IMG/VR virus record: IMGVR_UViG_3300033153_007068
Coordinates: 1-36,604 of that record
Reading direction: 5' to 3' (one strand)
DNA: 36,604 bases
Source of the DNA: a virus
This document shows positions 1 to 36,604 of the stretch, piece after piece. Made by a program: the position numbers and the translations under genes. Under the pieces are notes generated by a model. That model was not told where the DNA came from. It made no database searches and was given only the letters and a program-made list of their open reading frames with translations. Each line of letters begins with the position of its first letter. Position 1 is the stretch's first letter.

Positions 1-4
1 CAAA

Positions 5-598
5 ATGAAGACTACATTAGAAGAAATCAAATCGTTTACCCCTTGTTCAGAAAGTTACAAAAAGCTATGCGGAGGACTTGGAACAAGTAAACCGAAAACA
101 GAAGTGTCAATTCTGCAAGTGCTTGAAATCAATGGAATTGAAGACGCTTTTTGGGCATTAAGAACGCAGAAATACGAGGACTATTGTCTAATTTTAGCAG
201 ATGTTGCAGAGTCTGTTTTATATATTTTCGAGAAAGAATTTCCTGAAGATGAACGGCCGCGAAAAGCGATTGAAGGAATCCGTCTTTTCGCAAAAGGAGA
301 AATAACTAGAAATGAGCTGAATGAGCTTGCTTCTGCTGCTTATGCTGCTGCTGATTCTGCTTATTCTGCTGCTTCTGAGTCTGATTCTGATTCTGCTTCT
401 TATATTGCTGCTTCTTCTGCTTATTCTGCTGCTTCTGCTTCTTATATTGCTGCTGCTACTGCTGTTTCTGCTTCTGCTTCTGCTGCTGATTCTGCTTCTG
501 AGTCTGAGTCTGCTTCTGCTGCTTATGCTACTGCTAGTCAAGATCAATGGAATAAAAACGAAGAGATTTTAAGAAAATATTTGGAGGAAACAAAATGA
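5..598 (+). CDS. Imm-5-like protein with Ala/Ser heptad-repeat tail
   Basis: The protein has 197 residues. The first ATG is used; its ribosome binding site would lie before the window. Residues 1-105 form an ordinary domain ending in RPRKAIEGIRLFAKGEI, which resembles the N-terminal part of the Imm-5-like/Ala-rich repeat proteins common in phages and bacteria. Residues 109-177 are almost only Ala, Ser, Asp, Glu and Tyr, with Tyr spaced 7, 13, 7 and 7 residues apart, as expected of a long alpha-helical repeat. A short charged tail (about residues 178-197) follows. Its stop overlaps an ATG at 595. Immunity-like names in this family come from polymorphic-toxin contexts; no toxin is seen here, so function is unknown. 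The family call is by pattern recognition only. Confidence 0.8.
   Translation: MKTTLEEIKSFTPCSESYKKLCGGLGTSKPKTEVSILQVLEINGIEDAFWALRTQKYEDYCLILADVAESVLYIFEKEFPEDERPRKAIEGIRLFAKGEITRNELNELASAAYAAADSAYSAASESDSDSASYIAASSAYSAASASYIAAATAVSASASAADSASESESASAAYATASQDQWNKNEEILRKYLEETK
329..535 (+). repeat. In-frame TCTGCT-type microsatellite
   Basis: These 207 bases (69 codons) are built almost only from GCT, TCT, GAT and TAT codons, unlike the codon use of neighbouring genes. A 22-base segment starting near 354 recurs near 416, and a 21-base segment containing TCTTATATTGCTGCT also occurs twice. This suggests growth by slippage or unequal recombination. Because the units are multiples of three, length changes would keep the reading frame. 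Confidence 0.85.
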
Positions 599-634
599 AG
601 ACTTTTTATAATAGATATCAAACAGGTGATTTTG

Positions 635-871
635 ATGGACAGTATTTTACATTTTAAAGGCTTAGTATGCACACTCTTAATAACCTGGCAAATATTAACA
701 AGCTCTTGGAATCCAGAGAACTATTTGGAGCTTGCAACACATCTGAAAAGAGGTGAATGTGTAGAGATTCCAAATAAAGATTTTAAGGTGTGCAAAGGTA
801 AAAGAAGAGTTTATTATGAATATGTAAGAGAGTATTATAATTGTTACAGCAATGGAGAGGGCAAAGCATGA
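635..871 (+). CDS. Small hypothetical protein, possibly a frame-damaged gene
   Basis: Read from ATG 635 (AGGTGA at 624-629, 5-base spacing) this gives 78 residues. GTG 626 is an alternative start. The C-terminal part (GECVEIPNKDFKVCKGKRRV) looks like real protein. The N-terminal part is less convincing: a better-looking start lies in another frame at ATG 595 (MKTFYNRYQTGDFDGQYFTF, then TAA at 655-657), and that frame continues as protein-like sequence (LANINKLLESRELFG) up to about 750. The gene may therefore be a decayed or mis-sequenced version of a roughly 90-residue protein starting at 595. The stop overlaps the next ATG at 868. No family is recognised. Confidence 0.45.
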   Translation: MDSILHFKGLVCTLLITWQILTSSWNPENYLELATHLKRGECVEIPNKDFKVCKGKRRVYYEYVREYYNCYSNGEGKA

Positions 872-1302
872 ACAAACTACTAAAATATATAACGATATCA
901 AAATACATATATAAAAGATTTGCAATGTTTGAAAAGGGTATGGAAGAAGTCAGCAAGATTTTTCCAGTGGTTAATTATAAATCGAAAAAGCTGTGTAAAA
1001 ATTGTTGCGGGGTTGTCTATAGTGAATGCTACTATCGGGAATATAGCGAACTAAACAGAATAGACCCCGCAACAGGAGAAAAAGAAGTTAAATATCTTTC
1101 CGTAGATGATGTTGTTATTAGAGATTGTAGCTTGAATGCTAAAGAATTGAGGTCATTTAAAATAAAGTATTTGCTAAATGCTGATCTAAACTGCAAATAC
1201 TACAAAGAAACTAGATTGTTTTACAGATTGATAAATACACAAACACAGAAGAAGATAAAAAATATTCTGATGCTGAATTGCTGGAAGTTTTGCAAGAAAT
1301 GA
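868..1302 (+). CDS. Cys-rich hypothetical protein
   Basis: The 144-residue protein starts at ATG 868, overlapping the previous stop (ATGA), with GGAGAGGG upstream. It has a lysine-rich N-terminus and a Cys cluster CKNCC near residue 50, followed by further Cys residues (SECYYREY, DCSLN, LNCKYY). This could bind zinc, but there is no recognised zinc-finger pattern. The last 30 residues in this frame look unnatural, whereas the -1 frame from 1215 to 1325 reads like protein (EEDKKYSDAELLEVLQEMND). The natural C-terminus may therefore lie in that frame, ending at 1325. Function unknown. Confidence 0.65.
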   Translation: MNKLLKYITISKYIYKRFAMFEKGMEEVSKIFPVVNYKSKKLCKNCCGVVYSECYYREYSELNRIDPATGEKEVKYLSVDDVVIRDCSLNAKELRSFKIKYLLNADLNCKYYKETRLFYRLINTQTQKKIKNILMLNCWKFCKK

Positions 1303-1337
1303 ATGACAGATTAATTTTTAATTGAGAGAGGTGAAAG

Positions 1338-1556
1338 ATGTGTGAAGCTCAATATAGAGAATATTGCAACGCAAGTGAATTTAAGTATGCAGCCAGAGAA
1401 GAGTATCTAAAAAATCCTTTATTTATTGTTAAAAAAGAAACTTGGCGTTATAAAGGAAGAGATTATTTTTATGTAACAGATATAAATAAATTGAAAAAAT
1501 TGGCTAAAAACGGCAATCAATATGCTTTAAACGAATTAAAGGAGATGGTGAGATGA
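1338..1556 (+). CDS. Small hypothetical protein
   Basis: The 72-residue protein starts at ATG 1338 behind GAGAGAGGTGAAAG, a strong ribosome binding site. It is charged and rich in Tyr and Lys (KETWRYKGRDYFYVTDINKL), with no membrane segment or known motif. Its stop overlaps the next start by four bases, so it sits in the same translationally coupled run of small genes. No family is recognised; probably an early or accessory phage protein. Confidence 0.7.
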   Translation: MCEAQYREYCNASEFKYAAREEYLKNPLFIVKKETWRYKGRDYFYVTDINKLKKLAKNGNQYALNELKEMVR

Positions 1557-1813
1557 AGAAACTAAAAAATATATTATTGTTACACTTTGTTATAATAACA
1601 TTGTTCTATGGATATAGAGCAAAGCAAATTAATAAAATAATAAACAATCATGTATCATCAAGTAATGAAATGTTAGCTTTAGTGGTAGATTTAAGGAATG
1701 ACTACAATGACCTTGTTAAAGCTTATAATCATATGAATGAAGAAGATGAGGGTTGTATTGTTTATTGTAGCAGTGAAGATATAAATGAATGTGATTGTGA
1801 GGTTGTAGAATAA
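1553..1813 (+). CDS. Small membrane-anchored protein with acidic Cys-rich tail
   Basis: The 86-residue protein has one hydrophobic segment at residues 5-20 (NILLLHFVIITLFYGY) after two lysines, which predicts N-in, C-out membrane insertion. A helical stretch with coiled-coil character follows (residues 38-65, VVDLRNDYNDLVKAYNHMNE). The tail is acidic with four Cys (CIVYCSSEDINECDC). The topology resembles small inner-membrane spanin-like proteins, but it lies far from the endolysin gene at 6658, so that role is only a guess. It overlaps the previous gene at ATGA and the next at TAATG. Confidence 0.7.
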   Translation: MKKLKNILLLHFVIITLFYGYRAKQINKIINNHVSSSNEMLALVVDLRNDYNDLVKAYNHMNEEDEGCIVYCSSEDINECDCEVVE

Positions 1814-2043
1814 TGGAAACAAAGAAGATCAAACTAGAACCTCAAGACAAAGCAAGGCTTGAAGCTAAGTTGCATCATTACAAGCAGATCTTGCATGAAT
1901 TCGAAGAGTTAAAGAAAGAATACATACAAGACCCTGTACCGTGCAGGAGACAAAAGCTTGAAGAATATGCAGAAGAGTTTGCAATGTTTCTGATTAAGAG
2001 GAAAATAGAGGGATTAGAGAAACAGATTGGGAGGTTGAGATGA
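1813..2043 (+). CDS. Small coiled-coil protein
   Basis: The 76-residue protein is almost entirely helical and charged, with heptad-like leucines (LEAKLHHYKQILHEFEELKK and IEGLEKQIGRL). The start codon shares one base with the previous stop (TAATG) and the stop overlaps the next start (ATGA), so it is part of a tightly coupled operon. No signal peptide or known domain is seen. Function unknown. Confidence 0.7.
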   Translation: METKKIKLEPQDKARLEAKLHHYKQILHEFEELKKEYIQDPVPCRRQKLEEYAEEFAMFLIKRKIEGLEKQIGRLR

Positions 2044-2351
2044 AAAGAGAATTAACAGCGCAAGAATGGTCATTGATGATAGGGAATGAGATTTATTATG
2101 AAGATGAAACCACGTCAAATCCCGTATTTAAATTGATAGGGGTTGTCGCTGAGGATGGAATGATTGATGGAGCTATTTATGCATCTATTATCTGTAATCC
2201 AATCCTCAGAGAACTATCACAAATGAGAGAAGAAGAGATAGAAGAGTTTCTAAGTCGTTTTTTTTCAAATAGAGAAAGGGGTGTTCTTTCTTTCTCAAAT
2301 GCGGTTTATAGTAACATACTCAGCAACCAGAGATACTTTTTGCAGTTATAA
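2040..2351 (+). CDS. Hypothetical phage protein
   Basis: The 103-residue acidic protein starts in the ATGA overlap with the preceding gene, with GGGAGG just upstream. Sequence such as LTAQEWSLMIGNEIYY and REEEIEEFLSRFF suggests a small folded cytoplasmic protein. A run of eight T at 2258-2265 lies inside the gene and is a possible slippage site. No family is recognised. Confidence 0.65.
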   Translation: MKRELTAQEWSLMIGNEIYYEDETTSNPVFKLIGVVAEDGMIDGAIYASIICNPILRELSQMREEEIEEFLSRFFSNRERGVLSFSNAVYSNILSNQRYFLQL

Positions 2352-2439
2352 TGTGTTTATAATGGACTGGCTAACACAAAAGGGATTTGACATAAGGGGC
2401 TGGATAGATGCAGGGCTTGCAATTAGAAAAGAGGGTTGA
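2299..2439 (+). CDS. Possible 46-residue protein overlapping the previous gene
   Basis: A +1-frame reading from ATG 2299 gives a protein-like sequence (SATRDTFCSYNVFIMDWLTQ, then KGFDIRGWIDAGLAIRKEG) and ends just before the next gene. It overlaps the upstream gene by 53 bases. The only purine-rich stretch upstream (AAAGGGGTG, 2275-2283) is too far for a good ribosome binding site. It may be a real small gene or the displaced end of the upstream gene. Confidence 0.35.
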   Translation: MRFIVTYSATRDTFCSYNVFIMDWLTQKGFDIRGWIDAGLAIRKEG

Positions 2440-2441
2440 GC

Positions 2442-2963
2442 ATGAAACTAATTAAACAAACAGGAAAGAAAGGTTTATTCTACTGTCCAGTATGCAAAAA
2501 AGAATTTGAAAGAGGAATATCGGCAGGAAGAAACACAAAAACTTGCTCTGAAAAATGCAGTATAATGTATAAATCGAATGGAAAAACAGGCTTGACATTC
2601 AATAAATTGAACAATTCGTTTATTATTCAATTTATTATAGACGGCGTTCTTCATTATGTAGGAAGTTACAAAAACAAAAAAACAGCACTACTTGACCGAG
2701 ATAAATATGTTTATCAGCAGGGATTGAGCCATCGCTTTAAATATAGCCAGAGAAGAACTATAAAAACACTACAAGAGGAGTTATATGCTGTAACAAGAAA
2801 AAAAGCGTATAACGAGAAATACAGAACAGAAGAACACGTATTTAGAAGCAGTAGTCTGCAAGTAGATAGATACGATAACATAGAAGAACAATATAAGCAA
2901 AGTAAGTACCCTGATGCAGAGTTAAATAACTTGTTACAGCAATTTAAGGAAATGGAGGATTAA
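2442..2963 (+). CDS. Zinc-finger / AP2-like DNA-binding protein
   Basis: The 173-residue protein starts at ATG 2442 after GAGGG. Residues 14-42 hold a four-Cys zinc site (CPVC ... CSEKC). Residues 53-95 resemble an AP2-like DNA-binding domain of the type attached to phage HNH homing enzymes (QFIIDGVLHYVGSYKNKKTA). The C-terminal third is charged and helical, with no HNH nuclease motif. It is likely a DNA-binding regulator or a homing-related orphan. The next gene begins directly at its stop, behind GGAGG. Confidence 0.7.
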   Translation: MKLIKQTGKKGLFYCPVCKKEFERGISAGRNTKTCSEKCSIMYKSNGKTGLTFNKLNNSFIIQFIIDGVLHYVGSYKNKKTALLDRDKYVYQQGLSHRFKYSQRRTIKTLQEELYAVTRKKAYNEKYRTEEHVFRSSSLQVDRYDNIEEQYKQSKYPDAELNNLLQQFKEMED

Positions 2964-3221
2964 ATGAAAGTGTGGAGAGTAACATCATTTAAGACAGAAG
3001 AGTTAAAAGTTGAGAAAGAAACAGAGTGCTTTTTTATTACTAAAGAGGGTTTTAAAATAGCTAAAAAATCAAAGTATCACAAAATTTGCAAGGATAAAAA
3101 AGAGATAGCAGAATATCTTGATTACTTTATTCAGAAAATAGAAAACAATATAGAGTATGAGAAGAGAGAGATAGAAGAACTGAAAGAGAGAAAAAACAAG
3201 TTGAATTTTGACATTGGATAA
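2964..3221 (+). CDS. Small coiled-coil protein, possibly truncated by a nonsense codon
   Basis: The 85-residue protein starts directly after the previous stop, with GGAGG ending 4 bases before ATG. A small N-terminal domain is followed by a charged helix (KREIEELKERKNKLNF). After its TAA (3219-3221) the same frame stays open and protein-like for another 47 codons with no start codon of its own except TTG 3252, so the ancestral protein was probably about 133 residues long. Function unknown. Confidence 0.65.
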   Translation: MKVWRVTSFKTEELKVEKETECFFITKEGFKIAKKSKYHKICKDKKEIAEYLDYFIQKIENNIEYEKREIEELKERKNKLNFDIG

Positions 3222-3365
3222 GAAATAAATTTTTTATTTAAAGATAACGATTTGTTTATAGATAATTGTGATGCTCCAACTGTGATTCACAAAGTTGAAG
3301 ATATTCTTTTAAAAACAGATGATGGAAAATTAAAAAGTTTATTAAGAAAGCCCAAATCAAAATAA
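3222..3365 (+). pseudogene. In-frame continuation after the stop of the 2964 gene
   Basis: Forty-seven sense codons follow the TAA in the same frame and read as ordinary protein (IDNCDAPTVIHKVEDILLKT, then DDGKLKSLLRKPKSK). There is no ribosome binding site and no ATG or GTG start. This looks like the severed C-terminal part of the upstream gene rather than a separate gene. Confidence 0.5.
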
Positions 3366-3378
3366 AATGCAATCAAAC

Positions 3379-3407
3379 TTGACTTGCAATAAAAAATAAC
3401 CTATAAT
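3379..3407 (+). promoter_or_regulatory. Sigma70-type promoter before the small-RNA/terminase segment
   Basis: TTGACT (3379-3384) and a perfect TATAAT (3402-3407) are separated by 17 bases. The predicted transcription start is near 3414. It lies 110 bases before the PLD-like gene, with a terminator hairpin in between. Confidence 0.8.
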
Positions 3408-3413
3408 AATAAA

Positions 3414-3493
3414 GTCTTGTAAGGTACTAAAAACGCCTTGTATCTGATCTTTCCTTCCTAAAATGAAGGGCTGGTGTCATGCTAGCCCTTTTT
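3414..3493 (+). ncRNA. Candidate small RNA or attenuated leader (about 80 nt)
   Basis: A strong promoter is followed about 55 bases later by a complete intrinsic terminator, with no open reading frame or ribosome binding site between them. A small 5-bp hairpin CCTTC/GAAGG (about 3453-3469) shares its GG with the base of the terminator stem, so the two folds compete. The segment could be a stand-alone small RNA or a leader whose terminator limits entry into the PLD-like and small terminase genes. No known RNA family is recognised. Confidence 0.5.
3468..3493 (+). terminator. Rho-independent terminator or attenuator
   Basis: GGGCTGG (3468-3474) pairs with CTAGCCC (3482-3488) with one G-U pair and a 7-base loop, followed directly by five T. 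It stands upstream of the gene starting at 3519 and downstream of the promoter at 3379. Confidence 0.85.
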
Positions 3494-3518
3494 AAGATTA
3501 ATTAATGAGGTGGATAAT

Positions 3519-4214
3519 ATGAGCGATGATTTTGATTTTAATGATTTAAACTTTGATGATCTAATGAAAACAAAGGAATTAGATCAAAGAGATTCTGATG
3601 ACATTGTTGACGAGGCTGAAAAAAAAGGAGATCTTCAAAAAATAAAAACAAGAAATAAAATAACAAAGTTTAAAAATACACACATAGAGAAAATAAAAAA
3701 TTTAGAAGAAATGTTTTTTTTGCCAAAAAGTGGAGAGGAATCAAGATTGATAACTCAAGGATCTTTTAACATGTTTACAATAATGATGTATCTGTATAAA
3801 GAGATTGGGATTATTGACGAAATGTACTTAACTACTTTTAATATGAAAGAAGTTGTAATCTCGACGATTTTTGAAATGTTGGAAGAAAAGAAAATAAAAA
3901 AATTGAGAATAATGATATCTGAATCCATAAATCATAGAATGCCTAAAAGAATTGAGCAGTTAAAAAAATCAGTTGAAAAAAACAAAATAGAACATGACGT
4001 AAAGTTAAAACTAAACTGGAACCATTCTAAAATAATGCTAGTAAGAATTGGAAATATTTTTTATGTGCTGGAAGGTTCGGGGAATTTGTCGGATAATGCA
4101 CAAATAGAACAATATTTAATAACTAATTCAGAAGAGATTTATAAATTTCATAAAAAGTGGATGGACGAAACATTTTTAAGTAATAAACTTAAAAGAGAGG
4201 AACTTTATGGCTAA
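3519..4214 (+). CDS. Phospholipase D-like (HxK) domain protein
   Basis: The 231-residue protein starts at ATG 3519 with GAGGTGG seven bases upstream. Residues 1-60 are acidic and probably flexible. The rest resembles a PLD-like phosphodiesterase domain: HSKIMLV near residue 170 followed by GSGNLSDNAQIEQ, the HxK...GSxN arrangement of the PLD superfamily. Only one HxK motif is present, so an active enzyme would need to dimerise. PLD-like proteins occur beside terminase genes in some phages, but their role is unclear; nuclease activity or DNA handling is possible. It overlaps the probable small terminase gene by 8 bases. Confidence 0.7.
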   Translation: MSDDFDFNDLNFDDLMKTKELDQRDSDDIVDEAEKKGDLQKIKTRNKITKFKNTHIEKIKNLEEMFFLPKSGEESRLITQGSFNMFTIMMYLYKEIGIIDEMYLTTFNMKEVVISTIFEMLEEKKIKKLRIMISESINHRMPKRIEQLKKSVEKNKIEHDVKLKLNWNHSKIMLVRIGNIFYVLEGSGNLSDNAQIEQYLITNSEEIYKFHKKWMDETFLSNKLKREELYG

Positions 4215-4710
4215 AGAAAAGAAAAGTAATGCAGGTAGAAAAAATGATTATTATGACAAAATTAAACCTAATTTAAAGAAAATAGCTAAATGGTTAAAGG
4301 CAGGAGCTTTGGACAAGGAGGTAATGCAAGCCCTGAATGTTTCAAGTGCTGTTTGGTATAAGTATTTGAATATGCACAAAGAATTTAAAGATATCGCTAA
4401 AGAAAGCAAGGATAAAAGCAACCTTGACATACTTGGGAATGCGTACACATTAACTGAAAAACAGATCGTCACAGAAAAAAAAATATCTATAGTTAATGGT
4501 GTAAAAACAGTTACAGTTACAGAAAAAGAAGTATTGCCAAATGAAAGAATGTGTGAATTTTTGCTAAAAAATAGAATGCCAGAAGAGTTCAGGGATAAGC
4601 AAGATTTAACAGTCAAAGGCATTGAAGATATCAACATCACAATCAGCGGTGTGAAACCTATAGAAAAAGAGCCCAAAAACGACGAAAAAGCCAAAAATGC
4701 AAGTGGTTGA
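4207..4710 (+). CDS. Probable terminase small subunit (helix-turn-helix)
   Basis: The 167-residue protein has an N-terminal GRKNDYYDKIKPNLKKIAKW and a helix-turn-helix at about residues 30-60 (LDKEVMQALNVSSAVWYKYL), followed by a linker and a polar C-terminus. This fits the phBC6A51-type helix-turn-helix proteins and small terminases, which recognise phage DNA and load it onto the large subunit. AGAGGAAC lies ahead of ATG 4207. The large terminase gene is 4.7 kb downstream, an unusually large separation. A different DNA-binding role is possible. Confidence 0.65.
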   Translation: MAKEKKSNAGRKNDYYDKIKPNLKKIAKWLKAGALDKEVMQALNVSSAVWYKYLNMHKEFKDIAKESKDKSNLDILGNAYTLTEKQIVTEKKISIVNGVKTVTVTEKEVLPNERMCEFLLKNRMPEEFRDKQDLTVKGIEDINITISGVKPIEKEPKNDEKAKNASG

Positions 4711-4780
4711 TTTTGTTTGACTAAATGCGGATGCTGTGCGGGCGGAAGACAACTTTTATATATAAGTAAAAATTCTTGAT

Positions 4781-4814
4781 AAATAGTGAAATAAAATAAA
4801 AATTCACTATTTTT
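4781..4814 (+). terminator. Intrinsic terminator after the small terminase gene
   Basis: A perfect 10-bp inverted repeat, AAATAGTGAA (4781-4790) and TTCACTATTT (4803-4812), has a 12-base loop and runs into T residues. The rest of 4711-4969 holds the duplicated promoter-leader described separately; no convincing gene is seen there. Confidence 0.65.
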
Positions 4815-4877
4815 AACCTCCAACTTCATCTTTTTTGTAACTGTCTGGAAACATTAACGATTAATAACAACATTAAC

Positions 4878-4906
4878 TTGATTTTCCTCGTAGTCTATGC
4901 TATACT
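4878..4906 (+). promoter_or_regulatory. Promoter for the 4970 operon
   Basis: TTGATT and TATACT are spaced 17 bases apart, with an extended -10 (TATGCTATACT). The transcription start should fall near 4912-4914, immediately before the hairpin. Confidence 0.85.
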
Positions 4907-4915
4907 ATATATATA

Positions 4916-4937
4916 AGAGTTGAGGATGTTCGACTCT
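4916..4937 (+). promoter_or_regulatory. 5' UTR hairpin, copy 1
   Basis: AGAGTTG pairs with CGACTCT (one U-G pair) around the loop AGGATGTT. The second promoter copy keeps the loop exactly and keeps the stem through compensating changes, which points to a functional RNA or protein-binding structure at the 5' end of the message. Confidence 0.65.
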
Positions 4938-4969
4938 GATTTAATTAATTAAAAGAATGGAGGAATAAA

Positions 4970-5380
4970 ATGAATAAAATACTTATTGGTGGTAGAGCGT
5001 TAGTAGCATTAGGAAGCAGCAGAAGCACTTTAGATACTGATTATCTTGTGGACAATAAAAAAACAAGAGAAATGTTTATTAAAGACGAAGATAACAACAT
5101 TGATTATATAAATGCAAACGGCAATAAGTTTTTTAATGAAATATATAAAATAGAAAAAGGGAATGTGATTGCAACTCCTCAAAGCCTGCTAGAGCTTAAA
5201 GCTTATGCATTAGTTCAACATTGCCAGAATTTCAATTTTCAGAAAGCAGATGATTGTGAATATGACATAAAGTTTTTAGTTAGAAAGTTTAATCTTAAAA
5301 ATGTTGAAATAGTTTCAAAATATCTTAATGATTCAGAAATGAAAGAAGTTTTAAAAGTTATAAAAAGCACAAGAGTTTAA
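4970..5380 (+). CDS. Nucleotidyltransferase-fold protein (MNT/AbiEii-like)
   Basis: The 136-residue protein starts at ATG 4970, six bases after GGAGG. Its N-terminus GGRALVALGSSRSTLDTDYL matches the nucleotidyltransferase signature (GG, then 13 residues, then DxD). NNIDYINA may hold a third acidic residue. Near residue 68, IATPQSLLELKAYAL matches the helix that follows the active site in AbiEii/MNT-like proteins. The family transfers nucleotides to protein, RNA or small-molecule targets and often occurs in toxin-antitoxin or defence pairs. At 136 residues it is short, a minimal domain. It is first in an operon with its own promoter. Its substrate is unknown. Confidence 0.7.
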   Translation: MNKILIGGRALVALGSSRSTLDTDYLVDNKKTREMFIKDEDNNIDYINANGNKFFNEIYKIEKGNVIATPQSLLELKAYALVQHCQNFNFQKADDCEYDIKFLVRKFNLKNVEIVSKYLNDSEMKEVLKVIKSTRV

Positions 5381-5398
5381 TTAATTAAAAGAATGGAG
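5376..5398 (+). repeat. Internal copy of the TTAATTAATTAA/GGAG leader element
   Basis: These 23 bases are identical to 4940-4962 and match 7193-7214 apart from its first base and one missing A. The element contains the stop codon of the upstream gene (TAA 5378-5380), the perfect palindrome TTAATTAATTAA and the ribosome binding site of the next gene. Confidence 0.85.
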
Positions 5399-5404
5399 AT
5401 GATT

Positions 5405-5695
5405 ATGAGAAAAACAAAATCAGAAATAAGTGAAGCAATAAGAAGTTTAGCAACAAAAATGACACATGCAAATGTAATGTTTGCACTAGGGAACAACGAA
5501 TTTTTTGATAGAGATTCTGAAATGTCTCTGATTATTTTTGAACCTAAGAACAGGTGGGATATTATTGAAGAGATTGTTTCCTTCGAGGAAGACCCTAAAA
5601 TAAAAATACTTAGCTTTGAAGATCTTCTTGAATTAGAAAAGAAGCTTGAGAATTATGATAGTGAAAAAGAGATCGCGTTTTTAACTACGAATTAA
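5405..5695 (+). CDS. Partner of the nucleotidyltransferase-like gene
   Basis: The 96-residue protein starts at ATG 5405, six bases after GGAG in the repeated leader; ATG 5393 and 5399 are in frame but overlap or abut the ribosome binding site. The C-terminal KIKILSFEDLLELEKKLE resembles the helix seen in nucleotidyltransferase-like proteins and in its upstream neighbour, and the middle (SEMSLIIFEPKNRWDIIEEI) is compatible with a degenerate domain of the same fold. There is no HEPN R-x-H motif, so it is not a classic MNT-HEPN partner. It could be a regulator, antitoxin or paralogue. Confidence 0.65.
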   Translation: MRKTKSEISEAIRSLATKMTHANVMFALGNNEFFDRDSEMSLIIFEPKNRWDIIEEIVSFEEDPKIKILSFEDLLELEKKLENYDSEKEIAFLTTN

Positions 5696-5716
5696 TCTCA
5701 ATAATTTTCTTGACAA

Positions 5717-5803
5717 ATGTTCAAAAAGTTAATGTTAGATCCAGATTCAAACTATTCGGAAAAAAAGGAAAAAGAAATAAAAAGATTGATTAGAGAGGAG
5801 TAA
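5717..5803 (+). CDS. Possible 28-residue protein
   Basis: ATG 5717 opens a charged, protein-like frame (LMLDPDSNYSEKKEKEIKRL) that ends four bases before the next gene. No ribosome binding site is visible before ATG 5717 or ATG 5732. A TTGACA at 5710-5715 has only a poor -10 downstream. It may be a remnant or a leader peptide. Confidence 0.3.
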   Translation: MFKKLMLDPDSNYSEKKEKEIKRLIREE

Positions 5804-5807
5804 CATA

Positions 5808-6170
5808 ATGAACAAGAAAGTCAAACTATGGAAGAAGCAGGAGAAAAGGATTGTCAAGTTAGCGTATAGGGCAGGCTTGCTGAAACTTCCTTTAAAAGAT
5901 CTACATTGGATTAAGGAGCCATCTTTGCAAATGTGCTATTGGAATAAAAACTATCTAGGTGAGGGTGAGCAATATCCTTTAGTTTTGTCTATTCACAGTT
6001 ATTTCTTCTATGCACATGTAACAGGCTTATTTGATAAAAACGGAAATGTAGAATCTACCTACACATGCAGAACTAGCAAGCAGGCAATTAAATTTCTTTC
6101 TAAATTCCCACGCAAGATATTTGATTCTAAGATAAATAAAGTTTTGAAAGTTAATATTAAAGGAGAGTGA
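5808..6170 (+). CDS. Hypothetical phage protein
   Basis: The 120-residue basic protein starts at ATG 5808 after GAGAGGAG. It contains aromatic-rich beta-like stretches (YWNKNYLGEGEQYPLVLSIH, SYFFYAHVTGLFDKNGN) and a Lys-rich tail. No domain, membrane segment or catalytic motif is recognised. Its end is two bases from the next start. Confidence 0.7.
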   Translation: MNKKVKLWKKQEKRIVKLAYRAGLLKLPLKDLHWIKEPSLQMCYWNKNYLGEGEQYPLVLSIHSYFFYAHVTGLFDKNGNVESTYTCRTSKQAIKFLSKFPRKIFDSKINKVLKVNIKGE

Positions 6171-6171
6171 G

Positions 6172-6315
6172 ATGAGTGAGAAAGAATTGAAAGAATATTT
6201 TAATTCATACATAGGATACAACAATAAAACATTATGGAATAAAATAAAAAACTGGGATTGGAGAACTAAAGAAGATTTTAGAAAAAGTATATGGTTTGAA
6301 ATGGTGAAATTTTAA
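6172..6315 (+). CDS. Small hypothetical protein, likely cut short by TAA
   Basis: ATG 6172 follows AGGAGAGTGAG, a strong ribosome binding site. The 47-residue product (ELKEYFNSYIGYNNKTLWNK, IKNWDWRTKEDFRKSIWFEM) ends at TAA 6313-6315. The same frame then reads on as protein to 6405, overlapping the next gene by eight bases as intact neighbours do. The intact gene would encode 77 residues. Confidence 0.65.
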   Translation: MSEKELKEYFNSYIGYNNKTLWNKIKNWDWRTKEDFRKSIWFEMVKF

Positions 6316-6405
6316 CAAGAAGATAAAGGAGTATTAAATGATTTTGAATACTGCGAAAACGGTATTGATTGGAAGCCTTGCGGTGTGGAGGTGACAGATG
6401 AATGA
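6316..6405 (+). pseudogene. In-frame continuation of the 6172 gene
   Basis: Codons after the TAA encode a natural-looking segment (DFEYCENGIDWKPCGVEVTD) with no start codon usable on its own. The segment ends inside the next gene in an ATGAATGA overlap, typical of coupled phage genes. A single sense codon in place of TAA would restore one 77-residue protein. Confidence 0.55.
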
Positions 6406-6661
6406 TTACATTATAAAAATACCTATTCCAAGAATATCAAATCCTGAACCTGATTATGAAAAAATTGAGGTATTTAATAAAAAATTTGAAGAGATGTTGG
6501 ATAGGCAATTAAGGAAAATTGCTTGCTTGGAGACTGACAAGCTGCATGAGTATGAGATAGTCGCTTATTTTGAGAGTGCTGCAAATGTGGGGCTAATTGA
6601 ACCTGCATTTGGTAAAAGGGTTGCTAGGTTTTTCACAAGACATATGAGGTGCAGAAGATGA
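6398..6661 (+). CDS. Hypothetical phage protein
   Basis: The 87-residue protein starts at ATG 6398 behind GGAGGTGA. It has a proline-rich start (IKIPIPRISNPEPDYEKIEV), a helical middle and a basic end (RVARFFTRHMRCRR). It overlaps the endolysin start by four bases, so it may be co-translated with it. No family is recognised. Confidence 0.65.
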   Translation: MNDYIIKIPIPRISNPEPDYEKIEVFNKKFEEMLDRQLRKIACLETDKLHEYEIVAYFESAANVGLIEPAFGKRVARFFTRHMRCRR

Positions 6662-7077
6662 ATAACTACAAACTAAGCAGAAGATCAGCAGGAAAACTTT
6701 CAACATGCGATCCGAGAATAATAAATATACTTTCTCTTGCATTAAAGAGAAGTGCAATAGATTTTGGAATTGCTGATGGTCATAGATTGGTAATGCTACA
6801 GCAAGAGTTATTCAAGCAAGGCAAAAGCAAAATAGACGGCATAACCAAAAAAGGAAAGCACAACTATTCACCAAGTTTGGCTGTTGATATATACGCCTAC
6901 TGGGGCGGGAAAGTGCAATATGATGTTGAAAGTATGTGTTATATTGCAGGTGTTATCATGTCTGTTGCCCAAGAGCTAGGATATGAAATGAGATGGGGCG
7001 GGAATTGGAATCAAGATGGCATAGTAATTCATGATCAGAGTTTTGATGATCTGTGTCATTTTGAAATAATTGATTAA
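6658..7077 (+). CDS. M15-type peptidase endolysin
   Basis: The 139-residue protein starts at ATG 6658 (ATGA overlap with the previous stop; GAGG eight bases upstream). It is a VanY/M15-type peptidoglycan peptidase: KHNYSPSLAVDIYAY gives the first zinc His and Asp, and FDDLCHFEI gives the catalytic Glu region and last zinc His, with WGGNWNQDG between, as in phage L-alanyl-D-glutamate peptidases. There is no signal peptide, so release would need a holin. No clear holin is adjacent. It closes the first promoter-leader operon. Confidence 0.88.
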   Translation: MNNYKLSRRSAGKLSTCDPRIINILSLALKRSAIDFGIADGHRLVMLQQELFKQGKSKIDGITKKGKHNYSPSLAVDIYAYWGGKVQYDVESMCYIAGVIMSVAQELGYEMRWGGNWNQDGIVIHDQSFDDLCHFEIID

Positions 7078-7130
7078 CCAATCTTTCTCATAACCCCTTT
7101 ATATAACTAACGATTAATAACAACATTAAC

Positions 7131-7159
7131 TTGACTTTCTTCGTAGTCTATGCTATACT
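7131..7159 (+). promoter_or_regulatory. Promoter for the 7221 operon
   Basis: TTGACT (7131-7136), 17 bases, TATACT (7154-7159) with extended TGC. The start is predicted near 7166. The -35 is closer to consensus than in copy 1 (TTGATT), so this copy may be stronger. Confidence 0.87.
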
Positions 7160-7169
7160 ATATATATAA

Positions 7170-7189
7170 GAGTCGAGGATGTTCGGCTT
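7170..7189 (+). promoter_or_regulatory. 5' UTR hairpin, copy 2
   Basis: GAGTCG pairs with CGGCTT around the unchanged loop AGGATGTT. Compared with copy 1, a U-G pair became C-G and a U-A pair became U-G, so pairing is kept while sequence changed. Confidence 0.6.
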
Positions 7190-7220
7190 AGAGTTAATTA
7201 ATTAAAAGATGGAGTGCTTT

Positions 7221-7313
7221 ATGAGAAACTTATTTACAAGAAATAATAAACTAAAAGCTGATGTAACAAAAGAAGAGATTTTTAGAGATAACAGTTTAAT
7301 GGAGATTTTATGA
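7221..7313 (+). CDS. 30-residue small protein
   Basis: ATG 7221 follows GGAG (7211-7214) by six bases in the same leader context as the gene at 4970. The product (MRNLFTRNNKLKADVTKEEI, then FRDNSLMEIL) is short and charged. Its stop overlaps the next start (ATGA), and it carries that gene's ribosome binding site. It could be a real micro-protein or a leader peptide for coupling. Confidence 0.6.
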   Translation: MRNLFTRNNKLKADVTKEEIFRDNSLMEIL

Positions 7314-7492
7314 CTGGTATAGTATTTATAAATGATGGTAGTGTAACTACAAAAGAATCAGTGAAAGAAATAATGACGAAAATAAAAAAGTCAAAATGGA
7401 TTAATATAGATAATGATAGTTTTGAAAATTTTATGATAAACAGTGATAACATAGTCGCAATAGAGGAGAAAAAAGATGAAAAAGCCAGTTAA
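7310..7492 (+). CDS. Small hypothetical protein
   Basis: The 60-residue protein starts at ATG 7310 (GGAG six bases upstream, coupled to the preceding stop). It looks like a compact beta-rich fold with KKSKWINIDNDSFENFMINS and NIVAIEE, a pattern seen in small phage proteins of unknown role. It overlaps the next gene by 17 bases. Confidence 0.65.
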   Translation: MTGIVFINDGSVTTKESVKEIMTKIKKSKWINIDNDSFENFMINSDNIVAIEEKKDEKAS

Positions 7493-8159
7493 GATGAGAG
7501 TGAAGAGCAAGGAAGAGTTGTTGAAATGGTTTGAGGATAATGGGTGGGTAAAAAACAAAGATGAAATAGATGGATATGATGACGGACTGCCTGAAGATGA
7601 AGCGCAATGTTTTCAATCATATCTGTTTGAGCTATGTGGTGAAATCAAGAATTTTTCTATAAACGATGAATATGAGGGTTTTGATTTTAAAGTTTACAAA
7701 GAAAATCAAGACGATTACTGGTATTTCAAAAAAGACTGGTTGCTCCCAATAGAAGAAAAATCAGCGACCTCAGGATTTGAGAAAATGACAAAAGCTAAAT
7801 TGATTAATGAACTAAAGTGCAATGATGCAATAATTATAGAGTTGAGAGAAAAAATCTCTAACCTAAGAGAATGCATGGTACAACACAATGATGCTTACAA
7901 AGACCTTGAAAAGAAATATGAAGAAAATGTTGAATACTACACAGAGTCCGCATCGGGAATGACTGGTAAATACAATCTTGAAGTTTCCAAAAATGAAAAT
8001 TTAACTTTGAATCTCGAATCTGAAAAAAAATACAATGAAGATTATCGTGATGACAACATTAAATTGCGTGTAGAAACCAAAACTCTGAAAGAAAAGCTGG
8101 ACACCTTAACCGCTAAATGGATGGAGTTGACAATATATAAAAGAGGTCAAAATGACTGA
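7476..8159 (+). CDS. Two-part protein with C-terminal coiled coil
   Basis: The 227-residue protein starts at ATG 7476 behind GAGGAG. Residues 1-100 form one domain, ending in YWYFKKDWLLP. From Met104 the sequence MTKAKLINELKCND begins a long coiled-coil region that is clearly related to the whole gene at 8786 (MTKEQLINEIKCHE; YKDLEKKYEENVEYYTES against YKELQKVYDENAEQYRFES). It therefore looks like a fusion of a small domain to a duplicated coiled-coil protein. No membrane segment is present in this copy. Function unknown. Confidence 0.7.
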   Translation: MKKPVKMRVKSKEELLKWFEDNGWVKNKDEIDGYDDGLPEDEAQCFQSYLFELCGEIKNFSINDEYEGFDFKVYKENQDDYWYFKKDWLLPIEEKSATSGFEKMTKAKLINELKCNDAIIIELREKISNLRECMVQHNDAYKDLEKKYEENVEYYTESASGMTGKYNLEVSKNENLTLNLESEKKYNEDYRDDNIKLRVETKTLKEKLDTLTAKWMELTIYKRGQND

Positions 8160-8307
8160 GCAACAAAAAGCAACTATAAAATTAACTGCATCTGAATATT
8201 GTCTTGATGAGCAAATAGTCACTGATTTATATCGTATGTTTGGAGGTTGTCCTAAATTTTATGAAGAATTGGAAAAAGAACTTCTAAAACCTGGTTATGG
8301 AGAATAG
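8152..8307 (+). CDS. 51-residue small protein
   Basis: ATG 8152 overlaps the previous stop by eight bases and follows AAGAGGTC. The product has a protein-like composition (LTASEYCLDEQIVTDLYRMF, GGCPKFYEELEKELLKPGYG) and ends with an acidic helix. No family is recognised. Confidence 0.6.
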   Translation: MTEQQKATIKLTASEYCLDEQIVTDLYRMFGGCPKFYEELEKELLKPGYGE

Positions 8308-8308
8308 A

Positions 8309-8416
8309 ATGAAAACAATTGAAGCACTAAAAGAAATTAAAAACCAACACAACTTGACATGTGGTGTGGTCTATGCTATCATTAATTATAAACAATTGTT
8401 AATTTATTTATTTTAG
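8309..8416 (+). CDS. Possible 35-residue protein containing a promoter
   Basis: ATG 8309 lies one base after the previous stop with GGAG upstream. The N-terminal half looks real (TIEALKEIKNQHNLTCGVVY); the second half is hydrophobic and is read through the promoter at 8354. It may be a short gene or a leftover N-terminus cut by the promoter. Confidence 0.35.
   Translation: MKTIEALKEIKNQHNLTCGVVYAIINYKQLLIYLF
8354..8382 (+). promoter_or_regulatory. Promoter for the 8428 gene
   Basis: TTGACA (8354-8359), 17 bases, TATCAT (8377-8382). The last spacer bases and -10 read GTCTATGCTAT, the same 11 bases as in both promoter-leader repeats. The start is predicted near 8389, giving a leader of about 40 bases with the near-palindrome TAAACAATTGTTAA. 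Confidence 0.8.
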
Positions 8417-8427
8417 GAGAGAAAAAA

Positions 8428-8808
8428 ATGGAAACGTTAAATGCAATTATTGAAAGTATGAATTTTGGAACAACAGAGGGGTACTTGACAATGAGCCTGC
8501 AACTTAATTATGGCAATGATTCTTGTCAAAAATTCGGTGGATTTTGTTTGTACTCTCCGAGTAGCAAAAAGCAATTTAATGCAACAGGACTTTTTCTATA
8601 TAGAGTTTTAGAGGTTGCAGGTGTTGATGATATTAAAGATTTAATAGGAAAACCAATCAGAGTTGGAAAAGAAAATGGATTTTATGGAGGTATTGTGGAA
8701 ATTGGACATGTAGTAAATGATGTCTGGTTTAACCCCAAAAAAGAGTTTGAAAAATTGAGACAAGAACAAGCAGAGGGGGACAAAGATGACAAAAGAACAG
8801 TTGATTAA
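8428..8808 (+). CDS. Conserved phage hypothetical protein
   Basis: The 126-residue protein starts at ATG 8428 behind AGGAGAG. It has the pattern of a widespread phage family of unknown function: a GGFCLYSPSSKK stretch, VLEVAGVDDIKDLIGKPIRV, then VEIGHVVNDVWFNPKKEF. It is probably an early cytoplasmic protein. The end overlaps the next gene by 23 bases and supplies that gene's GAGGGGG ribosome binding site. Confidence 0.75.
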   Translation: METLNAIIESMNFGTTEGYLTMSLQLNYGNDSCQKFGGFCLYSPSSKKQFNATGLFLYRVLEVAGVDDIKDLIGKPIRVGKENGFYGGIVEIGHVVNDVWFNPKKEFEKLRQEQAEGDKDDKRTVD

Positions 8809-9178
8809 TGAAATTAAGTGCCATGAGAAAAATGAAGAAGACTTAAAAGCAAACTCAAAACATATTAACGAAACTTATGAAGGATATGTATGTGACAGTA
8901 AAATTCGTTACAAGGAATTACAAAAGGTCTACGATGAAAATGCGGAACAATATAGGTTTGAATCTATCGAACATATAAAAAAAGAAACAATTCTTAAAAA
9001 AGAAATAGAGAATTTGAAAATCTTAAATAAAGCTCTGGAGCATTACACAAAAGGAGATCTATTTAAGATTAAAATGATAATTAAACTAGAAAAGCTGTTG
9101 GTTGTATTCGTAACTTTCTTTGCTGTAACATTTCTTTTTAGCCTTTTTTTTATTATAAAACATTTCATGCAATATTAA
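8786..9178 (+). CDS. Coiled-coil protein with C-terminal membrane anchor
   Basis: The 130-residue protein starts at ATG 8786. Residues 1-95 are charged and helical and are related to residues 104-227 of the 7476 protein. Residues 104-126 (LLVVFVTFFAVTFLFSLFFI) form one strong membrane segment near the end, a tail-anchored arrangement with the coiled coil in the cytoplasm. It could be a lysis-timing or membrane-associated phage protein. There is no adjacent lysis gene to support a holin call. Confidence 0.7.
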   Translation: MTKEQLINEIKCHEKNEEDLKANSKHINETYEGYVCDSKIRYKELQKVYDENAEQYRFESIEHIKKETILKKEIENLKILNKALEHYTKGDLFKIKMIIKLEKLLVVFVTFFAVTFLFSLFFIIKHFMQY

Positions 9179-9191
9179 CAGGAAGCCAAAC

Positions 9192-9395
9192 ATGTACTAC
9201 AAAAGAAAACTATTCCCAGTAAAGGACTGGACAATAACAGCAATTAAAGAACGTGCTGAAAAGATAATGAAAGGGAAATATCCTGAACATGAAATTTTTC
9301 TAACAATAAACAGATATGATAAAGACACATGGCTTGCTGAAATCACAAACAGCACTACAAGGCTAGGCCTCTTTAATAAGCGAGTAAATTTTTAA
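9192..9395 (+). CDS. Small hypothetical protein
   Basis: The 67-residue basic protein starts at ATG 9192 after AGGAAG. It contains KRKLFPVKDWTITAIKERAE and YDKDTWLAEITNSTTRLGLF and may be a small alpha/beta fold. It is the last gene before the packaging module. No family is recognised. Confidence 0.65.
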   Translation: MYYKRKLFPVKDWTITAIKERAEKIMKGKYPEHEIFLTINRYDKDTWLAEITNSTTRLGLFNKRVNF

Positions 9396-9405
9396 ACACA
9401 TCCTC

Positions 9406-9434
9406 TTGACATTCTTTTTTATTTATGCTATTGT
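9406..9434 (+). promoter_or_regulatory. Promoter overlapping the large terminase start
   Basis: TTGACA (9406-9411), 17 bases, TATTGT (9429-9434), with the extended TATGCTAT seen in other promoters here. The predicted start near 9441 falls on the terminase ATG at 9440, so the message would have no leader. Confidence 0.7.
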
Positions 9435-9439
9435 CTGGA

Positions 9440-10789
9440 ATGACGTTTAATTTAAAAATAGAAGTACCAGAAAAATTAAAACAGCCTTTATTCGCTCCAC
9501 CTGTAAAACACACTATTATTACAGGTGGTAGAGGTGGAGGAAAATCAGAGGGAGTTGCAAGGGCAGTTATTGTTCACATAATGTTTAATATTGGCCACGT
9601 TCTTTGTACTCGGTCAGTGCAAAATTCTATTAAAGATTCTGTATATTCTCTACTTGTTAGATTAATAAAAGACCTTGGACTTGACTCAGTTTTTTATATA
9701 ACAAATCAAGAAATTATTTGCAGGAAAAACAACAATAAAATAATGTTTAAAGGAATGAACGCTTTGTCAGACCCCAAAAGCGAATCGGCAAAAGGTTTGA
9801 ATGATGTTAAATATTGCTGGATTGAAGAGGCTCACACCGTAACAGAAAATGATATTGATATAATAATCCCTTCAATTCGTGCAGAGGGTGCGTTGTTCTT
9901 TTGGACGCTAAATTCTAACAGAGTGCCTTGCTATGTTACAGATTATTTTGAAAATCATTCAAATGCTAAAATAACAGAGATAAATTATTTAGAAAATAGA
10001 TTTTGCCCTGATACTCTTATAGAAGAAGCTAATGAAATGAAAAAGATTAATCCAGATAAATATGATGAAGTTTGGCTTGGACATCCAAGAAAAGATACTT
10101 CAAAACAAGTTGTTGTTCGAGCGTGGATTGAAGCAGCAATAGAATTGTATAGCAAACACCCTGAAAACAAAGACGGTGCAACAATCTACGGCCTTGACGT
10201 TGGAGGTGGTGGTGATGAGAATGCACTTGCTAAAAGAAATGGCCTTGCGTTAGAAAGTTTGTGGGAGTGGGATGAAGAGGATACAGGTTTTACAGCAAAT
10301 AAAACCGCAAAGATAATGCGACAAGACCAGAACTCTCACCTTGTTTTTGATCGAGTAGGAATAGGTGCAGGTGTGAAGAGCAAATTAAAAGAAGGCGAAA
10401 ATGCACACATAAAAACAACAGCACATAGCAACGCCGAAGAAGTTCAAAACAAAAACAGGCAGTATTTAAATACAGGTATTAAGAATAAAGATATGTTTCT
10501 AAACTTCGGCAGTCAGCAATGGTTTTATGTTCGTTGGCTTTTTGAAAATGCATATAGAAAATTGAATGGAGAGGACAACATTGTTGATTTTATTACAATT
10601 AATCCAAACATAGAGCATTTAAATAAATTAAAATTGCAATTAACACAAATTGAATGGACAGACGACACACCGACCAATAAAATAAAAATAGAGAAATCGC
10701 CAAAAGGAACTAAAAGCCCTAATCTTGCCGACTCTGTTCAAATGTGTTATAGAAAACCTCGAAAACTTGTCAGTGCTTTTTCAGTTTAG
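9440..10789 (+). CDS. terL: Terminase large subunit (PBSX/Terminase_3 type)
   Basis: The 449-residue protein is the ATP-driven DNA packaging motor and nuclease. Residues 29-36 are the Walker A motif GGRGGGKS, residues 124-131 the Walker B KYCWIEEA, and FFWTLNSNR near residue 155 is the coupling motif. The C-terminal RNase H-like nuclease starts at IYGLDVGGGGDENA (Asp near residue 250), with LVFDRVGIGAG following. ATG 9440 is chosen because ATG 9425 lies inside the promoter -10 region; neither has a good ribosome binding site. Length is normal for the family. The stop is TAG. Confidence 0.95.
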   Translation: MTFNLKIEVPEKLKQPLFAPPVKHTIITGGRGGGKSEGVARAVIVHIMFNIGHVLCTRSVQNSIKDSVYSLLVRLIKDLGLDSVFYITNQEIICRKNNNKIMFKGMNALSDPKSESAKGLNDVKYCWIEEAHTVTENDIDIIIPSIRAEGALFFWTLNSNRVPCYVTDYFENHSNAKITEINYLENRFCPDTLIEEANEMKKINPDKYDEVWLGHPRKDTSKQVVVRAWIEAAIELYSKHPENKDGATIYGLDVGGGGDENALAKRNGLALESLWEWDEEDTGFTANKTAKIMRQDQNSHLVFDRVGIGAGVKSKLKEGENAHIKTTAHSNAEEVQNKNRQYLNTGIKNKDMFLNFGSQQWFYVRWLFENAYRKLNGEDNIVDFITINPNIEHLNKLKLQLTQIEWTDDTPTNKIKIEKSPKGTKSPNLADSVQMCYRKPRKLVSAFSV

Positions 10790-10865
10790 CTTCATGTCTT
10801 TTTAATATCTAAAAAACAATCTTTAAATATACAAGTTATAATTCTAAATAAAATTAATCTTTTTG

Positions 10866-10904
10866 TTGACTTTGCAAAAAACATAGTGTAAACTAAACTT
10901 AACA
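10866..10904 (+). promoter_or_regulatory. Late promoter with palindromic operator, copy 1
   Basis: TTGACT (10866-10871), 17 bases, TAAACT (10889-10894). The 18-base dyad at 10887-10904 (TGTAAACTAAACTTAACA) overlaps the -10. The same arrangement occurs at 28846-28884. It drives the head and tail genes from the portal gene onward; the portal ATG follows about 25 bases after the predicted start. The remainder of 10790-10865 is AT-rich with no gene or clear terminator. Confidence 0.8.
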
Positions 10905-10925
10905 CTTTTAACTAAAAAGGTTTAC

Positions 10926-12221
10926 ATGTTTAAGAAAGTCCTTAATTTTTTTAGAGCTGAACAAAAACAAGATATTCAAGATTTAGTCCAAAATAATAAC
11001 GGTATATTAAAAATCAACGATGGTGTTATTCAATTTTACGAAACACCTAAAAGAAAAGTATATCCAAAAAATGCGTATAATCTTTTTCAAGAAGTTAGTG
11101 TTATTTTTGATGCTGTTGACAAGATAAGCTCTAAAGCTGGTACGATTAAACCAATTATAAAAAATCCAGATGGAACTATTGACCGTGATCATAAATTTTT
11201 AAAATTACTCAATGATGATATTGTTAAAAATTTAGTGCTGTCTCAGGAATTAACAACAGAGTCCTGGTTAGTAGCAAGAGGAAATCCAAGCAGAGAACCT
11301 CTTGAATTAACAACTGTCAGATCTTATGAAATAGAAGTTGTTTCGGTTGATATGAGAAGCGGAACAATGCCTGCAATAATAAAAACAAACTCTGCAAATG
11401 ATAAAAGAACATATAAAAGAGAGGCTGTTGGCCTAGATCATAAATATATTTCCGAAGATGGGCTTAATGAGCTTATTCCTATTATTGGGAATAAAGCTGT
11501 CGATGATTGGCGTGGACTTTCTAAGCTATCTCCATTAGTTCAAGAAACACTACATATAAAAAGAGGAAATGAACATAACAATAATGTGTTAAAAAATGGC
11601 CTTACTAATTCAGCAACATTTGCACCAGACAAAGGCGAAACTCTAGATGATATAGAAGTAACAATGATTAAAGACTCTTTGATTAATCATTATTCAGGAA
11701 GTCAGAATGCTGGAAAACCTTTAATACTTCCTCTCGGAATGAATCTTGTTAGTCAAGCAAGCAACAACAAAGATATGGATTACATTAATTTAATTGATGT
11801 GGATGAAACAAGAATTTTCAGACTCTTCAATATTCCATTACCTTTAGTGAAATCACAATCGATGACAAAATCGAATTTTGAGTCTGCAATGCCTTACCTA
11901 TATAGTGAAGCAGTTCTTCCAGTTTACAGTTTTATATTAAATTCTATTTCACAAGCTCTTTTTAGTAGGTACAGAGATCTTGAAAACAAGACATTGACAT
12001 TTGATGAGTTTTCAATAACTGCTTTAAGATCAAGTCATATTGAAACAATGAAAAAATTAAAAGAAACTTCTGTTAATACCACTAACGAGATTAGAACTCT
12101 TGGCGGTTACGAATCAATTGACGACGGCGGCGATGTTTTAATAAATGCTGGATTAATTCCTTTGAGTGATTTGGGCGTTGAGGAAATACCTACTTATAGT
12201 TCGGACAATATAGATGAGTGA
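10926..12221 (+). CDS. Portal protein (HK97 type)
   Basis: The 431-residue protein forms the dodecameric DNA gate at the capsid vertex. Features of HK97-type portals are visible: FDAVDKISSKAG near residue 62, DDWRGLSKLSPLV near residue 196, GKPLILPLGM near residue 260 and FRLFNIPLPLV near residue 298. Length is usual for the family. AAAAGG lies five bases before ATG 10926. It overlaps the next gene by eight bases and is first in the late operon. Confidence 0.92.
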   Translation: MFKKVLNFFRAEQKQDIQDLVQNNNGILKINDGVIQFYETPKRKVYPKNAYNLFQEVSVIFDAVDKISSKAGTIKPIIKNPDGTIDRDHKFLKLLNDDIVKNLVLSQELTTESWLVARGNPSREPLELTTVRSYEIEVVSVDMRSGTMPAIIKTNSANDKRTYKREAVGLDHKYISEDGLNELIPIIGNKAVDDWRGLSKLSPLVQETLHIKRGNEHNNNVLKNGLTNSATFAPDKGETLDDIEVTMIKDSLINHYSGSQNAGKPLILPLGMNLVSQASNNKDMDYINLIDVDETRIFRLFNIPLPLVKSQSMTKSNFESAMPYLYSEAVLPVYSFILNSISQALFSRYRDLENKTLTFDEFSITALRSSHIETMKKLKETSVNTTNEIRTLGGYESIDDGGDVLINAGLIPLSDLGVEEIPTYSSDNIDE

Positions 12222-13230
12222 TAAACAAGACGTTTTGACAAAATTAAAGCTTGAGAAATATGCGACAAAACAGTTTAAATCTTGGTATGATCAATTGTTG
12301 CGTGAAATGAAAAAGAATAAAAATCTTGCTTTAACTTTTGAACAAACAAAAAAACTAGAAGCAGTTATGTTGAAAGTCTACAAGAAAATCATAAAAAATA
12401 TGACACCAGAACAATTAAGAAACTCTAAAGATTCAGTTCTTAAAGATATTGCTGAACGAGTAGAAAAAGAATCTCTTGAAATAGCAGAAAATAAACTAAA
12501 TACACAAGTTGGGTATATTGCAGGCAGTACAGGAAGAGAGATAAGCACAGCCAGAAATAAAGCAACAAGTGCAATATTAGAAGAAAATGAAAGTGTGACA
12601 GACGAAGCTGTTCTTGCAATAGCTCTCACACTACTTAGAAGAAGATTCAAAAGCAAATCAAAAGCAGCAGGAATTACTGAAACGAATTGGCTTGCAGAAT
12701 TAACAAGAAGAGAGGTTGCAACAATTTCAACAGAAGTATCTGCAAAACTTTCAAAAGATATTGCAGAAAAATTAATTATAGAAAGTAATGATCTTGTATC
12801 TATTGCAAAACTTAAAGAAACAAAAGAAGAAATAAATTTAACAAAAATTTCAAAAATAGATAAAAGAAAAAATTCTGAAAAATTTATAAAAAAAATAAAT
12901 TCTCTTGCAGAAGATGGCAGAGAACAAATTGCAGTAATGAGAGAAGCTACAGACATTAATGTAATAGTTAGAGCAAAAGAAAAAGTTGAAAAAAAGGCAA
13001 TGGATATTCTAAATGTAGTTTCTGCCTATGCTGTTATGTTTAAAACATGGGTGAACATGGGTGATAAAAGAGTGCGTCCAACTCATGTACAAGCAGGATA
13101 TTCAGCAAAAAGACGCATAAATAAGCCTTTTAATGTTGGCATGTATCTTATGCAATATCCGGGCGATACTTCACTCGGTGCAGGAATTGAAGAGATTGCA
13201 GAATGTAGATGTTTTGTAAGTTATATATAA
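12214..13230 (+). CDS. Minor head protein (Mu gpF / SPP1 gp7-like)
   Basis: The 338-residue protein has a long helical Lys/Glu-rich N-terminal part and a C-terminal Mu F-like domain: WVNMGDKRVRPTHVQAGYSA, then KPFNVGMYLMQYPGD and ECRCF. This domain is typical of minor capsid or head morphogenesis proteins that sit with the portal and may be ejected with the DNA. The start overlaps the portal end. Position between portal and protease supports the call. Confidence 0.88.
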   Translation: MSDKQDVLTKLKLEKYATKQFKSWYDQLLREMKKNKNLALTFEQTKKLEAVMLKVYKKIIKNMTPEQLRNSKDSVLKDIAERVEKESLEIAENKLNTQVGYIAGSTGREISTARNKATSAILEENESVTDEAVLAIALTLLRRRFKSKSKAAGITETNWLAELTRREVATISTEVSAKLSKDIAEKLIIESNDLVSIAKLKETKEEINLTKISKIDKRKNSEKFIKKINSLAEDGREQIAVMREATDINVIVRAKEKVEKKAMDILNVVSAYAVMFKTWVNMGDKRVRPTHVQAGYSAKRRINKPFNVGMYLMQYPGDTSLGAGIEEIAECRCFVSYI

Positions 13231-13241
13231 AGGAGAAATAT

Positions 13242-14249
13242 ATGGCCGTTAAAAAAAAGAGTTTTGATTTTGTTAATTTAAATCATAAAAGAATCAAAGT
13301 TGATGAAAAAGAATTTGTTGAATTTGAGGGGTATTTGTCAACATTTGGAAATATAGATAATGGTGATGATGTAGTTGTCAAAGGAGCATTTGCAAAAACC
13401 TTAAAAAATAGAGATGTGAAACTATTATGGCAACATGACTGGAGCGAACCTATTGGCGTTTTTACAGAGATCAAAGAAGACGATAAAGGGCTTTTTGTTA
13501 AAGGCAAACTTCCTCTTGCTGATGATTTTGTGAAAGGTCGAGTAATTCCTCAGCTTGAAATAGGAAGTATTAACAGTATGTCAATCGGCTATGCTGTTAA
13601 TCTTGCAAAATATGATTATGAGACAGATATTAGACATTTAAAAGAGATTGAACTTTATGAGGGCTCTTTGGTGACTATTCCAATGAATGATGAAGCACAA
13701 ATTGAATTGTCTAAATCAAATGAAACTAAAAACAATTTGCAAAAACAACTTGAAATAGAAAGTTTTGCAGGCATTGAATATAAATGGAATGAGAAAAAAG
13801 CTGTTGAAAGAGTTGAAAAACTAACAGAAACAAAAAACAATGTTAATGTTTGTGATGTAATAGATAATAAACTCCAAATTGTCCCAAGAGCTGTTTTTTG
13901 CCTTAAAGCTAAAATTGCAGGAGCAAAGGGCGGACTTGATAAAGAAATTGATATTGACAGGGTGAAAAGTTTTGTCAATAAATTATATGTAAAAATGGAT
14001 TTAGAAAAACCATTTACAAACGATACTGACAAAAAAACATCGTTCTCAGAAAGTGAGTTGAAAAACATGCCGCTTTCTGAGGTCAGCTTTATACTTAGAA
14101 ATGAAAATACAAAAATAAGCAAAAGTTATGCAGATAAATTGGCAAGTTTTGTTGTTTCAGACGAATCTGAAAACAACTCTGACGATTCAGATAAACAAGT
14201 TGAAAGTGATGCAGACTTTAAAAGAATAAGTAAATTATTAAATTTTTAA
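13242..14249 (+). CDS. Prohead protease (S78, HK97 type)
   Basis: The 335-residue protein starts at ATG 13242 after AGGAG. The S78 serine protease domain occupies about residues 7-160: His65 in LLWQHDWSEPIG and Ser114 in INSMSIGY fit the catalytic pair, with GSLVTIPMN at the end. It removes the scaffold arm of the capsid protein during head maturation. A long C-terminal extension (to residue 335), acidic and Ser-rich at its end, goes beyond the usual 180-250 residues and could add scaffold function; this extension role is an inference. Confidence 0.92.
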   Translation: MAVKKKSFDFVNLNHKRIKVDEKEFVEFEGYLSTFGNIDNGDDVVVKGAFAKTLKNRDVKLLWQHDWSEPIGVFTEIKEDDKGLFVKGKLPLADDFVKGRVIPQLEIGSINSMSIGYAVNLAKYDYETDIRHLKEIELYEGSLVTIPMNDEAQIELSKSNETKNNLQKQLEIESFAGIEYKWNEKKAVERVEKLTETKNNVNVCDVIDNKLQIVPRAVFCLKAKIAGAKGGLDKEIDIDRVKSFVNKLYVKMDLEKPFTNDTDKKTSFSESELKNMPLSEVSFILRNENTKISKSYADKLASFVVSDESENNSDDSDKQVESDADFKRISKLLNF

Positions 14250-14260
14250 GAGGTTAAAAA

Positions 14261-15559
14261 ATGAACGAAGAACAAATCAAAGAGCTTGAGGGAAAAATCC
14301 AAGGCATGAAAGATGAAATCAGTAAAAAATTTACTGACATTCAAAAAGCGAATGACGAGGGGAGCAAGGAAAGAAAAAAGGCTCTTAGTGATATTACTGA
14401 AAAAGAACTTGAAAGATTTGAAGAAATTACAAAAAAGCTTGAAGAAGAAAGAAAAAGCAGGTTAGAACTCGAACTTTTAATTGCAAGAAAACAAGTTGAA
14501 TCAGGTACAGATGCGGTCCTGGGCGATCCTGAAGTTAAACAAGCATTTAGAACTGCGTTGTTTGCGACTGGTGGCGAAATGGTCGAAAAAGAAACAGAAG
14601 CAAAAACAATGTTTGAGCTTGCTAAACAGTATATGCCGCACATGAATGATCAAGAAAGAGATGCACACGTTAAGGCCATGCTGGTTGGATCTAATCCAGA
14701 CGGCGGACTGCTTTGCCCAATTGAACTTTCAAACAAGATTATCACCAGAATCTTTGAAACGTCACCAATGGCAAGCGTGGCAAATTCTGTAAATATTTTA
14801 AAAGGGGCGATTAGTTATCCGATTGACGATGGAGAGATAGAAGCTCTTTGGGCTGGAGAACTTGACACAAGAACAGAAACAGCAACGTCGAAAATCGGTT
14901 CGGAAAAAATCGAAGCACATGAACTTTTTGCATTTCCAAAAATAACAACAAAATTGATTCAAGATTCTGATTTACCAATGGATGATTTTTTAGCAAGAAA
15001 GGCAGGGGCTGCATTTGGTAGAAAATTCAACACTTCTTATGTTACAGGAGACGGCGTAAAACAAGCGAGAGGTTTCTTAACTCTTGCGGAGCAAAGTGGA
15101 TCAACTTATGAAAGAGGAAAAGTTGAAACTACTACAACAGCAGGAGCAACACTTGATGCAGATGATCTTATTTCTGTACAAGGAACATTGCTTGAAGATT
15201 TCATGCCTAGTGCAAGATGGCTTATGAATAGAAAATTATTCCTTGATATTGCAAAACTTCAAGATTCGTATGGTGCTTATTTGCTTAATCCAAGAATGCT
15301 TTTTGAAGGTTATTCGCCACAGATCCTAGGAAATGGTGTTACTTTCATGTCTGATATGCCAAGTTCTCAAGCATCAAATGCTAAGGCAATTGCTTTCGGA
15401 GATTGGAAAGAAGCTTACACAATTGTTAATAGGCTCGGAATAAGTGCAGTTAAAGACCAGATAACTAACCCAGGCTTTGTTAAGATTCATTTCTCGATGC
15501 GGGGCGGTGGTAATGTTACGAATGCACAGGCTTTTAAAATACTTAAAATTAAATCATAG
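14261..15559 (+). CDS. Major capsid protein (HK97 fold)
   Basis: The 432-residue protein forms the icosahedral head. Residues 1-80 are a charged coiled coil (IKELEGKIQGMKDEISKKFT, LEEERKSRLELELLIA), the scaffold-like delta domain normally cleaved by the prohead protease. The HK97 fold follows, with LCPIELSNKIITRIFETSPM, ALWAGELDTRTET and FATGGE-type segments usual for the family. AGAGG precedes ATG 14261. Placed directly after the protease as in HK97-type phages. Confidence 0.94.
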   Translation: MNEEQIKELEGKIQGMKDEISKKFTDIQKANDEGSKERKKALSDITEKELERFEEITKKLEEERKSRLELELLIARKQVESGTDAVLGDPEVKQAFRTALFATGGEMVEKETEAKTMFELAKQYMPHMNDQERDAHVKAMLVGSNPDGGLLCPIELSNKIITRIFETSPMASVANSVNILKGAISYPIDDGEIEALWAGELDTRTETATSKIGSEKIEAHELFAFPKITTKLIQDSDLPMDDFLARKAGAAFGRKFNTSYVTGDGVKQARGFLTLAEQSGSTYERGKVETTTTAGATLDADDLISVQGTLLEDFMPSARWLMNRKLFLDIAKLQDSYGAYLLNPRMLFEGYSPQILGNGVTFMSDMPSSQASNAKAIAFGDWKEAYTIVNRLGISAVKDQITNPGFVKIHFSMRGGGNVTNAQAFKILKIKS

Positions 15560-15570
15560 GAGGTAAAAAA

Positions 15571-16002
15571 ATGCAAAGAGATATACAAAACGGTTTAGAA
15601 GTTTGGACAGATTCTTTCTTGCCAGTCGTGGCGACTGCAAGAAAAGGAATTGCAATTGATACTCAAGGATTTGATGCAGTTATGTTTAGTTTCGATGCTA
15701 GAGATAATTCAGCGGCAGCGGTAAAACATGTTCTGACGAGTGCAGATAGTATTCCGATAGTAATTGAGGAATCAGATGCAAGCGGGTCAGGATTTGCGGC
15801 AATAGATGCTATTAAATATCTTCCAACAGGCGATGACCTTAAAATGGAGCCGCAGTTGGCAACTGGAGCAGTAAAAACAATTGGTTGTACAAGTACAAAA
15901 CGATATGTTAGAATTAGTGTTGATGCAGTCACGCTTGATTCAATTGCTTCTCCGAATCTTCTTGTTGTTATGACAGCAACATTGAAAAAACTGTCAGTTT
16001 AA
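15571..16002 (+). CDS. Probable head accessory or decoration protein
   Basis: The 143-residue protein starts at ATG 15571 behind GGAGGT, one of the strongest ribosome binding sites here, which suggests high expression. IAIDTQGFDAVMFSFDARDN and STKRYVRISVDAVT match a small beta-rich family usually encoded just after the capsid gene. It carries no signal peptide. A terminator follows, so it shares the high-level capsid transcript. A precise virion role is not established for the family. Confidence 0.7.
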   Translation: MQRDIQNGLEVWTDSFLPVVATARKGIAIDTQGFDAVMFSFDARDNSAAAVKHVLTSADSIPIVIEESDASGSGFAAIDAIKYLPTGDDLKMEPQLATGAVKTIGCTSTKRYVRISVDAVTLDSIASPNLLVVMTATLKKLSV

Positions 16003-16009
16003 TTTTACA

Positions 16010-16036
16010 GGGGGTGTAAAAGCCCCCGCTTTTTTT
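16010..16036 (+). terminator. Intrinsic terminator inside the head operon
   Basis: GGGGG (16010-16014) pairs with CCCCC (16023-16027) across an 8-base loop, followed by GC and seven T. It would reduce transcription into the connector genes after the capsid and accessory genes; partial read-through is needed because no promoter is seen next to the following gene. Confidence 0.85.
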
Positions 16037-16048
16037 AGAGGTGTTAAG

Positions 16049-16273
16049 ATGGGTAGGCCAAAAAAAGAAGAAAAAACAGAAGAAAAAGTAGTTGAAAATC
16101 TTGTTTCTGTTCCTGTTTTGATTTTTGACATAGATTTTAGTGGCTATGTTGATGGAATCAATCTTGCTCAATACAAAAAAAATGATGAAATTGTAAATCC
16201 TGCACAATTCCAGATTGATTATCTTGTAAAATATAACATTGCAAAATTGACAACTAAGAAAATAAAAGGTTAA
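16049..16273 (+). CDS. Small hypothetical head-region protein
   Basis: The 74-residue protein starts at ATG 16049 after AGAGGTG. It has a basic/acidic N-terminal tail (GRPKKEEKTEEKVVEN) and a small beta-rich part (VPVLIFDIDFSGYVDG). Genes in this position often encode small head or connector-related proteins of unknown role. It ends three bases before the connector gene. Confidence 0.65.
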   Translation: MGRPKKEEKTEEKVVENLVSVPVLIFDIDFSGYVDGINLAQYKKNDEIVNPAQFQIDYLVKYNIAKLTTKKIKG

Positions 16274-16276
16274 TAA

Positions 16277-16876
16277 ATGCAAATATACAAACGTCCTAGA
16301 ATTTGGAAACAAATAACTACTCCATCTTGGCTGCCTGTAACAGTATTGCAGGTAAAACAAGCAGGGCGTTACGATACAGGAGACACTTTACTTGATGATG
16401 TAATTGAGCAGTATATAGAAAGTGTTACAGAAAGAGTTGAAAGGTATTGCAGTATTGTTATCAGGAATACTCAATTTAATGCTTTTTATGATGATTTTCC
16501 TATAGTCGCAAAACTTGATAAAGCTCCTTTTGTATCTCTTAATGAAATAAGTTACAAAGATTATTCTGGAGCAAGTCAAACGCTTGATTTAGCGACTGTG
16601 GAAAAACAAACTTTCTCACATGAAATTGATTTGTTTTCAAAATCTGATTGTGCTTTTCCAACAACAGAACAAACAGTTGATAGCGTAACAATAGATATAA
16701 GTTTTGGTTATACTGATGCTGATGCAGTTCCAAAAGCAGTTAAGACAGCTATAATTGAAAGTGTGTTGAGTTTATTACAGGGAAGTTGCGACAATGAGAA
16801 AAGTGATATTTTATGTAATACTTCAAAAACATTGTTGAGAAAATATAAAAATACTGCAAGTTGGTTAAAAAATTAA
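16277..16876 (+). CDS. Head-tail connector protein (gp6/gp8-like)
   Basis: The 199-residue protein shows the pattern of phage head-tail adaptors: TLLDDVIEQYIESVTERVER near residue 37, then FVSLNEISYKDYSGA and VPKAVKTAIIESVLSLLQG. The helical N-terminal part binds below the portal in HK97-type phages. It sits right after a small gene and just before the head-closure gene, in the standard order. Start at ATG 16277. Confidence 0.82.
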   Translation: MQIYKRPRIWKQITTPSWLPVTVLQVKQAGRYDTGDTLLDDVIEQYIESVTERVERYCSIVIRNTQFNAFYDDFPIVAKLDKAPFVSLNEISYKDYSGASQTLDLATVEKQTFSHEIDLFSKSDCAFPTTEQTVDSVTIDISFGYTDADAVPKAVKTAIIESVLSLLQGSCDNEKSDILCNTSKTLLRKYKNTASWLKN

Positions 16877-16877
16877 T

Positions 16878-17276
16878 ATGCTACAGAAATATAAACAGAT
16901 AGCAAAAAATGGATTATGTCCTAAAAATTTAAATAATCAAGTGGGAATTTATACAAGAGGATTGACAGCGACAACTCCCGGCAATGTAAGTGCGACCATC
17001 AACCTTACATTAATAGATAATTTTATGTGCGGAATTGAAACGATAGGAGGGATTGAAAAGGAGTTTTCTAAAAATCCAAATAATGTTAACACTCATTTAT
17101 TTTTCTTTAACTTTTCAACAAGATTGTTTAATTTAGAACCGTTTAAAACATTTGTTTTATTTCGGGATAATTATTACAGATTAAACAGTGTTGAGAATTT
17201 AAACGAAAGTAAAAGAGTACTTGTTTTTGCAACCACTTTCAGGGGTGCAACAACTGAAGATGAGGCAAGAGCATAA
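16878..17276 (+). CDS. Head closure / head-tail joining protein
   Basis: The 132-residue protein is beta-rich with TRLFNLEPFKTFVLFRDNYY and ENLNESKRVLVFATTFRG, the pattern of head-tail joining (stopper) proteins that plug the portal channel. It starts two bases after the connector gene and its stop shares a base with the next ATG (TAATG). The assignment rests on position and pattern more than on a diagnostic motif. Confidence 0.7.
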   Translation: MLQKYKQIAKNGLCPKNLNNQVGIYTRGLTATTPGNVSATINLTLIDNFMCGIETIGGIEKEFSKNPNNVNTHLFFFNFSTRLFNLEPFKTFVLFRDNYYRLNSVENLNESKRVLVFATTFRGATTEDEARA

Positions 17277-17701
17277 TGGCAGTTATAACAATTCAAATAC
17301 AAGGTGACAGGGATAGCTTGCAGAACTCCAGTGATAACTTTAAAAAAGGTTGTAAACAGGGGTTGAGAAAATCAGGCCAAATTGTTAAAAAAAGAATTGT
17401 TGAACTTATAAAAAACCCACCTAAAACAGGTAGAAAATATAGTAATTTACCAAACAGGTCTTCACAGGCTGGCGAAGCCCCGGCATTTCAAAGTGGAAAA
17501 CTTGCAAGATCTGCAAGCTACGCTGTTCATAGATGGGATGAAATGGAAGTAGGAGTAAAAGAAATTTATGGTTTGTTTTTGGAAAAAGGAACTAAAAAGA
17601 TGAAATCAAGACCTTTTATCTCTACCGCTGCAAGTCAAACATTTCAAACTGTTAAAACTGCAATAAATATGCATATCAATCAGGAAATAGGAGCTTTATG
17701 A
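17276..17701 (+). CDS. HK97 gp10-like neck/tail protein
   Basis: The 141-residue protein has the family pattern: SGQIVKKRIVELIKNPPKTG, then GEAPAFQSGKLARSASY, and a C-terminal YGLFLEKGTKKMKSRPFIST. Proteins of this HK97-gp10-like type are tail completion or neck components. It overlaps both neighbours (TAATG and ATGA) in the expected neck order. Confidence 0.85.
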   Translation: MAVITIQIQGDRDSLQNSSDNFKKGCKQGLRKSGQIVKKRIVELIKNPPKTGRKYSNLPNRSSQAGEAPAFQSGKLARSASYAVHRWDEMEVGVKEIYGLFLEKGTKKMKSRPFISTAASQTFQTVKTAINMHINQEIGAL

Positions 17702-18783
17702 ATATAAAAGGTATAGTCACCCACTTAGGGGCAAACATCCCAAAATATACAAATGAATTTTCTGAATATGAAAATCTTGTTTCTGGTGTGATACAATTTG
17801 ATAAAAGAACTATTCTTGCTACAACTGCAACTGCTCATAATTTAGTGATTGATAATTATGTAATAATAACAAATGCAGAAGTAAAAAATAATATATCTGC
17901 AATTGTAGTAAATGATGGAATCGCAACGATAACAACTCTTGCAGAACATGACTACAACTATAATCCAACTCTTGCACAACATTTTGAAATAGCAGGAAGT
18001 GAAACTGCATGGAACGGAATACACCAAATATATAACATTCCAAACAGAAACGAAATACAGATAGAACTTGATGAAACAGCACCAACAACACTTGGTTATA
18101 TTTGGGAAAACAGAGATTTGGGAGCTAATGGGATTTCTAAAATATTAACAACTCCAACAACAACAACATTTACATACAAAATAGATGATAATGCTCCGGG
18201 TTTGCCAGAGACAGAATTGAGAAATGCGGAAATGACACGAGGAACTCGTATCGCAGGCGTGGCAAACCCGGAGCGTGCAATAAAAATATATACTGAAACC
18301 TCAGCACAAAGAAAACCGTGGTTGTTTGTAATGCTTCCTGATGATACCGTCTCTAAAGATCAACATGCTTTAAGTGATGCAGTTGCCACTTTTGATAATT
18401 CCACAAGTGGAAGATTAAGAATATTAAATAATTTTGATGTTGTGGCAATACTTCCAACAACAAATTTAGGTGGGGTTGAAGAAATTGAAAAATGCAATGG
18501 TGATATAAAAAACGCTTTAATATCAACTCTTTTCGGATTAAGAAGTGAAGAAAATGTTGATATAGAATCAAGTTATCGGGCTGTGTATAATGGCAGTGCA
18601 ACTTTTGGTTATGATACAGCGACATATATTAGAATGTACAGTTTCCAAATTCCTGAGGATATAACTCTCAGCTCTACAGAATCAGACAAACCGTTATCTG
18701 TTGCTTTAAGAGATGCAGTATTAAAAATGACTTACAACACAACAACACAAACAACAAATATAAATCTTGATGAAGAGGTGTAG
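17698..18783 (+). CDS. Probable tail terminator with inserted beta domain (Mu gp37 position)
   Basis: The 361-residue protein sits where Mu-type phages encode their tail terminator. The C-terminal half (about residues 190-345, KPWLFVMLPDDTVSKD) fits that role. Residues about 36-140 hold an extra module (TATAHNLVIDNYVIIT ... WNGIHQIYNIPNRNEIQIEL) of the FCCH-like/Ig-like type often written as AHGL..GD.V.I.G. This makes the protein about twice the normal length. A comparable module lies in the baseplate protein at 33990. Function call is by position and pattern. Confidence 0.65.
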   Translation: MNIKGIVTHLGANIPKYTNEFSEYENLVSGVIQFDKRTILATTATAHNLVIDNYVIITNAEVKNNISAIVVNDGIATITTLAEHDYNYNPTLAQHFEIAGSETAWNGIHQIYNIPNRNEIQIELDETAPTTLGYIWENRDLGANGISKILTTPTTTTFTYKIDDNAPGLPETELRNAEMTRGTRIAGVANPERAIKIYTETSAQRKPWLFVMLPDDTVSKDQHALSDAVATFDNSTSGRLRILNNFDVVAILPTTNLGGVEEIEKCNGDIKNALISTLFGLRSEENVDIESSYRAVYNGSATFGYDTATYIRMYSFQIPEDITLSSTESDKPLSVALRDAVLKMTYNTTTQTTNINLDEEV

Positions 18784-18784
18784 A

Positions 18785-18994
18785 ATGAAAAAAGCAAAAC
18801 TTTTTATTACAAAAAGAAGAGTTAGCCAAGAGATTGGCGAAGGGGTACAAATTCAGCTAAAAATGAGTGGAGATTTTCCTAAGGATAGTTTTTGGAAAAA
18901 CAGACTTGTTGATGGCGACATTGAAGAAGTAAAACAAAAAATTCCAAAAAGAACAAAACTGAAAGACAACATTGAAACAAAAGGGGGTAAATAA
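18785..18994 (+). CDS. DUF2635 protein (Mu gp38-like)
   Basis: The 69-residue protein starts at ATG 18785 after GAGGTG. FPKDSFWKNRLVDGDIEEV matches the SFWxRRLxDGDV core of DUF2635, found directly before the tail sheath in Mu-type phages. The role is unknown, probably in tail assembly. Its stop shares a base with the sheath start (TAATG). Confidence 0.85.
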   Translation: MKKAKLFITKRRVSQEIGEGVQIQLKMSGDFPKDSFWKNRLVDGDIEEVKQKIPKRTKLKDNIETKGGK

Positions 18995-20559
18995 TGGGAA
19001 AACCAGATTTAAACTTGTCACTTGTTGGACAAGCAGCTCCAAGTTTGGGGGCAAGAACTGACTTGATTATCGGAAGTGTCACAAATGCTCTTGCAAGTGC
19101 TGGCAATGTTTATGAAAATTGCCAAAACAAAACGAATGCAGAACTTGACACGCTTTTCGGAGCAAGATCAATTCTAAGGGGTGCAGTAAAAAACTATATT
19201 GACAAAAACAAACAAAACAGCAGACTTGATGTTCAAACTCTCGAGCAAGATGTGGCCGCTGTTGATGCAACCGGCTCTATTACAACAGCAGGAGATGCAA
19301 CAGAAGATGGAACAATACAAGTTTCTATAGTTTCTGAAAAAGATTTTGTAGCTGATATTGACATTCTTACTGGTGATGATCTTGATGATGTACGTGGAAA
19401 AATAACGGCCGCTTTTGCAACTTCTGTTTTTTCCAACATTCCTGTTGATGTTACTACCAGTGCAACAACAGGAGTGAATACAATTACTGCTATAGATGCA
19501 GGAACAATAGGAAATGGATTTGCAATAAAAGTTGTCGGCAATGTGGCGGGTCTTACTTTTACAGTTACAGGAATGGCAAGTGGCGCAACTGATCCGACTT
19601 ATATTGCTGGAGATTTTCCAGCAACTACACGATATACAGGAGTTTTGCTTCCTAGTTGGTTTAGCTCATCTATGATAGATGTAGTCACAACAATATTAGA
19701 CGCAAGATTCAATTCAAATAATAAAATTATGGATGGTGTTGCATTTCTCGGAATGTATGATACATATGCAAATCTATTAACTTATGTTAATGGTAAAAAC
19801 TCTAAAAGTCTTGTTGTTGCTGGAAATAAAACAGCACCTGCAACAATCCCTATTCCAGATGTAGCATTAAAAGGTTCTTCTATTGTTTACCCTGCTGATT
19901 GGTCAGTCGCTTCTTTTATGGGCGTTCGTAGCATTAGGCTCACAACCGATGCTCCAATTTCTGAATATGTTATGGCAAGCGGACTAGATAATTTTGGGGG
20001 TATCGCTCTTGCTTCTCTTCCTTATTTTAACACACCTCTTGCAAATGTTCCTGTAACAAAAGCAGTTTTGTTGTTAGAAGAAACAGAAAAGTCAAATCTT
20101 GAAACTGCTGGATTTGCTGTAATTGATGTTAATGATGCAGAGAATGCAATGATAACTGGAGCAGTTCCAACAACTTACAAAACTGATACAATTGGAAATG
20201 CAGATCTTTCTTTTAAATATCTCAATTATGTAGATACAGGAAGTGCAATCAGAGAATATTGTTTTAATGCAATGAAGATTGACTTAGCACAACAGAGACT
20301 TACAGATGATACACTTGTTGCAGGCAGAAACATGCAGAATACAGGAAGTATTGAAGCTCTGTTTATGAAATATTACTCTTATCTTGCATCTCAAGTGCTC
20401 GCACAAGGTGGTGGAGAGATAACAAGTCAAGTAAGTGAGAAAACAATAGCAACGTTAAATCTTGCAACAAGAACAGTTTCGCTAATTACTGAAATTCCAA
20501 TAGTCACACAAGTAGGCACTGTAAACTGGGTAATTAAACAAGTATTTTCAATAGATTAA
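18994..20559 (+). CDS. Tail sheath protein (Mu gpL-like)
   Basis: The 521-residue protein forms the contractile sheath. It has the Mu-type arrangement: GARTDLIIGSVTNALASAGN near the start, a Ser/Thr/Ala-rich middle domain, FSSSMIDVVTTILDARFNSN, and the C-terminal REYCFNAMKIDLAQQRLTDD. GGGG in the DUF2635 tail (AAAGGGGGTAAATA) serves as ribosome binding site. A contractile sheath defines the phage as a myovirus. Confidence 0.92.
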   Translation: MGKPDLNLSLVGQAAPSLGARTDLIIGSVTNALASAGNVYENCQNKTNAELDTLFGARSILRGAVKNYIDKNKQNSRLDVQTLEQDVAAVDATGSITTAGDATEDGTIQVSIVSEKDFVADIDILTGDDLDDVRGKITAAFATSVFSNIPVDVTTSATTGVNTITAIDAGTIGNGFAIKVVGNVAGLTFTVTGMASGATDPTYIAGDFPATTRYTGVLLPSWFSSSMIDVVTTILDARFNSNNKIMDGVAFLGMYDTYANLLTYVNGKNSKSLVVAGNKTAPATIPIPDVALKGSSIVYPADWSVASFMGVRSIRLTTDAPISEYVMASGLDNFGGIALASLPYFNTPLANVPVTKAVLLLEETEKSNLETAGFAVIDVNDAENAMITGAVPTTYKTDTIGNADLSFKYLNYVDTGSAIREYCFNAMKIDLAQQRLTDDTLVAGRNMQNTGSIEALFMKYYSYLASQVLAQGGGEITSQVSEKTIATLNLATRTVSLITEIPIVTQVGTVNWVIKQVFSID

Positions 20560-20572
20560 AAGGAGATTAAAC

Positions 20573-20968
20573 ATGGCACAAAAACCATTAAACAACCCTA
20601 CGCTGGTTGTAAATAATGAAACTATAGATATTATTCCGGGCTCTCTAACCTATAATGGTGGAGAGCTTGAGGTATCCGTTAAGGCGGGCAGTTCAGGCGG
20701 TGGAAAAACTGAAACATATCACTTTGAGGATGCTTCAACTGGAATCGGAATGGTGAAATTCAAAGTTTACAACACTAAAGATATTGATGGAAAAATAGCA
20801 GAATGGAAAGCAAATACAGCTATAAACGCAGCAAGTTTCTTTCAAAAAGTGGGATCAGGAAACGCAAAAAGAAATTTTACTGGAATGAGTTTGGTGAATA
20901 GTATCGAAAGAGGAACAGGGCCAGACGGCGAAGTTGAACTTGAATTTCAAGGCGACCAAATGACATAA
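20573..20968 (+). CDS. Tail tube protein (Mu gpM-like)
   Basis: The 131-residue protein forms the inner tail tube. The ends are beta-rich (TIDIIPGSLTYNGGELEVSV; FTGMSLVNSIERGTGPDGEV) as in Mu-type tube proteins, and it follows the sheath gene in the usual order. AAGGAG precedes ATG 20573. Length is normal. Confidence 0.9.
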   Translation: MAQKPLNNPTLVVNNETIDIIPGSLTYNGGELEVSVKAGSSGGGKTETYHFEDASTGIGMVKFKVYNTKDIDGKIAEWKANTAINAASFFQKVGSGNAKRNFTGMSLVNSIERGTGPDGEVELEFQGDQMT

Positions 20969-20987
20969 TGTAAAAGGAGAAAGACAG

Positions 20988-21545
20988 ATGAATGATGTAG
21001 TAAACGGTGTAACAATATACGAGTTACAAGACAAATTGGAATACACAGAACGAGGCGAAACAAAGCAAGCTGAAAGTCTATTGCTTGTAGAGCCTTGCAA
21101 TAGTTCTTACAATGAAACATTGAGACTATCTCAATTGATAAGACAGGCAAACGCTCAAGGTTTAAGAGCTTTTTTTGGTGATAATTGGCAAGACAAAATC
21201 AATGGTGATGAAGATAAATCAGGTGAAGAAGTATTGCCTTTTCATTTGCAAAAACAACCAGAAGAGAAAGAAATCAGTGAGCAGGTGCAAGCTACAACCG
21301 AATTTGTAATGACTTCAAATATCAACCCCAGTGAATTTATTAATGTTGGGAAAAAATTGTTGACAAATAGATATAGTGGAACCGGGAACCGTAGATTGTG
21401 CACTGTTGATGATGATTCAAAAACGGCTTTAACTGGAGCCATGTTTGATGAGATGAATATTACTGATAAAATCAATTTGATTGTTAGGTACTGCGTTTTT
21501 TTCGCTATAAGCTCGATTGGAAACCGGCGAAATATATCGAGCTAG
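20988..21545 (+). CDS. Tail assembly chaperone, short (G-type) form
   Basis: The 185-residue product of the normal frame starts at ATG 20988 behind AAGGAG. It contains ETLRLSQLIRQANAQGLRAF and a helical C-terminal part (AMFDEMNITDKINLIVRY). Chaperones of this type coat the tape measure protein while the tail tube assembles and are not in the finished virion. It lies between tube and tape measure genes as in Mu-type phages, and carries a -1 slippery site near its end. Confidence 0.85.
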   Translation: MNDVVNGVTIYELQDKLEYTERGETKQAESLLLVEPCNSSYNETLRLSQLIRQANAQGLRAFFGDNWQDKINGDEDKSGEEVLPFHLQKQPEEKEISEQVQATTEFVMTSNINPSEFINVGKKLLTNRYSGTGNRRLCTVDDDSKTALTGAMFDEMNITDKINLIVRYCVFFAISSIGNRRNISS

Positions 21546-21676
21546 CAACAAGAATTGTTTGTGCAGTTGGTGGGGGTTCTCTGGCCGAATTCAAGAATAT
21601 GACGGCCTGGGAACTCTCTTGCATAATGTCGGAATTAGAAGAAATACAAGAAGAGCAGGGGCGAAATAATGGCTAA
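20988..21676 (+). CDS. Tail assembly chaperone, frameshifted (G-T) form
   Basis: A -1 shift at 21497-21503 gives a 229-residue product: 172 residues of the short form followed by RYKLDWKPAKYIELATRIVC and a helical end (ELSCIMSELEEIQEEQG). The T part would bind the tape measure protein. It ends eight bases into the tape measure gene. A minor fraction of ribosomes would make this form. Confidence 0.87.
21497..21543 (+). promoter_or_regulatory. Programmed -1 ribosomal frameshift signal
   Basis: The heptamer T TTT TTC (21497-21503) fits X XXY YYZ in the zero frame. After a 6-base spacer, AGCTCGAT (21510-21517) pairs perfectly with ATCGAGCT (21536-21543). Heptamer, spacer and stem match the known architecture of -1 frameshift sites in phage tail chaperone genes. 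Confidence 0.88.
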
Positions 21677-23459
21677 TTATTCAACATCATATATTTATAG
21701 ACTTAAAGACAAAATGACTCCTGTGATGAAAAAGATCACTAGAAGTTTTAAAAGAATGTATATTAAATCTAGAATAGCTGCAAAGAAAATGGCCAAGAGT
21801 TTTAAAAAAGCTGGCAAAAACATGAAAGATATGGGTAAAAGCATTCTGGGTGCTGGTGTTGTTGTTGCTGGAGCTATTGGAGTAATCGTTAAGAGTGCGG
21901 CAGATTATGAACAGTCGCTTGTAAATATGAAAGCCATTACCCAAGCGACTGGTGAAGAAATGAAGAAACTTGATGCATTAGCCATGCAACTTGGAAGAGA
22001 TACTGCATGGAGTGCCAAAGAAGCGGTAAATGGTCAGATAGAACTTGCGAAAGCAGGATTGACGACAAGCCGAATTTTGGGCGGTGCATTAAAAAGCTCT
22101 CTGGATTTAGCAAGCTCAACAACTCTTGACTTGTCAGAAGCTTCTGAAATGACAGCCTTTGGTTTAAAGCTTTTCGCACATGAAGGAATTAACGCCGCAA
22201 AAGTTGCAAATTATTTTGCAGCAGTTGAAAATAAAAGTGCTGGTGATGCAAGAAATTTAAAAGAAGCACTTACACAAGTTGCTCCAGCTGTTACAGCCTT
22301 AAAATTAAACTTTGAAGATGTAAACGCCGCACTTGCGAGTTTTGCAGATAATCAAATAAAAGGCGGTCGAGCTGGTACAGGTTTAAGAAACACTCTTTTA
22401 AGATTGCAACCTATGAGTAAAGAAGCCGCGGACACAATGTTGAGGCTTGGCATTATAACAAAAAATGGTGCTAATGAGTTTTTTACTGCTGGTGGCAAAA
22501 TGGAAGGATTGTCAAAAATAGCAGAAGTTTTAAAAACAAAAATGTCTCATCTAACCGAAAAAGAACTTGCTAGAGATATGGACACAATGTTCGGGATGCA
22601 AGGACTTGCCGGTGGTATTGGATTATTAAAAGCAGGCGCAAAGGGAATTGATGAATATAAAAATAAACTTGCAAAAGTCAGCGCTGAAAGATTAGCAGAA
22701 GAAAAACTAAAATCTTTAAGCGGTCAAATGACTATTTTAAAAGGTTCTATAGAAACAAGCACTATCGCATTAGGTACGACATTGCTACCAATATTAACAC
22801 CACTTGCAAAAAATATTGCAAAAGTTGTGAATTCTATTACTGCATGGGTGCAAGATAATCCAAAATTATCAAAGACTATCATGAAAGTGGCCGCTGCTGT
22901 AGGTGGCTTTTTGATAGTTGTCGGGGGAGCTTCTTTTATTGTCGGAACTCTTTTGACAATAATCGGTGGTTTGTCTCTTCCAATTATTGCAGTTATTGCA
23001 GCAGTCGTTGCACTAGGTGTGGCAATATACCAGGTGTTTAATCATTGGGATGTTTTAGCTGAGGGTTTTTCTAGTCTATGGAAGACAATAGGCGGAACAG
23101 TCGCAATAATCGTTGATGAATATATTAAGCCGTTTTTTACCGAGATTGGAAAATATTTCAGTAGTCTTTGGGATAGAATAATGAAAATAGTCAATTATGT
23201 TGCAAGTACTGGCAGTAAAATCAAATCTTTTTTTGGATTTGGTGGTAAAGATATGAATATGAACCTAAATAAAAATCTGACTAGCGATTTTAGTGCAGAT
23301 TTAAACCCGAGAAGACTACAGCCACAACGACAAAGCGTAGATGTTAACACCAGACAAGATATCGGCGGCACATTGGATATCCGCATTGACAATAAAGGGA
23401 AAAGCAAGCTGGTATCCAGCTCAAATAATGGCAATTTAGGTTATCAATTAGGACATTAA
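21669..23459 (+). CDS. Tail tape measure protein (TP901 core)
   Basis: The 596-residue protein sets tail length. It has a basic N-terminus, a TP901-type core (YEQSLVNMKAITQATGEEMK; WSAKEAVNGQIELAKAGL; NQIKGGRAGTGLRNTLLRLQ) and a strongly hydrophobic region at about residues 410-457 (several candidate membrane segments) used in DNA delivery. By the usual rule of about 0.15 nm per residue the tail would be near 90 nm (inference). It overlaps the frameshifted chaperone end. Confidence 0.93.
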   Translation: MANYSTSYIYRLKDKMTPVMKKITRSFKRMYIKSRIAAKKMAKSFKKAGKNMKDMGKSILGAGVVVAGAIGVIVKSAADYEQSLVNMKAITQATGEEMKKLDALAMQLGRDTAWSAKEAVNGQIELAKAGLTTSRILGGALKSSLDLASSTTLDLSEASEMTAFGLKLFAHEGINAAKVANYFAAVENKSAGDARNLKEALTQVAPAVTALKLNFEDVNAALASFADNQIKGGRAGTGLRNTLLRLQPMSKEAADTMLRLGIITKNGANEFFTAGGKMEGLSKIAEVLKTKMSHLTEKELARDMDTMFGMQGLAGGIGLLKAGAKGIDEYKNKLAKVSAERLAEEKLKSLSGQMTILKGSIETSTIALGTTLLPILTPLAKNIAKVVNSITAWVQDNPKLSKTIMKVAAAVGGFLIVVGGASFIVGTLLTIIGGLSLPIIAVIAAVVALGVAIYQVFNHWDVLAEGFSSLWKTIGGTVAIIVDEYIKPFFTEIGKYFSSLWDRIMKIVNYVASTGSKIKSFFGFGGKDMNMNLNKNLTSDFSADLNPRRLQPQRQSVDVNTRQDIGGTLDIRIDNKGKSKLVSSSNNGNLGYQLGH

Positions 23460-23462
23460 AAA

Positions 23463-24752
23463 ATGAGAATAGACAGCCTTTTAAAAGCAAAGTATAAAGA
23501 ATTTGAAATATTGGTATTAAGCGAGACTGAATCAGGAGGAAGAAAACTTGTAGTTTTTGATTATCCAAATTCAAGCAGCCGAACAATTCAAGATCTGGGA
23601 GGATTACCACAAACATTTACAATTCAATGCGTTTTAGCTGGATCTAGTTATTTGGCAAAAGCTGAAAGATTCAGATCACTTTTAGTAGATGGTAATTCAG
23701 GCAGTTTAGTTTTACAGTCTATAGGAACAGTGGACGCCAAAGTTGATACATATCAAAGAAATTTCAGAATTGAGCAAACAGGTATTGTTGTTTTTGACAT
23801 TACTTTCCAAATTGAAAACATGCTTGATACAAAAAAGAAATTTCCTATTGTAACTGAGCAAGATATTTATAATGAATTTTATAATAGTCAAGACACTCTT
23901 GCAAGTACAATGCTTAATTTAAAACTTGATCCAACAACAGAATTTAATACATTGATGCAACAATCAGACATAGGAACAGCTTGCAAAAATTTAAAAGAAA
24001 CTTTCGATAATGTAGAGAATGCAGCATCTAACCTTGAAAAATCTTTAGCAGAAATTAATGACATGATTTTTGACACCGCAAATTATGTTGATAGAATGGT
24101 TACAAATAGTGTTTTTGGTGAGGTTGTAGCAAGCGGAAAGAATGCCTATACAAAATGTAAGTCACTTTGCAATTATGGTTATGATTTTGTGACAAGAGTC
24201 TTAAACTCTCAAAGCACTGTCGATTTAGCAAAAGGTGGCGAGTATATAACTGATCTTGGAGAAGATTTTAATATTCCTGTTTGGGATTTTAACACAGTAG
24301 AAATTAGAGAACGAAATAAAAGCAGAATAGTTTTGACAGAAACGACAAGAGCAAATGCAATATTAACAACATTTCAACAAGTTGTTGTCAATGGAGTTTT
24401 GGGTGAAACACTAGAAGAGATAAATCTAATCAAAAATGATTTGGCAAAAATATTTGATGAACTTCTTAATGGTTCACAAGGGAAACATGTTTTTGCTGAC
24501 AATACTTTTTTGTCAGATTTAATTAATTTCAAAAATCTTATTGATAAATATATTCAACAAAAAGAAGAGTTTGTATATCATCAAACCACACTTGATGTTG
24601 CTTTTAATGTTCCATCTATTTTGAGTTATGATCTTTATATTGACGAAGAAAAAACAAGAGATAATCTTGACAAAAAAGCTGAATTACTTACTCAGATAAA
24701 TGATTACAAACAAATATTTAAAGGAATAACTAATATTCTGGAGCGTTCTTGA
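23463..24752 (+). CDS. Mu gpN-like tail/baseplate protein (DNA circulation N-terminal domain)
   Basis: The 429-residue protein starts three bases after the tape measure gene. Residues 10-120 match the N-terminal domain known as DNA circulation protein N (Mu gp43): GGRKLVVFDYPNSSSRTIQD, LGGLPQTFTIQCVLAG, then FRIEQTGIVVFDITFQIEN. The rest is helical. In Mu-type phages it is part of the baseplate hub. The stop overlaps the next ATG. Confidence 0.88.
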   Translation: MRIDSLLKAKYKEFEILVLSETESGGRKLVVFDYPNSSSRTIQDLGGLPQTFTIQCVLAGSSYLAKAERFRSLLVDGNSGSLVLQSIGTVDAKVDTYQRNFRIEQTGIVVFDITFQIENMLDTKKKFPIVTEQDIYNEFYNSQDTLASTMLNLKLDPTTEFNTLMQQSDIGTACKNLKETFDNVENAASNLEKSLAEINDMIFDTANYVDRMVTNSVFGEVVASGKNAYTKCKSLCNYGYDFVTRVLNSQSTVDLAKGGEYITDLGEDFNIPVWDFNTVEIRERNKSRIVLTETTRANAILTTFQQVVVNGVLGETLEEINLIKNDLAKIFDELLNGSQGKHVFADNTFLSDLINFKNLIDKYIQQKEEFVYHQTTLDVAFNVPSILSYDLYIDEEKTRDNLDKKAELLTQINDYKQIFKGITNILERS

Positions 24753-25828
24753 TGATTGAAATATATATTGATGGTCATAAATTTGAAGATGCAACAGAAA
24801 AGAAAATTAATCTTGATATGGCTAATATTTCTGGGAGTTTTTCATTTAGCACTGATAAAAAAGTTGCTTTTCTTTCTGGAATGATCGTTGAAATGTATGT
24901 TGATGATGAACTTATGATTGATGGATATATTGACAATGTTGTTGAATCAAACGAAGACGGATATGAAATGACTATAGAGGGCAGGGATTCTGTTTGTGAT
25001 TTAATAGACTCAAGTTTACCTGATAATTCAAAAACTATGAAAAAAGGCGTAAACCTTAGCACTATGATTCAAAACATTATCAATGATCTTGAATTAGAAT
25101 TACGAGTTGATAGTGAAGTTTTTGTTAAAGCCTTTGATAAGATCGAATCAGAAGCAGGCGAAAGCGGAGCAAATGCATTAGAATATATTATGTCTTATGC
25201 AAGAAAAAGGGGCGTTTATTTACGTACTGTTGGAAAAAACGTTGTTATTTACAGAATAGAAAACATAAAACAAGATTATTCTTTTGAAACTGGAATTAAT
25301 ATTGTTTCGAGTAAGAAGATAACTAATTTGCAAAACAGATTTTCAAAATATGTTGTCAAAAGTCAACTTCAAGGCCGTCAAGGATATGGAGGGAAAGAGT
25401 TTTTTCAAAAAGGAGAAGCAAAAGATGACTCTGTCAGAGATGGTAGATATTTAGAAATAGTAGCAACAGAAAACATGAGTAATGAAGAGTGCAAGACAAG
25501 GGCAAACGAAGAAGCAAATATTAGAAGATTGCAAAGTTTTTCTTATTCGCTTACAACTCCTAATCATTCCCAAGATGGCAAAGTTTTTGACATTACAAAA
25601 GGAGTCCGTGTTAATGACACAGCTCTTGACGTTGCTGGCCTATTTGTTTTAAACTCTGTTGAATTTTCGGAAAGTGTAGAAGACGGAGAAAAAACAACTT
25701 TAGGATTAACTTTCCCAGATGCCTACTCTTTAGATGCAAGTATGACAACAAAAACAGAAAAAAGAATTGATGTAAATGAGCATAAGCCGAAGAAAAAAAA
25801 AGGATCTTCTAAATGGTGGTTGAAATGA
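24752..25828 (+). CDS. Mu gpP-like baseplate hub protein (gp44)
   Basis: The 358-residue protein starts at ATG 24752, nine bases after GGAG (TTG 24749 is a less likely start). It has the hub fold signature: IVEMYVDDELMIDGYIDNVV, EMTIEGRDSVCDLIDSSL, and GANALEYIMSYARKRGVYLR. Related to gpD/gp27-type hub proteins that hold the central spike. It ends in a Lys-rich tail. Order gp43-gp44-gp45 is as in Mu. Confidence 0.9.
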   Translation: MIEIYIDGHKFEDATEKKINLDMANISGSFSFSTDKKVAFLSGMIVEMYVDDELMIDGYIDNVVESNEDGYEMTIEGRDSVCDLIDSSLPDNSKTMKKGVNLSTMIQNIINDLELELRVDSEVFVKAFDKIESEAGESGANALEYIMSYARKRGVYLRTVGKNVVIYRIENIKQDYSFETGINIVSSKKITNLQNRFSKYVVKSQLQGRQGYGGKEFFQKGEAKDDSVRDGRYLEIVATENMSNEECKTRANEEANIRRLQSFSYSLTTPNHSQDGKVFDITKGVRVNDTALDVAGLFVLNSVEFSESVEDGEKTTLGLTFPDAYSLDASMTTKTEKRIDVNEHKPKKKKGSSKWWLK

Positions 25829-26370
25829 ATATTTTAAACAAAATAAAAAATCTTATAAAATTTGGTTTGTTGAAAAACTTAAAAGATGAAGATCAAGACC
25901 AAATAGCCAAAACAGAATATATGGGCGTGGAACAAGAAGGGATTTTATATAATCCATATGGGTTTTATTCAAAACCTGTAAATGGTAGTCGATGCTTGAT
26001 TCACAATGTCGGCGGTTCTGAAAATAGTCAAGTTGTTTATGCTTGGAATCCAAAGAACAGGCCATCTATAGAAAATGGTGAATCTGCATTGTGGAACGAA
26101 AAAAGCAAATGCGGTGTCTATGTTAGGAATGACGGCACTATTGAAATTGATAATAAAAAAAGAAATGTTAAAATAAAAGAAGATTCGATTGTTATTGAGA
26201 ATAAAGACAGCTTGCCTATTGGTGATATTAACTGGGGAACACAAGGAATATTGGATATGGTTAAAAATTGGCGAGGGGTTGGTAATTTATCAATCCCAGT
26301 TCCCGCAGATCCAGCAACAATAGCAATAATTGAAAAAATGCTGACTGAAAGTAAGCTGGAGATCAAATGA
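25825..26370 (+). CDS. Mu gp45-like baseplate spike protein
   Basis: The 181-residue protein starts at ATG 25825 in an ATGA overlap; ATG 25813 is an alternative that adds four residues. GFYSKPVNGSRCLIHNVGG, ESALWNEKSKCGVYVRNDG and TIEIDNKKRNVKIKED match the OB-fold and beta-strand repeat of gp45/gpV-type spikes that pierce the outer membrane. The C-terminal part is short and has no clear metal-binding tip. Confidence 0.85.
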   Translation: MNILNKIKNLIKFGLLKNLKDEDQDQIAKTEYMGVEQEGILYNPYGFYSKPVNGSRCLIHNVGGSENSQVVYAWNPKNRPSIENGESALWNEKSKCGVYVRNDGTIEIDNKKRNVKIKEDSIVIENKDSLPIGDINWGTQGILDMVKNWRGVGNLSIPVPADPATIAIIEKMLTESKLEIK

Positions 26371-26888
26371 GTGATAAAATAACAAATTATCTGCCGATTG
26401 CTCAATATGAAAAACTACAACACACAATTGCAAGAAAATTGCTTGATACAGCAAGTACTTGTTTGAACAATGAAATTGCAGAAACTTCAGTACCTATATT
26501 AGGTGTTTATATTTGTGAAACTTCTTATTCTGGATATATAAGCGGATGTATGCTGGATTATATTAACAACGAATTGAAAACAGCAGAAGGAAGCTATAAA
26601 AGCATGTTGGAGTCAACAAAAGAAAGTGTTGAATCATTGTCTTTAAAAAACATGTGTGCTGTTTGGGAATCTGTTTTTTTAACTTCTCAAACAAAAGCAA
26701 TGTTGCAATTTAATACGAATATCAACCCTGCAACTTCTTTGCCTTGGGTACCTCCAGTTACTCCTTATGTAGTAGCTGAGGATTATGCAAGCTTGATTGA
26801 TTTATCATTGTTTGCACCTACGCCTTCAATTTTAGGTGGTGCAATACAAAGTTTTATGACAAGTGCATTCAGCACATACGGAGCTTAA
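26367..26888 (+). CDS. Unknown tail-region protein
   Basis: The 173-residue protein starts in an ATGA overlap with gp45, behind GGAG. A helical N-terminal half (KLQHTIARKLLDTASTCLNN) is followed by a Pro-rich segment (ATSLPWVPPVTPYVVAEDYA) and a Ser/Ala tail. No family is recognised. It opens the block of extra genes between gp45 and gp46 and is probably a virion or assembly protein because of its tight coupling. Confidence 0.65.
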   Translation: MSDKITNYLPIAQYEKLQHTIARKLLDTASTCLNNEIAETSVPILGVYICETSYSGYISGCMLDYINNELKTAEGSYKSMLESTKESVESLSLKNMCAVWESVFLTSQTKAMLQFNTNINPATSLPWVPPVTPYVVAEDYASLIDLSLFAPTPSILGGAIQSFMTSAFSTYGA

Positions 26889-26891
26889 AGA

Positions 26892-27299
26892 ATGACAAAA
26901 ATATTGAATTTAGAAAATGTGGCTTTCCCAGACACTCCTTTAAATGTGACAAGAAACAAAAAGGATTCTGTAAGCAATATAGGCACTGAACCTGTTACAA
27001 TAACAAAAATTGATAGTGATGAATCTGTGTTTGTTCCTGAAAGTGTAGAAACTCCAAAATTATATCCAAAAAGAGCGAGTGCAAATATCTATGTTGATAA
27101 TGACGGAAGTCTTGTAAATTCGAGTGGTGAATATTTCACAACAGAACCAAGCATCGGAAGCCAAATAGGCACTAGTGATGCAAACGGAAACATCACAATA
27201 GATTTAAGCGGCTTATTTGTTTCTATTGTTGATTCAGATAATTCAACAAACTTAGTTGATAGCGACAATACAACTTATATAATCGATAGCGGAGTATAA
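26892..27299 (+). CDS. Beta-rich structural protein, possibly ASH/hydin-like
   Basis: The 135-residue acidic protein begins with VAFPDTPLNVTRNKKDSVSN followed by IGTEPVTITKI, a pattern like ASH/hydin (choice-of-anchor D) Ig-like domains. The C-terminal part has Asp/Ser/Thr-rich strands (LVDSDNTTYIIDSG). GGAG eight bases before ATG 26892. Likely a virion surface or connector protein. The domain call is tentative. Confidence 0.6.
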   Translation: MTKILNLENVAFPDTPLNVTRNKKDSVSNIGTEPVTITKIDSDESVFVPESVETPKLYPKRASANIYVDNDGSLVNSSGEYFTTEPSIGSQIGTSDANGNITIDLSGLFVSIVDSDNSTNLVDSDNTTYIIDSGV

Positions 27300-27301
27300 A
27301 A

Positions 27302-28828
27302 ATGGTAACAACAAGAACAGATTTGTTTACAGAAATTACAAAATTAACAGAAACACAGATGGCTTTATTAAATGATCCCGACGATCTTTCCCCTCAAACG
27401 CACCCTATCAATAAGAAAATTTCAGGAGTAAATTTATTTTCAAGTTTTGTGAATGTTTCAGATATTTCAATTCCACAAAAGTTTTTTGTAAAAAAAATTG
27501 ACACTATTCAAGATCGAATGTTTAAAGTTTCTGATCTAACTGCAAGCGGATATGGAACAAGTAGTCAAACACTTGCAAGCGTAACTTTGCTAGATAATAC
27601 AGTTGCGGTTTTCTGTCAAAAAACAACAAGCTTGATAATGAATATCGTTCAAAATGATGGAACTCTTGGAAGTGATATAACTATAACAACAGGAAGAACA
27701 GAGCATCAATGGATCTCAGCATGTTTGCTAAAATGTGGTGAAAAAATAGCTTTGACTTTCTCAAGCGTGAGTCCTCAAAATAAATATTTAATGATTATCA
27801 ATATTGATGGTTCTGTTGCTGTTGCTCCTATTACGATAGGAACACATATGGGACTAACAACATTAAAACACACAAATGTGAAATCATTGCATAATGGCAA
27901 TATAGCAGTTATGTTCAATGAGTATTCCCCATCTGATCTATATGTTAGAATTTACACAGACACAGGTGTCGTTGTGACTACGGCTACGATTTCAACAGAC
28001 AACACACCATCTTTGTCCATGTCAATTTTACCAAATGGTAATATATTTTGTGCATGGGCAGGGGCATCAAGTACGACAGCTTTAAAATACAAAGTTATTG
28101 ATCAAGGTGGCAATGAGATCTTTTCTGAAAAATCAATCACAAAGGGATCTTCTTATGCAGTGAATCGAATTTCAACAGCGACAACAAGACAAGGCAATAT
28201 TATAATTATTGCAAGAATTGACACAGCTGTAACAGCTTTTACTGTTCAAGATGAAAGTTTAATTAATGAGGTAGAAATTTCAAGTGATTCTGAAAGTGAG
28301 GAAACAAAAATTGAATTACTCACAAATGACACTCTTGCTATAAGTTATGTTATGGAATTTGATGCAATAGATTTTGTATACACAAAAATAATAAATGAAA
28401 ATCTTGAAATATTAAATGAATTGACAAAAATAGCAACTCAGGAAGTATATCATTTAAATACGTTTATGAATGGAGATCTGTTTTCAATCATGCTGGATAG
28501 TTTTGGAAATATAGATAGAAAAGTTTTCAGATTTGATTCAGAAAGTAAAAGGATAACAGCATACACTGTATATTTTGCAGGAATTACAATCGATGCGGCA
28601 ACAGATAAACTTGTTTTTCTTACTCCTGATGATGCAGGATATAATTGCGAACTTGACAATATAGAAAATAGTTACAATTATGAATATGAGATTAAAAACA
28701 TAGGAGCTGCGGCAATAAATATCACAACAGCAGGGTCGGAAACAATTGACGGATCGTCATCTTATTCATTAGCCGGCCTATATAGTGTGAGGTTGAGACA
28801 ATATGACGGCACTTGGAGAAAATTATAA
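27302..28828 (+). CDS. Probable seven-bladed beta-propeller virion protein
   Basis: The 508-residue protein has an N-terminal domain (about residues 1-90) and seven repeats of about 49 residues from about 93 to 435. The repeat cores are LLDNTVAVFCQK, LLKCGEKIALTFSS, LHNGNIAVMFNE, LPNGNIFCAWAG, TRQGNIIIIARI, LTNDTLAISYVM and FMNGDLFSIMLD, each followed by a strand and a D/N-G turn. This predicts a seven-bladed propeller, often used to bind sugars or proteins. The C-terminal part is a small beta domain. Likely a tail-attached receptor-binding or spike-associated protein. Confidence 0.7.
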   Translation: MVTTRTDLFTEITKLTETQMALLNDPDDLSPQTHPINKKISGVNLFSSFVNVSDISIPQKFFVKKIDTIQDRMFKVSDLTASGYGTSSQTLASVTLLDNTVAVFCQKTTSLIMNIVQNDGTLGSDITITTGRTEHQWISACLLKCGEKIALTFSSVSPQNKYLMIINIDGSVAVAPITIGTHMGLTTLKHTNVKSLHNGNIAVMFNEYSPSDLYVRIYTDTGVVVTTATISTDNTPSLSMSILPNGNIFCAWAGASSTTALKYKVIDQGGNEIFSEKSITKGSSYAVNRISTATTRQGNIIIIARIDTAVTAFTVQDESLINEVEISSDSESEETKIELLTNDTLAISYVMEFDAIDFVYTKIINENLEILNELTKIATQEVYHLNTFMNGDLFSIMLDSFGNIDRKVFRFDSESKRITAYTVYFAGITIDAATDKLVFLTPDDAGYNCELDNIENSYNYEYEIKNIGAAAINITTAGSETIDGSSSYSLAGLYSVRLRQYDGTWRKL

Positions 28829-28845
28829 TAAATTTTAAAACTATA

Positions 28846-28884
28846 TTGACTTTTAAAACATAAAAGTGTAAACTATAGTTAACA
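28846..28884 (+). promoter_or_regulatory. Late promoter with palindromic operator, copy 2
   Basis: TTGACT (28846-28851), 17 bases, TAAACT (28869-28874). The dyad TGTAAACTATAGTTAACA (28867-28884) covers the -10 and is palindromic except for one mismatched pair. The same design occurs before the portal gene. It drives the fibre and lectin genes from 28906. Confidence 0.82.
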
Positions 28885-28905
28885 ATGTAAATAAGAGGTT
28901 ACAGG

Positions 28906-29559
28906 ATGGCAACAACAAACATCACAATTCCAGAACAAACATGGACAGAAATATCAACAGTGGGATGCGATTTCCAAGTATTGGGAGACAATTCAGTATA
29001 TGCTGTGTCTGCTGTTTCAGCCCCAACAGATTTAACAATTAAAAAAAACATACATCCTAAAAAGATTTATTCTTTTGCTGTAAATGGATCAGAAAAGCTT
29101 TTCATCTATTCTCCAATAGGTAGAGCAACAATCGCTTGTGACGAAGGAATTTCAGAAACAACAAAAGACGGATCTGCATATAATCCTACAACAGGAGCAA
29201 ACAGAATTGAAGAAATAGACCCCATCACTTTACACAACGTATCGGAAGAACATCTAATTAATGAAGTGAATCAAGCAGTTGGAACATACACAACCGTAAT
29301 CGATATGAAGAATTTCAAAAACGGTTCGATTCAGTGGGTGATCTCTGGCGGTGTGACAATGAAAATTTACATGTCAAACGATCCTGATGAAACAATAATT
29401 GCAGACATAACAAGCCTTGTTACAGGAGCAAGTTCACAAACTGATAATGATGGTGTTGGTTTTCTTGATACCAATATCAGAGTTGGAACAATAATGATAG
29501 AAATGACTACAACAGACACTTCAAACGCAACAGATGTTTTTATTTCAAGAGGCAACTGA
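28906..29559 (+). CDS. Virion structural / fibre-associated protein
   Basis: The 217-residue protein starts at ATG 28906 with AGAGG and AGG upstream. It is beta-rich, Thr/Ser/Asn-rich and lacks Cys clusters or membrane segments (TIPEQTWTEISTVGCDFQVL; AVGTYTTVIDMKNFKNGSIQ). It is the first gene behind the second late promoter, and its stop overlaps the next start. Composition and context suggest a virion surface protein. No firm family. Confidence 0.65.
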   Translation: MATTNITIPEQTWTEISTVGCDFQVLGDNSVYAVSAVSAPTDLTIKKNIHPKKIYSFAVNGSEKLFIYSPIGRATIACDEGISETTKDGSAYNPTTGANRIEEIDPITLHNVSEEHLINEVNQAVGTYTTVIDMKNFKNGSIQWVISGGVTMKIYMSNDPDETIIADITSLVTGASSQTDNDGVGFLDTNIRVGTIMIEMTTTDTSNATDVFISRGN

Positions 29560-30302
29560 TGGTTGCACATAAAACTAGCAGTGCTTTAGTCAAAAATTAT
29601 GCAACAGAATTGAGTGAAGGCAATATTAAAGGACGCTCACAGATGAATTTTGGCGGTAGAAATGATGCTGTTGGAACAAGTGAAGAAACTTTATGGACAC
29701 AAGGCGGAATTTATGTCTATCTTGTAGAAGACACACAGCTTTATATATCAAGCACAGACACAGACGATACTGCGGTCAATGTTGTTGTTATTGGATTGAA
29801 TGAAGCCGGGGAACAAGTTGTCAGATCAGCTACAACAAATGGTCAGAATCAAGTTGAGATAAGTGGCTTAATGTGGCGTGTTTTTGCGATGCAAGTTGTC
29901 GGAACCACAGCCCCTTTAGGAGATTTGTATCTTGCCGAGACAGACAGTTTGGATGCTGGAAAACCAGAGGACCCAGACACTATAAAAGCAAAAATGATAC
30001 AAGGCGAAAATGTTGCTACGAATGCAACTTATACAGTTCCAGCAGGAAAAAAATTGTTGCTAAAAAGACAGCGTTTGACTGTGTCCGCAGGTAAGTCCGC
30101 AAAAATCGCAATAAATGTGAGACTTCAAGGTGGATTGTTTACAAAAGTTTTTTATGAAGTTTTTGAAAAAGCGATAAGTTTTAACTATGAATATTCTTCA
30201 CCCCCATTGCCAGCTTTCACAGATATTGAGATAAGTTGTTCTGGTTCGGCATCGGGAACCGAAATATCAACATCATTGGATGGCGAATTAATAGACATTT
30301 AA
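29559..30302 (+). CDS. Phage virion structural protein (YTVPAGK family)
   Basis: The 247-residue protein has the pattern of a widespread virion protein family: GRNDAVGTSEETLWTQGGIY, SSTDTDDTAVNVVVIGLNEA, then NATYTVPAGKKLLLKRQRLT. Such proteins are found as fibre, decoration or connector parts in many tailed phages. The start shares a base with the previous stop (TGATG), so the two are probably made together. Confidence 0.72.
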   Translation: MVAHKTSSALVKNYATELSEGNIKGRSQMNFGGRNDAVGTSEETLWTQGGIYVYLVEDTQLYISSTDTDDTAVNVVVIGLNEAGEQVVRSATTNGQNQVEISGLMWRVFAMQVVGTTAPLGDLYLAETDSLDAGKPEDPDTIKAKMIQGENVATNATYTVPAGKKLLLKRQRLTVSAGKSAKIAINVRLQGGLFTKVFYEVFEKAISFNYEYSSPPLPAFTDIEISCSGSASGTEISTSLDGELIDI

Positions 30303-30319
30303 AATAAAAGGAGATAATA

Positions 30320-30703
30320 ATGAGTTTTAAGAATTTAAAACCGAAAAAAATAGAAATTAAAACAAAAGTTGGTGGCCTTACAATGGACCAACAAAAAAAG
30401 TTTATCGATTTATATGCAGATGGAAAAAGCGAGCTAGATATAAAACACTCAATGTTTAGAGAAATAAAAGGAGATTTCAGGCATTTAATAAAACCACACA
30501 TTCAGCTTTTAAAAATTACCGAAAAATTCTGTTTTTCATTGATGGAAAAAAAAGAAAAACCAACAACATTGACAGAGCTTAGAAAAACAGTAAATAACAA
30601 ATTTCCTGAATGGAATAACGAAATTATTGATTACTTGGTTGGTAAAATTGTTTCTGCAACAGGAACATTTAAAGAATATTCTGCAACTTTTAACAAGGTG
30701 TAA
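30320..30703 (+). CDS. Hypothetical basic protein in the tail block
   Basis: The 127-residue protein starts at ATG 30320 behind AAGGAG. It is helical and Lys-rich (TMDQQKKFIDLYADGKSELD; TLTELRKTVNNKFPEWNNEI), unlike its beta-rich neighbours. It may be an assembly factor or fibre chaperone. No family is recognised. Confidence 0.65.
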   Translation: MSFKNLKPKKIEIKTKVGGLTMDQQKKFIDLYADGKSELDIKHSMFREIKGDFRHLIKPHIQLLKITEKFCFSLMEKKEKPTTLTELRKTVNNKFPEWNNEIIDYLVGKIVSATGTFKEYSATFNKV

Positions 30704-30705
30704 AA

Positions 30706-31719
30706 ATGGTAACAACTAAAGTAATTGGACGAAGCGTACAAAGACTAATTGTAGAAAATGAAAGCAATCTTGTTGCAGGCTATAATTTTCAAACAAATAA
30801 TGATCAAACCGATGTTAGTTCTGCGGGTAATAACGCAACAACAACAAGCACTATGTTGAATATAACAAAACTTGGCAGAGCATTGAATTTTGACGGTGTG
30901 AAATCTCAAATGGATTGTGGAAATAGTAGCTCTTTAAAATTTAACGGTTCAGATATTGTTTTTACATATTCCATGTGGATAAAGCCCAAAAAATTAGAGG
31001 CAACAACTAAGGCTTTGTTTCACAGCAACAATTCAATTCAGTTTTTATTAATTCCTAATAAAAAAACTTATGTATATTGCTGGGGTAGCTTAGTAAATAG
31101 CGAGCTTTACGGAACCACAGAACTTCTTGAAAACACGTGGTACCATGTAGGTTTTACTATCGATAGTGACCGAGTTGGGAAACTGTATTTAAACGGAGTT
31201 GTTGAAGATTCTAAAGACATGACAGGGAGCATAGATGCGCCAACCTCCAATTTTTTTATAGGACAAAGAGGTTACAATTTAGATCAGTCATTTGACGGCG
31301 AAATTATAGTACCAAAAATATACAAAAATGAAGCCAAATCAGATGATTGGTTTGCAAAAGAATATGCAAAAAATGAAGTCATCTATTTTAAAACAGATTT
31401 TGGAGCAAATGCAAATAATACAGCTCAAACAGATATGATTGAAAACACGTTGCTCAGAGCTATTTCAGGAAGTTTTAAAGTAATTAATGATACCTACAAC
31501 AACGAAAACATAAAAGCAATTGAATGTGTAAGTTCAGGTAGTTTTGAGCTACCTATTTTTTATGGCGGCACTATTTGGGAAATGTTCTACAATAGTGGTT
31601 CTGGTTATATAAAAACAGATGGATCGGGAATTGTTTCAGGGAAAACTTTTGATATGACCACAGGTGACAAGATAATTTTGGGAAACATAACAGGTAACTA
31701 TTCTATATTTAAGAGGTAA
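30706..31719 (+). CDS. LamG-like lectin-domain virion protein
   Basis: The 337-residue protein has a concanavalin A/LamG-like domain at about residues 20-205: AGYNFQTNNDQTDVSSAGNN, LGRALNFDGVKSQMDCGNSS, TYSMWIKP, TWYHVGFTIDSDRVGKLYLN and FDGEI. This is the standard jelly-roll pattern of sugar-binding LamG_3 domains. The C-terminal part (TDFGANANNTAQTD onward) is a second beta domain. Probably a receptor-binding protein on the tail. Confidence 0.85.
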   Translation: MVTTKVIGRSVQRLIVENESNLVAGYNFQTNNDQTDVSSAGNNATTTSTMLNITKLGRALNFDGVKSQMDCGNSSSLKFNGSDIVFTYSMWIKPKKLEATTKALFHSNNSIQFLLIPNKKTYVYCWGSLVNSELYGTTELLENTWYHVGFTIDSDRVGKLYLNGVVEDSKDMTGSIDAPTSNFFIGQRGYNLDQSFDGEIIVPKIYKNEAKSDDWFAKEYAKNEVIYFKTDFGANANNTAQTDMIENTLLRAISGSFKVINDTYNNENIKAIECVSSGSFELPIFYGGTIWEMFYNSGSGYIKTDGSGIVSGKTFDMTTGDKIILGNITGNYSIFKR

Positions 31720-31721
31720 AT

Positions 31722-32156
31722 ATGCCAGCACATTTAATGAGTCACAAAGCTAAAGACTCCGCATATATAACATTAAGTGAAAATCAGACAACAGATTTAT
31801 CAGCAGGAAATCGAATCAAATTTGATACTGTTACAGGTAATTTAACAATAACTTCTAACAGAATTGCATTGACAGGTGGAAAAAAATATCGACTGCTTTG
31901 TAATGGTGTTTTTGCGAATGGCGACACAAATGCGGCTTACCTGGATTGTCAATGGTATGATTATACAAATGCGGCATTGTTGGGAAAAGCAAGCTCTTCT
32001 CTTAATGCTGCATACACTAACAACGTTTGCTCACAGCCATCAACACAAGCCGTTGTTTCTCCTGTAACAGATATTGAAGTAGAATTGAGGATAACTGCAA
32101 GTGATATAACAACAATTCACGCAGGACAAACAAGCGCCTATATAGAAGAGATATGA
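31722..32156 (+). CDS. C1q/TNF-like beta-sandwich protein
   Basis: The 144-residue protein reads DLSAGNRIKFDTVTGNLTIT, RIALTGGKKYRLLCNGVFAN, then LDCQWYDYTNAALLG and VELRITASDITTIHAGQTSA. This pattern resembles C1q/TNF-like trimeric sandwiches that form fibre tips. It follows the LamG gene by two bases and overlaps the next gene (ATGA). Likely a tail fibre knob; confidence is moderate because the call is by pattern. Confidence 0.65.
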   Translation: MPAHLMSHKAKDSAYITLSENQTTDLSAGNRIKFDTVTGNLTITSNRIALTGGKKYRLLCNGVFANGDTNAAYLDCQWYDYTNAALLGKASSSLNAAYTNNVCSQPSTQAVVSPVTDIEVELRITASDITTIHAGQTSAYIEEI

Positions 32157-33214
32157 AGAAAACAATCATAATAATTTTGACAATAATTGCACTTGTATAT
32201 TTTGAGATAACAATTGATATTAATGAAATTGTGAAAAATCAAAAGTTTTATTTTGGCACTCTAGTATCTCTAATGATTGCATTTTCTTCTATTTATTACT
32301 GGCGAAAAAAATCAGGTAGTGAAGTTGCCGACGAAAAGATTAAAAGTGAATTAAAACTACTTGAAGAAAAAACAAATAATAAGTTTGAAAAAATTGAAAA
32401 AAAAATTGATGATAATTTTAATACCTCACAAAATACAATGGTTAAAACTCTCAATAGAATTGAAACAGGTATGGATAGGTCAATGGGGAAAATAACTGGA
32501 CAATTTGTTGAATCAATCAAACTTGTTACGGAAGATTCAAGGAAAACTAGACAGTTTTTCTCTGATGAAATGTTGAAATTATCAAGAGAGGTTGCAGATG
32601 TAGCAATAACGGCAACTAATGCAGTGACAACGGCAGCAATAAACACAAAAACAATAAATAATGTTGTAAAAGAATTGAAAGAAACTCGTGCCTATTTGCA
32701 AGATAGAATTGACAATAAAAATTTAACAAAATCCTGGAAAAATGATCTTGATGATTTTGCACTTTCATCATTGAAAGATATCCAGAAAATAGCAACAACA
32801 AGAGAAGCAATAAAATCTTTAAATCAAAAATACTTAATGTTTGTGAAATTTGTTGTTGAATCATTAGAATTGATGGATTCTGAAAACAATAAAAAAATAT
32901 TGTTTCAAGATATAAAAAATTCTTTCAATGAAAAATCAACATCAATCAAATTATATATGATTGGATATGTTGGTCAAGAATTTACTGATTTTTTTTATAA
33001 AAAGCATGAAAAAGAATCTGCTAAGTATTTGAAAGTAATTAAAAAAATAATTAGCGACAAAAGGAATAATATAAAATTAAGATTTCATACATTGTCAATG
33101 AATTTTATGGAAAATTTTCTTGATTTGTACGCTCAATGTTTAGAGGAAAATGAAGATATGATAAGAGATTTTTTAAAAATAGCACCTAAAAATGATAAAA
33201 TAAATAAAAGGTAG
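32153..33214 (+). CDS. Membrane-anchored coiled-coil protein within the tail block
   Basis: The 353-residue protein starts at ATG 32153, overlapping the previous gene. Residues 4-20 and about 33-50 are two membrane segments (TIIIILTIIALVYFEI; FYFGTLVSLMIAFSSIYYW). A long charged coiled coil follows (ELKLLEEKTNNKFEKIEKKI) with an Ala/Thr segment, and then a helical Lys-rich C-terminal domain. The layout is like a two-pass membrane protein with a cytoplasmic rod. It does not look like a virion protein and may act in the host membrane, for example in superinfection exclusion or lysis control (inference). Confidence 0.75.
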   Translation: MKKTIIIILTIIALVYFEITIDINEIVKNQKFYFGTLVSLMIAFSSIYYWRKKSGSEVADEKIKSELKLLEEKTNNKFEKIEKKIDDNFNTSQNTMVKTLNRIETGMDRSMGKITGQFVESIKLVTEDSRKTRQFFSDEMLKLSREVADVAITATNAVTTAAINTKTINNVVKELKETRAYLQDRIDNKNLTKSWKNDLDDFALSSLKDIQKIATTREAIKSLNQKYLMFVKFVVESLELMDSENNKKILFQDIKNSFNEKSTSIKLYMIGYVGQEFTDFFYKKHEKESAKYLKVIKKIISDKRNNIKLRFHTLSMNFMENFLDLYAQCLEENEDMIRDFLKIAPKNDKINKR

Positions 33215-33216
33215 TT

Positions 33217-33993
33217 ATGTCAAGAGAAGCTATTGTCCAAATAAATGATATTAAAAACACGCTCATCTATGCAGTGTATACGGCAGGAACAGATTTAACA
33301 CAATGCTCTTCTGGAAATGTTGCAGTTGGTGTTGTTGTTTTAAATTCATTCCCAGATGCTGCTGGTGAATATGAATGTACTTTTTACGGAGACGGCGAAA
33401 CCTTCACCCCTCCTGACATTTCAACAATTTACAACATAAAATTCACACCTATTGTTGCAACAATATATAACGGAACATTGACAACAGATTCAACCGCAAC
33501 AAGTGAAGATACTGCAACTATTTCAGGTACAGGTGTTGTTTTAGAAATAGTAGAAATACCAACCGAAAATATGGTTGATGTTTTCCTTAATGATTCATTT
33601 TCTATTGAAATAAATGAAAGTGTGTATGATATAAAATCTACAAACAAGTTTGACACGCTTGTTTATACTCTTTTATTTACAGATGCAAGAGCTGACATAT
33701 ATTCAGAAAGCAAAGATAAAAGGGGTTGGGTTGGGGATATTGACAAAGAAGTGTTTAACAGTTTAATATGGACTACAGATCAATCAAGGCTTACAAGAGA
33801 TAATTTAAATATTATAAAAAGTTATGCTGAAAAAGCATTGCAATATATGGTGCAAGAAAAAATATGTGATAGGGTTGAAGTTAATATTATAGAATCTAGC
33901 AATAAAAACAGGAGTGCGAAACTTGAAATTTCTATTTATACAAAATCAGATATTCTTAAAGTTTATGCTCCAATCTGGGAGGTTACACAGTGA
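33217..33993 (+). CDS. Mu gp46-like baseplate protein with N-terminal ASH/hydin-like domain
   Basis: The 258-residue protein starts at ATG 33217 after AAAAGG. Its C-terminal half (about 140-258) is GP46: LFTDARADIYSESKDKRGWV, GDIDKEVFNSLIWTTDQSRL, KSYAEKALQYMV, the gp25-like wedge protein of Mu-type baseplates. Residues about 30-108 are extra: SGNVAVGVVVLNSF then IKFTPIVATIYNGTLTTDST and ATISGTG, matching the end of ASH/hydin (choice-of-anchor D) Ig-like domains. Mu gp46 is roughly half this length, so this is a domain fusion. Confidence 0.82.
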   Translation: MSREAIVQINDIKNTLIYAVYTAGTDLTQCSSGNVAVGVVVLNSFPDAAGEYECTFYGDGETFTPPDISTIYNIKFTPIVATIYNGTLTTDSTATSEDTATISGTGVVLEIVEIPTENMVDVFLNDSFSIEINESVYDIKSTNKFDTLVYTLLFTDARADIYSESKDKRGWVGDIDKEVFNSLIWTTDQSRLTRDNLNIIKSYAEKALQYMVQEKICDRVEVNIIESSNKNRSAKLEISIYTKSDILKVYAPIWEVTQ

Positions 33994-35327
33994 ATTGGAG
34001 AACAATTGAAACAATAAAAGAAATTATATTTGCATCAGCTCAAAAAACATTTGATTATAGATTAGACTTTAAAATTGCTTTGTGGGCAAAATCGTTTATG
34101 ATTGGAACTGCTGAGGCTGTTAATTCAGTTCAAACAGTTTTTAAAAACGCATTTAATATGCTTTTCCCTCAATATGCTTTAGGTGAATTTTTGGATCTTT
34201 GGGGAGAATGGGAAGGAATTGACAGAAATCTTGGTTCTAAGGCAAGCGGTTCCATAAATGCTTGTAGTGATATTACTGGAATTAATTTTCCTTACGGTAC
34301 ATTATTCCAATCTACAGATGGATTTATCTATGAGTTAACAGAAGATGTGACTACAGCAAAGGTAGAAAGCACATTGTCGAGCTTTTCGATTACAAATGGT
34401 ATTGCATATGCAGTAACAGCAACAGAGCATGAATATGCAACAGGTCAAGAAGTTGTGCTTGTTCTTTCAGAGCTTGGAACAATAACAAGCTCTGCAATAG
34501 TTGTAACAGATACTAATTCTTTTCAGTTTTCTATAGATGAAAATAATTTGACAAGTGATACAGGAACAACACATGATTTTTTTGCACTTGCAACAATACA
34601 AAGTGTTGAAATCGGACTTAATCAAAATATTGATTCTGGAAATTTACAGTTAATAGATACAATATCAGACACAAGGGATTCATCATACATTAAAGAAAAA
34701 ATAGCAAGCGGTGCTGATGTTGAACAAGATGGACCTTATAGAACAAGAATATTAAACAGCAGAAGACAAATGAAAGGAGTTTTCACGTTTGATAATGTAC
34801 AACTTGCAGGTTTGAGAGTTTCAGGAAATGATTCTATAATAAATGACCCTCCAATAACTGGAGCCGAAGATCCTGTTAAAATTGCAGGTTATCAACCACG
34901 AGCTGGAGAGACTGTTGTTTATGTTGTCAGAAGAGATTCTACCGGAAATATTGTCACACCTGTAGCACAAACTATTTTAGATGAAACAAAAGCAAAAATT
35001 ATTGAATTTGGAAAATTGCCTGCCAATACAGTTGAATCTGATGTTCATGCATTTTCTCCACTTTTGCAAGTTATTGATATGTCACTTTCAATTCTGCCTG
35101 ATACAACAAGCATGAGAACAGCTGTCGGCACTTCGATAGATGCCTTTTTTTATGATAACGAAAGATTTGACACAACAATATCCGTACAAGATATAGATGT
35201 TGCTATTAGCAAAACCTATGATTATGTGGCTGGTATAAAATTAGATGACTTCAACATTATTTCTCCAACTTCAATTACTCCTATCGCGAAACATATTCCA
35301 ATTAAAGGAGTTGTAACTTATGTCTAA
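33990..35327 (+). CDS. Baseplate J-like protein (Mu gp47)
   Basis: The 445-residue protein starts at GTG 33990, seven bases after GGAGG and overlapping the previous stop; no ATG is near. The baseplate J domain is visible as FPQYALGEFLDLWGEWEGID, SGADVEQDGPYRTRILNSRR and VYVVRRDSTGNIVTPV. Residues about 130-200 are an inserted beta module (ATEHEYATGQEVVLVLSELG; DTNSFQFSIDENNL) of the FCCH-like type. It forms the baseplate wedge that links hub and fibres. Confidence 0.9.
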   Translation: MNWRTIETIKEIIFASAQKTFDYRLDFKIALWAKSFMIGTAEAVNSVQTVFKNAFNMLFPQYALGEFLDLWGEWEGIDRNLGSKASGSINACSDITGINFPYGTLFQSTDGFIYELTEDVTTAKVESTLSSFSITNGIAYAVTATEHEYATGQEVVLVLSELGTITSSAIVVTDTNSFQFSIDENNLTSDTGTTHDFFALATIQSVEIGLNQNIDSGNLQLIDTISDTRDSSYIKEKIASGADVEQDGPYRTRILNSRRQMKGVFTFDNVQLAGLRVSGNDSIINDPPITGAEDPVKIAGYQPRAGETVVYVVRRDSTGNIVTPVAQTILDETKAKIIEFGKLPANTVESDVHAFSPLLQVIDMSLSILPDTTSMRTAVGTSIDAFFYDNERFDTTISVQDIDVAISKTYDYVAGIKLDDFNIISPTSITPIAKHIPIKGVVTYV

Positions 35328-35904
35328 CGTGAAAATAAAATATTTTAAACCACCTACTCAAGAAGAAATGGCTCGTTTTATGGCTGTTCATCTTCCAAAA
35401 GGTCGTGTCTGGAACACAAAAACAGGAACGAATTTATATAGACTTTGCTATTCTGTTGCAAGTGGTTTATTGTTTTTATATAATTTAATCTGGCAAATGA
35501 TAACAAATTTTAATATCAACACTTCCGAAGACTTGACAGAATGGGAAGAAAGTTATGATATCACACCTCCAAGTGGTGCAACCATTCAAGAGAGAAGAGA
35601 TGTTGTCAAAGCTAATGTTTCAAAAATTCCAGTTGTGACCGCCTCAGAATGGCAAATAAAGCTGAGAGATGCAACAGGAAGTTCAATCATAACTGTAACA
35701 CCTGCAAAAGATGTTACAATAACTACAACTTTTCCTAGATCCTTTCCCATTCAATTTCAGAGATTAACAACAGGAACAGAAAAAGAGAAAAGATTTGTTG
35801 TGTATGTTCAACAAATAGCAGATAAAGACGAGCAAGTACTTTGTGAAAATCTAGTTAAGAAATTCCAGCCGTCAAATGTAAAAGTTATATATATTTTAGT
35901 ATAG
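35320..35904 (+). CDS. Mu gp48-like tail protein (DUF2313)
   Basis: The 194-residue protein overlaps gp47 by eight bases. FMAVHLPKGRVWNTKTGTNL, EWEESYDITPPSGATIQERR and VVKANVSKIPVVTASEWQI match the Mu gp48/DUF2313 family, a baseplate part between J protein and the tail fibre. Length is typical. AAAGGAG lies upstream. Confidence 0.9.
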   Translation: MSNVKIKYFKPPTQEEMARFMAVHLPKGRVWNTKTGTNLYRLCYSVASGLLFLYNLIWQMITNFNINTSEDLTEWEESYDITPPSGATIQERRDVVKANVSKIPVVTASEWQIKLRDATGSSIITVTPAKDVTITTTFPRSFPIQFQRLTTGTEKEKRFVVYVQQIADKDEQVLCENLVKKFQPSNVKVIYILV

Positions 35905-35913
35905 GAGAGAATA

Positions 35914-36604
35914 ATGAGTCAAAAAAAACCTGAGGTAATTGCATTTACTCCGCCAGATGGCAATTGTTCAGAACCGTCACCGACAATCTTGAGTGCTGGA
36001 TACACAAATGGAACAGATGATTTGGATGCAGAAGAACTTAACCTGTTTGAAAGACAAAATATTCGACTTGCAAATTTCGTATTGGAAACCCAGAAAACTT
36101 TTTATGTGGACAATGCGGCTGCCGATGATACTGGAGCAGGGACAAGCGGAGATCCTTTTAAAACTATTATGGTAGGATTGAAAGCGGGTGGCAGTTATGG
36201 ACACTATGCAATACAGTTAATAACAGGATTTGAATATGAAATTGATGAAGATTTTGAATTGTCAAATTCTTCTGTTATCATTGTTCCACAAGGAACAGCA
36301 AAGGTAAAATTTAAATCCTATGTTTCTGGTTCTAATAGTAAACATTATTCTATAGTTTTAAGAAATAGTAGCATTGATATTCAAGGCAACTCCATAATGG
36401 AAGATGTTGTTAGTCCTGCTACAACAAACTGGGATTCAACAAATACAGGCTGTATTGTTGCAAGAGAAGGTTTTTGTAATATAAAATTCAGTAGTGTTGA
36501 GATAAAAAACGATATTGGCACTGCTACGACAAAATCATACAATCGCTTTATATTGCAAAGAGAAGGAACTTTTCTTAACATGTATTGTGATTCTGGAGCA
36601 TTAA
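35914..36604 (+). CDS. Tail fibre protein with beta-helix start, incomplete at window end
   Basis: ATG 35914 follows AGGAGAG and opens a frame with no stop before the window ends, so at least 230 residues are encoded and the C-terminus is missing. Residues 1-60 would attach to the baseplate. TFYVDNAAADDTGAGTSGDP followed by FKTIMVGLKAG is the usual entry motif of right-handed parallel beta-helix domains, found in fibres and tailspikes that bind or cut surface sugars. The following sequence shows repeated short strands (SSVIIVPQGTAKVKFKSYVS). Its position after gp48 fits the main tail fibre. Confidence 0.8.
   Translation, partial: MSQKKPEVIAFTPPDGNCSEPSPTILSAGYTNGTDDLDAEELNLFERQNIRLANFVLETQKTFYVDNAAADDTGAGTSGDPFKTIMVGLKAGGSYGHYAIQLITGFEYEIDEDFELSNSSVIIVPQGTAKVKFKSYVSGSNSKHYSIVLRNSSIDIQGNSIMEDVVSPATTNWDSTNTGCIVAREGFCNIKFSSVEIKNDIGTATTKSYNRFILQREGTFLNMYCDSGAL

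Follow-up and report, generated by a model that had tools for sequence, protein, structure and literature searches.

Two near-identical copies of a promoter–leader cassette stand ahead of unrelated operons between the terminase genes of an uncultured phage

Two near-identical copies of a cassette of about 107 bases were identified ahead of two different operons lying between terS and terL in the window, that is, the whole stretch of viral DNA analyzed here (36,604 nucleotides, about 37 kb; IMG/VR record IMGVR_UViG_3300033153_007068). We consider it probable that the two copies represent a duplicated expression module that runs on the host RNA polymerase and allows both terS–terL operons to be expressed alike. 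The cassette is real, is functional in all likelihood, and is ordinary in kind, repeated promoters of such sort being a familiar feature of phage genomes. The coordinates of the relevant features are summarized in Table 1.

Table 1. Features of the terS–terL region, in window positions
Feature	Position	Strand	Details
terS	4207-4710
Terminator-like AT-rich hairpin	4781..4816	+	10-bp stem AAATAGTGAA/TTCACTATTT, then T run
Cassette copy 1	4855..4962	+	upstream block, promoter, hairpin leader, palindrome, Shine–Dalgarno (SD)
Upstream block, copy 1	4855..4877	+	TAACGATTAATAACAACATTAAC, same in both copies
Predicted promoter 1	4878..4906	+	TTGATT - 17 - TATACT, extended -10 TATGCTATACT
Leader 5'-terminal hairpin, copy 1	4916..4937	+	9 pairs, loop GATG
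TTAATTAATTAA, AAAGAAT, SD GGAG, copy 1	4941..4962	+
Nucleotidyltransferase-like gene, first of operon 1	4970..5380	+	motif GG..AL..GS.R.T.D.D
Third, partial cassette copy	5376..5398	+	23 nt identical to 4940-4962
96-aa gene, function unassigned	5405..5695	+	translated from RBS of partial cassette copy
Endolysin, L-Ala-D-Glu peptidase type, last gene of operon 1	6649..7077	+
Cassette copy 2	7108..7214	+
Predicted promoter 2	7131..7159	+	TTGACT - 17 - TATACT, extended -10
Leader 5'-terminal hairpin, copy 2	7170..7189	+	8 pairs
TTAATTAATTAA, AAAGAT, SD GGAG, copy 2	7194..7214	+
Operon 2	7221..9178	+	small genes 30, 60, 227, 51, 126, 130 aa
Predicted promoter 3, same core	8354..8382	+	TTGACA - 17 - TATCAT, TATGCTAT; without upstream block or hairpin
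Predicted promoter 4, same core	9406..9434	+	directly ahead of terL; overlaps first possible terL start
terL	9425-10789

In a self-BLAST of the window, positions 4855-4962 and 7108-7214 were aligned over 108 columns with 92.6% identity (E=1.1e-38), the copies differing by seven substitutions and one single-base indel, and the same repeat was recovered independently by repeat finding and by searching the virus record. The near-identical promoter-leaders that the first-pass annotation had placed in front of different operons were thus confirmed. The similarity starts at TAACGATT, just ahead of the upstream block, and stops at the SD sequence GGAG. The 40-nt left flanks of the copies agreed at 17/40 positions (p about 0.05 against random pairs), which was not convincing, and an upstream extension of the homology, considered on the basis of this identity and a TAAC common to both at -17, was rejected as not significant. 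At the other end, the genes behind the copies gave no alignment past the start region.

The presence of tail sheath, tape measure, and baseplate genes in the window indicated that the record derives from a contractile-tailed phage. Judging from TerL and MCP sequences, its known relatives all appear remote: TerL showed 31% identity to that of Acinetobacter phages such as LZ35, with relatives at about 30% only, and MCP showed 32% identity to that of Azospirillum phage Cd, with no MCP relative in GTDB genomes. The first gene of operon 1 is called nucleotidyltransferase-like from its motif only, since the Pfam, PHROG, and PDB searches gave no match, while its homologues were detected in seven viral contigs (49-64% identity by tblastn; 50-62% in the alignment). 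The endolysin was assigned by phrog_465 (E 6e-35) and by about 40% identity to annotated L-alanyl-D-glutamate peptidases, and family searches assigned no function to the small genes of operon 2. A 44-nt repeat (82%; 7782-7825 and 8783-8826) encoding MTKxxLINExKC was observed in two accessory genes, internally in the one and at the beginning of the other. A perfect 26-nt inverted repeat links a small accessory gene (7608-7633) to a virion structural gene (31422-31447), and low-complexity GCTTCTGCTGCT-type repeats occupy 316-559 inside an ORF at the left end of the window.

In the upstream block, TAAC occurs at 4855, 4865, and 4874, in steps of 10 and 9 bases, and the block may possibly serve as an activator site or an UP-like element. 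Both cassettes conform to the sigma-70-type extended -10 class (a TTGACA-like -35, 16-18 spacing, and TGnTATAAT-like -10), with TTGAYT, 17 bases, and TATACT with TG, extended as TGCTATACT. The extended -10 sequence TATGCTAT was found four times in the window, on the + strand only, always ahead of genes, and in every case as part of a predicted promoter (starting at 4878, 7131, 8354, and 9406) within the terS–terL interval. All four sites carry TTGAY at exactly 17 bases, an arrangement that appeared in none of 60 shuffles. The sites at 8354 and 9406, which had been overlooked in the first-pass annotation together with the partial copy at 5376-5398, are devoid of the TAAC upstream block. The promoter core thus defines a separate family that extends beyond the cassette; only the palindrome, the hairpin, and the upstream block are confined to the two cassettes along with the partial third copy. 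terL has no clear SD sequence, and the -10 of promoter 4 ends 6 bases ahead of the ATG at 9440; as the predicted transcription start coincides with this ATG, the terL mRNA is possibly leaderless. A second promoter type, TTGACTTT-N12-GTGTAAACTA followed by TTAACA, was located at 10866-10895 and 28846-28875, ahead of the portal/head genes and of the gene at 28906, respectively; these are two exact matches, against 0.14 expected even when up to 3 mismatches are allowed, and they possibly form a late class. If the expression-module reading set out below is right, two promoter types are exposed in one uncultured phage: TATGCTAT promoters would serve terL together with the lysis and accessory genes, and GTGTAAACTA promoters the virion genes.

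All of the named parts of the cassette, namely the upstream block, promoter, hairpin, TTAATTAATTAA palindrome, and SD, were found as originally annotated. In both copies ATATATATAAG sits between the -10 and the leader hairpin, and transcription is predicted to start a few bases ahead of the hairpin, at about 4913 in copy 1 and near 7166 in copy 2. The copy 1 hairpin (-10.6 kcal/mol, z -2.6) folded better than shuffled sequences, and that of copy 2 (-8.8 to -9.9 kcal/mol, z -1.1) was alone no stronger than shuffles. The hairpin segment accounts for five of the seven substitutions between the copies (Fisher p 0.002). Four of them affect the stem, where G-U steps preserve standard pairing in three cases and the outermost pair is lost. 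No change was seen in the upstream block, in the palindrome, or from the -10 to the hairpin, but the -35/-10 spacer did change. The kept pairing points to, and does not prove, a preserved fold, because about half of random stem transitions would retain a pair. A search of Rfam gave no match above the gathering score in the window. Downstream of the hairpin, the TTAATTAATTAA palindrome provides a stop codon in every frame of both strands (six frames) and occurs three times in the whole window as against 0.05 expected. The RBS element TTAATTAATTAAAAG(A)ATGGAG likewise has three copies, and the start codon lies 6-7 bases downstream of it in both cassettes.

The partial copy falls at the junction of the first two genes of operon 1. 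The nucleotidyltransferase-like gene terminates at a stop codon within the palindrome of this copy, and the remainder constitutes the RBS of the next gene. This exact 23-nt recurrence indicated that the 3' end of the leader has been reused without the promoter.

To these parts we assign the following roles in the proposed module. Transcription would start from an extended -10 promoter of the host sigma-70 type that has a TAAC-rich element upstream. The 5' end of the mRNA would then lie only a few bases from a stable hairpin, which most likely shields this end from decay. The six-frame stop palindrome would terminate stray translation, the unstructured A/T leader and strong SD would leave free access to the ribosome, and operons 1 and 2 would consequently be expressed simultaneously and at a similar level. 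In favor of such a module, presumably duplicated within the phage, the limits of the repeat coincide with the start of the upstream block and the SD; the fixed spacing of the four TATGCTAT promoters, the fold of the copy 1 hairpin, and the clustered, mostly pair-keeping substitutions also count for it. A fresh promoter at cassette 1 also fits the terminator-like hairpin just ahead of it, which follows terS, lies outside the repeat (fold -8.0 kcal/mol, z -1.96), and has no counterpart ahead of copy 2. On the other side stand the shuffle-like stability of the copy 2 hairpin and the first-gene homologues carried by other phages without the leader. On the + strand, no terminator-like site was found between the copy 1 hairpin and cassette 2, and promoter 1 may therefore serve operon 2 as well. 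Shared control of the two operons, as the first-pass annotation had proposed, was upheld in part: shared expression is what a common leader, promoter, and upstream block most naturally suggest, but at least four terS–terL promoters have this core, and the RBS end is reused within operon 1.

No second carrier of the cassette was found in IMG/VR with the 23-nt upstream block or the 22-nt promoter core as the pattern, in GTDB representative genomes with a 34-nt degenerate core, or in phage records by blastn with 2.9-kb and 136-nt queries, searches by exact pattern or BLAST that a diverged cassette could escape. Five IMG/VR stretches retrieved with a relaxed promoter pattern had only the common extended -10 promoter in common with the cassette, and weak Enterococcus phage matches covered the promoter only (GGTCTATGCTATAATAAT), without the leader; both were rejected. 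In the seven contigs with the nucleotidyltransferase-like gene the cassette was absent and the upstream regions were different, and in all six of these contigs that were tested the region upstream of this gene was not repeated. One of them, contig L006 from an unrelated phage, matches the window's neighborhood in outline: as read from translations, its positions 3892-7682 hold the nucleotidyltransferase-like gene, then a gene related to that at 3510-4214 of the window, and terminase-like genes after these. Such accessory genes can thus neighbor terminases in a genome where this leader is absent. Separately, an unrelated viral contig (L019; IMGVR_UViG_3300028914_000352) carries about ten promoters in 4.5 kb, many of which follow paired TTAA-type boxes about 11 bases apart that are reminiscent of PHO boxes; these upstream-box-plus-promoter units are a possible phage regulon.

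Several other explanations, which are not mutually exclusive with the expression module or with each other, were weighed. The 23-nt block next to the -35 could be bound by an activator or repressor, of phage or host origin, that acts on these two operons only, a regulon that we regard as possible rather than likely. The block is identical in the copies although the -35/-10 spacer and hairpin changed, its TAAC spacing (10, 9) is roughly helical, and the other two promoters of the TATGCTAT family are without it; however, two copies with no relatives are equally explained by recent duplication, and no regulator was recognized in the window, the record of which may be incomplete. Indeed, with only two full copies and no relative carrying the cassette, selection and recent copying are inseparable. 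The cassette might also be mobile or recombinogenic, its short homology allowing modules to be joined, swapped, or lost, as is proposed for the promoter early stem-loops (PeSLs) of T4-type phages (PMC4503421; PMC3950731). That precedent, the occurrence of one cassette ahead of unrelated genes, and a 23-nt fragment at another gene junction that resembles past reuse speak for this somewhat unlikely reading. Nevertheless, no recombinase was recognized in the window, and deletion between the copies, recombination between which is possible in principle, would leave the phage without the one endolysin-like gene that was found there.

That the repeat is a neutral recent duplication or an assembly effect, devoid of functional meaning, appears quite improbable: there are only two copies at 93% identity, but they differ from each other, each has its own continuous flanks, the boundaries match a regulatory unit, and the changes are unevenly spread. 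Still less probable is a leader-peptide attenuator, in which the ATG in the hairpin loop would open an 8-codon frame (MFDSDLIN or MFGLELIN) ending in the palindrome. Frame and stop are present in both copies, yet three of the eight codons have changed amino acid and the only SD-like sequence, GAGG, abuts the ATG. Termination at the leader hairpin is likewise unlikely because no good T run follows it, the copy 1 hairpin being terminator-like under a loose rule only; on these grounds the leader peptide was set aside. An unlikely but more ambitious proposal is a portable cassette of new layout (operator, promoter, transcribed 5' hairpin, six-frame stop palindrome, and RBS), copied ahead of newly gained genes by a non-T4 contractile-tailed lineage, used as homology for module exchange, and reusable at its RBS end alone. 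If the duplicated expression module is the right reading, a small phage holds the accessory genes lying between terS and terL under a single expression program by copying the whole promoter-leader, and provides a two-copy case for testing promoter-leader duplication as a route of gene gain.

Among known systems, 5'-terminal stem-loops of the ompA type stabilize mRNA. By its predicted fold, the cassette hairpin would resemble these in lying only a few bases from the putative 5' end, ahead of an unpaired leader and SD; unlike these, it is duplicated along with its promoter. In Cluster K mycobacteriophages, SAS/ESAS repeats occur at the translation starts of a gene subset, half of them with an upstream inverted repeat, and common control is presumed; they comprise a 13-bp asymmetric repeat GGGATAGGAGCCC and 17-bp inverted repeats in 11-19 copies, and the defined unit contains no promoter (PMC3203893). 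The cassette similarly repeats before translation starts, but its conserved RBS element, in three copies, is of a different sequence. Repeats of 17 bp are also present in Cluster O phages (PMC4351075). In halovirus HF2, intergenic repeats of 58 and 29 bp precede different genes, and promoter activity was measured for all nine that were assayed; unlike the cassette, they are archaeal promoters in more copies, and the abstract describes no leader hairpin as part of the unit (PMC8707807).

The closest comparison is with PeSLs of T4-type phages. In these, a promoter and a stem-loop recur together ahead of accessory genes that are unrelated to one another; the units are proposed to provide both common expression and homology for shuffling, and a similar motif occurs in HGTV-1 (PMC4503421; PMC3950731). 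The cassette resembles them in repeating a promoter and stem-loop ahead of unrelated genes. PeSLs are reported in Arbiol 2010 and Comeau 2014, and the title of the 2014 paper presents them as promoter-terminator composites. On that description the cassette is set apart, its repeated hairpin being downstream of the promoter, in the leader, and a poor terminator. It is no composite of a terminator stem-loop and an early promoter, as its one terminator-like neighbor, the hairpin at 4781-4816, is not part of the repeated unit. Moreover, unlike PeSL hosts, this phage is not T4-like (TerL and MCP about 31-32% to LZ35 and Cd), and it has two copies rather than a dense set. By the features tested the cassette is not a PeSL, but it may work on the same principle.

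Follow-up and report, generated by a model that had tools for sequence, protein, structure and literature searches.

A nine-gene block between the gp45-type spike and gp46-type wedge genes in the Mu-type baseplate operon of an uncultured virus

We identified a block of nine genes (positions 26367-33214) lying between the gp45-type central spike gene and the gp46-type wedge gene in a metagenomic record of an uncultured virus of bacteria (IMGVR_UViG_3300033153_007068). The window covers this IMG/VR record over its full length (36,604 bp), which is a fragment, since its last gene runs off the record end. The gp45-gp46 interruption was longer than in any other Mu-type locus that we surveyed, and the block includes a gene with a LamG lectin domain and a member of a phage protein family of marine viruses. 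We propose, at about an even chance, that the block is an accessory virion-adhesin cassette acquired in the gp45-gp46 interval and co-expressed with the baseplate, with its products most likely located on or near it.

The head genes of the window were of HK97 type (Terminase_3, Phage_portal, S78 protease and major capsid protein) and the tail genes of Mu-type contractile kind (sheath, tape measure, DNA-circulation protein, hub, spike and wedges). No transposase match (DDE/MuA) was obtained among the left-arm ORFs scanned, which were a part of the total in this fragmentary record. Single-protein scans of IMG/VR with gp47, gp44, g3 and g4 recovered no close relatives, and a TerL scan recovered four distant relatives in which the hub of the window was unmatched.

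Layout of the baseplate operon

All the genes from gp44 to gp48 were on the plus strand and were separated by gaps of -16 to +17 bp (-4 to +17 bp within the block), save for 77 bp before g4, and the Mu-type order gp44-gp45-gp46-gp47-gp48 was retained despite the interruption. The gp44-type baseplate hub (24749..25828) was assigned by phrog_177 (E 2.7e-48) and aligned with 8 known hubs. The gp45-type central spike (25813..26370) matched PF06890 just under the cutoff (E 3e-4; 21.1 bits, cutoff 24.1) and was aligned with eight known gp45 proteins. Downstream of the block we found the gp46-type wedge (33217..33993; PF07409, E 4.2e-15, residues 147-242), the gp47-type wedge (33990..35327; PF04865, E 3.2e-20), the gp48-type wedge (35320..35904; phrog_203, E 3.5e-10) and the start of a presumed tail-fibre gene (35914..36604), which was recognised by position and translation, had no Pfam match and was cut by the record end.

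The block starts with g1 (173 aa; 26367..26888), whose start codon overlaps the gp45 stop codon (ATGA), followed by g2 (135 aa, acidic; 26892..27299), g3 (508 aa; 27302..28828), g4 (217 aa; 28906..29559), g5 (247 aa, beta-rich; 29559..30302), g6 (127 aa, basic, pI 9.6; 30320..30703), g7 (337 aa; 30706..31719), g8 (144 aa; 31722..32156) and g9 (353 aa; 32153..33214). Gene order and coordinates agreed with the initial annotation in placing the block between gp45 and gp46; the number of intervening genes is nine, including the membrane protein that had been counted apart from the other eight.

The gp45-gp46 junction in other Mu-type loci

Profiles for gp44, gp45, gp46 and gp47 (with the hub represented by a four-member alignment) were run against known phages and against 160 Mu-type loci taken from genomes in IMG/VR and GTDB. 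The distance from the end of gp45 to the gp46 domain was 7,225 bp in the window. Across 157 other loci its median was ~11 bp, the 95th percentile lay at ~540 bp and no locus exceeded 2,149 bp, in a survey that detects gaps only up to ~8-9 kb because the locus flanks were 10 kb. Ten further loci had gaps of no more than 1,831 bp, and the gap of the window was more than three times as long as in any of the 167 other loci. Gaps longer than 150 bp were present in ~11% of the surveyed loci and mostly held one or two small genes. Among eight aligned phages (including D108, martha 12B12, PY223 and TJ1) gp45 and gp46 were adjacent in nearly all, and in Silvanigrella phage L006 a single 70-aa gene lay between them. 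One long locus without a detected gp46 (L124) looked truncated after gp45. This comparison, which the initial annotation had suggested as a check, showed that gp45 is normally followed directly by gp46 and that the window is the outlier, in keeping with the earlier view of the interruption as exceptional among Mu-type tails.

The whole block was not found anywhere else among the loci surveyed, and a cassette of such position and size had no match in the literature searched (open-licence papers only), in line with the earlier remark, which did not recognise the arrangement among described Mu-type phages. The same genes scattered elsewhere in relatives had been named as an observation that would speak against an adhesion island. 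Relatives of g5 do sit elsewhere, as do the LamG domains of other Mu-type phages, which lie outside the gp45-gp46 slot; therefore, the parts of the block can be regarded as mobile modules, though the block as such occurred only in the window.

In the hub-protein tree, the window was sister to L019 (SH-aLRT 96). None of the nearest rows (L019, L049, L021, L025 and L020) had a gap longer than 150 bp, and gp45 and gp46 lay within about 10 bp of each other in L019, L020 and L021. Since these nearest relatives have no such gap, the block appears to have been gained in the lineage of the window, which looks like the simplest reading of a tree in which they are distant (hub identity of 33% at best). 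We did not find convincing flanking repeats marking an insertion at the block borders. The gp48 gene of L021 was followed by a series of small genes comparable in size to those of the block.

Spike, wedges and products of the block

No HxH motif was present in the last 60 residues of the window gp45, while the spikes of Mu, P2 and Sf14 carry an iron-binding HxH site at their tip (PMC11821841; for the Mu apex, PMC11915804). The gp45 proteins of L006, L095, L261 and L268 also had no HxH, and in each of these loci gp45 was followed immediately by a small gene of roughly 70-94 aa. Homology of g1 to the small genes found after gp45 in L006, L095, L068, L261 and L268 was considered and rejected, as the sequences were unalignable (hhalign probability 0.1). 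In raw counts, a gap longer than 150 bp was found in 15 of the 41 loci without HxH and in 4 of the 117 loci with it; an independent-pairs test on the tree was not significant (median p 0.125).

These patterns could also be read as a mixed block that was assembled in separate events, with g1 and g2 acting at the spike tip or in assembly, g3-g5, g7 and g8 as adhesins, and g9 in a host-membrane function (superinfection exclusion or lysis). The likeness of the HxH-less spike to those four loci and the higher frequency of gaps where HxH is missing would both fit such a history, as would g9, which differs in kind from the other genes of the block. On the other hand, g1 has no similarity to the small genes that follow gp45 elsewhere, and the association between HxH loss and gap is not significant once relatedness is allowed for; we consider a mixed origin unlikely.

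Alignment with eight phages verified gp46 and gp47, as it did gp44 and gp45, and placed an N-terminal extension of ~126 aa on gp46 (33217-33594) and an inserted stretch in gp47 (~34359-34620). The gp46 of L054 was also long, and the gp47 insert was weakly common to L018 and L019 (phmmer E 4.5e-4 and 1.8e-3). We infer that the extended gp46 and the enlarged gp47 are candidate docking sites for proteins of the block. A search for a common N-terminal docking peptide among the block proteins gave best pairs with p of 0.0025-0.005 in 132 tests, none of which passed correction.

Three products had family matches. In g7, a LamG/concanavalin-A-like lectin domain (PF13385, E 4.1e-20) covered residues 85-208 (~30958-31329) with 72.9 bits against a curated cutoff of 27.6, so that the lectin described in the initial annotation was confirmed at the level of the domain; g7 also matched the virion structural protein phrog_8510 (E 6.6e-11). 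The LamG fold is no proof of a sugar ligand, and glycan binding by g7 is putative. LamG domains occurred in 4 of 43 records with g5 relatives and in 4 of 47 Mu-type records, i.e. with no excess. The g8 product, previously described as a C1q-like sandwich, had no Pfam C1q match; it matched a domain of phrog_12269, a PHROG with no functional annotation (E 7.6e-8, residues 12-143).

The g5 product belonged to PHROG 8198 (phrog_8198), with residues 17-245 aligned to positions 42-260 of the 262 of the profile (E 1.4e-22), and this family had at least 373 relatives in IMG/VR. Its AlphaFold2 model reached a pLDDT of 83.7 and a pTM of 0.79. Fold matches with Z of 7-9, which is middling and near the background level given by the structure-search tool, included virus protrusions, a trimeric cement protein of a Helicobacter phage, the spike knob/petal of phi812 and an Agrobacterium phage tail fibre. 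These matches spanned both halves of the chain, and the assignment of g5 to one known function was rejected, as they reflect a common beta arrangement; matches to polyubiquitin were likewise discarded as repeat artefacts, since no single stretch passed alone. In L236, the g5 domain lay at the C-terminus of a long, repeat-rich, fibre-like protein (one case). Of the two fibre-like proteins proposed earlier, g5 gained support from its family and from this single fusion, while g4 had neither profile nor structural support.

The genomic neighbours of g5 relatives included major capsid and virion-structural (connector-region) genes in many phages, usually of the head or connector and not of the baseplate, and in cyanophages the PHROG 8198 gene was found between gp16 and gp17. 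The products of the block could also be virion proteins that decorate the head or neck as capsid fibres or whiskers, and only their genes would have landed in the baseplate operon. The adjacency of g5 relatives to major capsid protein, terminase or connector genes points in this direction, together with the cement protein and capsid protrusions among the fold matches and with phage Sf14, which combines an HK97-type head and a Mu-type baseplate and bears two capsid decorations and two sets of neck whiskers (PMC11821841). However, genes for phage structural proteins tend to be close to those for the proteins they assemble with, the block is set within baseplate genes beside enlarged gp46 and gp47, and in one case a g5 relative forms part of a fibre-like protein. 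The family context of g5 favours the head or neck and the position in the operon favours the baseplate; overall, we judge decoration of the head or neck to be rather improbable.

No convincing family was found for g1, g2, g4, g6 and g9 in Pfam, PHROG and NCBIfam profile searches, and a FlgG-like assignment of g2 was rejected (NCBIfam; 20 bits, far below the cutoff of 350). In g3, which had no family match, seven stretches of ~45-50 aa resemble propeller blades by eye only; the leave-one-out repeat test failed and AlphaFold2 without an alignment gave an unusable model (pLDDT 35), so the earlier propeller label was left without profile or structural support. The g6 product is possibly a non-virion protein or an assembly factor. 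Hydropathy indicated one or more N-terminal membrane segments in g9 (maximum of 2.48 at residue 5), followed by a long basic region that is probably coiled coil, and a role as virion adhesin is unlikely for g9. In g1-g8, neither membrane nor signal segments were detected.

Expression and proposed role of the block

A promoter-like sequence (TTGACT-17-TAAACT; 28846..28874, plus strand) was read in the one sizeable intergenic gap of the block, between g3 and g4. It had been taken as the block's own late promoter, but it sits inside the block and not upstream of it, matches 9 of 12 positions and belongs to a class of sites whose frequency is near background (97 found, 81 +/- 9.7 expected from shuffles). 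Consensus scans detected no terminator-like site at either block border and promoter-like sites only near background, for a promoter consensus that may differ from the type used by the host. Transcription of the block is better seen as read-through from upstream than as driven by its own promoter.

The GC content of the block was 0.33, compared with 0.345 (tail genes) and 0.335, and the GC3 ranges overlapped. Morons are usually single genes with their own promoter and terminator and a differing composition (PMC4378225). Because we found no composition shift, no flanking terminator and no signal peptides in g1-g8, the block does not appear moron-like. Cargo of this type, i.e. genes that serve the host or act against competitors and have no part in the particle, would agree with the membrane-protein-like g9 and with the basic g6 that has no relatives. 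It would also agree with L173, the locus with the next largest gap, in which one gene lies on the opposite strand and the content looks non-structural. Nine coupled genes of common composition, with virion-type domains and no terminator-like site at the borders, speak against it, and we regard such cargo as improbable. A chimeric contig joining an unrelated adhesin operon into the baseplate operon is very improbable: the record is a single metagenomic one and the same junctions occur in no close relative, but the junctions are tight (the gp45/g1 ATGA overlap, and 2 bp between g9 and gp46), GC, GC3 and strand are unchanged, and two unrelated misjoins would both have had to fall exactly at gene borders.

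Under the accessory virion-adhesin cassette that we propose, the late operon would be transcribed through the block, so that its products would be made together with the spike and wedge proteins. At least the products of g5, g7 and g8, and probably those of g3 and g4, would be exposed proteins that join the particle, most likely on or near the baseplate, where they could dock to gp46, with its extension, or to the enlarged gp47. There they may provide additional contacts, weak and multivalent, with glycans on the host surface, supplementing the usual fibre encoded after gp48. The products of g1 and g2 may complete a spike without an HxH tip, and g6 and g9 probably have other roles, in assembly or in a host-membrane function.

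A more specific and doubtful version is a second host-recognition layer encoded in one cassette, in which several small adhesins would be docked between spike and wedge through the extended gp46 and the HxH-less spike would carry a separate tip. If this version is true, the architecture would be one that has not been described for simple myophage baseplates. Few gene junctions in contractile tails are as steady as that between spike and wedge, and nine genes at this point would mean that a simple baseplate is able to acquire whole adhesin cassettes, beyond the swapping of fibres after gp48. The block also places PHROG 8198, a widespread and unexplained family of marine phages, in a tail-tip gene setting, which offers a testable route to its function.

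The baseplate operon of Mu and D108 has the same order and families as that of the window for hub, spike, three wedges and fibre, but the window differs in the nine extra genes between spike and wedge, the spike without HxH, the enlarged gp46 and gp47, and the HK97-type head genes. Shigella phage Sf14 (Mooglevirus) is like the window in its head and baseplate types and has extra virion surface proteins; in contrast, its hub, needle and wedges are consecutive (gp46-gp50) with the fibres after them, and its needle keeps the HxH (PMC11821841). A prophage locus in a Planctomycetaceae MAG (L166) carries one gene, of 336 aa, precisely in the gp45-gp46 interval, with a weak match to the second domain of Mtd (E 6e-4, below cutoff); it offers a structural-looking gene in the same slot, but only one, and without sequence similarity to the block. 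In cyanophages and marine phages such as Syn1 and S-RIM44, the g5 family, PHROG 8198, is represented by a single gene that neighbours those for terminase, connector or capsid and lies outside a baseplate operon. In the evolved Dit proteins of lactococcal siphophages, added carbohydrate-binding modules aid adsorption to sugar-coated hosts (PMC10688798); those domains are inserted in one siphophage protein, whereas the window has separate genes in a myophage operon. The parts of the block are of known kinds, and the position and size of the cassette had no counterpart among the loci surveyed and the open-licence papers searched.

Left arm of the window

The record began on its left with a gene for an Imm5-like protein, at positions 5-598 (PF21805, E 4.5e-8). 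Upstream of the terminase, the gene at 6649-7077 gave a weak match to M15 peptidases (E 0.005) and is possibly an endolysin.

Spikes lacking the HxH apex and enlarged wedge proteins

The central spike gp45 of the window (25813-26370) belonged to a class without the C-terminal iron-binding HxH apex, together with those of the comparison loci L006, L095, L261 and L266-L268. These spikes ended instead in a short helical-looking tail, and in four of the loci (L006, L095, L261 and L268) gp45 was directly followed by a small gene of roughly 70-94 aa. Among the wedge proteins of the window, gp46 contained one or more long extra domains N-terminal to the GP46 domain (33217-33594), and gp47 an insert (34359-34620) with weak similarity in the near relatives L018 and L019. 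The gp46 of another locus (L054:11914-13599) had such long extra domain(s) on both sides of the GP46 domain.

Insertions and gene arrays in other loci

The baseplate hub gene gp44 was separated from gp45 by a 2.4 kb insert in one locus (L044:11101-13526) and by a phage lysozyme gene in another (L096:7016-7450; PF00959, E 8.8e-48). In a Planctomycetaceae prophage, a gene located between gp45 and gp46 (L166:11465-12475) weakly matched the second domain of Mtd. Chromohalobacter phage YPCBV-1 carried a diversity-generating retroelement, with Avd and reverse transcriptase, downstream of its tail genes (L005:12437-14170).

In one locus (L236:7098-8717), a fibre-like protein, long and repetitive, carried a fused PHROG 8198 domain. 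Finally, small structural-looking genes stood in a row downstream of gp48 in L021 (14478-19829), an array of the same kind as the window's nine-gene block between gp45 and gp46, but at the usual site.
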